Of a DNA stretch of 64,000 nucleotides, positions 1 to 64,000 are shown one piece after another. The notes under the pieces were generated by a model that ran no database searches, was not told the origin of the DNA, and was given only the letters and a program-made list of their open reading frames with translations. The translations under genes were made by a program, and so were the position numbers. The stretch is from NCBI GenBank assembly GCA_030765065.1, contig CM060982.1:15001630-15065629 (forward strand). Reading direction: 5' to 3'. This stretch comes from Deroplatys truncata (taxonomy: Eukaryota > Arthropoda > Insecta > Mantodea > Mantidae). The first letter of the stretch is position 1; each line of letters starts with the position of its first letter.

Positions 1-1431
1 TGTTGTGTGTCGGTTAGTGTTGTTGTATTATACACTATGAACTGTAGACCGCTATATGTATTCTTCATAGCAGCAGAGTAAATACCTATAATAAATGAAA
101 ATTATTGTTTTAGGCGTGCCTTTCAGTTAAGCACGCGTTAAAGACAAGCCTCTATCATTTAAAAAGATGTAAACATTTCCTTCCATAATGCGAATAGCTT
201 TATGGTTATATTGCAGTCGCTGTAATGCATTGCTTAACACACAATGAGTTAAATGGAATAATATTATGTATAATACACCGACACGTTAATCTTTTAATTC
301 AGTCGTCTGGTAGTATTTGTGTATTCAGCATCTATCAATATATGAATTAACTGACTTAGCTAAATTCCTTTGAAAGTTCTATATGTGAGTTGTATAGAAG
401 GAGCGTTACACTCCGCTTACGAGGACTTAATTTTAATGCATTGCACTTGGAAAAAGAACGCTTTGTTAAATGTTGTATACGCCATCAGATTTTAAAGAAT
501 AGAGTATATCACGACTTAAAGTACACCGAGGAAGAAGATATATGTGAATGAATGCGGAAAACCAGAATCAATAAAAGCTCAGTGATCAAGCCATCAACTT
601 ATGAAGAAACGAAGTGCAGACTCCAATGAAAACAATCGGCATTAATATCTACGGACGAAAACTATAGATAAATCATTCAATGATGTTATTATCTACTCCA
701 GCAGATCCAAATAAGCTAGCGAGTTGTCTGAGATTACCCATAACTTCGCGGGATTGCAATAATAGGAATGATTCTTCAGAAATTGAAGAAATTATTATTA
801 TTATTAGCTGAAAATTTCAGGTGTAATAAAGCGATTAAAAGGAATATCGCTAAATTACCTGTAGTGTATTGTTTGAGTATTCTTACCACATTACAGTTTT
901 TGCTGAAATGGCTTAATACTTGCTGGTCAACTATATACGTCATGAAAAAATATATACTGCAATTCATGTAATTTAATTGAAATAGAAATAGATTTTTACG
1001 CAGTGAAAATTTTGATGCTATATGTAATTGAATATGGATCTAGATTCAGAATTTGAAATATTTTTAATGTAATACAAATTGAAGTAATTCGGCAAAAAAA
1101 TCTTCTAATTTCGTTTTAAGTTTTATATTTGGTTATTTTTATATAAGCCTCATTCTACGACCTTAGCATATTATAAGAAGATTAATATCTTTTAATTTAT
1201 AACTTTTTGCTTTAATGTACATATTATTTAGCCAGTGGGAAGAAGGACTTTTGCGTAAACATGATGTACTGTTTCAGTATAAATACCTTCTACTTGTTTA
1301 AGAAAAGTTCTGTGTACAACTCATAACAATGCAGTATTCTATAGTCAATTATGAAAATTCATCTCTCAAACTAAAATAGCTAATCACACAAGTTTTTCAT
1401 AAGTAGGATACTCTTCCAAATATCTCATGTA
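1..1431. other. No recognisable gene, AT-rich flank
   Basis: AT-rich sequence without a convincing coding region. The short overlapping open frames near 768-971 are low in complexity, rich in Leu, Lys and Asn, and open on both strands, so they look like chance frames. No tRNA-like or transposase-like sequence was recognised. Confidence 0.5.
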
Positions 1432-1509
<78 letters not shown>

Positions 1510-1534
1510 TATTATTATTATTATTATTATTATT
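1432..1534. repeat. AAT/ATT microsatellite with inverted junction
   Basis: About 26 AAT triplets run to about 1509 and then switch to ATT triplets up to 1534. The two halves are reverse complements around the junction, so the tract can fold into a hairpin. Such a polarity switch is typical of slippage at a palindromic centre. Confidence 0.95.
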
Positions 1535-1794
1535 CAAAATTGTTATAGTTGTTAATTTGTGAAACACAGTACAACTAAGGTAGTCAAAGAAATGAACTCA
1601 TAAGAGTGCTATAACTCACATTATGCCCTTCCAAATGGAGGATTTCACGAGGTTCCTCTTAAAGAAATCAATGTAGAAATGATAAAGAAAGTGACGCTCA
1701 CATATATGTATATCTCTCTGTGTGTATGTTGTTTTAAAAGGTGATATTGAACATACCAGAGAGCTACACTCTACATAATGATTTGCAAATCACA

Positions 1795-2110
1795 TATAAA
1801 CAAAATGTAACCTAACCCATCCTGCCCTATCTTAGACAGATATTCAAAATGAACACGTAACCTAACCTATCCTAAGCTTTCCAATGCTAAGCTATTCCAA
1901 GCTTATCCACATTATGCAAACTTTAACGTTCAGAATGCAAAATTCCCAACCTAACCTTTTGGAACGTAGTTAATCTAACCTTAGCTATCCAACGCTAGAC
2001 TAACTCATACTATCCCAAAGCAGAGAGACATACCGTTTGCTAACTTAACCTAAGCTATTCAGGACTAAGCTAACCTTACTGACCTTCTAAGCGCTAAGCT
2101 ACCCTTCTCA
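1795..2110. repeat. Degenerate CCTAA-rich stretch
   Basis: The motif CTAACC/CCTAA and its variants (AACCTAACCT, CCTATCCTAAGC, GCTAAGCTA) recur many times over about 300 bp without a strict period. CCTAA is the complement of the insect telomere unit TTAGG, so this could be an eroded interstitial telomeric tract. It could also simply be a degenerate simple repeat. It lies about 400 bp outside the Polinton-like element. Confidence 0.4.
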
Positions 2111-2482
2111 TAACTATTTATCAGGATTCTGTTTTCAACTTTATAAGGATTTGTTTACGAAACCTCACAGTTAAGTAAGTATTAATGGAAATGTAATTCA
2201 AACAAAATTTAAACCCTGAAAGAGTAACTTTGATCAGTGTTACGTCTCGTACGAGTACTTCAAGTTTCGCTCCCTCGTGCTAGGACTCGGTTTTTACCTT
2301 TCAAATGACCCTCATGTTATTATACATACATTTAAAAGCTTATTGACTTTTTTATTGAGAGGGTGCGTTTAGAATGTTTATATTGGTTAAATCAAAAAAA
2401 TTATATTAAATGTATGTTACTCTCTGGGTTCAGTGAAATTTTTATTATTTGATATTAGTTAAGCCTCGGCTGCGTCAGGTAT

Positions 2483-2488
2483 GATGGG
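2483..2488. repeat. Left target-site duplication GATGGG
   Basis: GATGGG directly precedes the AGTAGG start of the left inverted terminus and is repeated exactly at 11955-11960 directly after the CCTACT end of the right terminus. A 6-bp duplication is the size produced by Polinton/Maverick insertion. Confidence 0.85.
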
Positions 2489-2559
2489 AGTAGGTTATTA
2501 TAGAGAGAGCGAGGCCACTTTTTCGGGCATATATGGGGAAGGATAGGGAAAACGAGGCT

Positions 2560-3935
2560 AGATGGGGCGGTTCAAGAAGGAAAATGGGTTTATATGGTAG
2601 AGATAGGGAATACGACGAACGATATTATGCTAGACAGGGTTGAAGGAGGAAAATACGTTTATATGGAAGAGATAGTAGAAAGGTGTTAGGCTAGACAGAG
2701 GCTGAGGAATAGAGTATGGTTTATATGAAACGTATAGGAAAACGAGGAGAGCTATTAGGCTAGAGAGTTGAAGGGTAGAGTATGTCCTTTATATGAGAGA
2801 GGTAGGAAACAAGAGGAGAGGTGTTAGGCTAGACAGAGTTAAAGGGTAGAGTATGTCTTTTATATGAGAGAGGTAGAGAACAGGAAGGGGGATGTTAAGC
2901 TAGTCAGAGGTTGAGGAGTAGAGTATGTTTATATGAGAGATATAGGAAAACAAGGAGAGGTGTTAGGCTAGACAGAGTTGAAGGGTAAATTATGTCTTTT
3001 ATATGAGAGAGGTAGGGAACAGGAGGAGAGGTGTTAGGCTAGACAGAGTTGAAGGGTAAGGTTGTCTTTTATATGAGAGAGGTAGGGAACAGGGGTAGGG
3101 ATGTTAGGCTAGACAGAGGTTGAGAAGTAGAGTATGCGTTTATAAGGAGAGACGAGAAAACGGAGAGATCCTATGCTAGGATAGACAGGTGTTAAAGGTA
3201 GAATGTGTTTTATATAGGTTAGATAGGAACCCAGGGAGAGATACTCAGCTAGACAGGGGCAGGAGGGGAATGCGCTTTATGAGAGGTAAGGGATACGGGG
3301 AGAGATGCTAGACTAGACAGAGGTGTAGAGTAGGGTATGCGTTTATATGTATGAGGGATATAGGAACAGCAGGAGAGGTATTAGGCTAGACAGAGTTGAA
3401 GGGTAGAGTATGTTTTATATGAGAGAGGTACGGAATACGAGGAGAAGTGCTAGGCTAGCCAGAGGTCGAGGAGTATTGTATGCGTTTATAGGGAAAAGAT
3501 AGGGAAAACGAAGGAAGCTGTTAGACTAGACAGGACTTGAAGGGTAGAATAAACCTTTTATATGGGAGATATAGCAAACCGAGGAGAGGTATTAGGCTAG
3601 GAAGGTTTGAGTATGTGTTTATAAGGAGAGACGAGAAAACGGAGACAGATCCTATGCTAGGATAGACAGGTGTTAAAGGTAGAATGCGTTTATATAGGTT
3701 AGATAGGAAACCAAGGAGAGATACTCAGCTAGACTGAGGACAGGAGGAGAATGCGCTTATGAGAGGTAGGGGATACGGAGAGAGATGCTAGACTAGACAG
3801 TGGTTGAGAGTAGAGTATGCGTTTATATGTATGAGAGGTATAGGAACAGGAGGAGAGGTGTTAGGCTAGACAGATACTGAAGGAGTAGCAATATGGGATT
3901 ATATACAGGAGAGATAGGGAATAGGAGGGGAGGTG
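2560..3935. repeat. TIR array 1, left arm: ~63-76-bp units
   Basis: Around 18-20 degenerate units share the core TTATATGAGAGAGGTAGGGA, followed by a purine-rich stretch and TTAGGCTAGACAGAGGTTGA. Spacing between successive GGCTAGACAG cores is about 63-76 bp. The whole tract is strongly purine-rich on this strand. Subtypes alternate, for example units carrying ACGAGAAAACGGAGA at 3160 and 3640, which suggests a higher-order pattern of roughly 480 bp. The array is mirrored at 10540-11900. Confidence 0.8.
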
Positions 3936-3939
3936 CTAG

Positions 3940-4035
3940 ACTTTGAAAGCGACTTTAGACGAGAACTTTCTGGAAAGCTGTTTGTGTCAATGCTAGGACA
4001 TAAATTCTAGACAGCTGTAGCACGTAACCCACTCA
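3940..4035. repeat. Unique spacer between TIR arrays 1 and 2
   Basis: A roughly 100-bp single-copy segment containing GAAAGCGACTTTAGACGAGA and the palindrome-like TTCTAGACAGCTGTAG. It is conserved almost base for base at 10440-10540 in the opposite arm. As the only non-repetitive block inside the arms it may be functional, but nothing in the sequence shows a role. Confidence 0.6.
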
Positions 4036-4195
4036 CGTAAAAGGGTGACCCACACAGGGAAAAGGTGACCCAGTCAGGGAAAAAGGTGTACCACTCAGAA
4101 AAAAATGTGACCAACAAAGGGAAAAAGGTGACCAACAAAGAGAAAAGGTGACCCAGGAAAGGGAAAAAGGTGACCCACTAACGTAAAAACGTGAC
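4036..4195. repeat. TIR array 2, left arm: ~20-23-bp units
   Basis: Seven or so short units of the type AAAGGGTGACCCAC followed by A/T/C-variable bases and GGGAAA. The half palindrome GGGTGACCC appears in several units. It is mirrored at 10263-10450. Open frames across it, such as the Pro/Phe-rich one on the right arm, are artefacts of the repeat. Confidence 0.85.
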
Positions 4196-4834
4196 TAATT
4201 CAGGTAGCATCACAGGGTAGGACAGATTCCGAGAAGCGGATATAGCATAGTTCCGTATGGTTTCAAAGGTAATTTAGATAGTATCGTAGGTATTTAGGAT
4301 AATTCAAGCGTCATAGGTGTTTAGAGTCACTCGGCTAGTATCACAGGAGGCTAGATTCCAGGGCCAGGGCGAATCATAGCTGTGCATGATTTCACAGATA
4401 ATTCAGCTAGTATCATAGGTATTTAGGCTAATTCAGTTAGTATCACAGGAGGATAGATTCCAGGGTTGGGAGTAGCATAGTTTCGTATTTCACGGTAATT
4501 CAGAGAGTATCGTAGGTATTTAGGATAATTCAAGTATCATAGGTGTTTAGAGTCACTCATCTAGTATCACAGGAGGCTAGGTTCTAGGGGCAGCACGTAT
4601 TATCGTTGTATATGATTTCACAGGCAATTCAGCTAGTATCTTGGGCATTTAAGCTAATTCAGCTAGTATCACAGGAGGCTAGATTCCAGAGGCTAACTGC
4701 ATCATAGCTGTGCATGATTTCACAGGTAATTCAGCCAGCATCGTAGGTATTTAGGCTAATTCAGCTAGTATCACAGGAGGATAAATTCTAGAGTCGGTAT
4801 ACTATAGTTTCGTATTTCACAGGTAGTTCAGGTA
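4196..4834. repeat. TIR array 3, left arm: ~103-125-bp units
   Basis: Each unit contains TAGTATCACAGGAGG, then GATTCCAGGG, then either ATCATAGCTGTGCATGATTT or the alternative GCATAGTTTCGTATTTCA, then AATTCAGCTAGTATCATAGG. Two subtypes alternate, giving a higher-order repeat. TATCACAGGAGG cores lie near 4340, 4443, 4565, 4667 and 4770. It is mirrored at 9521-10262. Confidence 0.8.
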
Positions 4835-5125
4835 ATATCGTAAGTATTTGGGGTAATCGACATAGTTTCACAGATATTAGAGTTAATTTTGATCGGCGAT
4901 TTGTATCACTGCTATTTAAGGTAATTTAAGTTGTATCAATGGTATTTGAGTCTTTTTAACACGAAATTCAGATAGTATCGCAAGTGGTAGTGTTAATTTC
5001 GATCAGGAATTCGTATCAGAGCTATTTAAGGTAACTTCTCATGATTAGGGTAGTATCACAGGTATTTAAGTCATTTTAACACATAATATAGATAGTATCG
5101 CAGTTATTCATAGTAATATAGAGTA
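4835..5125. repeat. Diverged array-3-like extension, left side only
   Basis: Beyond the end of the inverted repeat, the left side continues with two or more weak units of about 140 bp sharing CAGATAGTATCGCA, GTTAATTTYGATC and GCTATTTAAGGTAA. The right arm has no counterpart; its match stops at 9521. This could be the decayed inner edge of a once longer arm, or a one-sided array expansion. Confidence 0.55.
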
Positions 5126-5202
5126 ATTAGATTATAAACATTCCTCATCCAACGTTACAACAATTTATATACTTTTTCTAAATTTTTCAAACCTTTTATA
5201 TG

Positions 5203-5379
5203 TTAAACTGTTAGTGTGCGAGGTGGAGAGGGATAAACTGTATATGGTTTACAAACTGAAAAACTTTGCGTCAACATACCTTTATTTTGGTTCATTGTAC
5301 GTGCCTCTCCCCTTTTATCTAGGCTTGAGACTAGCACTAGGATTGCTCCTAATGGTAGGGTTAACACCTCCCCTTTCAT
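5203..5379 (-). CDS. Small hydrophobic ORF downstream of PolB (58 codons), uncertain
   Basis: An ATG-initiated frame of 58 codons lies 113 bp downstream of the PolB stop, in the gap before the left arm. It has a hydrophobic segment at about residues 5-20 (Leu/Val/Ile/Gly-rich) followed by a basic DKRGEAR stretch, so it could be a small membrane or signal-anchored peptide. The opposite strand is also open with hydrophobic codons, so a chance frame is quite possible. I do not recognise a family. Confidence 0.2.
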   Translation of the reverse strand: MKGEVLTLPLGAILVLVSSLDKRGEARTMNQNKGMLTQSFSVCKPYTVYPSPPRTLTV

Positions 5380-5491
5380 CTTCTTCTTTCTTCATCTGGC
5401 GTCTGCTAGTTGCATACACAGCACACGAATAATCTTCATTTTTTAAGATTGTAGACTCACGAGAAAATCTTCATCTTTGACTTGCATTATC

Positions 5492-6205
5492 CTAAGCACT
5501 GTTTGTAATACTGTAATGTCCATACGCATAGGTAGTTATTCCATCTTCAGCAATAACTCTTTTATCATCAAAGGGATTCAATGTAATTTTATTCACTTGC
5601 ACTGTGGTAACAGTGTGCTTTCGTGATAGGATTAGATTCATGGGCGTTCTGATGATTTCACAGGTTTTAAGACAGTCTGTATAGCTGTGAAACGTAATGT
5701 ACTGCTTAATAGCGCTACGTTTTATACCTTTTATCTTTTTTATCATCGAGCCTTGAATATCTAAGGCATACATCTAAGGTCGTAGTCCAACAAATCGTAG
5801 GGTGATTTTGCCATTAGCCTCATCTTTAAATTTTCCTAGCACCTTCTTGTTTAGAGCTGAATAACATATGTGGCTTGCAGGGTAATCAACTGTATCCAGA
5901 TGCTCGAGAAAAAGTAGCTTGTCCTGGTACACATCTTCAGTTTTTACACGATGAATTAATGAATCAGTGTCCATGTACATAAGCTTTAGGTTTTCAGCTC
6001 CGTAATATGGTAACAACACGTCGTAATGATAGTTATACATTAATGTCTTGGAGATGTCTAACACACTCATGCCAATGTATATAAGCTTGTTGAATACAAT
6101 CTGACGAGAGGCCATATGTACAGCAGCTAGATTAGCGGCATATATCGTCCTATCGATAAACGTAGCCTTGGCGATTAACTTTTCCAGAGTCTTCTCATTT
6201 GTCAC
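5492..6205 (-). pseudogene. PolB segments 5-6: motif C and C-terminus
   Basis: Two open segments in the same frame as segment 4. The first (143 codons) has the conserved KLIYIGMSVLDISK and motif C YMDTDS (D79 and D81 of the segment), the metal-binding pair of the palm domain. A TAG at 5774-5776 separates it from the final 93 codons, which end at 5492 with YGHYSI, a normal-looking C-terminus. Confidence 0.8.
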
Positions 6206-6208
6206 CAG

Positions 6209-8128
6209 TCATATATACATACGGTTACGCAGGTCCTCCATAGTTTTTCCAAACATGGCGTTGTTAAAGAGCTTGTAGAGATCCTTCTCGAAGTCATTTG
6301 CTGCCTGTTGTCGTAGCCTGTTGTTAAATTCCACATAAGGTTTCAACCACCGAGACTGTTGGAATTGTAGCACACAATGGATTTTTGTTAGTCGTAGTCC
6401 ATGGCTAAGAGCTTGCTTCAAAGCCATGTAATGCACTACATACTTCTTTCGAGGTCCAAGGTGGGGTATCAGTTTCTTTGTAGCTGATTCCTGCGGTTTC
6501 ATACACGCAGGCAGGAAAGGTAGATCGTTGTGTAGGTCGTGAAGTTCTACAGGATACTCGATATCGACTTCTAATATGCACCCATGAGGATCATCTTCTT
6601 GTAGTCTTTCTAAGTTGATTTCTTCAGGTGACACCCACTGAAATCCACCAAAAGGGAGGGCGTGACACATTGCACACCCATATTGATTATTAGCGTCCTC
6701 GTATGTGATAAATTGGGTTGGTCTCGATGGATCAAACTTCTCCATATAAGTGTTATTAGCCTCTGCATACCGATGAGAAACTTGACATAAACCTCCTCTT
6801 ATATCAGATTCCACCATGAGTAGTTGATTATAATCTTGTAACAGCTCCAACTTAATTCCACTATACACCAACATGGCGTCCCATGTAATACCTGGAGTGG
6901 TAAAATAATGGGCCGGATCAACTGTGTGTGTTTTGAGGGTTTGCTCTCTGAATGTCTCAAAGACATCGGCTAGAAGAAGTACATCCGAAGTTAAGTAGAG
7001 ATCGCTGTACTCGCCCAGGTTTCTCACCTTAAACAGCTCCCATACATTTATAGCATGATCGTAGTCAGTATCAGTAATTTCTTCTTCATTTAATCTATTG
7101 TAGAAGTCCTTAGGAGGCAAGCAGGTCTCGTTCAGGATACCCCATGACGTGACAAAATCATATGGAAATACACCCTTACGTTTCATCAACTTTAATTTGT
7201 CTTCTCCAAAGTACGTTAGTGTTTCAGGATATGAGGTTAGATTTTTTACCAACTTATCCAACCTTGTACTGAGGAATTGGAAGCTATCCACAAACCTAAG
7301 CTTTATATCACCTACATGCTTAGTGAATGAGATATAGCTTTCTTCAGAGTTAGGAATTACCTCTAACCGTTCACTTGTACAACCCAGCTCCTTAACAATG
7401 AAATGCGAGTCATATCCGCTAAGGTTATGCATGAAGACAGGAATATATTTAGGTGTTTTGCAGGCTAAATTGCATTTATTATGTAGACTTCCACGATATT
7501 CACCGCTGATGTGATCATGGTCGCGTACTTTGTAGTTCTCTTCTGTAAAGGGTTTTCCACACAAGTAGCATACCGTAGAAGACTCAAAATCCTTTTGCTG
7601 TTCATCCGTAAGATTCAGAGGCTTGACAGATTTGTATATGTTATCAATCATTGTTGCAAGAGATGTCAAATATAGCATAAACTTCTGAGCAGCATCAACA
7701 CCACGGTATACATAGGGTTGCTTAGGAAGATCAGTTTCGAGATGTTCAACACAGGATGATGGCTTCACGTAAACACAGAAGCTCATTGGCGTGTGGTATT
7801 GGTAAGGGGTTGTATTGGAATTTTCAGTTTCGGGTATACACGTATGGCATGGAGTGAGAATACTCTCAAAATCAGCATAGATGACATAAGGTACTTTCAG
7901 CATCCTTTCAACATTTTTAAACTGTACAATTGATTTCTCCTTGGTAGGTATAACTACCCTTGCGATACCATGTTGAACACAGATGGCTGCATGTGCTTGT
8001 AGTTTTTCCAGTCCACTTCGTCCGCTCCGAAAATCAAAATGTGTAAAGCAGCGCTTACAGGTATAAACACGTCCATTACGTTTAGTTTTCTGACGTCGAA
8101 CGAGCTTCTCAAAATTCTTTATGTACAC
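6209..8128 (-). pseudogene. PolB segment 4: exonuclease plus polymerase motifs A and B
   Basis: The longest intact stretch, 639 codons. Positions in this segment: zinc-ribbon-like CKRC at 24-27, ExoI D86/E88, HNH-like cluster C187, C190, H204, H206, H216 and C219, ExoII N235 and Y239-D240, ExoIII Y378-D382, motif A D478 with Y483, motif B K619 to K628. The region between motifs A and B includes the insertion expected for the terminal-protein region of protein-primed polymerases. It ends at the TGA at 6209-6211, which cuts motif C from the rest. Confidence 0.85.
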
Positions 8129-8790
8129 ATAGTGATGTTTTCCACAATATCACTCAATAGTAGCAGGTCACGATGTTCAGGTAGTTTAGTGCTAGCAACC
8201 TTTATTGGATACACTTCATGCTTCTCATCCAGCCCGAAAACGCTATTAGACATCTTGTTAAGCTTCTCAAATTTAGGTATTTGAGAAAGTGGAATAGGAT
8301 AGGAAAAGCAGCTGAGGTCGTGCTTATCTTGAAGTTGCTTGTATTTGCTGACGCGTTCAGGCTTGGTGCTGACGAATTTGGCCAGTATAGAATACATGAA
8401 ACATTTCTCATCACTAAAGTTCTGAATGTTTATACACGCTTCTTTAGCTCCGACAATGACTAGTGGTATGTAGCTACTTCCTCGTAACGGATTGTACTTG
8501 TTGATACGAAGTCGAACTCCTTCCACAGCAAGCAAAGCCCAGTTGCTACCCTTAAGCTAAGACTCCTCCATTTCAGTCACCAATTTCTTGAATTTTGCTT
8601 CCAGTGTTGAGCCGAGATCTGTTTCTAGGAAAACAGGATGATTCCGTGTTTTAAATGTTTTGTCACAGGTTTCTCCAATACGGTTAACAAATCGACACCC
8701 AGCCAGCAGATTAATTTTAACACTCTTGTGAATATCAAGCTCTTTATGCACAGCCTGGATTGTGCGTTGTTTTGCTTCATTCAGATACAT
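8119..8790 (-). pseudogene. PolB segments 2-3: pre-exonuclease region
   Basis: Two open segments in the same frame (8557-8790 and 8119-8535) are separated by one TAG at 8557-8559. They contain the hallmark NKYNPLRGSSYIPL stretch found before the exonuclease domain of this polymerase group. The second segment overlaps the next by 10 bp in a different frame, which marks the single frameshift of the gene. Confidence 0.7.
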
Positions 8791-8805
8791 ATTCAGGTCC
8801 TTAGG

Positions 8806-9138
8806 TCATTCACATCGTATAAAATACGATTTCAATCGTCCTTCGAATGAAGTTTCATGTTCTTTCATATCACAGCCCTCCATTGTTGATAATAACTGAT
8901 GTTTAGTAGGCTCCAATCTGCTTTTCTTCTGAGGACTGCTTGTTTCACATATATCTTCGTGTCGCTGACCTTTATAACCGTCATTGAAGGTCAAGCTACA
9001 ATGTTTACATTTGAAGAGCTTCTTGCAGCTCATCTCGTATCTTCTCTTGTGATAACCTCGGAGGAACTTCTTCCCACATTTTCCGCAAGCGTATCCAGTA
9101 GCGCTTGGGATAATATCATTATACGCTGAGTTATTCAT
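8806..9138 (-). pseudogene. PolB segment 1: N-terminal C2H2 zinc fingers
   Basis: A 110-codon open segment starting at the presumed ATG. Residues about 18-64 carry Cys-x2-Cys ... His/Cys patterns (ACGKCGKKF, then FKCKHCSLTF ... H ... C), consistent with two zinc fingers for DNA binding. The following Ser/Lys-rich linker ends with a conserved-looking FEGRLKSYFI stretch before the first TGA. N-terminal fingers are seen in several arthropod Polinton-type polymerases; this is from family knowledge, not from a search. Confidence 0.7.
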
Positions 9139-9253
9139 CTTTATTCTTGATGTAATAACGTATTAATCCTTCTTCAAGGGAAATGTAGACCTCTTCACCT
9201 TGATAGCACTTTAGAAAGCTGATTATTCTTGGAGAGAACACGATGTTAACACC
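9131..9253 (-). CDS. Possible 3' remnant of an upstream gene overlapping the PolB start
   Basis: A 40-codon open stretch without its own ATG ends in a TAA that overlaps the first codons of PolB in another frame (GATGAATAA). The peptide has normal-looking composition (FLKCYQGEEVYISLEEGL). Overlapping stop/start arrangements are typical of compact viral and Polinton genomes, so this may be the tail of a deleted neighbour. It may equally be a chance frame. Confidence 0.25.
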   Translation of the reverse strand, partial: GVNIVFSPRIISFLKCYQGEEVYISLEEGLIRYYIKNKDE

Positions 9254-9520
9254 TCAAGACGAATTAGCAGAATGAAGTCCAATGTCCTAGATCACCCTAA
9301 TTGTAGAGGGAGCACGAACCTTTTAGATCAATCATAAACTCCCTCCATAACTAGTTGTATATGATCGCTCTAAGCGCATTAACCTCCGTCATATAACCTC
9401 ACGCCGAGAGACAGGATGTTCATGACGTCACACCCAAAGACAGGATGTATAGCAGTATCAAACACGTTTAAACTCGTTTCGTAACTAGCTATATATGCTG
9501 TCACACCAACAAGAGAAGTA
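9254..9520 (-). promoter_or_regulatory. Upstream region of PolB with TATA-like motif
   Basis: Single-copy sequence between the PolB start and the right arm. TATATA lies at 9491-9496 (GCATATATAGCT on the minus strand), about 350 bp before the PolB ATG. Two near-copies of ACAGGATGT...TGACGTCA-like sequence lie at about 9411-9450; TGACGTCA is a CRE-like palindrome. A promoter role is inferred only from position. Confidence 0.3.
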
Positions 9521-11954
9521 TACCTGAACTACCTGTGAAATACGAAACTATGTTATACCGACTCTAGAATTTAGCCTCCTGTGATACTAGCTGAATTAGC
9601 CTAAATACCTACGATGCTGGCTGAATTACCTGTGAAATCATGCACAGCTATGATGCAGTTAGCCTCTGGAATCTAGCCTCCTGTGATACTAGCTGAATTA
9701 GCTTAAATGCCCACGATACTAGCTGAATTGCCTGTGAAATCATATACAACGATGATACGTGCTGCCTCTAGAATCTAGCCTCCTGTGATACTAGATGAGT
9801 GACTCTAAACACCTATGATACTTGAATTATCCTAAATACTACGATACTCTCTGAATTACCTGTGAAATACGAAACTATGCTACTCCCAACCCTGGAATCT
9901 ATCCTCCTGTGATACTAACTGAATTAGCCTAAATACCTATGATAGTAGCTGAATTAGCTGTGAAATCATGCACAGCTATGTTTCGCCCTGGCCCTGGAAT
10001 CTATTCTTCTGTGATACTAACTGAATTAGCCTAAATACCTATGATACTAGCTGAATTATCTGTGAAATCATGCACAGCTATGTTTCGCCCTGCGCCTGGA
10101 ATCTAGCCTCCTGTGATACTAGCCGAGTGACTCTAAACACCTATGACGCTTGAATTATCCTAAATACCTACGATACTATCTAAATTACCTGTGAAATGAT
10201 ACGGAACTATGCTATATCCGCTTCTCGGAATCTGTCCTACCCTGTGATGCTACCTGAATTACTCACCTTTTTACGTTAGTGGGTCACCTTTTTCCCTTTC
10301 CTGGGTCACCTTTTCCCTTTGTTGGTCACCTTTTTCCGTTTGTTGGTCACCTTTTCCCTTTGTTGGTCACCTTTTTCCCTGAGTGGGATACCTTTTTCCC
10401 TGACTGGGTCACCTTTTCCCTGTGTGGGTCACCTTTTTACGTGAGTGGGTTACGTGCTACAGCTGTCTAGAATTTATGTCCTAGCATTGACACAAACAGC
10501 TTTCCAAAAAAGTTCTCGTCTAAAGTCGCTTTCAAATTCTAGCACCTTCCCTCCTATTCTCTATCTCTCCTGTATATAAACCCATATTGCTACTCCTTCA
10601 GTATCTGTCTAGCCTAACACCTCTCCTCCTTTTCCTATACCTCTCATATATATAAACGCATACTCTACTCTCAACCACTGTCTAGTCTAACATCTCTCCC
10701 CGTATCCCCTACATCTCATAAGCGCATTCTCCTCCTGTCCTCAGTCTAGCTGAGTATCTCTCCTTGGTTTCCTATCTAACCTATATAAACGCATTCTACC
10801 TTTAACACCTGTCTATCCTAGCATAGGATCTGTCTCCGTTTTCTCGTCTCTCCTTATAAACACATTCTCAAACCTTCCTAGCCTTATACCTCTCCTCGGT
10901 TTGCTATATCTCCCATATAAAAGGTTTATTCTACCCTTCAAGTCCTGTCTAGTCTAACAGCTCCCTTCGTTTTCCCTATCTTTTCCCTATAAACGCATAC
11001 TATACTGCTCGACCTCTGGCTAGCCTTGCACTTCTCCTCGTATTCCCTACCTCTCTCATATAAAACATGCTCTACTCTTCAACTCTGTCTAGCCTAATAC
11101 CTCTTCTCCTGTTCCTATATCCCTCATACATATAAACTCTCCCCGTATCCGTTACCTCTCATAAAGCGCATTCCCCTCCTGTCCCTGTCTAGCTGAGTAT
11201 CTCTCCCTGGGTTCCTATCTAACCTATATAAAACACATTCTACCTTTAACACCTGTCTATCCTAGCATAGGATATCTCCGTTTTCTCGTCTCTCCTTATA
11301 AACGCATACTCTACTTCTCAACCTCTGTCTAGCCTAACAACCCTACCCCTGTTCCCTACCTCTCTCATATAAAAGACAAGCTCTACCCTTCAACTCTGTC
11401 TAGCCTAACACTTCTCCTCCTGTTCCCTACCTCTCTCATATAAAAGACATACTTTACCCTTCAACTCTGCCTAGTCTAACACCTCTCCTCGTTTTCCTAT
11501 ATCTCTCATATAAACATACGCTACTCCTCAACCTCTGACTAGCCTAACATCCCTCTTCCTGTTCCTTACCTCTCTCATATAAAAGACATACTCTACCCTT
11601 CAACTCTGTCTAGCCTAACACCTCTCCTCCTGTTCCCTACTTCTCTCATATAAAGGACATACTCTACCCTTCAACACTGCCTAGCCTAATACCTCTCCTC
11701 GTTTTCCTATATCTTTCATATAAACCATACTTTATTCCTCAGCCTCTGTCTAGCCTAACACCTCTCTACTATCTCTTCCATATAAACGTATTTCCCTCCT
11801 TCAACCCTGTCTAGCATAGTATTGGTCGTCGTATTCCCTATCTCTACCATATAAACCCATTTTCCTCCTTGAACCGCTCCATCTAGCCTCGTTTTCCCTA
11901 TCCTTTCCCATATATGCCCAAAAAGTGGCCTCGCTCTCTCTATAATAACCTACT
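9521..11954. repeat. Right terminal inverted repeat (2.43 kb)
   Basis: Reverse complement of 2489-4834 with the same array order mirrored: array 3 at 9521-10262, array 2 at 10263-10450, unique spacer at about 10440-10540, array 1 at 10540-11900 and the unique end to 11954. It ends ...CTATAATAACCTACT and is followed by GATGGG. Small differences in unit number explain the extra length. Confidence 0.88.
10263..10450. repeat. TIR array 2, right arm
   Basis: About eight units of GGGTCACCTTTTTCCCT, complementary to array 2 of the left arm. It gives a repetitive Pro/Phe/Gly open frame at 10279-10470 that should not be taken for a gene. Confidence 0.85.
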
Positions 11955-11960
11955 GATGGG
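11955..11960. repeat. Right target-site duplication GATGGG
   Basis: Exact copy of 2483-2488, directly outside the right terminus. Confidence 0.85.
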
Positions 11961-13399
11961 TAGTGCAAATCTCCTTTCAGCGAGTGATACGGCTATAGGA
12001 AAACTAGTAACATACAAGGTACACCAGTTTTTTCGACATTATATGTATATATACTATATATACAATGCTTTTTATAATTAAAGAAATACCGAAATTTGGA
12101 GCTGTAAGATAGTTAATGTTTTTTTTACGTTCGTTAACGATCTGCAGCCAACGGTGGATGTTCTACGTTCTTTATCTTAGTTGTCAAGTAAAATTAAATA
12201 TCGGACATAATTTTCTCAGCGATTGTGTTAAACAAAATTTGAATTTCGTAGTGTTTACCTGCTAGTAGCTACATTCTTTTAGAGGACGCTAAATATTTTC
12301 CTTTCTCACCTCACTAACACTGCATTTTTATGTCTGTACACTACGAATCTTCCACAGCGACCACTGCACTTCTTAGCGTCCAACATTTTTAATCTACTAC
12401 TTTTATATTCTGATTGGCTCAAGCTTTGCTAGCGAACACTGTTGGTTTTCGGTTCACATGTGATTATTTACAAAAATCTGCATATTACTGCCGTACTTTT
12501 CCACTGACTGTTGAAAACTTTCACCAAATTTCTAAGTTATTGTTCGGCTACACCAGGGTTATACCTATTGTCAGCCACCCTAAAGTTCTTGAGTTTATAG
12601 CTCTGCTTTCTTACACAAACTTCTTATTCGTAGCACTTACAGCCCCAATGTTAATAAAACTAAAAATGCATTTCAGCACACCCTGACATTTGGAAATAAA
12701 AGCCCTGTATCCCCGTTTGGTTTGTTTATAGCTTGTATTGCCACATTAGCTAGGTGCTACCAGGAAGCAGGGCTGCTAGAAATATTTCACCGGATAAAAA
12801 AGGAACCTCGATCTTCTTCATCCCTAGTTGAAGGACGGATTGCAGGAAATGGTATGACCCAGAAGAAGTAATCAACTAGTAAAGCAAGCACCGAATGTGG
12901 TCTGTATGCCTGCTGTGTTTACATTTGCCAGGTTGACAGCTGCGACAGAACAGTGCTCTAATTTATTGCTGAACATTAGTAACACTGATAGCATGGAGAT
13001 AATGCTTAAATTTGTAGGAGGAGCTGACGGGCAGGTGGTGCTTGAAAACAGTTTTCGGTAGCGTTTGGATTTCAGTGCGGCAAGTGTTTCCCTTAACAGT
13101 ACACCACATCACTGTCCAGGTAAGAGCTAAATGTCCTTTGCTTTATTTCGGTAGAGTAAAGGCGTTTAAATGAACTTCAGAATGTTGTTTCTGTTGGTGT
13201 TCATCGTTTGCTTGGGGAAAATTTGGAATAAGTGCTTTACGTATGTAAGTTGTTGCCCTTGTTCGCTTTGATATTTATCAAGAAGGAACAACTCTCGTTC
13301 CATAATTTTTACTGTATACATAAAATAAAAATAACATCCTGAAATCTAATGTGGCTAAACTTACAATTTATTTCGGCATTCTTAACAGATCTTGAAAGA
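11961..13399. other. No recognisable gene
   Basis: Unique-looking sequence next to the right end of the Polinton-like element. A 90-codon frame at 12414-12686 has no recognisable motif and a composition expected by chance. A TA-rich palindromic stretch lies at 12035-12065. Confidence 0.4.
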
Positions 13400-15000
13400 A
13401 GGACTAGTATGGCATAGGCGCACAACTTTGTGTTCTTTATATGGAAAATTCTTCCTTCTGTTTTATTTTCTGTAAAACAACTCTAACGATGTTTATTCAA
13501 ATCTCCCATATTTAGGATTCCCAAGAGAAATAAAATGTAACGCTTAAATGTTCTTTGTATACCTAGTGAAGTCTCATTCATTCTGTTTGAGTTCTGCATG
13601 ACTATCCTTCATTTTGTTTGAAATTATTCTGCATCGCTTGGAAAACATATGAGATGATTTGGCATAACTTGAAATTCATAAGAGAAGACAAAAGTCCACT
13701 TGAAACAAAATATAGGGCTTATTCAATATACAATTCTTACTATATCAAAATATTTCGTAGCGTTGGCTGTTTTCGAAATATTCCACACTGTATTCTTACA
13801 TTTTGTCAAATGTTATGTGCGTCTATGACGGATAATGATTTGAAGTTTCTAAGTTTTACTTTCTCCAGCACGTACCTAATTGGTGGAGGAAGTATGACGT
13901 TTCACCCAAAAAATCCATGACAAGATTTCAATGAAAATACATTTTTGAGGCTACCTAAACTCACAAGGACATTTTTAGAAAAAGTCCGTGAACAACATGA
14001 CGGAAGAATAAAATGTCGGAGAAACACCAAATAGGTGCCTATTTAAGTTTAGTATCTTCCAAAGATGCGACAGAAGATTTTCGCGAAAACCAGTGCAACA
14101 ACATACTACCATTTACATGGAAAATGTGATGTTACATTTAGTTTATCTTCAAGAAAAGTATATCTAAGAATGTTGATAAAAAATATATATAGGCAGTTAT
14201 GTTTAAAATATTTATAATGTTTACATAGTAAATAATATTTATATCTTAAATTTTCTGGGAATAGGCAATAAATTTCTCTTCATTAGGAAGGAATTTTATA
14301 TTTAATTATATATATGTATATATAAATAACAAAATCTTGGTATAATAAAAATGTAAATCTCTTAAAATCATACAATTACTTCAAATAATATTTTTGTGGC
14401 ATCGGCCACTTCCGAGATATTCCGTTGTTATTGGTTTGAATTGTTCAATATTTTTGTCATTTTTTAAGCGCTGTCAACATACAGATGTTTCTCGCAATAT
14501 CTGGAAAGAGTAGGTAATTTCAAGGCCAGGAAATAGTGGCCAGCTTTCAAAAAGTTGACTATCGCTTGGGTTTCTTTACCCCCTCCCATTGCACTGACAA
14601 CGAAATGTGTAAGGAGGCTATTTCTGCAAATGTTAATGGTTAACATGAAGAATAGTTTGTAAAAGCTATATAAAAATAAGCAATATTGGATAGAGAAAAT
14701 CAAGTGAATGTAAAACATCAAATCGTTTTTAAGTGCTGTCACATTAAGTTGTTATTCGCGTGGTATGGAAAGAATTTAGAATTTCAGGACCAGTATATAG
14801 TGACCAGCTATTAAACATTTAAGTTTCCCTATTCCCTTTCTATCTATAACGAAATATGTAATATAGCTATGCAAGCGTTTATCTCAACTTGGTGTAGATA
14901 GAAGAAATAGGTTTTGCAAGGATATTTTGTAGAAAGTGTATAAAACGATAGTGATAGGGAAGGTCATCTAAATGTAACAAATCAGCCTTCTCTTATTTTC
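13400..15000. repeat. Unclassified interspersed repeat, copy A
   Basis: This stretch aligns by eye in many blocks with 17650-18575: TTTCACC...AAAT, GTTTAGTATCTTCCAAA, GACAGAAGATTTTC, TTTACATGGAA, AATTTTCTGGGAATAG, GAAGGAATTTTAT, CGAGATATTCCGTT and TTCAAGGCCAG. Within this copy the last part (about 14400-14730) is repeated once more at 14735-14990. The 5' part (13420-13510) also resembles 33110-33200. No coding frame or terminal repeats were found, so the class is unknown. Confidence 0.55.
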
Positions 15001-17330
15001 CTTCGCAATGCTTCGTTACCGCAACCATGGCGGGGTATTTAATTTATTTCCCGAGGACTAAAACTTCTGAATTCATTTTTCCTTCCTTCCGATAAAGATT
15101 TAAGTGTTGTTTCTGCATATTGCACGTAACTGCATAGCCATTTGTTAGTTCTAAATCGCTTCTAGATAATGCGTTGTGAATCCATGAAAATTAGCAATCC
15201 CTATATAAGGACGGGGCAACGAGCCTTCAGCGCTGGGCCAAATCACCATCCTGAAGTATCTCAATTCACAGAAGAAATGAAAGCTTTGGAATATATACAT
15301 ACATATTATAAGGCACGATCTCCTAATACAGCAACAAGTAGGTTAGTAGGGTATTTGAAGAAGACGAAGAAGAAGAAGGTTTCATGAATAACGTAATATG
15401 GATAAAAAAAACTCAATGTTTAATGAAACCTGTAACACACAATGTAAGCATGTGAATTTGTAATGAGTAGAGAAAGTTATACGTCTCTACCATACAAGAT
15501 TTCTAGGAATATTCTGTCCATTTAGGGACCTTGAGTACCAAATTTAAATTCATCGTTTAAACACCCATGAAACTATTTGAAACTGAATTAACTATGGCGT
15601 TGGCCAACTTTGATACCACATTCCTCATGTCGCTTGCCCAAAAGACTAATTGCTGGTCATTTCATTGGTCTGAAATACAAAGATATTCTTGTCACCGAGG
15701 AAATCAACTTAGCGCAGGTAGTTAATGCTTTATCTAAAATGGAACCGTTCTTTATTGTAATTTTAGAGTCTGGTTCCTACACGGCTATAAATAAAAATTA
15801 AAACAAAACGGAAAGAAACAACCTAGTGTTCACATAGTCATACTTCGGGTGAACAGTGAAACAAATATTACCCTAAATTTTGTATACACAACAAGCATGT
15901 TTGTGTTTAATGATATTTGGAGAAACGTACAGCTGTTGTGCATTTTAAAACAGCAAAATTAATGTTAGTGATTTTCAACTTCCTTTGTTGGAAGTTTTGT
16001 TGTATAAGTGTGTGTGGTCTTTTCATCTGGTGTTTAATAATAAAATAGTTTAATAATTAGTTATTGACTAGAGTACCAACGTCCGGATAGAAACAAACAA
16101 CTGAAGCCCTCTTCACATGTTCCGTGTAACGCATCGGATATTTTGACAGAGAACCCTGAAATGTGACGCAGCTGACACGGGTGATATTTACTGCATGTAT
16201 TTGTTTTAATTGTTTCATATTTATAGCCTCCTTCGGCTTTCACGGCAATATCGGTGGCGCTACCTGAGAAATAAATTCTATATATGCAACTGGTTTCACT
16301 CAGGTTATTAATTACTTTTAATCGCTTTACATTGAAACACACTGGCCCTCGCAGTTTCCAGACTCTTAGCAGCGTAAAGAAAGATCCCTAAACAAATACG
16401 ATTATCGAAGCCAGGACCTTCGGGTTTGCAAGCAAGCACAATGAGCATAGAGGTAGCTTGCTCTAATTCTGGATATGGAAACAACAAACCTCTTTTTACT
16501 CCAGTTCGAAGCTCCTAAGGATCTCCGAAAGATATGCTAACGGTTTGACATGACGAGATGCGGAAATCGGTGGTATTGCGTCGCTAGAACTGGCAATGAA
16601 CCCAGTGACATTCCTTCCAAGTGAAATTGGCTGCGAATGAGCGGAGAGTATTCTGCTGCCAAAGGTCATGCACGCCATCCGTTAGCACTCGAGAAACAGA
16701 TTAACTACCGCTAGCAGAAAGGGAACGATAATCAATATGTTTCAAATTACCCTGTTTCCATTTGTATACATACAAGTAAACAAACCATAAATTGTTTATA
16801 CTACCTGGCAAATCACTTTTGTTGAAAGCCGGTTTTGGTTCACTTAATATAATTACTTTCAGTTGTAGTTATGCAGTACATATCCAAAGCTAAAAACATA
16901 AGAGAATGAGGTCAAAATTATCCTTATACTCTTCTTATTGTGCTTTCCCTGTTTACCCTCCCCTTAGGAGGACTTAAACCTCGCAGGACTTACAATCGGA
17001 TGCCTGTGGTCGGAAAATCTTTATATCCAAAGGAGATAAGCATGATCAACTTCAGCTTACGCAATGCTTATAATATTCTAGTAAGTACTATTAGTTATCA
17101 GGTCTGAAAGGCGAGCTAAGTTAACCAAAATGAAGAAATCGTTAATCTCCCTCAAATTCTGTTATGTTATCAAGCTGCATGTTTCGATAACTTGTTCTGA
17201 TGATCTGCTGTGGAAGAATAAGTTTACGCGAAAACGAAAACTAGAAATACAGTGAAGCAGAAACTATGAAAGCAAATATTATTGCATATTAATTACTGCT
17301 ATTTCCTCCCTTAGAAAACTTCAGAAGAAT
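15001..17330. other. No recognisable gene
   Basis: Short frames at 15169-15387 and 15610-15801 carry no known motif. A weak tRNA-like B box on the minus strand lies at about 16400-16430 (GGTCCTGGCTTCGATAATC), possibly an old SINE. Nothing else could be supported. Confidence 0.4.
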
Positions 17331-17334
17331 GTGT

Positions 17335-17520
17335 GATCGATGGTCAGCATTCCGGCTTCTAAACCTAGAGGTCCCGGTTCGATTCCCGACTGGAACGAAA
17401 TAATTTCTTTTATTAGAATCTTTTCCTGCCCTCCGTAGTCTGAAAGTATGCACGTGGAGTCAATATGAGTGTCTTTAATCTTGGAATTGATTAAAACCCA
17501 ATGTTAAAGAAAATACCGTC
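17335..17520 (+). repeat. tRNA-derived SINE-like sequence
   Basis: GATGGTCAGCATTCCGGCTTC with a perfect Pol III B box (GGTTCGATTCC) at about 17376-17386 forms a tRNA-like head. A unique tail with AGTGTCTTTAATCTT follows. It is probably a single diverged SINE; the acceptor stem does not pair well, so a functional tRNA is unlikely. Confidence 0.5.
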
Positions 17521-17649
17521 AACGAGTTGTTTCTCAAGTCAAAGCCCACGTTATGATCATAGAAGTTGAAGGGGGCTGTCCAAACGAAGCAATTAAAATA
17601 TCTCATACAATTTTGTATTCTGAAAAGAATGCGTTAAGAATTATCTAAA

Positions 17650-18575
17650 TAGTTTGTAGAAATACAGCAATATATACATTTATTTTTATATTAAACTACT
17701 TGTCTATTACATATAGTAAGCAAGGGAAGTATTGCATTCCACCCATAAATTTAAGTCGAGATTTCACCACAAATGTGTTTTGAGGTGTCCTGGATCCAAA
17801 TAAGGCATTTTTGGAAACATGCCCGCGTGTGTATGGCTGTGTGTTCGTGTGTGAACGGCATAACTCAAAAACGAAAAGTAGGATAAAAACCAAACTTGCC
17901 ATTTGAGTTTAGAATCTTCCAAAAATACGACACGAAGATTTTCAAGAAAATCTCCCGCAACTCAACTACCCTTTACATGGAACATTTTTCGAAAATTTAG
18001 ATTTTCTAAAAAATTACTGTAAAGACTTGTATTCAAATATAATATATGCAAGATATTTACATGGAAAATAAAATGCATATCTTGAATTTTCTGGGAATAG
18101 CCTAGGAAGTCCTTTTCATTCGCAAGGAATTTTGTATAAACTTGTATAACTTGTAAACGTTAAGCACTAGACGAATACGTACCATACAGAAAATGTGGAT
18201 CTCTTTAAAACATAACTTATTTAAAATAAGTTTTGTGCGGCATAAGCCGTTTCTGAGATATCCGTTATTGAAGGTTGGAATTGTTCAATACTTGCCATTA
18301 TTTTAAAGTCCATCGAGTTTCGTGAGTGTATGGAAATAGTATGGAATTTCAAGGCCAGCATATAGCATCCAGTTCTTAAAGATTTGATTGTGACTGTTCT
18401 CTTTGTATTTTAGTGAAATGTGTAATGTAATTGTTTTTTCAGTGATTTATTTGGATTAAATATAGTAGATAGAAAAATAAGCTTTAGTAGGAGTAGTTCG
18501 TATACCATTAATAAAGTTAGGAAGGATAGAAAAAGCCATGTGAATGTATCACATATAATTTTTTTATATTTGCTA
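17650..18575. repeat. Unclassified interspersed repeat, copy B
   Basis: Second copy of the family at 13400-15000, about 0.9 kb, without the internal duplication of copy A. It ends at the CG/CA/TC microsatellite at 18584. Confidence 0.55.
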
Positions 18576-18583
18576 TCCGTCTA

Positions 18584-18587
18584 CGCG

Positions 18588-18618
<31 letters not shown>

Positions 18619-18636
18619 AATCTCTCTCTCTCTCTG
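18584..18636. repeat. Compound microsatellite (CG)n(CA)n(TC)n
   Basis: Alternating CG pairs pass into about 12 CA repeats and then TC repeats. The alternating purine-pyrimidine part could adopt Z-DNA. Confidence 0.95.
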
Positions 18637-18639
18637 TGA

Positions 18640-19855
18640 TGAAAGACCCATGAGCTTAAGCAATCAACCCATACACCTTCTTCAAAGCAACAGGCAGAAA
18701 CTCCGAATCTAGTATATAGAGGAGCCCCAAATGATAAAAGGTATTGTGTAGTTATAATACAGCAACTTAGTAAAACTCCTTGGGAGGGTAACTCACCTGG
18801 TCATGCATTCTCCCTCTCTAACCGGCTTGCACATGACTCTGAGTCGCTGCTAAAGCACCACACGCCATAATTTCCCCTACCCCATATTTTGTTTTATTTT
18901 ATTCTGACCAAACCGTTAACCTTAATCATACCACTGTTGTAACTATCTAACTGTAGAGGCAGGACTAAAGACACAAGAACATTGCAAAAAAGAAAAGATA
19001 AATAAAATGCTAAGTTTGTGGAGTGCTATGATAGGCCACGCAAAGAGCAAGGTGCAGTGGGTGTGAAGGCAAGTGTTTGCATACAACTAGCAATAGCATT
19101 TCACATATATATGATATATATATGATATTATTATGGGATATTTTCCAAAAGTTAACTCACACTTTTTAGGGAATTTATTAGCCCTCACTCCCATTTATCT
19201 CTTCAAGGAAAAAAGTTCCTCACTGTTGATTTTGGTGATACAAATTATTTAAATTGAAGTTTTACAAAGGAAACTAGCGGCTTTAATTTTTATAGGGAGG
19301 GCAATCACACATCATCATCATCATCTCGAATGTCAGCTCTATAATTCACCTCTTATAGAACTGGAATATGGATTTTAGTTTTTGAGTTATCGCGATGTAA
19401 ATGAAGTCCTATTAAATTTTTCTAGACTATGAAATTGCTGTGTTCACACCAGGTACTTGGTACTTTTTCCCGTGGTACACGAGTACACGTGGTACTTGTT
19501 TCGCGCGTATGGAACCACTTTCTCTTTAAAGACACCTCATAGTATAACTCAATAGCTAAGGGCAAAAGACAAGTAGAGTGGGGGCGATTTATCGCTCCTG
19601 AATACTGGCGCAATCCGAGGGAATTTACTAGGTTCTTATATTATAGTTGCCTATTTATTCCGATGTCGACATTTCTGAACTACTCGTAGTTCTGATGAGA
19701 TGGTGAAAGGCGGAAGGGGAGGGGATTATTTATCTTTCACGAAGGCCACTATCAAAAACGCCATACTAAATCAGTTCAGATGTCAGCATGGGGCAAAACA
19801 GCCATAAGTGTTCACTACTGAACACCTCATTTTTCAGCTTTTACCTTTTGAGATG
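18640..19855. other. No recognisable gene
   Basis: Mixed sequence with a short ATC repeat near 19310. A GTAC-rich stretch at 19450-19500 (GGTACTTGGTACTTTTTCCC, GTGGTACACGAGTACACGTG) contains several short palindromes. No coding evidence. Confidence 0.35.
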
Positions 19856-19859
19856 GGTA

Positions 19860-20890
19860 ATGGGTGAGAGCTTTCCTAAGGAAACAGCCTCACTTCAGAG
19901 AGTACCGCCCTTGCCCACATGATCTCCAGGTCTTTCCGGCCCGGAAGGTAGCACTTGATAAAAGTTTGCGTGAGGAGTAGACAGGAACTCCAGGCAACCT
20001 GTCTAGGGGAACGAAACATCAAAATCAAACTGTGAACGCGACGCGCAAACTCCCCCCCGCCCCCGTCATTTGAGCTTTAGAAACGTCTACAAACCTTCAA
20101 CAAAGAGACAGATGGACGAATGTAAGTGCTGACAGTCTGAAAAGAAAAAGGACCAAGGACTTGAAATTAATGAACAGGAAGGTCTGTACCTGGAATGTGT
20201 GATGAATTAATCATAAATATCCAGAATCATAAAAAGTGTTGATGCGGTATAAAATGATATAGCAATTAAAACTCATACTAAGAAAAAACCAAAAGCGATT
20301 GTATATTTAGAAAACGTTTCATTTATTTACAACGGCGTACCAACAGATAGAAGGTTCAATGCTGGAGTAGGTGTAATACTATATAATAAACAGTTTTATC
20401 CTTTCAAAGAGTAATTGAACGGCTAATAATCTAAAACTTAAAGTAAGACGAGCAAAGGTAACCACAATAGGAGTATCTCCCCAAAGGTACTAAAAGAAAA
20501 AATTAAGAGAGTTTTATGAAAAGATGCAAAATATGATTAATTCCAAGAATAGAAAGGAATAAATAATAATTGCGTGTTACTTAAATAGTAGAATTGAAAA
20601 TGTTCCAAACCCCAAAACAATGGAAATATTTGGACAAAAGGTCTTAAGTAATAAAGCAAGAGGTTGATTGATTTCTGTTCCTATGAAATTAAAACTACAA
20701 ACTCCTGTTTTAGTCACAAATATATTCGTAAATTCATATGGGCTGACAGGAATAACAACATTATAATTGATTACATCCTAGTTAATATGAAATTAAAAGA
20801 TCCAGTAGTCCATGTTAGGGTACGTGTGGAGCTAGTGTAGAAACGTATTATTTTTTACAACTCTAAAGAATTTAACTGTGCTTATATATC
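19860..20890 (+). pseudogene. LINE 5' fragment with AP endonuclease domain, decayed
   Basis: An untranslated-like leader (19860-20100) is followed by a stop-ridden apurinic-type endonuclease domain, the enzyme that nicks target DNA for LINE insertion. Recognisable pieces: YNG...GVGVILYNK near 20320-20390, a degenerate IIIACYLNSRI at about 20570 in the place of the usual GD-N motif, the GRxLIDFC-like region near 20660-20690, and NNNIIIDYILVNMKL near 20745-20800. The reading frame shifts several times. Reverse transcriptase does not follow; a SINE-like tail (AGTTAAAGCGACGTAAAATA) appears at about 21004. It may belong to the same LINE family as 28300-29240. Confidence 0.65.
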
Positions 20891-21289
20891 ACAGAGAAAA
20901 TAAAATGGAGTAAATTTATAGAGTGACCTAGCAGCCTAACTGCTCTCCATACCTCGATCTAAGGGTTATCCACTAACAGATCCGTTGTGATGTGACCCTG
21001 TAGTTAAAGCGACGTAAAATAAATACAGTAATAATAATATGGAGAAAGCTTATTAAATAAATTTACTTTGTTTAATATATTATATAGTCTTATATTATGT
21101 TGAGCAAAATAATATGGCACACGGTTTAATGCAAACCAGCGAGGGCAAAATAAATACAAAGAAAATGTTTACGATATTTCACTAGTTCAAATGAAAGCCA
21201 AAGCCATTTTTATATGAGTCACTTTATTGTTTAGTACAATTCACATTGTCCATCCATCTTTATATCCCTGCTTGTGAGTGAGGAAGAAT

Positions 21290-22412
21290 TTGATGGCGGA
21301 AGTATAGCAGGATAGTATCAACATTCATCCCAATACATAGAGGGTTGGTTCTTGCTACCCTACAGAAATTCTACAGACCAGATGTGGCAGGATAGTGGGT
21401 AGTAATCAGGCAATAAAGGTAGCCATTATCAGCCATCCAAAGACATAGAGGGTTGGTTCTTGCTACCCTACAGAAATTCTACAGGCCAGATGTGGCAGGA
21501 TAGTGGGTAGTAATCAGGCATTAAAGGTAGCCATTATCAGCCATCCAAAGACATAGAGGGTTGGTTCTTGCTACCCTACAGAAATTCTACAGGCCAGATG
21601 TGGCAGGATAGTGGGTAGTAATCAGGCAATAAAGGTAGCCATTATCAGCCATCCAAAGACATAGAGGGTTGGTTCTTGCTACCCTACAGAAATTCTACAG
21701 GCCAGATGTGGCAGGATAGTGGGTAGTAATCAGGCAATAAAGGTAGCCATTATCAGCCATCCAAAGACATAGAGGGTTAGTTCTTGCTACCCTACAGAAA
21801 TTCTACAGGCCAGATGTGGCAGGATAGTGGGTAGTAATCAGGCAATAAAGGTAGCCTTTATCAGCCATCCAAAGGACATAGAGGATTGGTTCTTGCTACC
21901 CTACAGAAATTCTACAGGCCAGATGTGGCAGGATAGTGGGTAGTAATCAGGCAGTAAAGGTAGCCATTATCAGCCATCCAAAGACATAGAGGGTTGGTTC
22001 TTGCTACCCTACAGAAATTCTACAGGCCAGATGTGGCAGGATAGTGGGTAGTAATCAGGCAGTAAAGGTAGCCATTATCAGCCATCCAAAGACATAGAGG
22101 GTTGGTTCTTGCTACCCTACAGAAATTCTACAGGCCAGATGTGGCAGGATAGTGGGTAGTAATCAGGCAGTAAAGGTAGCCATTATCAGCCATCCAAAGA
22201 CATAGAGGGTTGGTTCTTGCTACCCTACAGAAATTCTACAGGCCAGATGTGGCAGGATAGTGGGTAGTAATCAGGCAGTAAAGGTAGCCATTATCAGCCA
22301 TCCAAAGACATAGAGGGTTGGTTCTTGCTACCCTACAGTAATTCTACAGGCCAGATGTGGCAGGATAGTGGGTAGTAATCAGGCAGTAAAGGTAGCCATT
22401 ATCAGCCATCCC
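21290..22412. repeat. 108-bp satellite array, ~10 units
   Basis: Tandem units with period 108 bp; the AGAGGGTTGG cores start at 21339, 21447, 21555, 21663, 21771, 21880, 21988, 22096, 22204 and 22312. Only one unit differs in length (109 bp). Units are almost identical, differing mainly at AATAAAGG versus AGTAAAGG. Stops occur in all frames that I checked, so the array is not coding. The near-identity indicates recent amplification. Confidence 0.97.
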
Positions 22413-22477
22413 AATACAGGTCGTCTCCCAGTAGCAGGAATGTCGAGGAAGAACACCATTCTGCCAAGTTAATTTGG

Positions 22478-23208
22478 ATTGTTAGTATTGTAGACTCTGT
22501 GAATTTTCGCAGACACCCGCTTCGATGTTTCAGGCCTACATGTCGGTATTGTAGACTGTGAATTTTCGCAGACACCCGCTTCGATGTTTCAGGCCTACAT
22601 GTCAGTATTGTAGACTCTGTGAATTTTCACAGACACCCGCTTCGATGTTTCAGGCCTACATGTCAGTATTGTAGACTCTGTGAATTTTCGCAGACACCCG
22701 CTTCGATGTTTCAGGCCTACATGTCAGTTTTGTAGACTCTGTGAATTTTCGCAGACACCCGCTTCGATGTTTCAGGCCTACATGTCAGTATTGTAGACTC
22801 TGTGAATTTTCGCAGACACCCACTTCGATGTTTCAGGCCTACATGTCAGTATTGTAGACTGTGAATTTTCGCAGACACCCACTTCGATGTTTCAGGCCTA
22901 CTTGTCAGTATTGTAGACTCCGTGAATTTTCGCAGACACCCGCTTCGATGTTTCAGGTCTACATGTCAGTATTGTAGACTCCGTGAATTTTCGCAGACAC
23001 CCGCTTCGATGTTTCAGGTCTACATGTCAGTATTGTAGACTGTGAATTTTCGCGGACACCCGCTTCGATGTTTCAGGCCTACATGTCAGTATTGTAGACT
23101 CTGTGAATTTTCGCAGACACCCGCTTCGATGTTTCAGGCCTACATGTCAGTATTGTAGACTGAATTTTCGCAGACACCCACTTCAATGTTTCAAACCTAC
23201 ATGTCAGC
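22478..23208. repeat. 57-61-bp satellite array, ~12 units
   Basis: Tandem units containing TGTAGACTCTGTGAATTTTC, then GCAGACACCCGCTTCGATGT, then TTCAGGCCTACATGTCAGTA. Units alternate between 61 and 59 bp through loss of a CT/CC dinucleotide, and the last is shorter. CTGTGAA-TTCGCAG inside each unit is an imperfect palindrome. The monomer is unrelated to the 108-bp unit that lies only about 65 bp away. Confidence 0.97.
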
Positions 23209-23339
23209 AGGTAATGGCGTAGCGTGTCTGTGCTGCCACACTGAGTACACCAAGGCGAAGGAGTAATGCTATGCTGATATTTCTTCGCTTCAGTAGCAAT
23301 GGTGTCGTTTATCTCTTTATAAGCTATTGTCTTCTAGAC

Positions 23340-25680
23340 TGTAGTGATATTTGGAAGCTTAAAAGCCGCCCACATCCTAATCCTATGGCATATAAGGATA
23401 TTTGGTCCTGATATACGGAATGGTGGCTTTACTTCCTAGCAGATGGTGGTAAATAACTTTAGAAGACACTAAGCCCACGTCTTGTAAAATGTCGGTCGGT
23501 ATATGCGCGAGACGCCCCTGTATTCTCCAAAAATAGGATGATGAAGTTTGGCAGAAATCGCTGGATATGGTTTGAAGCATCCCTTAACGCTGTGATCGCA
23601 GAGTCATATTCAGAAACTACATCTTGTGCTTGTGGCTAACAGCAATAAGTCTCCTTTTGTAGGCGCTGTCCATAAATGAGCCCTCGTAATCCTGTAAACG
23701 TGTCTCGTCCAAAGATAACAGATAATACCCTATTCAATTCGTTGTGCAATGTCTTCAGATAACACTAATACTTGTAATACATATCAGACTTTCAACAGAA
23801 TGAACAGTTTCACACTAAAATATTCTTGCTTTATATTATGATCCCTCGTGAGATATATGGATAGCATATATCGAACTATACTGTAAACTGACTTCCAGTT
23901 TAATTCCAGTAATATGCACAACATGGGAATGGAAGGCAATGCCAAGAAATTTCATCGTGTCGCTGAGCGGTACATCATCCAATATAGTATAGCAAGACCA
24001 ATTTCCAATCCGCAATAATTTGGATTTTTAAAAATCAATATGAGCCGAAGAAACCGTGTCATAACATTGGAGCTACTGTTGCACATATTCCAGATGTTTT
24101 GAGTTACGAAGCAACACCACCATATCATCATCCACAAACGCTAATGTGGTTAACAAGGCATTAGAAGCAAAATACAGGATGAATTTGCAGACGTTTCTGC
24201 GGAATTCACATTTCCTCTAGCATCCTAAAAAGGTAGGCATGATCGATATTTTCAAATGCCGGACATACATCCAAGAAGAGAATACTAGTAGTTTCATGGG
24301 GGCGGGCATTTAAGTACAATATCGCATCACGAGGTAATTCCAAGCTTTTAGAGATCAGCCTCCCAGGCACACCACATTTTTGCTCTTTCCCGATAATCTC
24401 ACTTAGCACTGCACGAAGCGAATTCTCTATTAGCTTGACAAAAGCCTTACAGTCAGCGTTCAACGATGTAATAGTCCTATACTCATGCAATGTGCTCGGT
24501 GTAGACTTTTGAGGAATTACGACGATAACACCTTCATTAAAGCCCATGGATCACTCGGCGTGTTCAGCAGCTCCTCATAAAAACGATGAAGTGGCAGCTG
24601 AACAAATTCCCAGTAGAGTTTGTATACCTCATACTATCCGGACCAGAAGCCGATTTGGGGCTAACAGACTTTAGTGCAAATAATATCTCCCAAGAGGTTA
24701 TGGTGCTGGTGATAGCAACGCTTCCCTTCACTGCAAATACTGCAGTGATATGCTCCAAAATGGTAACCTGTAGACTTAGTGGCAAATACTGTGCTAAAAT
24801 AAGACTCCGTCTGTTTCAAAGTATCTGTGCAGGAGATAAGCGGTACACCTTCAGAAGATACCAGAGTAGTATCTATATAGCATGCGATACTTCTGGACTT
24901 TTCCGTCGCTCTATAATACAGGAACCCTCTTCCATCTTCAGCGATGGAGCGCGTATAGGTGTGTATCTTAAAGTCGTTCATAAGGCGGACTTCAAAGTGG
25001 TGAAGAAGTTGCTCCACTTATTGAAGCTACTCTTCCACCCACAAACCCTCACATTGTTTCACTACGAGCTCCTATAACAGCTACTGATAGGAATTGCGCA
25101 TATACTTGCGTTCCTGGGATTTAGAGCAACCGGGTATTTTAAAAAAGGACCGAATATTAGGCTTATAAATACTGATTCATTACTGTAATTCAGTCAGCAC
25201 GTGAAAACATGCTCGTCTGTGAGCTATCTCCCAGCCCGAAACAAAATCCATCCGTGTTTTAGCGTCAGAAAGAAAGGAAGCGTTCAGCTCCCACTATCCT
25301 TTTCAATGTGTGCGGATTTTGTAACAACTGCCATCTTAATCCATAGTGCCTTGTGATCATAATGGCTGTAGGGCTCACTACAGCGTTTAAAATCTTGCTA
25401 TAATTTTGGCAATTCACATAAAACCTGTCAATTTGGGACGACAGATAAATCTGTGAAAGATAAACTGCCTTGTAGTACCATGAACAATTTTACAAGCAAT
25501 TCAGTACACATGCGATGTAACTTATGTGACGGAGTATAAGTTCCTCCTTGGTCTCTCGCGTACAAGACCGCGTTAAAATTTACGTCTAATATTAAGGTAG
25601 TATTCCTATACCGGAAATAAAAATGTAACTTCTTAGATACCATGTGCTCACGTTTCGTCCTATTAGACATAACAAACGAT
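23340..25680 (-). pseudogene. Non-LTR retrotransposon (LINE) with endonuclease and reverse transcriptase, decayed
   Basis: Reading along the minus strand: an endonuclease piece at 25428-25670 (LILDVNFNAVLYARDQGG), a pre-RT linker at 24661-25017, RT fingers at 24564-24785 (ALKSVSPKSASGPDSM), RT palm at 24206-24547 (EYRTITSLNADCKAF, then FLDVCPAFENIDH), the catalytic FVDD at about 24120-24140 with one extra Asp codon, and a 3' region at 23383-23580. It would copy its own RNA into DNA at a nicked target. Stops and frameshifts separate every block, so it is dead. Its 3' end lies about 130 bp from the 61-bp satellite. Confidence 0.8.
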
Positions 25681-25689
25681 ATTCAAGTA

Positions 25690-27285
25690 TTAGTCATCGT
25701 TAGATTATTCCGTCGCTCTGGTGCGTTTCAATAAATTAAACTGATATCCACATATCAGTCCCTTTTATGAGCATCATGGAGATTAATGACCAACGTAAAA
25801 CTGGTGCCAGCAAACTGAAGAACTCTACATCCACGTCATTATCGTAAAGGAACCGCGTTTTGGTAGACTGCGTTTATGTTGATGTTTAAAGCAGAGTAAA
25901 TATTAACTAAACCATAAAATAATACAGATACCAAACAATCACATGGATCCATTTTAAATTAGCCATAATAAGCAACATATAGGAAGGTCCAGCAGAATTA
26001 CTCTAGTGAAGCAGCTTCAGGCGATTTACACGTTTCTTTCTTGTTAGGTTGCCCCCTGGCTTTATTATGAGTGGCTGGTGGTTTGAATGTCATCGAGTCA
26101 CGGTTGTCCGTTTGTTCCGCTGATGCCGACACCTGTGACGGTTCTGTTTATGTGCTCGCTCCAAGCGCCGGTTAAAATAGACCAGTTTGCAGAGCACGCA
26201 CAGCCTTCACCTGCTCACCTGTAGCTATAGTCTGATGAAATGGCAATACAACCACTTCCTCTTTAGGCTCGTCCGATTGTCGTCTGATTATGCGTGGATT
26301 ATGCGTGCTTCCGCGTTATCGAGAGAGTTGTCCTCCACTGACATTTCTGATTTGGAGGGAACATTCTCCGGTCGTAACTTTTTTGCCCTCGTTTCTCGTT
26401 TTCTGCATTGTCCGGGATCGCAATAGGAGCAGTAGAGAGTACACCACTACTTGGTTATGAATTCCACCGAAATGACCAAGAGCACTATAGTCGCCGCCAA
26501 TCAAAAAGGATTTGACAGTTACTAACCACGTGGTGGAAATTTTTAAATGAATGGGAGGGAATGGATACGTCATAGTGGTCGTCATAGCAACGATTAAAAT
26601 GACCAATTAGAACTAAGATGTTTCCATAGCAACGATAGACTTAAAATCCTTGTTGCCGATATTGTAACACGTGATTAGCATGACATGCCTGGCGAGAGAC
26701 TGTTGCAGTACCATGAACTGCAGTCTTGTCTTCTGCTGTCGCTGCACTTATAAGCAATGTTTCCTTTAGCCACAGCTTGCAAAGTATTTGTATCAGTTAA
26801 GATATTGCCTGTGTACTGACAAGGTATTTGCTTTGTGTTTACGTATGTTTAAGACCGCGTATCTGTGCGGGTGTTGTGAGCATTTGCAATTGTATTAACA
26901 CTTTTAATGGATATTAATAATATTCAAAAGTAGTGACAAAGACAGCGAGCCAAACGAAAAACTGAGCGTACTCGATAACCTAATAAAACTGTATTTGGTA
27001 AAGGTATCCCAATTAAAGGACAAGCGCGGGAAATAATATGCTCTGTGAGAAGATTAGCAGCATTTTCCCATTAGAATAAGCATCAATATTTCACAGGTAT
27101 GTCTCTTTTGTTAATCTTTACACTGATATATTCTTGCATGTTCTATCCTTTGCATGCAGATTCATTATTTTATAATTGTCTTCATATACGAATATAAATA
27201 ATACCCGCCCTACAATGCAGGCGCAACCCGATCGCCTTCATGTATATAATTCTAACGTTCTCTCACGTGGTCGCAATAAGCCGCA
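25690..27285. other. Possible 5'/ORF1 region of the adjacent LINE; otherwise nothing recognised
   Basis: The minus strand at about 26050-26606 is partly open and rich in Lys, Arg, Ser and Pro, as LINE ORF1 or linker regions often are, and it lies upstream of the LINE endonuclease. No zinc knuckle or other motif is visible. 26610-27285 shows nothing recognisable. Confidence 0.3.
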
Positions 27286-27287
27286 AC

Positions 27288-27291
<4 letters not shown>

Positions 27292-27325
<34 letters not shown>
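27292..27325. repeat. CT microsatellite
   Basis: About 16 CT dinucleotides. It accounts for the overlapping Leu/Ser and Glu/Arg frames on both strands here. Confidence 0.95.
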
Positions 27326-27327
<2 letters not shown>

Positions 27328-27428
27328 CGAAATGTCAATCCCTTTCTTCTTCGGCAGCGAGTATAGTAATGGTTGAACAAGGCAGTTCAGGTGGCAGGGT
27401 CTACTGCACTTCTCTTCCGCCAAAATAG

Positions 27429-27434
27429 TTTATT
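27429..27434 (-). promoter_or_regulatory. AATAAA polyadenylation signal candidate
   Basis: AATAAA on the minus strand lies about 67 nt after the TAG of the open exon at 27501-27780, a normal distance for a short 3' UTR. Confidence 0.4.
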
Positions 27435-27500
27435 AATAAAATTCAATTAAATAAAAATTACTTTAAATACACTCTGCAGGTATGCAGCATTAATGTAAAG

Positions 27501-27780
27501 CTATACTTCAGCCCCATTGTCATATTGTGATTTACATCCCTGTTGCTCGGGTAAGAATTTATTGTTCGGTGTGATGGAAACAGGCTTCAAGTGGATTGGA
27601 AAGCTTCTGTTACATAACTTTAATGTGTCGAGTTGATCTGCAGTAAGCTTCGCTGTATCGACAATCCACCTGTGTATTTTATAAGCAGACGGTCTGGGTA
27701 CATCGTCAGGAATTGAGTATCCATTGTATTTGCCCGCTGAAAGATTTCCATGTTTGTGTCTGTGTAACCATAATTTAAGT
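27501..27780 (-). CDS. Candidate 3'-terminal coding exon of an unrecognised host gene
   Basis: A frame of 92 codons without stops ends in TAG at 27501-27503. It begins directly after an AG acceptor (TTAGTTATTAAGTATAG) at 27781-27784 and has no ATG of its own, as expected for an internal start of the last exon. The peptide is protein-like in composition (SIPDDVPRPSAYKIHRWIVD, DTAKLTADQLDTLKLCNR) and shows no transposon motif. An AATAAA follows at 27429-27434. I do not recognise the family. A second frame in the same segment is open for about 60 codons, which lowers confidence. Confidence 0.4.
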
Positions 27781-28299
27781 CTATACTTAATAACTAAGTA
27801 TAGTTAAAAAGTGCTCACTTTTTGTGAGAGAGAAATGTCCGCTGCAAAATCACCAATAATTTAACGCACTGACTACCGAGCTCCACACTTCAAACGCGAG
27901 CACGGTGAGTGTATTCAAACACGTTCACTACCTACCAGCAGGTACTGCTCGTACCACTACTCCAGGATGACTCAATCAGAGATCTGTATCAATTTAATCT
28001 ACTTCAGAACGAATCAATAAGAAATATGCATCAAGACAGATGAAACCAATATATAAAGTACACTAATCAGAAAGAAAAACAGACGATCATTTGGATACAG
28101 TTTAGAGATTTAACAATAAAAGCAAAAATAGAAGCGTTAACAGTGATGGACAATTTAAGAAAAACAATCTGATGCTTATAATTTAATCAAGCATCCCTCT
28201 AAAGAAGAGAGAGACAGACATCAATTGAAAATACACCCTATTCACGTATAAATATGAGAAGAATATTACAGAAGGTTTTGGACGAATGAAACGAAACAA

Positions 28300-29240
28300 T
28301 TAATAACAAGTATGCAATGATAGAATTGTGAGATATAGATTCAAATTATTCATATGACTGAATTAGAAATGTCGCTGAAAGAAAGTAAAATTGAAAGCTT
28401 CAGGATGCGATTGTTTAAATACGTAGCATATAAAATATAGCTCACATAATTAATGTGAATAGAGATTCCTCAAATTGTTGAACAACTGTTGGTATAAAAA
28501 GGAGATACCGAAATAATGGCGCGTATCATCATTAAAACGTTATTCAAAATGGGGAAATACAGAGAACTGTTGCAAATATAGAGGCGTCAGCCTCCTTTGT
28601 AGTACATACAAGATATACAGGAAAATTATAATAAAATGTTACAAAAATAGGAGAGCATGCTTTATTAGAGGAGTAAAAGGATTTCGCGAAGGAAGAAGCT
28701 GTACGGATAATATTTTTACTTTAAACCATTTAGCGCGAAAACACGGGGAATTCATTAAACACATATATCATTTGTAAATTTTATTAAGACCACTGAGAAC
28801 GAAATCAGAGATAAACTCTGGACAAGTTTAAACGAAAGAGGTATACAATTAATCTAATACAAGCTATTAACAGTTTATACGAGGAAGTAAAGATTAAAGT
28901 ATAATTGACAGATATATTAAGTACTAAACCTATAATGTTCTCCAAAGTGAGGAACACAGATGTAACCTGACACCCAGGTTTTTTACGTTTATATCGCCGA
29001 AATTTTAAGAGAATGAAATTTAAAATTGATAGTTTTACTAAATATGGTTTTAGTAGTTTATTTCCTGTGCTATTTGGAGACGATTAGTTTATAATTTATG
29101 AAAATGTAATGAAATTACAAGATCAGTATTTGAATTGCAAAGCATTACCAAATCATTTAATTTACGAATATCTCCCCAAAAAGGAAAAGTTGTAGTCTTT
29201 ATGGGCCCTTCGATAAAAAGAACCAACAGCGATATGAATT
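28300..29240 (+). pseudogene. LINE reverse transcriptase fragment, decayed
   Basis: Blocks in order on the plus strand: ELEMSLKESKIE near 28360, RVSSLKRYSK with NTENCCKYRGVSLLCSTYKI near 28520-28610, GFREGRSCTDNIFTLNHL near 28680-28730, KHISFVNFIK and RDKLW near 28760-28830, and the catalytic pair as LFGDD at about 29070-29083. Together these are the fingers and palm of a LINE reverse transcriptase of RTE/Jockey-like type. Several stops and frame changes make it non-functional. There is no endonuclease immediately upstream. Confidence 0.75.
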
Positions 29241-29257
29241 AATTGCTATTACACACA

Positions 29258-29400
29258 AGTCACGTATATAGGACAACGGTGGAAAGGATTTTTGACATTG
29301 AACGACTGAAAAATTCCATTCTATAGCCGGAATTTGAACTACGGATCTCTAAGCAACTGAGGTATTACTCGCGCAAAACTTCTGGAATCGTGACCTTGAT
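29258..29400 (-). repeat. tRNA-derived SINE family 2, copy 1
   Basis: Minus-strand copy: CTCAGTTGCTTAGAG, then a B-box-like GTAGTTCAAATTCCGGCTAT, then the family tail TTTTTCAGTCGTTCAATGTC and AATCCTTTCCACCGTTGTCC. It shares head and tail with copies at 30160 and 31690. Confidence 0.6.
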
Positions 29401-29591
29401 TGCCACCCCGGCTGCCGAGCCTAGGAATGGTTTATGTTTAGCTTTATCAACGAAAGCGATATAATACCTTTGCTTACTCACAGTGCGTAACACATACAGT
29501 CTGCATAGAAAGTGTCTGCATCTGGTTGTAATTTTAAAGAGAGCTGCAGTATCTAAATAGTACTTATTTTATACTTGTTATATTTATAACC

Positions 29592-31243
29592 ATGGCTCGT
29601 ATGTTTTCAAAGTCAAGTGGTAAGGTGTTACATAGTCAAAGTAGGGAAATAATTGCAAATGTCATCGACTTCATGAAGCAAGAAGCAGAGATGAAGGAAG
29701 AAATTATATCCGAGTTCCACAAAAGCCTTAAGAGAGTGAAAGAAAGAGTAGTCAAAGCAACTGGTGTTTCACCGAGTTCCGTTTCCGGAGTTCTCAAAGA
29801 TAAGAGAAAAAAAACATATGGATGAAAGAGTACCATTTGACACACCTGGGAAGAAACATAAGGTCCCTAAACGTATTACAGAAATAGACGATTTCGAATG
29901 CGTCATTCGGCGCACGATTCACAATTCCTGTGTGGAAGCAAAAACTGTGCTAACAATAAGCAGATTGCTCATCCAGCTGAAAGACAGCAGAAACTTTCAA
30001 GGTGGTGCTACAAATCACAGAAAAATTATTAAAGATTTAGGGTTCAAATAGAAGAAACCGAAATCAAATAGAAGAGTTCTAACAGAAAAACAAAATAAAT
30101 AAATAAAATAAAAAAATAATAATAAAATAAAAAAATAAAAATAAAAAGTAAATGTTGCCATGATAGCTTAGTCGGTTAGAGCAACGGCACGGAAAGCCTA
30201 CGATCCGTGGTTCAAATCCCGGCTATGGCATTGAATTTTTCAGTCTGATTCTACCTTTCCAAAAGACTATAATTTTATATGTACTTATATCAGTGTGTAC
30301 TTATATCAGCATCAATTTTCAAGGTGGTGCTACAAATTTCAGAAAAATACTATAATGTATGAAGATGAGTCATACATACACAGCAGTCATACAGCATCTA
30401 AAAGTTGGAGTGACGATAGCGAATTAGGTTTGCAGGCACCTGTTGCCAAAGGGCAAATACTTATTATCGTTCGTGCTGTTGGAAAGATCGGCTTTGTTCC
30501 AAATGCCCTTCTTTTACAAGTCGCAACAAACAACAGAAGATTTTCATCAAGAAATGAATATAGAAAATTACATGAAGTGAATCAACGCCATGTTGATACC
30601 TAATATGCCTGCTGGGTCTGTTCTGGTCATCGACAATGCTTCACAATGCGTCAACACTCAAATTCACAAACCACCTACCTCAACTTCCTTGAAAGAAGAA
30701 ATGAGTGCTTTGTCACTTAGACATAATAAAGCTTTAGATGAAATCATGAGTAAAACAAAGCTATATAACTTAATTAAAGCCAACAAACAGCTTCAGAAGT
30801 CATACATACTTGACCAGATAGTAATACAACATCGCCATAATGTACTTAGACTGTCATCGTATCGCCCAGATCTAAACCCAATCGAGTTAATCTGGGCTGA
30901 TATCAAAAAATGGGTGGCATGCAGAAATATCACTTTTAAATTAAAATATGTGGAGCAGTTGTAACGCCAGCAATTTGCTGAAATTGGAAGGCCAGAATGG
31001 GAAAATCTATGGCGACATGCTGAATAAATTAAGAATCATTATTCCGAAAAATACGGAATTGCAGAAAACCAAATTGAAATAATTCTCATGCAGGATAATG
31101 GTGCAGAAAGTAGTGACAGCAGTGATGACGGCAATAATGTGAGTGATTCCGCAGAAGAGGAAGGGTTGTTAGATGTGGAAGAATTGGAGGCAATGATTGA
31201 CAGCGTTTTCTATATTAAGCGCTTTTTACAGCGTGGATTTTAA
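29592..31243 (+). pseudogene. Tc1/mariner-superfamily transposase with DD83E spacing, decayed
   Basis: The N-terminal part (29592-29825 and 29764-30051) has helix-turn-helix-like sequence (VKATGVSPSSVSGVLKD). The catalytic domain has the first Asp in MYEDESYIHS (30364-30366), the second in VLVIDNASQ (30632-30634) and the Glu in YRPDLNPIELIWADIKKW (30884-30886). Exactly 83 codons lie between the second Asp and the Glu, far more than the usual 34-39, close to the DD82E ('Sailor') group as I remember it. An acidic Ser/Asp/Glu-rich tail runs to the stop at about 31243. Breaks: a frameshift near 29800, a SINE insertion at about 30060-30310, a frameshift near 30595 and a stop at 30962-30964. Terminal inverted repeats were not found. 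Confidence 0.78.
30150..30262 (+). repeat. SINE family 2, copy 2, inside the transposase relic
   Basis: tRNA-like head GATAGCTTAGTCGGTTAGAG (A box) and GTGGTTCAAATCCCGGCTAT (B box), then TTGAATTTTTCAGTCTGATT and CTACCTTTCC. It resembles a tRNA but lacks a pairing acceptor stem and has a SINE tail. An A-rich AAATAAAATAAA tract precedes it. Short copies of the transposase sequence (TTTCAAGGTGGTGCTACAAA) flank the insertion at about 29996 and 30316. Confidence 0.65.
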
Positions 31244-31611
31244 TATACTGTATATAACTAAGTTTATCAGCGCAACACAGTGCATAACCGTTGTGGATAT
31301 TTGACGATGACTGTCCCACGCACTCCTGCAGCATGCAGACGACCGGTCACCACCTGATCTGGTAAGCAACTCGCATCATAGCTCTCATTAAGATTTTCAC
31401 GTGTCTAGAACTGTTGCGCCGATTATACCATGGAATCATGCCGGCAGGACATTAAATTCACCACCTGACGTATTTTTCCCGGTATACCACAAACAGATCT
31501 CAAAATGCCATGAGATTACATACTCCAATGGCGACTTACAATTTCAGGTCTTAGCCATCCATAGTGTAGCCTCTATAGATCAATTAATGAACTAGTTATT
31601 CTTCCATGCTA

Positions 31612-31800
31612 GCCAAGTGTGTAGGACAAGGTTGTAAAGGTAGAATCACACGACTGAAAAATTTAGTGCTATAGTCCAGCATGTTACAATAGTTGCTCAG
31701 TTGGTTAGAGCAATCAGACGGAAATCCGGAGATCCTTGGTTCAAATCCCGGCTATGGCATTGAATACCTCTCATCTGATTCTACCGTTCCAACATTGTTA
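31612..31800 (+). repeat. SINE family 2, copies 3 (inverted fragment) and 4
   Basis: 31612-31680 is an inverted tail fragment (GTAGGACAAGGTTGTAAAGG, then CGACTGAAAAATTTAG). It abuts a plus-strand full copy at about 31685-31795 with TTGCTCAGTTGGTTAGAGCA and CTTGGTTCAAATCCCGGCTA. The tail-to-head junction makes a composite inverted pair. Confidence 0.6.
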
Positions 31801-31857
31801 TGCTAACTTACATCGTTTAACGTACTTGGCTATGATCATAAGAGTATAATTTCAAAG

Positions 31858-32150
31858 ATGATATACACAAAAGAAACCAACAGGCTGAATCACATTAACG
31901 CTGTAATTAGCAAAAGTTTAAAAAATAAAGTAAGGAAATACAAAAATAAAGCTATGCAAAATTCTTGCACTCCCCATATTCTATATGGAGTAGAATTGTG
32001 GCCCCTCAAAGCTGCAGGTGAAAGAAGACTCCAAATAGCAGCGATGAGGGTTTTAAGAAATGTAGAAGTTGTAAAATCAATAGACCAAATTAAAAATGAG
32101 GACATAAGAGGCGGTTTGGATGAGGAGAATATAGAAGATGTAATCATCAT
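31858..32150 (+). pseudogene. LINE 3'-terminal fragment (post-RT region)
   Basis: An open frame of about 97 codons resembles the C-terminal region after the LINE reverse transcriptase: ILYGVELWPLKAAGERRLQI, then AAMRVLRNVEVVKSIDQIKN and EDIRGGL. This is the typical 'YG-E-W' plus 'ERRL' segment. It ends in an ATA microsatellite, as LINE 3' tails often do. The catalytic domain is missing. Confidence 0.65.
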
Positions 32151-32154
32151 GATG

Positions 32155-32156
32155 AC

Positions 32157-32230
<74 letters not shown>
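32155..32230. repeat. ATA microsatellite
   Basis: About 25 ATA triplets directly after the LINE 3' fragment, possibly its expanded tail. It encodes the poly-Ile artefact in the overlapping frame. Confidence 0.95.
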
Positions 32231-32232
<2 letters not shown>

Positions 32233-32239
32233 CGAAAAA

Positions 32240-32450
32240 GCTCACCACCATGTATGGAGGTAGCGGGTCTAGCTCACATTCAAGAGGTATCGAGTTCGAA
32301 TTTCAGTTATGGTGAGTACCTGGATTTCTGAATGTCTAATAACTCAAAGCTCTAGGGACCGCAGGCCCGTTTGAGCATCATTTCAACAATTTCATGCATT
32401 TGCCGTCCGATAGGTGTGACCTATCCGGTTAAAGGACATTAAACTTCAAG
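32240..32450 (+). repeat. tRNA-related SINE, third type
   Basis: A B-box-like GAGTTCGAATTTCAG at about 32291 follows GGTAGCGGGTCTAGCTCAC, then a tail with GACCGCAGGCCCG, CCGTCCGATAGGTGTGACCT and GGTTAAAGGACATTAAA. The tail motif of a short run before ATTAAA is typical of arthropod SINEs. It is diverged and a single copy in this window. Confidence 0.45.
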
Positions 32451-32459
32451 TCCCAAAAA

Positions 32460-33550
32460 AGAGCGAAGAAATTAATAGGGAAAGTAACAAATAATAAAAT
32501 ATAAACTAGCCGGAAATAGAAACTTAGCACAACCAAGAAAGATATGGTCAGAATAATCTTTGCTAAACACATAGGTAATAGTCTATATATGCCATACATG
32601 GTGTGGATGAAGACGATGATGATGTGGACATTTAGGGCATAGCTGGCCTGTGCGTCGTGTTTCTTTAAATGTTATCATAGTACAACGTTAAGGTATTCTA
32701 AGCAGCAAAGTTGAATAACGTAGTTTATCAGGGATAACAAAATGCCACTTTTCGGGGTGTTCGCGCGTTATCAACCTGAGATTAATAGACATCCGAGGAT
32801 GGAACTTCCATTGCATTGCATCGGATCTGGGTTCGTGTCTGGTAGCCTGCTTGTAACGGATATTCTGAAACACAGAGGTTGACTTCCTTTTGTAGGTGGT
32901 AATAGAATACGTATTAAGCTGGTGAAATATTTTATCGCTTACCTAAGATATAGAAAATATTACATTTGAAGGAATACTTTATACCGATATTTCAGTGCAA
33001 ATGCATTTTTAGGCTCCCCTTAACAAAAACGTAGTCTTTTGACCAAGTATGTTCGCGCACTTGTTTGTCTATCAGTCTGCGAACAGCATGTTAGTTAAAC
33101 GAAACGACACCTTATATGGAACGTCCTTCGTTATTCTTTGTTTTCTCAAAACTTCCTCAAACGATATTTATTAAAATATAATATGTAGGAGGTAGGGGAA
33201 TGATCGACAAAACATATCTTTCCAATTTTCTTAACGTAGCCTGTGTAATTCTATTTATTATACTAGCTTAGGAAACTTCTAGATCTCGTTAAAATATACA
33301 ATTTATGCCCAAAAATGTACTGATAATTCCCGAAATATTTGCTTTTGTTCCCTTGAATGTTCCAATCTTTTAACCAGTAGACATTGAAATGTCATAATAT
33401 CAAAACTAACGCGTTATACGTATACACCAGTGCAAGTCAACAAACTACATTTCCATTATTTAAGTTCATCTGAACTGTTTTTATACATTTAATTGTCATC
33501 TCACCCACCCGTAATCTAAACTGTAGTCACAAAATATATACTAAAACCAT
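32460..33550. other. No recognisable gene; short repeat similarity
   Basis: 32980-33200 shows blocks in common with the unclassified repeat at 13400-13520 (TATATGGAA...CTTCGTTATTCTTTG, ACGATATTTATT). Nothing else recognised. Confidence 0.35.
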
Positions 33551-33599
33551 GAGGCGTGTTTTTTAAGTAAGTATTGATAATTTTTTAAAAAAATAACCT

Positions 33600-34110
33600 A
33601 ACATTATTTTCCAAACACCTTATTATTAACCGTTATCTTCTACCTTGCATTACTTCTCCACTTCTCTAGTCAGCGCTGTTATTCAGGCACCTATCTTAAT
33701 GGGAAATTAGCTTTTTATGTTTTCGTCAAGGAATGATGCCGCCTGTGATGAAAGCCAAGCCAGCACTTCTTGTTTCGTATCATCGTCATTGAAATGTTCT
33801 CCACCAAGGAATTTCTTCAGATGAAGAAACAGATAAAAATTGCTTTCTGCCAAATCCGGCCTGTAACTAAATTGTTCCCAACCAAATGACGAAATTCGAT
33901 CTTGAGTTTGTTTCGCTGTGTGTGGCTAGGTAATGTCTCTCAATATTGTTTCCCCATAAACCTCATACAGTTTATGATGAATGTTTACTGACGCAATATT
34001 TCTCTCATTCAAAAACACCAACTGACTTCACAATCGGCGGGTCGTTCGATTGATTTAAACATTTCGAAACGCTCTAACAACAGGAAAACAGAAAGTGACG
34101 ATCGCTCACA
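33600..34110 (-). pseudogene. Mariner transposase, internally deleted
   Basis: The minus strand starts at an ATG near 34062 with the mariner N-terminal helix-turn-helix (MFKSIERPADCE, INCMRFMGKQY). At about 33930 it jumps directly to the C-terminal catalytic end (RPDLAESNFYLFLHLKKFLG, then GEHFNDDDTKQEVLAWLSSQ). Most of the first two catalytic Asp regions are missing, so this is a deletion derivative that could only move in trans. The third catalytic Asp (PDLA) is still visible. Confidence 0.75.
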
Positions 34111-34223
34111 GCTGCATCTAGCTTCCTAATGAATTGAGGAAATGGTCGCACGTGCTCACAATCGGGACTGCAGCGCCGTAGCGGAAAATATTACAACTGT
34201 ACCTCGTACTTGTAGGGAATATG

Positions 34224-34266
<43 letters not shown>

Positions 34267-34288
34267 ATTATTATTATTATTATTATTA
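34224..34288. repeat. ATT microsatellite
   Basis: About 20 ATT triplets with one interruption near 34262. Confidence 0.95.
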
Positions 34289-36740
34289 ACAGGAAGTAGG
34301 TAGGAAATAAGAGGAAGTAAGTAGGAGCTAGAGAAAGTTAAAGTTGGTCTGTTACATAAATACTAGTCAAGAAACTGCTGAAAAATGTACTTCTATATGT
34401 AAGCATTTAATTATGGCCTAGGAAAATCAACAGATTTTTTTGCGCTCCTCCATTTTAAATATAGCCCAAAAATAGACACGCGGACTTTTCCCACCAAATG
34501 TCACTTTCACATATATCCGTAACATGTTGCAGTATTCATATAAAAATTCACCCTTCTACGCTACTCAAGAGATTTTTTTTGCCCGGCGGTTCCAAATTGA
34601 AATTTTAATTATGTGAAACATTCCGAAGAAACACTCAAATTTTTAGCCTTGATAATGAAGTCTGGTGAAGCAAGAATAAGGAAATAGAAAGAAGGAAGGA
34701 AGGAAACAAAGAAAGGAAAGAAATAAAGAGAAAGACAGACGAGCAGACAGACAGACAGAAAGAAATATTGCAAACCTTCACTTGAGTAGGTGTAAACATG
34801 CAACATGGAATATTTGGAAAATGCTCACGTTAAGATAAGGTATATTTGGCGCAAGCTGCACGTTGTAATTAGTTGCATATTTTTTCTGCAGTAAATTTTT
34901 CGTTTGTGTCTTATAACTTCCTAGCCATATCGTAAAAAACTGTACAAAGTTAATCAATATGAAGGGGAATAAAAGATTGTTCACAGAAAATTCAGATACA
35001 GATATATTTAATTTATCACATTAATATGTCAAAACTTTGGGGGCTAGTCACAAAACTGAAAAACACTACAACTTCTCCATCCAAAAGTAAGTGGAGATTT
35101 TCTTCAAAATCCTCACCTGACACACTTAAACAGAGTGCGGTTCAAGTATGAAATTTGGTATCCTGGAATTTTTGCTTTAGAGTTACGCTGCGCGAACTCA
35201 ATATATATGCGCCCCACGTGCACATTTCCTTTATCTCTATTTACCCTTTAAAAATCATTTTTGACATAAACAAGTGCATTTCCAAATAAACTATTTTGGG
35301 CGAAAAAGTTCCTCTGCCAACTGCGCAAAGTGGTATATGAGATGCAAATGTGACTAAAATAAATATAAAACTCTTACAGAGATTTATAAAATATCTGTAA
35401 TTCATAGTTTTTCTGGTATAATATGATCTTCAAAACAAAAAGTTCATAATTGTAGGTCTAAAAACCTACCATTAAGTTAGATTTGCCTAAATCTGCAAGG
35501 TGAGTAGCAGCCATCTTATAATGAAATTATTCATTTATGAATATATTAAAAAATTGAAGCTGTTTAAATTAAGAAACACTGTTTTTGAGGTGGTATTTAT
35601 CAGTTCTGTTAGTGAGAAAGTTATTGGATTAAATCCATTTTCAACGTGAAAATTGTGCAAACACGCAAATTTGATATTGATGGAAGTTTAAAAAGGTGGA
35701 CCATCATATCATACAAACGAGTCGTTTCTTTTCATCTAGTCAAATAGAAAATTATGGAAATCGATCCAGAAAGTTCCTCGTCAGTAGTGCAAAATTGCGA
35801 GGATTAGACAAGTGGCCAAGGTTAAACAAGAAAAGCTTATAGGGGACGGATCTAATTTACATGTCGCCACCCCTTCTTGGCTGTAAGAGAAATAAAACAC
35901 CTTCATTAGGTTTTATATACTTCATAAGGCACATTTTCGTTTATACCGAAAAGGATATATTAGTTTATTCGAGGTTATTATTGTCGTTTCTATCATTATT
36001 CACAAGCGACAGATCTCATAGAAAACAAGTGATTACGAAGTCAACATTCTCTGTAATTGTGGACACTTATAGCAACTTTTCCCAAGATTTTACTTGCATT
36101 AACTCGACAGATTTATGATAAACATACATGGGAATTAAACCTCGTACCTTTTAATAAAACCAATTAAAATGTTTCTCTGCGATCAGAGTGAGTTGGCGCA
36201 ACTTTTTTCAAGATTCTACTTGAATTATTCCCAGAGATTTAAAATGTTGAACATTCTAGAGAACAGTGCCAATTGTTTTGAATAAAACTCATTACTAAAA
36301 TGATTCTTTGTAATTAGATACAGTAGTTCCGGAGTAAGTATACCCTTAAACATACACAGGTATCAACTAGATAGATTTAAATAACGTGTGTTATTGTAGT
36401 TATTTTTTGTAATTACTGAAACGCATCTAATTTTTCCACATCACTTGGAATAATTGTTATTTGAGGAATACTTATTATGTTAAAGATTCACGGGTATCGC
36501 AATCGGCACATTTAATAAAATACTTTATTAAAACGATTACTTTTAATTCAGGAAGCTCGTGGTATTTTTCCCTCGTAGGTAGTTGCATAAGCTGAGGAGT
36601 CATTATTACTTTAAACATACACAGGAATCGAATTCCATACTTTTGAACAAAAATCAAACGCAGTGCTTCTAAATAAATCGAAATTACGATTGCGAACGCA
36701 CTGCAAAATTAGCAATTAAAGTGGCGTTCTCAGTTAAAAA
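34289..36740. other. No recognisable gene; weak repeats
   Basis: A purine-rich GAAA/GGAA/CAGA tract lies at 34677-34768. From 35990 to 36650 a loose tandem pattern recurs (TAAACATACA followed by GG-A-TC/TTAA at about 36119, 36349 and 36610; TTTTC-AAGATTTTACTTG at 36080 and 36208). The frames at 34609-34984 and 35861-36118 show no known domain. Confidence 0.35.
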
Positions 36741-36742
36741 TA

Positions 36743-37443
36743 CAATAGGCTCTCGTTTATTCCACCTTCGATTATCTGACATTCAGCAACATCCGACGTC
36801 CCCCAGAAAAGAAATTAAGTATCAAAACATAGAAGCAGCTGCTAAGCGATGATTACAGTATGGAAACTGAGAGCACAGATGAAATAAAAGAAATCGTTTA
36901 TACTGTATTTATTGTCACGTATCCCTGGATTTGAGGATGTGTCTTTGTAAACAAATCAAAGTTTGGAAGAACGATAATGATGAGTATATAATAACTAATG
37001 AGCAAGCTGTCGCGATAACAAACAAATTGATCCAAATCGAACAGCAGCTAGCCGAGTTAAAACTCTAGAAACACATTGAGCAATAAGAAGAAGCTACAGG
37101 AACCGACATAATGATGCTGCAAAGATTGCAAGACTAGACAGTGAGGAAACTGCACTCGTCAATAAACCATACTACTAAAAAAGTTTTCTTTCAATTATCA
37201 CAGAACTGTACTTTTTAAGTGTCTGTATTTAACTTCAGACAATTCCGTAATTATAAGTTATTTTTTTCTGTTGTATTGCTGTAAAACATTATTAGGTTCG
37301 TAATGTGTAAAACTATAACAAGGCTAATTTACAGCATAGTTTGACGGTTAATAGGCTTTTTCTTCATACCTCCCTATTTTCGACATTTTCGCTTATCCGA
37401 CGTTCTGCTGATACTTTTATGTCGGGTAAGCAAGATTCTACTG
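36743..37443 (+). mobile_element. pogo/Tigger-type DNA transposon remnant
   Basis: A 701-bp element with imperfect inverted ends (CAATAGGCTCTCGTTTATTC against the complement of the right end, CAGTAGAATCTTGCTTACCC), flanked by TA at 36741-36742 and 37444-37445. The ends and the GTCGGATAAG-like motif inside them are typical of the pogo/Tigger group. The interior keeps a decayed transposase C-terminus, best seen as TGTDIMMLQRLQD before a stop at about 37137. The DDE core has been deleted. Confidence 0.7.
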
Positions 37444-37445
37444 TA

Positions 37446-38760
37446 AATAAAACTTTCTAAGCATATCCTCCATTGAGCTAATGGATTTAAGTAGTTTATT
37501 GATGTGGTATTAGCTTTCAGAAGAGAAAAACATTATAATACAATCACACCAATGATAACTTACCCTTGAACCATAGCATGCAGTAAGTTGCAAGTTATTT
37601 TGGGGCTTCTCTGTACATGTAGCGCGAGGTCATATGTCACATGCATACAATTTTTATGGAAGAATTATTCAAAACATATAAAAATTATTCAAAATATGAC
37701 ACTCGCGTCCATAATCAGCAGTCTGTTAGCTAACACATCAATCAACTTCCTTTCAATGCACAGGCGACTTCTTTTGACATATAAATCACCCTTTCATCTT
37801 CAAGTTGAGAAGTGTAAAAAAAAAATTGTTTGCAGAATTAAGCACACCTAAAATACGAGAAAAATCTCATGGACCAATTACGACAAAGCTAGGATATTTT
37901 AGAACTACATCGTTGGACTATCAAACATGGAGGAGAAGGGAGATGCCAAGAAAGGGATGGTGACATGCAAATTAAACCCGTACTCAGAACTATTCGTATT
38001 TGAGCCACGCGTTATGATGTAGATCCCATTTCTATATACTCGTGTTTTCACTGCTGCCTTTGTGTGTTTTTTCTTTTTCTTCTTCCCTTTTCTTTGATCT
38101 TTCATATACCCTTTTAGTAAAGGCAGAGATAAACATTACAAGTCCAGGAGTACCAACTATTTGTGCTAAACCTACTTTTCATGTTACAAATGTTACAACA
38201 TCCACTAAATTTGAGTTCCAGAATTTCCGATACTTTGAGAAGGGTTTTGTTTATTTATTTATTTTTATTCTTAATATATGCTATTGTAGTGATACTTTCA
38301 CCCTTACGTCCAACGCGTTTCATATTTTCTTCTATGAAATACACGAGTTAATAAAGCTGCCTTCTTTATACCTAATCCACGTTGGTTGTATTTACTTCAC
38401 TCCGGTTAACCACTGACTACGTTAGAGCATAAGCTTTCACTTCAGATAACTTAAAATGTTTAACATGTTGGGTTTAGTGGAAGCGAGCTGTGGGCATGTC
38501 GCTGATAAAGTGGAGTAGGAACAACCATAACATTATTAATCGTACTCTCAATGTAATCGTCTTTTTATGCAGAATACGTCATAGGTAATCGGGGGTGGGG
38601 AAGACGAAGGTAGTGATGAAATGGATGAGACGGAAGTTGGGGAGGCAGCACACAGTTTGAGTTGGATAGAACTATCGGGGCATAGAGTTTATAAAGAATA
38701 AGGAAAACAGTCATTAGCCATAACGTTAAGAAAAACACTGACAGGATTTAAATGTTGTTT
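37446..38760. other. No recognisable gene
   Basis: Possible intron or promoter sequence upstream of the CUB exon. Frames at 37588-37851 and 38042-38416 are hydrophobic or Cys/Phe-rich, open by chance in AT-rich DNA, and carry no known motif. The exon acceptor tract TGTTGTTTTGCAG ends at 38765. Confidence 0.35.
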
Positions 38761-38766
38761 TGCAGG

Positions 38767-38979
38767 ATGAACCTGGGTCTGGCCTTAGGATGTTTATTGT
38801 CCTTGCTCATAGGACCAACATTGCAGATTTGTGATTACGAGCAAGAAGTAGTTCCAGGTCAAAAATACTACTTGTACCTGCCTTCAGATTATACAGCAGA
38901 AGAAACATGTTGGTGGAGAGCGGTTGCACCACAAAACTCGAAGATAAAACTTGAATGTTTTAACTTTTCTGTACCTTCG
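38767..38979 (+). CDS. First coding exon of a secreted CUB-domain protein (possible serine protease)
   Basis: A polypyrimidine-type acceptor (TGTTGTTTTGCAG) is followed almost at once by an ATG at 38767. The first 20 residues form a clear signal peptide (MNLGLALGCLLSLLIGPTLQ). The first half of a CUB domain follows: the first Cys in ICDYEQ, a PGQKYYLYLP strand, EETCWWRAVAPQNSKI and LECFNFSVP. The exon ends at a consensus donor (TCG|GTGAGT) at 38980, after 71 codons in phase 0. Secreted arthropod proteins with one N-terminal CUB domain before a trypsin-like domain have this layout, but no protease domain is visible in the window. A shorter exon beginning at an upstream ATG (38752) would destroy the acceptor, so I prefer 38767. 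Confidence 0.65.
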
Positions 38980-39792
38980 GTGAGTGTTCTTACCTTTAGC
39001 TTTAAAGTGCATATGATGTTTAAAATGCCGACGAGTAAAAGAAATATCTCTTTAATCATTTGCAAATCCTTCGTCTTACCCATCATTACGCAGAACACAG
39101 GTTCAAAACTCCAGGTTTGGTAAGGCAAGCGTTTTAAGTCGTTTTATAAACAAGGTTAAAAGTCTCGCACCGCCTAAACGACATCTGGATCATAAGTTTG
39201 AATTAAACGAAGCTTGCTTGTGAGGATTACCACACCCTGGAGAAGAAATAAAGATCTTAAAGACTTCTTTTCCTTCCAGCTTAGCAGGAAGTGACCCCAT
39301 CCCTCTTAATTCAAATCTCAGAACACCAGGGAGAGTCTTTTGTATTCATTTTAAAAGCATTACAAAGCACGTTCAGACCTTGAAATCCCAGCTTTTATCA
39401 CCAATAAAGTAAGCTTACGATACATTAAGGACTAAGGACTGTCCTGTTTTATATGTTGAAAATACAGTTCTTCCAATGTAATCTCAAAAGAGATACAAAA
39501 CATCCCTGCTTACTTGTGACAACCTTTAACACAAATGCTAGGTGTGCCAAATGGGGACATATGTGTGGATAAGAACAGAGAAAAGACAAATAAATGCCAC
39601 AAGTGGTTGAAACAACGGAGAAATTTGGGTTGATTTTTTGGTTCGAACTGTTGATCAATGTCTCAGAACCATTGATTTCATTTATTACATTTCATACCAT
39701 ATGCTATATTTATTTGTTTCTTAGAAATAAATGTTCTTTCCTATACACACGAAAGTATGTGTCCAAATAAATACTTTATTATATGTGCATTT

Positions 39793-39885
39793 TAGTGGTG
39801 ATCATTTAAGGCCCCCATCAGAGTTTCAGCGTGTCAGAAAATATGCATCCACAGTTGATTCTTCTGCACAAATTATTGTTGCTGT
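39793..39885 (+). CDS. Candidate second CUB exon
   Basis: After an acceptor-like TGTGCATTTTAG comes a segment that fits the second half of a CUB domain: a SGD-like turn, a variable loop, then ASTVDSSAQIIVAV, and a good donor (GTA|GTAAGG) near 39886. The reading frame that gives this peptide extends upstream into YVHFSGD, also CUB-like. The splice phase does not fit cleanly to the phase-0 donor at 38980, so either the boundaries are wrong or another exon lies between. Confidence 0.3.
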
Positions 39886-39899
39886 AGTAAGGGAATATA

Positions 39900-42300
39900 A
39901 AAAGTTTATAGTAGCGCAGCTATGTAAGCATATGACACAGAAATGGAAACAACCAGGCATAGAAAGAATTAAAAATAGTTTGTACATTTGCCACATCGCA
40001 AATAAATAATTGATACTAAACTCTAATTTGCTTTTATTTGTCACACTAGCTGGCTTACCTGAGGTTGCACGATTGCCATTTTGAATATCGGATGAAGAAT
40101 TAATCCATTTAATTTATGGTCCCCGCACTCTTTATGAAATTATTTTATAATGATATAGAAGAACTTTTATGCGGAATAATTCCATTTTGCTCATTAGAAT
40201 TGTAATTTTGTAAATCACAAGATGCTCGTAATAATGGGCCATAAATCCCCCAATATTAAGATAAATAGTAGTAAAATACTGCACATATTGTGTTTTTCAA
40301 CTCAGTAACCTCTCACAATAAATTGCTCAAATTCTCGAAGTGCTGCAAGGCCTACATGTACCTTCTAGCGGTGAAATAATTGTTCAAGAGGGGCAAATTT
40401 GCCGGATAAGAATACTCTGTCAGCCCACTTAAGTCACAAGCTTAAAAACTGTGCAGTTGGATTATGGGCTTTACCCTGGGGAAATGTATAGTTTTCTCTG
40501 CTTATGTTTAGTGTACACTGATAATAAACTTATTTCCAGATTCACGAAATACAGCAGAACGTATATACATAAGGCTTCTTTATAAGCTTCTGGCATCCAA
40601 ATATACATTTTTAGAATTATAATAAACATTTTCCAGATATTTTTATTACTCTGCAGTACCACATCCGTAGTATTTGATAAAACGCCTGTTACAGAAGTAA
40701 CTATCAATTACATATTGTACCGTCATAATTAGGGTCCCATTGTTATTAATTTTACTCTGGTGACCATCTGTTTATATTGCTTGAAATAAAATATAGTTGG
40801 ATTTTGTATTTACACATATTCCTTGTGGGGTAACAGTGAACTAACGGATCAAGATATATTCTATTATGATACGAAAATATTTCTGTTGTAACATACAAGT
40901 GTTTTTATTCCTTTAGTGTTATTACTGAGCTGAAATTATAAGTTATATTATAGTCCGTGTCGTCAGGAAGAGTAGGATTTTCAATGGCAATTATTTTATC
41001 AAAATTGGTTGAGTAGATTCCAGGACTACGCTATATATGCAGGTTATTAATAATCTACATCGAAATATTTTCAGAAAATGTGAAGGTGTCTTAATGAAGT
41101 AATATGAGATAGGAGATGTATGGCCTGTCGGTTCAAATATCGAAGCTACGGCTACAAGTTTCTAAATTGCCAGTACGCCACGTTTTCGATGAGCGATCAC
41201 CACCCACCATGAAATGTTACCAGTCAAGATGTCCTGTTAAACCAGCAAGGTGAACCGACAAACAGTAACCCGCAGTGATGACAGTTCGCCGAGAAGAACC
41301 CACTCCAAATGCATTATTTCGGTCAGGTGCGCACGAAGAAAACTACCTATGCACAAGTGAAGCCAGAGCAAGGTCGCTAGACGCACTTCCACCCTGGAAG
41401 CACCAATGGCACGTACACTTTGCATACCCAGCGTATCCGGAGGTCCAGATACTCGTAGATTTTAAAGTGAAGAAACCCTTGATACAGTCCCTCATAACAG
41501 AACCTGGGGCCACGATTCGAAAGAATGAGTCGCGTACGCATTGCTTTTTTCATCCCTAGACAGTGGAGGGCGGAGCCACAGGCTTGTGGTCAGGGCGCCT
41601 ATCAACAAAGCAGCAGGCGACCGACCGGTTCTTGACTTCTACTTCTACATTGCTATTTTATCGTCATTACTCTATATCATTAGTAAACTGCATCGATAGA
41701 AACTTAGTTTAAGATATGATACTTTTCTATAAACATTCACTTACTTGTTCTTATAATTTGAAGGGGGATGAAGGAAGAAAGAACTGTGCTTTTACCAAAG
41801 GGGATTTATGGAATTGAAATATGTCAAACGATACGTTTGCTAATATAATTACGGATAATAATCGATGCTAAGTTTTTTGTTTTAGCAAGTGTTACAACTA
41901 AATTGTGTTTAAGCACGTATCAAATTAACTTATAATGATCATATTGACTCTTCGCTCTTGACAAACGAATGTTATCAACAAACCGTATGGCAGTTAGGTC
42001 GGTAGTAATGAAAAAAGTCTAAAAGCATTCTACTCCAGCGTTTAATCGCACCCTGAACAGGTTCATAACAGCATTTTTGTCCTTTTAAGCTTGCACCAGT
42101 GGAAATAATATGAGCTATACAACAGACATAAGAAATGGTTTGCTTATATTTGCTTATAATCAGCTGTTCAAGTACAAATGAATATTGGTTCATGCCTGTA
42201 AAACGAGAGAGCTTCAGTTAACTAAACTGAATTGTTGAACTAAACAATTCAATCGTATGCATTTCGAATATTGTAAAACTCCGCAGATCTGAAACAAGCT
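39900..42300. other. No recognisable gene, possible intron
   Basis: Only short chance frames. A SINE-like fragment at 41120-41270 has TCGGTTCAAATATCG and CACCACCCACCATG. The 94-codon frame at 41275-41559 carries no known motif. Confidence 0.3.
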
Positions 42301-42324
42301 TCATCATTTAGATAGAATCCGGAA

Positions 42325-42405
42325 AAAAGGAACATATGTTGGTATTTGAACTTCCGTACTTCAGCTTTAGTAGTCCGCGCTCTACCAAAGAGCTGCTACG
42401 GTATT
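42325..42405 (-). repeat. tRNA-like SINE head
   Basis: Minus strand: CAGCTCTTTGGTAGAGCGCG (A box) and GGAAGTTCAAATACCAAC (B box) at normal tRNA spacing. The acceptor stem does not pair, so it is a SINE or tRNA relic. Confidence 0.45.
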
Positions 42406-43010
42406 GATTTCTGGACTTTCACATTAATGCATTTGACGTTGGAAGACTTGCTTTTATGATTTCTTGGGTGTTTGAAACATCCGAATGTCTCCTTTCCAAA
42501 AATAAATACATCTACAAGGATGGCCGGGGACGCATGAACGAATATTTGGGATGTCCCCAAATTTCCACCCTACCTTACTTCTGTATAGTACGATTTTAGA
42601 AGAATATCACCCAATTATGCTCTATAATGCTTGTTCTCAGTGAAATTAAGGAAACAACATACTTTACGCTTTCGTTCAACCAGAAACGATTTATCCTAGC
42701 CTTTAATGCATCCTTACTCTTCGGAGAATATGAATGAAACATAATTAAAGGTCATAAAGCTTCTGCTCCAGGCAAGAACTGAACCCGGAATCCTAATTTC
42801 ATTAGTCAACATTCTAACCATTACTCCAAGGAAGTAACCACACTAAATATTAAATGCCTTGTGGTTTGTGAGAAATGGGGCATGTTAAGCGATGTACGCG
42901 GACAGAACTGGAAGCCCACACTACTCCAAAAGCTTCTTACACCATGCCCATAGACAAGTGCAGTAACCAGAGGCCACATTGTGGGAATGATGCCACACAG
43001 TGAAAAAGAA
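42406..43010. other. No recognisable gene
   Basis: 42770-42850 contains a weak tRNA-like complement (AAGAACTGAACCCGGAATCC, CATTACTCCAAGGAAGTAAC), perhaps another old SINE. Nothing else recognised. Confidence 0.3.
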
Positions 43011-43011
43011 T

Positions 43012-43290
43012 GAAATTGAGTTTTACTTTCGGAAGCCTTTTATTTGCTATAGTTCTTAGCGTCACGTTCGATATTGTGCATGAGGGACCGGAACTTTTGC
43101 TTCGAGGCCTCTTTATCAGGCTTGATACGTGTCGCAAATCTACGATACAGGAATACCGACTTTATTTCCCTTCCGAAGGAAACCACGCTAAAAGTTTGTA
43201 GCGCCCGAAAAAATGCATCACCCTCCGCCGGGTTTGACCCTTCGACCTCAAGAACTAGAGGCTTAGCATAGTACCCCTAGACAATGAGGA
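43012..43290 (-). repeat. SINE family 1, copy 1
   Basis: Sense strand is minus. Head: tRNA-like with the B box region GGTCGAAGGGTCAAACCCGG. Body: CCTTCGGAAGGGAAATAAAG, then GCGACACGTATCAAGCCTGA. Tail: TAAAACTCAATT. About 280 bp. Same family as 47166, 50765, 52346, 53033, 57502 and 61565. Confidence 0.75.
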
Positions 43291-43319
43291 CGACAGGCCG
43301 TACAGTGACCCAAATTTGC

Positions 43320-44210
43320 CAAGCATTAAGCATGCAGAAGAGACTGCGATTATTGACGAAAAGATTTCAGGAGGAGGGTAAAGAGGGCCTTAAGACAAAC
43401 CAAAAGTAAGAAAGGCCAAAGAAGGCTGCGGAAGAGGACCACAGAACTAATCTAAAGGTCCAAAATCATAATTAATTCCTTCCAGCGACAAGAATAACAA
43501 GAGGCCTAAATCCCCCATTGGATGCTGAGACTGTCCGTTGACGATCCATGCTGCTGCCATCCGACATCGCAGAACTGCTAGAAAAGGTGCCCTTAAGCAA
43601 GAATACAGGAAGCTCGCGTGGCTTTCTGACTCCAGCATCAGCCAGCAAGTCAGGACTTCTGAGTGTTTTTGTAGACGAGGATGGAGACTGTCTATGTAGC
43701 AACCTGACAACGCTTTCTTAGACCTAAACACGTTGTTGGCACTGCAGGAATGGCAGGATCAGCTTAGCTGTATGAAGTTGGATGAGCACCGTTGGAGTAG
43801 GGGAGCTTGTTGACGTCTCCTCTAACATGGACTTCCAGGTGTATGTTGCAGTCCTGGAAGAATCCATGCTCCCAACGGTGCGCTCTATCTACCAGAAGAG
43901 GAAATGTCTATGATATATTTCATACACGAAAACAACTGTGTGCACACATCCCAGACCACAGAGGCTTGGCTCATCAGCACCCAGAAATTTCGGCTCTGGA
44001 ATGGCCTGCAGGTCTCGGGTCTTAATACAGCTGAGAACGTCTGGGCATTAGTGGTTCCGGGCTAGAGACAACGTCAAAAACGCTCCAAAGAGACACTGAG
44101 AGAACGTGTCTAGGAAGTCTGGGAGAGTATGAGACTGCCTCAAATCGGCAGCCCTTTGGTTTCCTCAGTGCCTCGGAGACTAAATGACGTCATTGAAGAT
44201 CAAGGCTAGT
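43320..44210 (+). pseudogene. Tc1-like transposase, decayed
   Basis: The N-terminal HTH/linker region is recognisable in pieces (SGRP-like PKKAAEEDHRT, ITRGLNPPLDAETVR). The catalytic half is clearest at 43840-44210: YFIHENNCVHTS at the position of the second catalytic Asp, here written His-Glu-Asn, then GLNTAENVWAL for the third (Asp-to-Asn change, Glu kept) and VPRRLNDVIEDQG at the C-terminus. Several frame changes and a stop after WALVVPG make it non-functional. No inverted termini were found. Confidence 0.7.
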
Positions 44211-44218
44211 TGTCTTCC

Positions 44219-44751
44219 TATTAAAGAAATAAAAAATTAAGTCACCCCCCCAAAATTGCAGTATTGGTATTGTTATTATTGTTGTTGCATATTCAGTGGA
44301 TTTGTTAAGGAAAATATGTTTAATTTCAATAATATATACAATTATATAGTTTCGGGTTACTAGAGATATTAAAGTGATATCCACATTGTAAATCTTATAT
44401 TTGATACAGTCTACACTGTGTAAGCTCGTGCAGTGAAAAGAAATGTTAAACGTTATAAATGAATGGAAAGTTTAATTTTTATTTAATTCACAATTATGAT
44501 GAAAGTGCTAATAATAATAATAATGATAATAATAACTTTATTATATTATGGAAAACATTCCAGATCAATGCCGGGATTCAAATCATAGATATTTGACTTT
44601 CTATGGCGACAATTTGCCATTTAGCTCTCATGGTTGCCTGCCGTCAGCACCATCGGAATCTAATGTTTCTAATTGTATTTCTAATCTTTGTCTACACACC
44701 AATAAATTCTTTCCACTTTTCCAAGAAGGGGCTGCCAAGTGTCACAAAGTA
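44219..44751. other. No recognisable gene; short AAT repeat
   Basis: A short AAT-type microsatellite lies at 44509-44535. The overlapping frames at 44548-44800 run into the mariner terminus and are not supported. Confidence 0.4.
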
Positions 44752-45388
44752 TAGGGTAGTTAAATTATATTCGAACCCACTCGCGGCCTCTCTATACTGA
44801 GCGAGACAGCCGGCAGTCGCCGGGGAAATTACGTCGGCAGAGCGGACTAAAATCCTTACGTCCATATTCTTTGATGAAACAATAAATGCAGAGAAATATC
44901 AGAGGTTAATTCTGAGGCCATTTTAAAACCGCTTGACGGAAGAAGAGAACTCGCATGGTTGGTTCCAGCAAGATTCTGCAACAGCACATACGGTGCCGAA
45001 TCATTACATGCAATAAGAGAGATGAAAGAATAATTAGTATTGATTTGTGGCCCCCTCGTTCTCCTGACCTAACGAGTTGTGATTTTTATTTATGGGGTTC
45101 TTTAAAAGACAAAGTGTATCGTTCTACTACGGCACACGACAGGAACCTAGAGAAAACACTGTGCAATAAATCCCAAAATTCCTGCTACTGAGCTTCGGAG
45201 AGTGAGAGAGAATATTTACACAAAATATGCTGCCCATTTGAGAGCAGAAGGTCAACATTTCCAGCATCTATTATAAGGTAAGGAGTTTAGCCCGCCTCTG
45301 CCGGCGTAATTTCCCCGGCAACTGTCGGCTGTCTCGCGCAGTAGAGAGAGAGGCCGCGAGTAGGTTCGAATATAATTTAACTATCCTA
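44752..45388 (+). mobile_element. Mariner-like element with ~100-bp inverted ends, internally deleted
   Basis: A 637-bp element with long inverted ends (TAGGGTAGTTAAATTATATT... against TAGGATAGTTAAATTATATT... on the other strand), both continuing through CGCGGCCTCTCT and GCCGGGGAAATTACG. It is flanked by TA at 44750-44751 and 45389-45390. The interior (44870-45270) keeps the C-terminal half of a transposase: FFDETINAEKYQRLILRPF, FQQDSATAHT with the second catalytic Asp, WPPRSPDLTSCDFYLWGSLK with the third, and GQHFQHLL at the end. The N-terminus with the DNA-binding domain is missing, and stops are present, so it is non-autonomous. Confidence 0.82.
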
Positions 45389-47160
45389 TATAATACATAA
45401 ACTACGTTTAAATCTAACACACTGTATAGGCGAGAAAATGTAATCGGTTGTGGCAAAACGCTAAAGTGAAAGTGGCAAAAATAACAGGAAATAATGGCTG
45501 AAAACTCGAAGTAAAATAAATGCGAACATTACAACTATAATTGTTATATAGGTGTATACAAATAGTTATAAATGACAATTAAACCTCTGACAGCAGCAAC
45601 TACTATGCTATAAATGGAAACAGTATTCCGCTGCAAACTTGTGCAGAGTTTGACAAGGCTTGCTATTATGCCTCTCATGTCCACCATAAGCGAAATATTT
45701 TCAATGGAAAACGGGTTTTCCATATAAAAGGACGTTATTGTTCTTCTCCTTCTTCTTATTATTATATTATTATTATGATTATTATTATTATTATTATTAT
45801 TGCTATTGGTATAGCACACATTAACATCATTAACAGAAGCACACGCTGAATAGAATATGTCCTTGGTTTTTGTATACAATAATAATAATAATAAGAATAA
45901 TAATAATAATAGGACAATGATATGCCAAATTTTTATATAACAAGAGCATATGAAACAAGCAAACATATACCTTTAAAAGGCACGCAGGCAGCTTAGTTAG
46001 CCAAAAAAAGTACAAATCCAATCCCCGGACTTGAACACGCGGCCTCCGTAGTGCCAAGCTTCCCGTTTGCACCAAAGCACACAGTAATATAACTGTGCTT
46101 ATTTTTGAATTTGATGTCTTTGACACCCCTTTCCCCTCTCTCAAACTTCCGTCGAAAGGGTAAACAAAGTTCATGGAACAGCGTGTTACGGCCCCTAGAT
46201 ACATTTGAGAGACAAAGTACCAGATTTCTCTCAGTCAAATTACAGCTGGTAACAGCTAACAGAGGATGTCGAAGATTCCCAAGGGAGCAATGTGCAGGAA
46301 GGAGTAAGGCAGGAGAACAATAAAACATCCCCCAATCAGTAGAAATTACGCAGTATACATGTTCATGACTATCTCTCACAATAAAACAAGTAATCAAAGC
46401 CCAGTTTGCTCCACACACTAAAAATAATGAAGTAGCTTGAACACCAGATAGCCATAATAACACATAAAAAACCAACATCGGTTCTGAGGGACTACGCAAG
46501 AGTCCCACAGAAATCCCCGCTGAAAACCGAACACCCAAAACCGGCGAGCACAAACCAGAGCCGCCACAAGACTATTAAAATTAATCGACGGCCGCCGGCA
46601 AGGGCTTGAACCGGCAGATATGGACCCTTCGGAACTCCTCGGTGTGAACGTGCCTGAGTTTGCATGAAAGGCCATTGGAAATACGGACGTTAACAGGCTG
46701 AATTGCACCCCAAATATCGGGGGCAAGCTTTGCTGTAAAGGCCTTAGGTTTAACATTAGTTATCTATGCGGTAACTTCTGTATGCTACCTGCTGGCCGAC
46801 CATAAACAGCGAAGACCCTCTTTCCATCATATCGTCTTTTGAGTACTTCACGGGACATTTACAGACTATTCAAGCCCCTGCCTCAATTCTATTTTTCTTC
46901 TGGGTGACCTCTTTGGGAAGCGAGTCGTTTATCGACCACAAGTTAGACATCGAAAGATTTGGCATATAGTAAATATTAACGACTCATAACTAGTGATATT
47001 AAGCGCCATTGAAGCTGCTATAGGTTTTTGGAGTCCCAGGCACTGAGATTCTTATTCATACTCTCAGTAGGGGAGGATTATATATAATAAAGCGATGAAC
47101 CGCTAAAATCCAGGAAAATTTAGTAAATGCATCCTGGGCTACCATGGTGCAAGGAGATTT
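45389..47160. other. Microsatellites and SINE pieces, no supported gene
   Basis: ATT/TAT repeats lie at 45757-45802 and AAT repeats at 45879-45912. A minus-strand tRNA-like B box (GCGTGTTCAAGTCCGGGGAT) lies at about 46020-46040, and another at 46595-46615 (GCCGGTTCAAGCCCTTGCCG). The 186-codon minus frame at 45993-46553 includes the first of these and has no recognisable domain, so I treat it as repeat-derived. Confidence 0.4.
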
Positions 47161-47165
47161 TTTAA

Positions 47166-47440
47166 TACATTAACTCCCTTGAACTGCTGTGGCACTTAGC
47201 GTCCCATTCTATATTGGTCCAAAAGACCGGTAATTTTGCTCAGAGGTCTCTTTATCAGGCTTGAGGTTCTTTTACGTGCCGTAAATGTACGACACGGGAC
47301 CACCGGCTTTACTTCCCTTCCGAAGGAAGCCATGCTAAGGATTTTACACCCGAAAAAATCCATCACCCTCCGCCAGGTTTGAACCCGCGACCTTGGGAAT
47401 TAGAGGCTAGCATGGTAACCACTACACCACGGAGGACGAT
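47166..47440 (-). repeat. SINE family 1, copy 2
   Basis: Sense strand is minus. It starts TCCTCCGTGGTGTAGTGGTT (A box) and has GGTCGCGGGTTCAAACCTGG (B box), CCTTCGGAAGGGAAGTAAAG, CGTGTCGTACATTTACGGCA and a tail running into TTAATGTATTA. It is the best preserved head in the window. Confidence 0.85.
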
Positions 47441-47929
47441 CATACCATAGTATAATTAATGCCCCACACGGAATGAGGAAGGGGTCCCACAAAAGTTTTC
47501 TCCAGGGACTGAGTGGCGTACTTCGATGTCCGCTGGGCCGGTTTAGACAAGCCATATAGCGAAATGCATTGATCCGGGCGTTGATATCCTTATACATACC
47601 CTTCAGTATAAATTTGTCACTATTTTCTCCCAGATGTTAAAAATACACACTGACTGCCAAAAGGCCGAAGGAATATGTGTTTAAATACACAAAGATCATA
47701 GAAACCGCAACATAGGGCAAGACATGGGTAACCCGTCATGATTATCCCAAGCGGTTGTCACATCCTCTTTAACAATAGGTTGGAATCACCCCATCGCCCT
47801 CGAGCCTCATAATAACATCGGAGATTTCGGAATTCTCAAGCTGGTACTAACCAATACCTGAAAATGGTTGGGGTAGACTGCCACAGCCAACACCAAGGGA
47901 CGGTCACTACTTAGTTAATCAGGCGAGTA

Positions 47930-49500
47930 CTCTGCTCCCAGACGTCAGATTAGTGCGTCAACAGTAACGTTGTCGGTACCCTTGATGTGAGCCGGAATAA
48001 ATTTGAAAGAGGAAATATAAACTACACATCTAGCGAGTCTTCCCGTTTTCCTGGAGCAGCCAGAGTAGAGATAAAACCTCGTCGTACTCCAACATAAATG
48101 ACCAATACTGCAAGCTCATAAAAAACCATATCTTTCTCTGTGCAAACCTATAGATTGCAGGAAGCATAATAACCGGAACTGTGAACCTAGAGAAGGTCTT
48201 GCAATAGCATTGCAGCCATATAATGTCCTGAAGCATCAGTCGGCATAAGAAACTTCCTCAAACATTGGGAGAGTTAGACACAAGTAAATAAGATATTCGA
48301 ACTTTTATGTCGGTTAGGAACCTTTTTAAGTTTAACCTCTTTGCGACATAGCTCGTTAAAAGGTTTAGCTCATTCATAATAGTGCTGAATAAAGTTTGCG
48401 AGGGCAGTTAAACTACGCACGCCGCAGTGAGGTGGGATTATCAGTGACCCCGGTCGGTGAGACCAAATGTCTTAATATGCCAATCTGTGACGTATACAAT
48501 TAACCATAGACGGCTTGACCGCAAACCCGGAACGAGTCAATCAAGTAAACACCTCGCGAACACCTATGTGCGTTTGAATATCCCGAATATACTGCCAGAA
48601 CATCCAGGTATTGGTAAAGGAATTTGAAATTAATAAAAAGTTATCCAATGACCAAAACACAACTTGGGCACCAGAGGCAATGTCAAAAATTGCCCGATAA
48701 AAATAATAGACTCTCCATGGCTTCGCAAAGGTTTCGAAGTGTTTTTTTTCTTTGCCAACGGGATTTGGTAGTAGGCGTTATTTATATCCAGTGAGATTAA
48801 TACCGGAGCATCCGCAAAGCGATGGGCAGCCGTATGCAAGTGTGGCAAATGAGTTGGCTCAGTGCAAATCCACTTATTCAAATAGCCATAATCGAATACC
48901 GGATGGAAGTCATTCGGCTCCTTGGGAACAACTAAAATAATGAAGGCTTCCTGTATGTCGCTTCCAATGGTGTGATGAACCTCATCCAGCATATCTTTCA
49001 CCTTACGCTTCAACATCATCATCTTAGGAGGTGTAAGCGGATATGGGAAGAGCTTAACCGGCGTATCCGTGTGTTAAATTTCGTCAGCGATCAAGATCAT
49101 GAGACCGAAGCTATTTGAGAACAGTTGGGTAAAGTCCTCGTCCAACAAACGGAGCTGTACAGCTTGCTCAGGAGAAAAGACGGCCAATGAATCTTCCACT
49201 TAGTCCATGGGCGGCACCTTACACGATAGAAGCCGAGCGCAGAAGGAAGCACGGCCTGCTGAATAGACCACAGCTGCCGAGGAACAAATGCGAACTTCAT
49301 CTAATTAGTACTTCTGACCGTAACTCCGAGTGGACCATAAAGTCCGTTCCCAGAATAATCACGTCAGCCAAATAGCGTAGAAGTAAGCAAGTGAGATTGA
49401 ATAAATGTTGCGGAAAAGGAAGAGAATAAGTAGATTTCGAAGAAACCCTTAATCTTTGGGCATTAATCGCTACACAATCCAACTGACAAATCAAATTCTC
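47930..49500 (-). pseudogene. Ty3/gypsy-type pol (protease, RT, RNase H), decayed
   Basis: Read from high to low coordinates. 49300-49500 has a protease-like C-terminal patch (YLADVIILGTDFM). 48630-49022 is the reverse transcriptase fingers and palm: ILVVPKEPNDFHPVFDYGYL, NKWICTEPTHLPHLHTA and VLISLDINNAYYQIPL, which supplies the first catalytic Asp. Around 48560-48600 the catalytic YxDD appears altered (QYIRDI). RNase H pieces follow at about 48200-48270 (SYADASGHYMAAMLLQ) and 47940-48010 (a degenerate AHIKGTDNVTVDAL). Stops and frameshifts are numerous. An integrase was not seen downstream. Confidence 0.75.
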
Positions 49501-51300
49501 GACCCCCTACTTATGTAAAAACCTCTGGAAAAAAACTCTGATCTATCATGGTATACATATTCCCGGAATCTTAAAGAGCTAAGACGGCCCTCTTATCCAT
49601 CGCAATATTCATCAATGGATTGCCAGAAAAGAATAAAACGGTGACTTTCAGACGGAAAGTAAGGTGATCTCCTCATGCCAACACTTCTGGTATCAAGGAT
49701 CGTTCCGCTGGCGAGAACCTGGTCCCATTTAACCTTGATAAGGGAGACCGACTGTGACTGACGAGAGAGACAAAAGCGCGCCATATGACTTTAACTGATT
49801 TCAACGAAAAAAAGTAATCGGCCTTCTAGCAGAACGTATGAACTCAGCATGCACCGCTTTCACGCTCCTAATGCGGAGAGCTGCTGAACGAACGTGAGAA
49901 TTCTACCTGAATGACTGTGATTTACCGATGCGAAAACGTTAATTTTCAGGAATACGCTTCAAACTCTATTAAAAACTTGGTTTAGGCACGTAAACCAGAC
50001 TAAAACGAGTCCTAGTGCTCAGGTTAGTTACTGTCCTTACATCATCTCCTCCTACGAGTTTAAAGCTAACAGAAAGCTCGCATGAACTTTAACCTAGTCA
50101 CATAGCCCCAAAAGCTGTCATCAGACTGCGGGCTTAAACACCCAGAACGCAAGAAGTCTGCTGCGCGGACCCTGGCTTCTACAAAGCAATTCAGATCACA
50201 CTGAAAATTATGCAAGGTGTTGTGGATAAAATTAAGCTCCAATAGCAATTCAAAGCCGCAGCTTTCAATTGAGTACAAACCAGCCCCAACACATAAGTGT
50301 TCTCAACACATTAGCCTTTCAATCAATTCAACCCGGAATCATAAGAACATAAATGCTGACTATCTATCTATAATTTCCAAACTACGCTCTTCCTCCACCA
50401 ATTGTTGAACGGGATCCATTATCTTAAGTTGTTGAAAACCGAGCTGGCCGTAGACGGAACACCTACCTCTTCTCGAAGCAGCACAACTCCTACCGATACT
50501 GTGCCACTATTACATTTCGCCTGAGCCGCAACATGTACATAAATTAAGTTTTGAACGTGTTACATAAACTTGAGTAGCTGCTCTAGACCCGAGAGCAACG
50601 GATAACCCTTTGCCAAATAATTTATCCATCCCACATAATGATTCTGGTACGGCAGCAAGTGTCTGCGTTGCTTCTCAAATCCCTCAACCACTTCTGCGAA
50701 CTCGGGCCAAACAGTTAAGCAATTGTCCCCTGCCCCAATGACCCACTCCCTCTCTGCGGGATCATCCTCCGTGGTATAGCGATACCATGCTACCCTCTAG
50801 TTCCCGAGGAGGCAGAGGACGACGGATTTTTTCGGGCGTAGAAATCTATAGCATAGCTTCCTTCGGAAGGGAAGTAAAGCCGGTGGTCCCGTGCCGTAGA
50901 ACTCAAGCTTGATGAAGAGGCCCCTGATCAAGCCTTTCAGTCTTACACGCCCAACACGGAAAGGGACGCTAAAAGCCACAGCAGTTAAAGAGCGTCCATA
51001 AATAAAACTCAATACCAATTTCAACATCTGCGGGCACGACAAATAGTTTCTGGTCCTTACACGACCTTACAATAGTCACAATCTCCTGCACATCGGCCGA
51101 TTGGAGTATCTGTCCCAATGAATGGCCAATTCAAAAAGCAACTCGGCTATATGCAGATAACCTAAATGAGGCACAGTCTCCATCATGCTCACATCTGGAA
51201 AGTCATAAACTAAACTGTAAAGGCTTAACAATTGCCCACAGCAAATACGTAGATCCAAAACCAAACTCGGCTGCCAAATTAAGCCTCTGGGTTTACGCAC
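49501..51300 (-). pseudogene. Probable gag region of the decayed gypsy-like element
   Basis: Upstream of the protease on the same strand there is about 1.8 kb of fragmented open sequence rich in Leu, Glu and Arg, interrupted by a SINE at 50765-51013. It has the position and rough composition of gag, but no zinc knuckle or major homology motif was recognised, so the call rests mainly on position. Confidence 0.35.
50765..51013 (+). repeat. SINE family 1, copy 3 (inside gypsy-like element)
   Basis: Head CTCCGTGGTATAGCGATACC, damaged B box region, TTTTTTCGGGCGTAGAAATC, CCTTCGGAAGGGAAGTAAAG, GGCCCCTGATCAAGCC and tail GAGCGTCCATAAATAAAACT. Inserted into the gag-like region in the opposite orientation, so it is younger than that element. 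Confidence 0.8.
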
Positions 51301-51810
51301 ACTCAGTAGTGCACGTGTCAGAGATCTTCCTTAACTCAAAGAGTACCAGGAAATAGATGAACAGTAATGAACGAAAGCTCCTAAATCATATTGATTTATT
51401 AACGAGGGTATACTAATACCATAAGCTCAATGGAGCAAAGTAACAAAGAATAAAAGTTATAAGATTGTATTCCACCTCGGAAAAAGTGCAATAACACACA
51501 CATAATTTACCCATAATGGCCGAATTATTTTTCCTTTCCTTAAAACAGTTGAAATTTCCATATGATATCCTATATTAGTTAAACCACACAGAAGTATTCC
51601 TGATTTTATTTCATGTGACGAAATATATGACTAAAAATCCCGTCCTCATAAAATGACACTGACCATAAATGATATACAACATTTCATATACACAACAATA
51701 TAATATTTGGAATCAAAAATAATAATTATTGAACATCTTATTTTTACAACAATAAATTGGACAGAGCCCATTAGTCTTATACAAAATTATTTAAACACCA
51801 GAATGGAGAT

Positions 51811-51816
51811 TTTATT
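51811..51816 (-). promoter_or_regulatory. AATAAA polyadenylation signal candidate
   Basis: Minus-strand AATAAA lies about 100 nt beyond the TAA of the exon at 51918-52078. Confidence 0.4.
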
Positions 51817-51917
51817 AGTCACAAGTTATTTTGCAACAATGTAAACTTTACTTTGTATGGTGGGGTTAAAAGCAGGCAACACATATTATATTTGTTACAA
51901 AATGTACTGGTTTTCCT

Positions 51918-52078
51918 TTACAGCTTCTCATTTGGCATCTTCTTTAACTTATTTACTAATGATTTGATTCTTGTTTCTGGAAACAACATAGTGTGATGAC
52001 TGACCACAGTTACACCAGTCTTATCACTCCATTTATGTTCTACTAGCAACTCTAAAAAATGAGCTAATTGTTTACAAA
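51918..52078 (-). CDS. Candidate 3'-terminal exon of an unrecognised host gene
   Basis: Open to a TAA at 51918-51920. A good acceptor (AAAATTTGCAG) ends at 52079, and AATAAA follows at 51811-51816. The encoded tail, about 53 residues (CKQLAHFLELLVEHKWSDKT, then TGVTVVSHHTMLFPETRIKS and KLKKMPNEKL), is protein-like, helix-forming and basic at the end, and carries no transposon motif. I do not recognise the family. Partial copies of the exon start appear upstream at about 52230 and 52550. Confidence 0.42.
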
Positions 52079-52084
52079 CTGCAA

Positions 52085-52585
52085 ATTTTGCTAAGCAATT
52101 ATGTGAAAACACACATTCACTGAAAACAAGTTATATTGCAAATAAGCATTATCCCATGGCGAAATTACTAATCAATAATTTTACCATTCCCGGTTAAGTT
52201 CACAATGCAAGTTTGCTGTGCTAGTAACTCTGAATGAACTACTGCTTGATAAAGAGCAAAGGCTAATAAGCAATTTTGTGAAAACACATACTTACTGAAA
52301 GCGAGTCACATTAGAAGCAAGGTTGTTCCCATAGAAAAATTAAGATTTACGGCACGTAAAAGAGCCTCAAGCCTCATAATGAGATCTCTAAGCAAACTTC
52401 TTGATCGTAGACACCCAATATAGAATGGGACGCTAAGAACCAGAGCAGTTAAAGAGCGTCCATAACTACAACTCTATCTCAATTCTAGAAAATTACTAAT
52501 CAATAATTTTACTCTTCCCACATAAGTTCAAAATGCAAAAATGCTGTATTAGCAACTCTAAATGAACTAATAATTGATAAAGCGT
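52085..52585. repeat. Tandem segmental repeat (~170-bp period) split by a SINE
   Basis: The sequence AAGCAATT-TGTGAAAACACA, then CACTGAAA, and later AAATTACTAATCAATAATTT, then CTAGTAACTCTGAATGAACT, recurs: unit 1 from about 52094, unit 2 from about 52267, and unit 3 from about 52488 after a SINE family 1 fragment at 52346-52475. Each unit includes a stretch resembling the acceptor and first codons of the exon at 52078, so an exon-intron segment seems to have been duplicated. Confidence 0.6.
52346..52475 (+). repeat. SINE family 1, copy 4 (5'-truncated)
   Basis: Only the body and tail: ATTTACGGCACGTAAAAGAG, CACCCAATATAGAATGGGAC and GAGCGTCCATAACTACAACT. The tRNA head is missing. It interrupts the local tandem repeat. 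Confidence 0.75.
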
Positions 52586-52619
52586 AGTATAAATTAGATG
52601 AAAACTAGGCATAGGTATA

Positions 52620-53031
52620 GGTATACAATGGTGGCACTACGACCTACATAGATCCACTGTGGCTAACCATTCCGGTGACTAACATCGTCCCAGAGGAAGG
52701 GATGGAGTGAAGGAATAACAGGAGTCTACAGAGCGCTGACAAACAGGTCACAGAGAGGCGCGGAAGTCCCTAAATATTCCAAGGTCATATACTGCTGGAG
52801 CTGCCTAGAGAAGGCAATGGATGAACCGTCGACCAAGTAGCCCTCTAGTGTCCTCCGGGAGCACTCCTTCCTTTGAGCAAGCACCCGCGTCATCTGTCTG
52901 GTGCTGCCATACGACACGAACTAGAAGCACGTATGAAAGATGAGAAGGAGATGGAACGTAAACGGAATGGTGGTAGATAAGAAATTTCCCCAGCATTCTA
53001 GCCAGGCACCTTAACCACTCGGCCACGACTG
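52620..53031 (-). repeat. tRNA-Ser/Leu-like SINE, long type
   Basis: The minus strand begins GTCGTGGCCGAGTGGTTAAG, a clear class II tRNA A box, and continues through GGTGCCTGGCTAGAATGCTG. A clear B box is not seen. About 350 bp of unique body follow, including CATATGACCTT-like GTATATGACCTTGGAATATT, and the element ends near CTATACCTATGCC. It abuts a SINE family 1 copy at 53033. Confidence 0.5.
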
Positions 53032-53032
53032 C

Positions 53033-53265
53033 CTTCCTCTAGTTCCCGAGGTCGCGGGCTCAAAAACACGTCGGAGTGCGAACGAGTTTTTCTGTCATAA
53101 ACATCCTTAGCATGACTTCCTTCGGAAGAGAAGTACAACCGGTGGTTGTAGATTTACGCAACTAAAAGAACCTCAAACCTTATCTGAGCAAACTTTCACG
53201 CCCAATATAGAAAGCGATGCTAAGAACCAAAGCAGTTAAAGATCATCCATAAATAAAGGTGAATT
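53033..53265 (+). repeat. SINE family 1, copy 5
   Basis: TCTAGTTCCCGAGGTCGCGG, then CCTTCGGAAGAGAAGTACAA, GTAGATTTACGCAACTAAAA and CACGCCCAATATAGAAAGCG. It is diverged, with about ten extra bases after the B box, and the first part of the head is missing or fused to the neighbouring SINE. Confidence 0.7.
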
Positions 53266-53269
53266 TAAT

Positions 53270-53365
53270 TTTTACCCCAGCACTCGCCTACCAGGGTAAA
53301 CCACGACGGGAATCGAACTCGAAACCTCCCGAATGCTAAACTCACACGTTACCTATCCTGTGTAT
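53270..53365 (-). repeat. tRNA-like SINE head
   Basis: Minus strand: GTGTGAGTTTAGCATTCGGG with B box GAGTTCGATTCCCG, then GTCGTGGTTTACCCTGGTAG. Adjacent to SINE family 1 copy 5, so three SINEs of different types are packed into 0.75 kb. Confidence 0.5.
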
Positions 53366-56160
53366 AGATTCCGTAGCTTTTCCTTGTCATTTGTGCTGCA
53401 ATGATATTGTTGCCTGCTGTTGGATTGGGGCTTCCTAACCGAATCCTCATTCCTATGTTAGTGTCTTCGTTTTGTCTAAAGGAAGTAATTAGTTACCACT
53501 ACATGATTTTATACATTAACATAAGTATTTATTTCCTCTTCAGGTTTCACTTCGCTTCACTCACTTGTTATTGCGTCTCTGTCGTTATCTTGCTGCATAA
53601 CGATATTTCCCTCGCAGTTACGTTCCATTCCAAGATGTAGTGAGGTACTCTTGCGATTAGGTCCTACGTATTGCCTTCTACGATATTTTCTGCGTCGCCT
53701 CGAAGTTCACTTCACAATATTCTTCTTAGTCTTTCTTGGTTGTTTCTAAGCTCTGTATGCTGTATCTTAGTCATGCTAAACGTATTGTCTTTCCTTCTCT
53801 TTGTATGCCATGCGTTGGGTAGCTATTTTGTGGTTTATGTGCCACAGCGCTGACTATTAAAGTTTCTCACTCGTTGAATATGAGAAGTAGAATATTTTCT
53901 TTATTACATATGTTTGCCGAACCTCCTTTTCTTTATCTCCTCAGGTATTTATTATCACTTTCTTAATATACAACTTGCTCGTTTCAACACAAAAATGAAC
54001 TCACTCAATTATTTATTACCCTCGAATGATCCCAGCAAGCAAAATGTACTGCCTTCCATATTATTAACAAAGCTTACTCATTTCTGTAGAGGTAGTTACA
54101 TGCACCGTCTTTTGTTCGTACAACTAAATGTATGATATTGTGTAATAGAACAATAACAAATACATAATTATAACCAGCAGCGAAACCAGTAAAATATTAA
54201 AGGACTTTAGTAAGGGATCAATTTTTAAACAACTTCTATCAAGACATGCGGCATAAATGTAGTGTTACTAGTGATACGATTACGAAGTATTTTGTTCCCA
54301 CCAACGAAAGATGCTATGGTTTTAATGACCCTACTTTTGCTATTAATTGTTTTTATCAAAGGGGGTTCCAACCACCAACCCCCTAGCTATGCCTCTGATT
54401 ATAGCATATATGCGGCATAAAATATATCACTCAAAACTAGCAATACAAATATCAACTGTTAATGCATAATTAATCAAAGCAATGATTCTTCCCTGGGAGT
54501 TATAACCACATTTATAAACCGCTTCATGGTGAAATGTGGCATTTAAAGCGCGCATAAAATTAACATATCGCACTTTAACATACAGGATGATAGTCTGTTA
54601 TGCCTTTGGGGTGAACACGGTTGTGAACTAAAATCATTATGCCATTGGAAGACACAGAAGCAAAAATGGAATTGTTTATCATTTGATTACCATTTCAATT
54701 ATAGTGTCCTCCAATATGTGCCAAAATGTCAAGCAGAATTCCACTAGCAAACCATTCACTCCATCCACCAGACTTATTATGTGGAGTTTAATTCAGACTT
54801 ACAGAACAGTAGTATAGAGAAAGTGTGTTAGCGATAGGTGTGTTAACAGCAACTGAGGATGGGTGAGAACATCCTGAGGATAACTGCTGAAAGTTTTCCT
54901 GCAGAGGTTTGCGAATTCGAGGCGGATAACTGATAACAGTACCAGAGCTATCGCGAATGAGGTGAATATACTTGCACTAAGTGTGTTTATGTTCCCTATC
55001 GTAATGATAAAGGGAAAGCCGTTCACTGGAAAGCACTGTAGCATGGGAACGTTAATGGCTGCCGCGCATTTCCTCCTACCGTAATCGGGGAAGCCGAGCT
55101 TTTATGAGGTGAATCTCGATGCTGTGAAAGCTATTCGCTGTCTACGTGTAACCCCGCAATAACCCGTACAAATACCGCTTATATTGTTCTTTCCAACGAC
55201 GCATATCATTATAAATGCTTTTAAAGTTTCGCGGAATTACTTTAACTATACCCACCATTACGTTTTAGAGGGATAAAATATTTACTGGTACATCCAAACA
55301 CTGCTCCTCAAAGACAGCACGAACTTCCGGATCGCGTAACAGATGGACATTCAACTTTCAGTAGCCTCAGCTATGAAACGGGAAAGTTGCACACATCTAA
55401 ACTGAGGCTAGAAACCCACAGCAATCAGAGAATTCAGAAGGATAAATGCCCAACAGAGGATGTCGATTAATGTGAATACGACCAAGGCCACTCCGGCTGA
55501 ATAGCGCTGTTAAACATAGAGATTAGAAGTATGGTCGGACTCGGGCCTAGACTAAGCTCGGCTAGGCCCTACACGCGAGACGGGTTCGGGCTTAACTTTA
55601 TAAATGTTTGTCGGGTTAGGGCTTCAGAATAAATACGAAAAATTTATTTATCACATTCGGCATAAGCATTTTATTTGTCATATAAATATCCTAGGTGCAC
55701 AGTACTTTAATCAAAATAACTAGAAGCATATTTGAGAAAATACAAAACAACGCAATTGTTTACTGTAAAGGGAAAATAAAGACAAAGTACAATTTATCAC
55801 ATTTCTTCTGTGATATTGAGATGCTCGAAATAGCACAACTATTGCAAACAACCATCGCAGTAGTAAGCGGTAGTAATAAATAAATGCGGATAAACAACAG
55901 CACGGCAGCTGCCATCTCCTCCTCCATACATCCACCAACATACGTGTTATTCTGGGCAGGGCGCTGTAATAAGGGCGGAATATAGTCAACATGCCGCTTA
56001 CTTTTGGGATTTCAGGACATCAGCTGTCACTACCTCTGTTAAGAGATTCCTCAATTGGTCCCAAAGAGCTGACTGCGTCCGTACCTGGCCTTCAAGTAAG
56101 GGAAAAAGTCCTCATGCCGGTAGCAGAAATCGAACCAGGGTCCCTTCACACCGCAAGCAG
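53366..56160. other. No recognisable gene
   Basis: T-rich, partly open sequence. The frames at 53401-54135 (plus) and 54799-55044 (minus) are hydrophobic or Ser/Leu-rich without known motifs. A minus-strand B box (CCCTGGTTCGATTTCTGC) lies at about 56128-56145. Host introns or old repeats are likely. Confidence 0.35.
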
Positions 56161-56171
56161 CAGCGTTTCGT

Positions 56172-56236
56172 AGATTGATAATAATAATGATATTAACAAC
56201 AACAATAATAACACTAACAATAATAATAATAATAAA
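56172..56236. repeat. AAT/AAC-type microsatellite
   Basis: Imperfect AAT, AAC and ATA triplets between the B-box relic and the LTR. Confidence 0.85.
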
Positions 56237-56349
56237 CTGTTGCATAACTTTTATTAAAACAAAATTAGACAGACGAACCTAGGCCGGGTGGTACAGTACA
56301 GAGCTGTCAAAGACGTGCATTTTACTCGTTCCTTTTATATGGTACACAA

Positions 56350-56959
56350 TGTAACAAATGAGAACAGCAGTTACTGGTAAACACACTTTATTTATCACAA
56401 GGCACTCAAGGTAACACGAATGTTACTTTTCGGTCACTTTAGCACACATTCGGAATACAATACAACTGTAACAAATTAGAACAGCAGTTACTGGTAAACA
56501 CACTTTATTTATCTCAAGGCACTCAAGGTAACACGAATGTTACTTTTCGGTCACTTTAGCACACATTCGGAATACAATACAACTGATCTGCCGAATCAAA
56601 TCACAATGAACTGCACAACTCACAACTGACTGCTGAGTTACAACCTGCTATTAAAATGCACTGTCCATTTGCACCGTCATTTCTAACAGAATTCGACACA
56701 ACTAAATATAAAACTCGATTGATCCCCGCTCCCAACCGAGACCCGTCTGATATATAGGTTCGGGTACAAATGAGAACCTGCTAGAAACGGAAGCTACGCG
56801 AAAAGACTGAAAAGAATCCTATGGAGCGGGGAAGCGACACACAATGGTCATTGTTCCACGCACTCGTTGTTCTAGAAGAGGACCGGCCATTAGCCTAACC
56901 CGCAGCAGGTAAATGAGCTTGCACCACCGGCCTGTGGGCACTTAGCGCTCGCGGTTACA
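56350..56959 (-). mobile_element. 3' LTR of a Ty3/gypsy-type element (610 bp)
   Basis: On the minus strand the LTR starts TGTAACCGCG at 56959 and ends GTTACA at 56350, giving the inverted TGTAAC/GTTACA ends. A purine-rich tract (GAGGAGGAAGTAG) directly precedes it, as a polypurine tract should. A TATA-like ACCTATATATCAG lies near 56750. GATAAATAAAG, a polyadenylation signal, occurs twice because the last 117 bp are tandemly duplicated (56351-56467 and 56468-56584). The integrase C-terminus at 57000-57100 runs into it. No matching 5' LTR was found in the window. Confidence 0.72.
56351..56584. repeat. 117-bp tandem duplication at the LTR 3' end
   Basis: Two copies, starting GTAACAAATG at 56351 and GTAACAAATT at 56468, differing at only a few positions. 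Each holds a polyadenylation signal and an alternative GTTACA end. Confidence 0.93.
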
Positions 56960-56984
56960 CTACTTCCTCCTCACCGCTAGTCGT

Positions 56985-57165
56985 TCCGTCCAGCATTGCC
57001 ATAGCGGGCGAGACGATCTAGCTGTATCACCAGCAGTTTCCCTCCTGGCGGTCTCTGGATTTGGTAAAGTACATCGTTGATCCTCGGTATGGACTTTGCC
57101 ATTGCTGTTTAAGCTTGGCGCAACGCCCCATGGTTCGGGTAGAGCGATACAACCTCATCAGATCA
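56985..57165 (-). pseudogene. Integrase C-terminal tail of the LTR element
   Basis: Minus-strand pieces resemble the end of a gypsy integrase: MGRCAKLKQQWQSPYR, then in another frame VLYQIQRPPGGKLLVIQLDR and LARYGN. One small deletion changes frame between them. The catalytic integrase core, reverse transcriptase and RNase H are absent between this tail and the protease at 57400, which indicates an internal deletion of several kb. Confidence 0.6.
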
Positions 57166-57399
57166 CCCCGTTGGGAAACTTGGCCGCTGGCACGCGGTTG
57201 TAACGAATCTTCATCCACTTGCTTAGTTCCTGGATGTATTAATAAACCCTCTTGTGCAGCTCCCGATGACGGTACTTGGGGTTGCTTGCCTGCCGGCCTC
57301 CTAAACACGTCCCTAGTCGCGCCTAGCGGACACGGTTGTATCCTCCGGCAACATCATCCTACAGATCCCAGGATGTCCGTTGGGTCTCCGAAGCGTCAT

Positions 57400-58082
57400 C
57401 TCATCCCGGCCGAGTCGCAGGATCCTCTGGCCGAAGTCCACCGTCGCGTCGTGGCGCCTGAGGGCATCCAGTCCCAATATCACATCCTCAGCCTCCGCGA
57501 TCCAGAGGTACCATGCTAGGCTCTAGTTCCTGAGGCCGTGGTTCAATTCCAGCGGAGAGCGGTGGATATTTGGGCGTAAAAAACTATAATAGTTTCCTTC
57601 GGAAGGGAAGTAAAGCCGGTGATCCCGTGTCGTAGATTTAGGGCACGTGATAGAGCCTCCAGGCTGATAAAGAGGCCTCTAAGCAAAATGTTCGGCCTTT
57701 CACGGCCAATACAGATTGGGGTGCTAAGGACCACAACAGTTAATGAGCGTCCATAAATAAAACTCAATTTATATTTTCCGCGACGAAAACCCACAGTGTT
57801 ACGACGCTCCGCTCCACGATCAACTCCAACCGAGCCTGCCTCTACAGGCAAGATTTTGCCCCATGACGTCACTATTTGGTAGAGCTGACCCAGATTCCCT
57901 GACGGCAAACCTTTCGCCACATCGGTTCTGATTACGGTCACGCATCCGTGTCCAATATTATCCAGCGCAGGTTTCCTTCCATCTACCTGTCCGTAATGAA
58001 GGCTGTTATCCATACTTCTGTCCAGAACATACAACGTTACTTTAGGAAGTGATGATGGCGCCTCCGACGTACCCCTGGACAC
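57400..58082 (-). pseudogene. Retrotransposon aspartic protease, split by a SINE
   Basis: The N-terminal part (57780-58082) shows the protease layout with DNIGHGCVTVIRTDVAKGLP around the position of the catalytic D-T/S-G, here Asp-Asn-Ile-Gly and so altered, then SWGKILPVEA. The C-terminal part (57400-57500) has WIAEAEDVILGLDALRRHDA, the typical ILGLD patch. SINE family 1 copy 6 sits between them. It would process the Gag-Pol polyprotein. The altered active site and the insertion make it non-functional. Confidence 0.65.
57502..57770 (+). repeat. SINE family 1, copy 6 (inside the protease)
   Basis: AGGTACCATGCTAGGCTCTA, a B box region with GTGGTTCAATTCC, CCTTCGGAAGGGAAGTAAAG, GGCCTCTAAGCAAAATGTTC and tail CATAAATAAAACTCAATTT. 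Inserted antisense to the retrotransposon. Confidence 0.85.
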
Positions 58083-58129
58083 GCCAGTGGTTATTCGTTC
58101 CCCGCCTGCTCGTCGACTTTATCATACAC

Positions 58130-58900
58130 AGTCATTCATAAGGTGTCCTGCCTGGCCATATCCCCAACACACATTGCTTATGCTTGTGACTTCTCTCTGG
58201 ACAGTCCTTCATTAAGTGACCTGGATGGTCATATCCCCAACACACACTGTTTGATGCGCATTGTCTTCTCTGTGGACAGTTCTCCATAGATGGCTTTGCC
58301 ACATCCCCAACATACACTACTTGACGATCTTTTTGACGTCCCTGGATTGTTCTCTATCCCCGTCATATCGAATACTCCTGATCTCCAGGATGTGAGTGGC
58401 TGTTATTTAGGCCGCTAGCTGCTTCCTTCTCAAGCCTGTGTTATCCCGTCTATCTGCAGGATAAACTGCTTTTCATCTTGGTATGGACGCCCCTTCAGTA
58501 GGTGTCCTGACTTGCCATATCCCCAACACACACCGTCTGAAGATCTTCGTCGACATCCTTGGGTTCATCCTCGGTCCCCTTTGTATCAAGCACCCCCAGT
58601 CTTCGAGGTATACACAGCAGTTAACTTGGTCACCTCCACCCTCAAAGCGGCCGTTAGCGTCTCATGGATGGTTTTATAATCGCCAAGGATCAGACGTTGT
58701 CGATTACGGCGTCACTCATCTCGTTTACAAAGCAGTAGGTCGCTTCCTGGGATACATAACTGGGCGGCAGGTTCATCACAGCTGTATTCATGAGTTGCTG
58801 AATTCCACTGCGAACTCCTAGAGCGCCTCCCCTAGCTATTGCAATTTTTAATTGAGTTGACTACAATAGGCCGATGCCAAGCGGTGGTTACCGAGGCGGC
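58130..58900 (-). pseudogene. Gag nucleocapsid with repeated CCHC-like zinc knuckles, decayed
   Basis: The minus strand carries at least four similar knuckle repeats, at about 58140-58180, 58205-58250, 58265-58330 and 58505-58540. Each reads roughly Cys-Trp-Gly-Tyr-x4-Gly-His-x4-Cys (for example VCWGYDHPGHLMKDC). The second Cys of the usual CX2CX4HX4C is Tyr in the repeats that I could read. The knuckles would bind the element's RNA. Upstream (58550-58900) is further fragmented gag-like sequence. The protease of the same element follows at 57400-58082. Confidence 0.6.
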
Positions 58901-59150
58901 TTTCGGTGGCTTGCCAGATGTATCCGGATACCACCGACGTTGGAATCGCATTCAAAATGTCTACTCCTCGTCCCTGCAGGCTCCTATTAACTGTGTTCCC
59001 TTCTGCTGACCATTGGTTGTGGACAGCGACACCGGCGAAATGTCAGTAGAGGACTTCAATAGTTTACGTCCCATCGTATTTGGGTGTCTTGACGTACTGG
59101 ATATTGAGTCGCGTCGTAATGTCTGTAACCATTTTAATCAGTTACTTACC
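58901..59150. other. Nothing clearly recognised, possibly gag start
   Basis: It lies between the gag-like region and the foldback repeat. No LTR or primer-binding site was recognised. Confidence 0.3.
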
Positions 59151-59477
59151 ATTTAAGTTGAAACTGTACAATATCTCCAAAACTAAGCGTTGTAGAAGGA
59201 ATTGTCTTGATTAAGGTTGTTTGATATTATGGGGAAAGCAAACTCCATTAGTCCTATTTTATTTGAAGGACGTTATGATGGTCATTTTAGGGCCAATTTA
59301 AATTGTAGGTTTCCATTTAAAAAATTAAACTATCCCTAAAATGACCATCGTAACGTCCACCGAACAAAACACGACTAATGGCATCTACTTTCCCCTATAA
59401 TATAATGCAACTTTTATTTAAGACAGTTCTCTCTACAACGCTTAGTTTTGGATATATAGTGCAATTTCAACTTAAAT
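59151..59477. mobile_element. Foldback/MITE-like near-perfect hairpin
   Basis: The left arm from ATTTAAGTTG (59151) and the right arm ending CAACTTAAAT (59477) are reverse complements over about 150 bp each, through CCAAAACTAAGCGTTGTAGA, GGGGAAAG, CCATTAGTC and ATGATGGTCATTTTAGGG-type blocks. They meet near 59314 with almost no loop. No coding sequence. This is the structure of a small foldback or MITE element; clear target duplications were not found. Confidence 0.82.
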
Positions 59478-60887
59478 ATTTCACTCTATAGGTATTATAT
59501 GAATTGTGGAAGAAATTAAAGAGTGGTAGGAGCAAGATCGAAGCCTAACTGGTATAGGTAGGAAATATACACATACAATTTCTTTTCCTTCCGTTTATTA
59601 ACAAGGTTACAACTACAACTCTTTTGTTTTGTAATAATTTTCTGAAACTTAGAGATTGGAGAAGAACCCACTGACGTCACTTGTAACATAGTATAGGTTA
59701 TTCTGCTTTATCTTAACCGATCAAAATTATTCACACCCTGTTCCTGCATTATTACATCGTAGGTTATTAAAACTGGGCTAGCAATAATATAATTTAACCG
59801 GGATTAACTTTGCTTTAAATCTTTGAAACTTTAAACTTTTCCATAGCTCTTTCCCATATGACTGCTCACTGTTTTATACAAGAACAGAAAACATAATAGA
59901 AAGCCCTCTTAGCTTGTTTTCCTGTACTCGTTGCACAGGCATGGTAATTAGTTTTGAAATTTGCTCCCAGAAAAGATGTTGACTAAAAATTTTGAAAGGG
60001 CCGGAATATGACGCACCTCGAAACGGACCTCTGCACACTATATCCTACCTGCCGAGCGATCTCTCTGCGTCTCACGTCACGCTTGCTGTTTCATCCAAAA
60101 AATTGACCTGGAGAATGGTGAATATTTCCAGGTTCAGACGTCCTAGTGCTGCCGCCCAAATATTGGCGAATAGCTCAGCCAATGGCATGATCCCGCACTT
60201 TGCATTGCCTACCTTGAACCTGCCTAGCAATCAGAGGACAATCAGATGCTGCACTATCTGATTTTGGTCTCCTCATTGAGAGCAAGGATGGAGTGGGAAA
60301 GTGGCTAAACACTACCTCTCCCTCACTAAAAAGTGGACAGCAAACTACTGACAACGCACGTTCAACATTCCTCCAAGGCAACAGCACACGGAAACTTCAC
60401 AGAAGGTATAAGATAATGGTAGCACAACGGAAAGAGCAGAAAGCGTGTACAACAAGGAGGCATAGAGCGAGCATTACAAAAGCCATGGAAAAGCTAACAT
60501 TACATAGACAATAGAAACATGCTAAAAATGTTAAAGCGGAGAAAAATCAAACAAATTAGAAATATAAATCACAAAACCATGTACATGCATACGTCGTTAA
60601 AAAACATACTAAATGCCTAGGGAGAAGCCAGAAGTTACATATTAGATTTACCAACAAGGCAAAGACCTCGCCACAGGTAAATAATACAAGACAGGAAAAC
60701 ATATGTATCTAATAAGTCCTGAGGGTATCTTAAGAGAAAGATAAAGAAGTCCTAAGAGGATAATGAGGTACAATAAAAGTATAAAAGAAACTATTATGAT
60801 GTATATATAATTAACCAGGAGATATCCTTAAGAAGGAAAGTACGAAAAATGTATAATATAGGTAAAAAAGAAACAATAAATCATTAA

Positions 60888-60888
<1 letters not shown>
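59478..60888. other. No recognisable gene
   Basis: Overlapping frames at 59992-60514 lack known motifs on both strands. An AAT-rich tail begins at 60890. Confidence 0.35.
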
Positions 60889-60937
<49 letters not shown>

Positions 60938-60945
60938 TAATAAAT
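60889..60945. repeat. AAT microsatellite
   Basis: About 18 AAT triplets with one AAC interruption. Confidence 0.9.
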
Positions 60946-61560
60946 TAACTCTTTCCTATGCCATAATAAGTTACATGAGAGAGATATATCTCCAGCAAAA
61001 TATAAGAGGAGATTTCCACTATTGAAAAGTCGTGGAATATATCCCCAGGAAATAAATGTAATTCAATAGATCGTCAAGAAAATAAATGTAATTGAAGTTG
61101 TCTATGGAAAATAATTTAATGCGCTCGCCTAATCTATGAGGAAATATAATGAGGAAAACAAAAAACATACCTTGAGGACAACACATAAAGGAAGAACAGA
61201 GTACAAACACACACATAGGGAAAGAAAACACTTACAATAAAAGGAAAGAATTGATCTCACAATTCAAGAATGGAACAAGCACCAAGCTCTTGTGTAAGCA
61301 AACGAACCCACAATGAGCATGGTTCAACAACAGAATAAAAGGCTGCGATTGGTCAGTGAGACGCAGAGGTAACATATATTTTAAGCAACTGGCACTGCCT
61401 TTAATTGAGAACTATGAGCCGTAAATATCGCTCCCGTAACACTGGATCTGAAACGACACCAAACTAAGGATTTTAACACAAAACTTGTCCACATAACGTA
61501 GAGCCAACTTCCGTGCGAGGGCTTTAGAAGCATCACTGACGATGTGAACGAAGAAAAATT
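60946..61560. other. No recognisable gene; possible LTR/3' end of the following retrotransposon
   Basis: This stretch lies downstream of the minus-strand integrase at 61.9-62.6 kb, where a 3' LTR would be expected, but I could not identify LTR ends. AGGAAATAAATGTAATT is repeated at 61049 and 61079. Confidence 0.3.
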
Positions 61561-61564
61561 AAAT

Positions 61565-61855
61565 TGAGTTTTACTTATGGACGCTTTTTAACTTCTGTGG
61601 TACTTAGCGTCCCATTATACGTTGGGCGTGAAAGACCGGAAATAATGCCCATAGCCCCTTTATAAGGCCTAAGGTTCCTTTACGTGCCGTATATCTACCA
61701 CACGAGACCACCGTTTTACCTCCTTTCCGAAGAAAGGCATGTTAAGGATTTTACTCCCGAAAAAAATACATCGCCCTCCGCCGGGTTTGAACCCCCGACC
61801 TCGGGAACTAGAGGAAGGCATGGTAACCATTTCACCACGGAGGACGATGAGGGTG
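61565..61855 (-). repeat. SINE family 1, copy 7 (inside integrase)
   Basis: Sense strand is minus: TCCGTGGTGAAATGGTTACC, GGTCGGGGGTTCAAACCCGG, CGGAGGGCGATGTATTTTTT, TACGGCACGTAAAGGAACCT and tail AAAACTCAATTT. Full length, about 290 bp. It interrupts the C-terminal end of the integrase at 61900-62076. Confidence 0.85.
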
Positions 61856-61869
61856 CGAACCGAGTGTGA

Positions 61870-62800
61870 CAAAATCCCCAATGTGGAAAGGCGCCGGATG
61901 ACGATATTCATTATGATGGTGAGAACGGCGCTGAAGGTTGCGACGTAAAACGTCCAAACCCGCCTTCCGTCGTTGAGAAAGCGCCACAGATGAACCGAAG
62001 TATTTAAGGCAAAGTGAAACTCTGGGACAAAAGTATCCATCAAACTATGACTATCAGAATGAAAAGCGACCAACACGCGCTTAACAGTGCGAATTACGCG
62101 TTCGACTAAATGTTATGGGTAATATGGTGCACACAAATTGAATGCCCCTCTCAAAGAATAACGTGCGAAAAATCGAGCACGAAAATATTAAGCATTGTCG
62201 GAAACTACAGTTCCGGGTGTGCCAACAGATGCAATAATGGGCGACAGCACGGACGCTGACGTAAAATCTGTAGCGGCACGAAGCTTCACGAGTCAGTGAA
62301 ATTTAGCAAAAGCGCCCATGACGACGCACAGATAGCTATAGTCTCGCAAAGTACGCGGTAAAGGGCCGTTATAGTCAATGAACAAACGTTCCTTAGGTTA
62401 ACGCGAAATTTTAGAAGCTAATAAATCCAACCAGGTATTTTGAGGAGGTTTAGCGGGTAGAAAAATATCACCAGACATAACCAACTGTATGATGTCACGG
62501 TGTGTCACCATACAAAATATTCTCGAATTTTGCTTTTAGCCCTTCATATGCCTAAATGGACTCCAAATAGAGCGGCATAAAAGTAACCTAATACGACCGG
62601 TATCAATTGTTTTGGAAACAAGATCCTTGTCAATTGAGACTAAGAGATACGCGTACAGCACTCCCTCCTGAACCATACACCCGATGAAATTAGACCGTCA
62701 TTAGATTGCCGCCAAAACGGAGCTGCGGATGCTGAGAAATGCTGGTAAATATTGCTGGAAAATCACGTGTAAAGGTGATCACCGTAGCAACTGGGCATCA
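61870..62800 (-). pseudogene. Ty3/gypsy integrase, decayed
   Basis: Order on the minus strand: degenerate zinc-binding and linker sequence at 62500-62640, then the catalytic core with Asp in RLFIDYNGPLPRTLRDYSYL (about 62350-62410), the second Asp in SVGTPGTVVSDNA (about 62185-62225), and the Glu in HLVERVIRTVKRVLVAF (about 62060-62110). The C-terminal side reads VAFHSDSHSLMDTF and FHFALNTSVH before the SINE. Stops occur between blocks. It would integrate the cDNA if intact. Confidence 0.72.
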
Positions 62801-62865
62801 TGACAAACCCGACTCCCAGAGCATTCAGCAATCATGCGGGATAACGTATCCTCAAAAGAAATTTC

Positions 62866-63072
62866 TCAGTTTCTAATGTGCTCCACAGTAAACTGAAGCG
62901 CGCTTAGTTTTACCACCCAACGAGCGATTTTTCCGGTTTGGCGTGTATGTGATAAGACCCAAGTAATGGTTTGGTGGTCACATTTGAGATGAGAAGCCCT
63001 GTGTTCAAGAAACTGACGAAACCTCTCAAAGGCAGTGAGGGCTACTAATGCCTCCAACTCATATATCGACAA
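62866..63072 (-). pseudogene. Gypsy RNase H domain fragment
   Basis: An open stretch of 68 codons with the connection/RNase H pattern YELEALVALTAFERFRQFLE, then LKCDHQTITWVLSHTRQTGK, IARWVVKLSALQFTVEHIR. The Asp in CDHQT is at a catalytic position. Directly upstream of the integrase on the same strand, as in Ty3/gypsy elements. Confidence 0.8.
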
Positions 63073-63099
63073 GAGTCTCTCAGCCTAAAAAAGGCAACG

Positions 63100-64000
63100 T
63101 GAAATATGATAAAGAGGTTTAAGAGCCCCGGAAGTAAAACTGCCGCTACGGCAAAACGATAGGCGTCAGCTTAGACAACGAACTCTTGCCCAAAATCCTG
63201 CCAGATCTAGCTAAAACAAGATGTTTCATAAGAGCCTGCCTTAAAATGTCAAACGCACACTGCTGCAAGTTTTGCTCCTTTACGACGAAGCTCATGTAAA
63301 CGATCTGCTATATGTGCAAAATGCGGAATGAATTTTGAAAGAAAATTTGACCTTGCCTAAAACGTAAGTTAATAGTTTCGTGGTATGAGCTACTGGAAAA
63401 CGACTGAAGTGCCGACATTGTCTATTGAAATACCACGTGGTGAAATAAAATGGCCCAAAAAGGAAATCTGCGAATAGGTTAATTTAAGTTTTTGACAAAC
63501 TCTCTAGTTCGGCTTGCTGTAAACAAGTAAAGACCAGCCAAAGATGTTCAAGGTGAGATAAAAAATACGACGAATATACTACCAAGTTGGTGAGGCAATT
63601 AAAGAGGAACTTGAACTCGTGAAGAACATGATCTAAAATTATTGATAGAACTTAAGCACCCGTAGAATTTCCAAAAGGAACGCGGTAAAGTTGAAAACGA
63701 TTCCAAGATGTTGATAACACGATATGAAGCCTAGAGGATACAGCTAAGGGATCTGATAATATGCTTGGTTAAATTCAAAGATAGTAATTACACGGGCGAC
63801 CCAGATATAATGTGCTGTGCCATGTAAATTCTCAATGACATCTCATCTAAAACGACATGTTTCTTAAGCCTTCTATAATCCACACAAGGCGAAATCTATG
63901 TTGTGCACAGGTGCAAAAAGCACGGGCTTTTTATTATTCTAATAAGGACTAGTATATGTTTCAATTACGCCACGGAGCAACATATATTCTATAGAGTCCG
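63100..64000 (-). pseudogene. Gypsy reverse transcriptase, decayed and cut by the window end
   Basis: Pieces in order from the window edge: CVDYRRLKKHVVLDEM-like sequence at about 63845-63900, YRVPFGNSTGA at about 63660-63700, VVYSSYFLSHLEHLWLVFTC at about 63520-63590 where the catalytic YxDD should lie (altered to YSSY), then FGPFYFTTW and FNRQCRHFSRFPVAHTTKLL. It belongs with the RNase H and integrase to its left. The 5' part of the element lies beyond 64000. Confidence 0.7.

What the first reader, a model, noticed from the sequence alone, without database searches (positions are those of the whole stretch)
2489..11954. Polymerase-only Polinton with inverted termini making up half of the element
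The element has AG...CT ends, a 6-bp GATGGG duplication and PolB, all as in Polinton/Maverick, but in 9.47 kb it carries only PolB between inverted repeats of about 2.35 and 2.43 kb. Known Polintons are typically 15-20 kb with TIRs of some hundred bp and several more genes. This may be a distinct non-autonomous lineage: replication in cis, integration and any packaging borrowed.
Basis: partly seen in the sequence, partly recalled or inferred. Interest (0 to 1): 0.88.

Follow-up and report, generated by a model that had tools for sequence, protein, structure and literature searches.

The report
Palindromic polymerase-only Polinton family member
The 9.5-kb element is a dead, one-off deletion product of a multicopy family of jumping elements in its host genome whose intact form looks like a 15.9-kb near-perfect mirror image carrying two copies of one DNA-copying gene, which raises the question of how such DNA is copied and inserted.

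Summary
In detail: 2489-11954 has AGTAGG...CCTACT ends, a GATGGG duplication, inverted arms of about 2.35 and 2.43 kb and one gene, a phi29-like polymerase (PolB), broken by four stops and one frameshift. The host genome (4.29 Gb) holds many relatives; no integrase was found in the loci read. But TIR-PolB-TIR is not the family's form: none of 40 other listed places spans this copy's inner junction. The intact form is a palindrome. Of 67 top-scoring PolB hits, 52 fall in 26 minus/plus pairs; in 17 pairs both frames exceed 1,200 aa. One copy followed to both ends is 15,860 bp, inverted throughout except a ~70-nt centre that recurs in other copies. Arms within an element differ by 0.26% on average, between elements by 5.4%. 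PolB is constrained (dN/dS 0.19). Integrase-bearing Polintons lie in the same genome. I read the family as a Polinton-derived, PolB-only, palindromic transposon, replicated by its own polymerase, integrated in trans, arms re-copied each cycle. Architecture, concerted arms and 6-bp duplications are shown; replication and integration steps are inferred. The paper searches run showed no palindromic Polinton.

The parts
2483..2488 (.). Left copy of the 6-bp target site duplication GATGGG
2489..4850 (+). Left inverted arm (inner edge approximate): 71-bp tandem repeats (about 2489-3960, 8% C and 35% G on the + strand), 21-bp repeats (about 4021-4200), 102/226-bp repeats (about 4201-4834)
5492..9138 (-). 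PolB pseudogene, ends read off: N-terminal zinc-finger-like part (by eye), N-terminal region, Endonuclease_7-like segment, family-B polymerase; four in-frame stops, one frameshift
   Evidence: homologues; fold of homologue P0003
9139..9523 (.). Remnant of the inner spacer upstream of PolB, homologous to the inner part of palindromic copies
9524..9525 (.). Inferred deletion junction (position +/- a few bases): inner spacer of the left arm joined to the inner part of the right arm; not found in the 40 other places listed
9525..11954 (-). Right inverted arm, inverted copy of the left
11955..11960 (.). Right copy of the target site duplication GATGGG

Best explanation
SHOWN: this copy is an old, broken relative of a multicopy, Polinton-like transposon family whose intact form is a palindrome (15,860 bp in the C11 copy): terminal tandem-repeat arm, PolB, spacer, a ~70-nt non-palindromic centre, then the mirror image. 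The two PolB genes point away from the centre; no other gene was recognised. Insertions carry 6-bp duplications and AGTAGGT-type ends. The palindrome is inherited (the same centre recurs in several elements), yet the two arms of one element are more alike than arms of different elements. The layout of this copy fits an internal deletion of that palindrome. INFERRED: PolB, a phi29-like polymerase of the protein-primed kind, copies a linear extrachromosomal form from its identical ends. The displaced strand is self-complementary and folds into a ~7.9-kb hairpin closed by the central loop; copying or repairing that hairpin makes one arm the template of the other, so arms are renewed each cycle. 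An integrase supplied in trans, most simply by the integrase-bearing Polintons of the same genome, inserts the product with a 6-bp duplication. Afterwards arms drift apart and deletions accumulate, as here.
Against: No extrachromosomal form, priming or hairpin is observed. The N-terminal parts were not matched to solved folds (one search tests residues 285-1081 only). The termini of the host Polinton were not found, so shared integrase recognition is untested. L047 and L053 have similar one-sided centre deletions on opposite sides of the loop, which the model does not explain by itself. Of nine pairs with a short frame, five have it in one arm only and one has unequal frames in both; only three have near-equal ones. 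In one search one frameshift was seen where 4.7 small indels were expected (P of 1 or fewer 0.05). One element of 10 is not monophyletic. L039 has a different centre. Copies sampled are the best-scoring ones, not random, and most paired copies were read at the centre only.
Confidence: 0.68

Rival explanations
1. Arms are kept alike by gene conversion between the arms after insertion, as in sex-chromosome palindromes (recalled), not during replication of the element.
For: Arms of the same element are most alike; long inverted arms are good conversion substrates (established knowledge).
Against: Some copies have diverged arms: 3.5% here, 2.0% in C2, so conversion has not kept them alike. C11 outer arms are 99.98% identical up to the TSD, which fits a state set at insertion.
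Confidence: 0.22
2. One reading: TIR-PolB-TIR monomers of 9-10 kb are a lineage of their own and the palindromes are secondary dimers.
For: Single-PolB copies exist: the window's, C15, C16a, C9b (PolB hits in one orientation only), and two of three unpaired hits read (L050, L051), whose own PolB frames are 1,225 aa.
Against: The window's junction was not found in 40 other listed places. Top-scoring copies are mostly paired. The palindromes share one centre, so they are one inherited form, and the window copy keeps part of the palindromes' inner spacer up to its junction. Junctions of the other single-PolB copies were not compared base by base.
Confidence: 0.07
3. The palindromes are assembly artefacts (reads folded back on themselves, or arms made alike by polishing).
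For: Near-identical arms are hard to assemble; no reads were available here.
Against: Mirror symmetry ends at the element ends and TSD in C11, and flanks of C11 and C2 do not match; other arms differ by up to several percent; many loci; one-sided centre deletions.
Confidence: 0.03
4. Integration does not use a Polinton integrase; another host integrase or the Endonuclease_7-like segment of PolB does it.
For: No integrase match in the loci read; PolB carries an Endonuclease_7-like segment, weaker (below cut-off) in a virus that has its own integrase.
Against: 6-bp duplications and AG...CT ends are those reported for Polintons (recalled); 129 Polinton-type integrase matches scored in the host.
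Confidence: 0.12

Closest known systems
Polintons/Mavericks (polintoviruses)
   Same: Family-B PolB of the phi29 kind, 6-bp TSD, AG...CT ends, inverted termini; PolB related (39% identity) to that of virus contig L001, which has an integrase and a packaging-type ATPase. Elements lacking capsid, protease and ATPase genes are on record: 9 of 72 (PMC4028283, section 4 read).
   Different: No integrase found; nearly the whole element is inverted repeat; two PolB copies; arms in concerted evolution.
Foldback elements such as Tetris of Drosophila virilis
   Same: Apparently nonautonomous, TIRs with internal tandem repeats, diverse rearranged forms (PMC4079207, abstract read).
   Different: Ours encodes a polymerase, has 6-bp TSD, and the mirror image includes the gene.
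Bidnaviruses and linear plasmids with protein-primed PolB
   Same: PolB of Polinton type with inverted termini (PMC4061559 passages; PMC11071308 parts of sections).
   Different: Those are encapsidated or episomal; ours is integrated with a TSD and palindromic.

Membership tests
Polinton/Maverick | Family-B, protein-primed-type DNA polymerase | tested here: met
Polinton/Maverick | N-terminal terminal-protein and vOTU domains in PolB | tested here: inconclusive
   N-terminal region present and homologous to relatives; fold comparison covered residues 285-1081 only
Polinton/Maverick | Retrovirus-like integrase gene in the element | tested here: not met
   No hit of 120 integrases in L014-L052 at E 1e-3 nor of the host Polinton integrase in 48 loci and the window at E 0.01; control: 118 of 120 hit L054. 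Most paired copies were read at the centre only
Polinton/Maverick | 6-bp TSD and AG...CT ends | tested here: met
   Identical TSD in 10 of 12 elements with both ends found, one with 5 of 6 bases, one not matching; near-uniform AGTAGGT ends
Polinton/Maverick | Packaging ATPase, protease, capsid genes (frequent, not universal) | tested here: inconclusive
   tblastn of distant virus proteins (L006-L033) and of the host Polinton ATPase piece: no hit; capsid query distant, no control; protease not searched
Foldback elements | Long TIRs built of tandem repeats | tested here: met
Foldback elements | Mobilised by a cut-and-paste transposase of the MULE or P superfamily (recalled) | not tested
   No such gene was looked for; TSD is 6 bp

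The most novel reading that the evidence does not exclude
A new replication strategy among animal DNA transposons: the genome is a self-complementary strand. Each displaced strand is a complete hairpin genome, closed by a conserved loop and opened by protein-primed synthesis from its free end, so the element needs one gene, one kind of end and an integrase borrowed from Polintons, and rewrites one arm from the other at every cycle.
Probability: 0.3. Interest if true: 0.92.

Novelty: new variant of a known kind. Interest (0 to 1): 0.78.

Why it matters
Long perfect palindromes are usually unstable (established knowledge), yet here a 15.9-kb one looks like the inherited form of a multicopy transposon. 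It offers a natural test of how protein-primed linear DNA is copied in animal cells, of whether PolB-only elements live off Polintons, and of how satellite-like elements arise from virus-like ones. It also warns that a copy read in isolation can mislead about a family.

Tried and rejected
Viral collection: the window's PolB alone found no relative; alignments found two contigs, found again. Inverted repeats between the two ends of the L001 contig (first 600 and last 1,300 bases): best match 14 bases, so it gives no baseline. Phage collection: only a short match to an endonuclease VII in two records of one Vibrio phage. PDB by sequence: weak matches, mostly zinc fingers. Paper searches for nonautonomous, truncated or integrase-less Polintons: none, and two narrower ones also none; for palindromic Polintons or transposons: nothing fitting among the 25 of 46 and 25 of 97 rows listed (listings only). 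Two papers were not held (the 2006 Polinton description and the adintovirus paper); Polinton TIR norms are thus recalled. C16d (20.2 kb): its centre holds what looks by eye like a Penelope-type reverse transcriptase, taken as a nested insertion. Terminus of the host Polinton sought in L055: not identified. Genome-wide searches for the terminus pattern, the centre, the L055 end and Pox_A32 did not complete, so no copy number is given; 7,163, 23,496 and 7,900 are first-look candidates, not copies.

Rows dropped: one search uses BLAST pieces of 150 bp or more; one search keeps inverted matches of 120 bp or more near the main antidiagonal, and tandem repeats blur its figures; one search keeps hits over 1,200 bp and the first per strand, giving 28 arms of 18 elements, 10 with both arms; one search uses one arm of each of 12 elements and columns without gaps. 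Fifteen of 67 PolB hits were unpaired; three of these were read. One 30-kb pair (C16:9152462-9182420) and 14 or so unpaired terminal hits were not read to their other end.
Full report
WHAT IS IN THE WINDOW. Its ends read AGTAGGTTATTATAGAG... and the mirror image, flanked by GATGGG on both sides. The arms align over 2,313 ungapped positions with 81 differences (3.5%) and nine gaps, three of them of 20, 37 and 102 bp (one search gave 95.1% because it ran past the inner edges). The arms are tandem-repeat arrays: 71-bp units in the outer 1.47 kb, 21-bp units, then 102/226-bp units. The outer block has 8% C and 35% G on one strand. The core has one recognisable gene, PolB, on the minus strand. Pfam finds DNA_pol_B_2 and Endonuclease_7. 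Homologues place the gene from about 9138 to 5492; it is interrupted by four in-frame stops and one frameshift. A decay simulation that takes the arm divergence as the clock expects 2.5 stops and 4.7 small indels; 4 stops (P of 4 or more 0.26) and 1 frameshift (P of 1 or fewer 0.05) were seen. That roughly fits a PolB that was open at about the time of insertion.

THE HOST GENOME. The window is C8:15001630-15065629 of a 4.29-Gb assembly, unnamed. A 412-bp terminal query gave 51 matches (40 of 7,163 first-look candidates scored). I read 12 elements with both ends, this one included, 5.8 to 20.2 kb long. All 12 contain PolB or pieces of it, and 8 of 12 have it in both orientations. Inverted coverage runs from 0.48 to 1.00 of the element; this one has 0.51. 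A query across this copy's inner junction gave 44 matches: the copy itself in full, 40 other places that stop at the junction, and three inside this copy's own arm (40 of 2,496 candidates scored). So this layout looks like a one-off.

THE INTACT FORM. A PolB query scored 68 places of 23,496 first-look candidates. Leaving out the window, 67 remain: 50 have open frames of 1,200 aa or more, and 52 form 26 minus/plus pairs, 12 of them spaced 7.79-7.84 kb. In 17 pairs both frames are open. Of the 15 unpaired hits I read three: one has a mirror partner, two show no second PolB in the 6 kb read. I fetched 12 centres between paired genes. Seven are palindromic from end to end at 98.97-99.8%, and five have one-sided centre deletions. 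In six of these seven the arms meet at a similar stretch of about 70 nt that is not inverted; L039 has a different centre (by eye). A search with that stretch hit 10 of 14 centre loci, the query's own included, and none in the window; it folds into a stem-loop with RNA parameters, without a shuffled control. The copy on C11 was followed to both ends: 15,860 bp, TSD ggtctc, outer 4,850 bp of the arms 99.98% identical, mirror symmetry ending at the TSD, flanks unmatched. Its arms and centre were compared piece by piece. TSDs are identical in 10 of the 12 elements in which both ends were found; one differs at one base, one does not match. In two further elements (C16d, C3) one or both ends were not found by the pattern.

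ARMS EVOLVE TOGETHER. In 10 elements with both arms available over a shared region, arms differ by 0.26% on average, against 5.4% between elements (368 comparisons). The two arms are each other's nearest sequence in 10 of 10 and sisters in a FastTree tree in 9 of 10. Nine of the 26 pairs have at least one short frame: in five only one arm is short, in one both are short but unequal, in three both are near-equal. The last three are what one expects if a lesion was copied from one arm to the other; I did not check the lesions base by base. If so, a copy with broken PolB was still multiplied, hence help in trans. The 5' part of PolB has dN/dS 0.19 (12 elements, 66 pairs, 339 codons).

INTEGRATION. 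None of 120 Polinton-type integrases matches the element loci L014-L052 at E 1e-3. The host Polinton's integrase, ATPase piece and two other proteins match none of 48 loci and the window; the same integrase set hits the host Polinton in 118 of 120 cases. Most paired copies were read at the centre only; C11 and C3 were read with both arms. In the host, an integrase query scored 129 places of 7,900 candidates at 29-34% identity, often as 320-aa open frames. The one I read, L054, has an integrase (rve above its cut-off), a Pox_A32-like piece and a tail-fibre-like match just under their cut-offs, and a PolB that is 40% identical to ours over 253 residues. So at least one integrase-bearing Polinton with a different PolB lives in the same genome, and the other integrase hits suggest many. 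Whether their ends match those of the palindromes is not known.

MECHANISM. Shown: palindromic inherited form, 6-bp duplications, constrained PolB, arms alike within elements, no integrase found. Inferred: protein-primed copying of a linear form; folding of the displaced self-complementary strand into a hairpin closed by the central loop; arm renewal by copying or repair in that hairpin; insertion by a borrowed Polinton integrase; later decay and deletion. The Endonuclease_7-like segment, in phage T4 a resolvase of branched DNA (recalled), might act on cruciforms; that is speculation, since virus L001 shows the segment too, below its cut-off, and is not known to be palindromic.

COMPARISON. 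Polintons without capsid, protease and ATPase genes are on record (9 of 72; PMC4028283 section 4). Foldback elements with tandem-repeat TIRs are on record (Tetris, abstract). I saw no palindromic, PolB-only Polinton in the listings of searches; most subscription papers are outside that library.

VERDICT. The finding is real and led to something larger than proposed. The copy itself is an ordinary dead deletion product; the family behind it is unusual.

Noticed in passing
L047 and L053 (host C13 and C8): Two palindromes, about 96% alike, have similar one-sided centre deletions (unpaired 564 and 519 bp), but on opposite sides relative to the central loop: recurrent deletion, or flip of the loop.
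   Followed up: partly
L054-L055 (host C7:242113500-242123500): Classical Polinton with integrase, ATPase-like piece and a different PolB; tandem repeats of about 35 bp beyond PolB may be near its terminus.
   Followed up: partly
L014, L015, L018, L029 and other arms: The 21-bp unit of the arms looks expanded to hundreds of bp in other copies, seen as period-7 repeats in translated frames.
   Followed up: no
window 2489-3960 and 10484-11954: Extreme strand asymmetry of the outer arms (8% C, 35% G on the 5' strand of each end), perhaps linked to single-stranded exposure of displaced ends.
   Followed up: no
window 30235-30964, 48630-49073, 61669-62112: Fragments that look by eye like a Tc1-type transposase and gypsy-type reverse transcriptase and integrase.
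   Followed up: no
window 21326-22418 and 22480-23207: Two long tandem arrays, 108-bp units (98% alike) and 61-bp units (94%).
   Followed up: no
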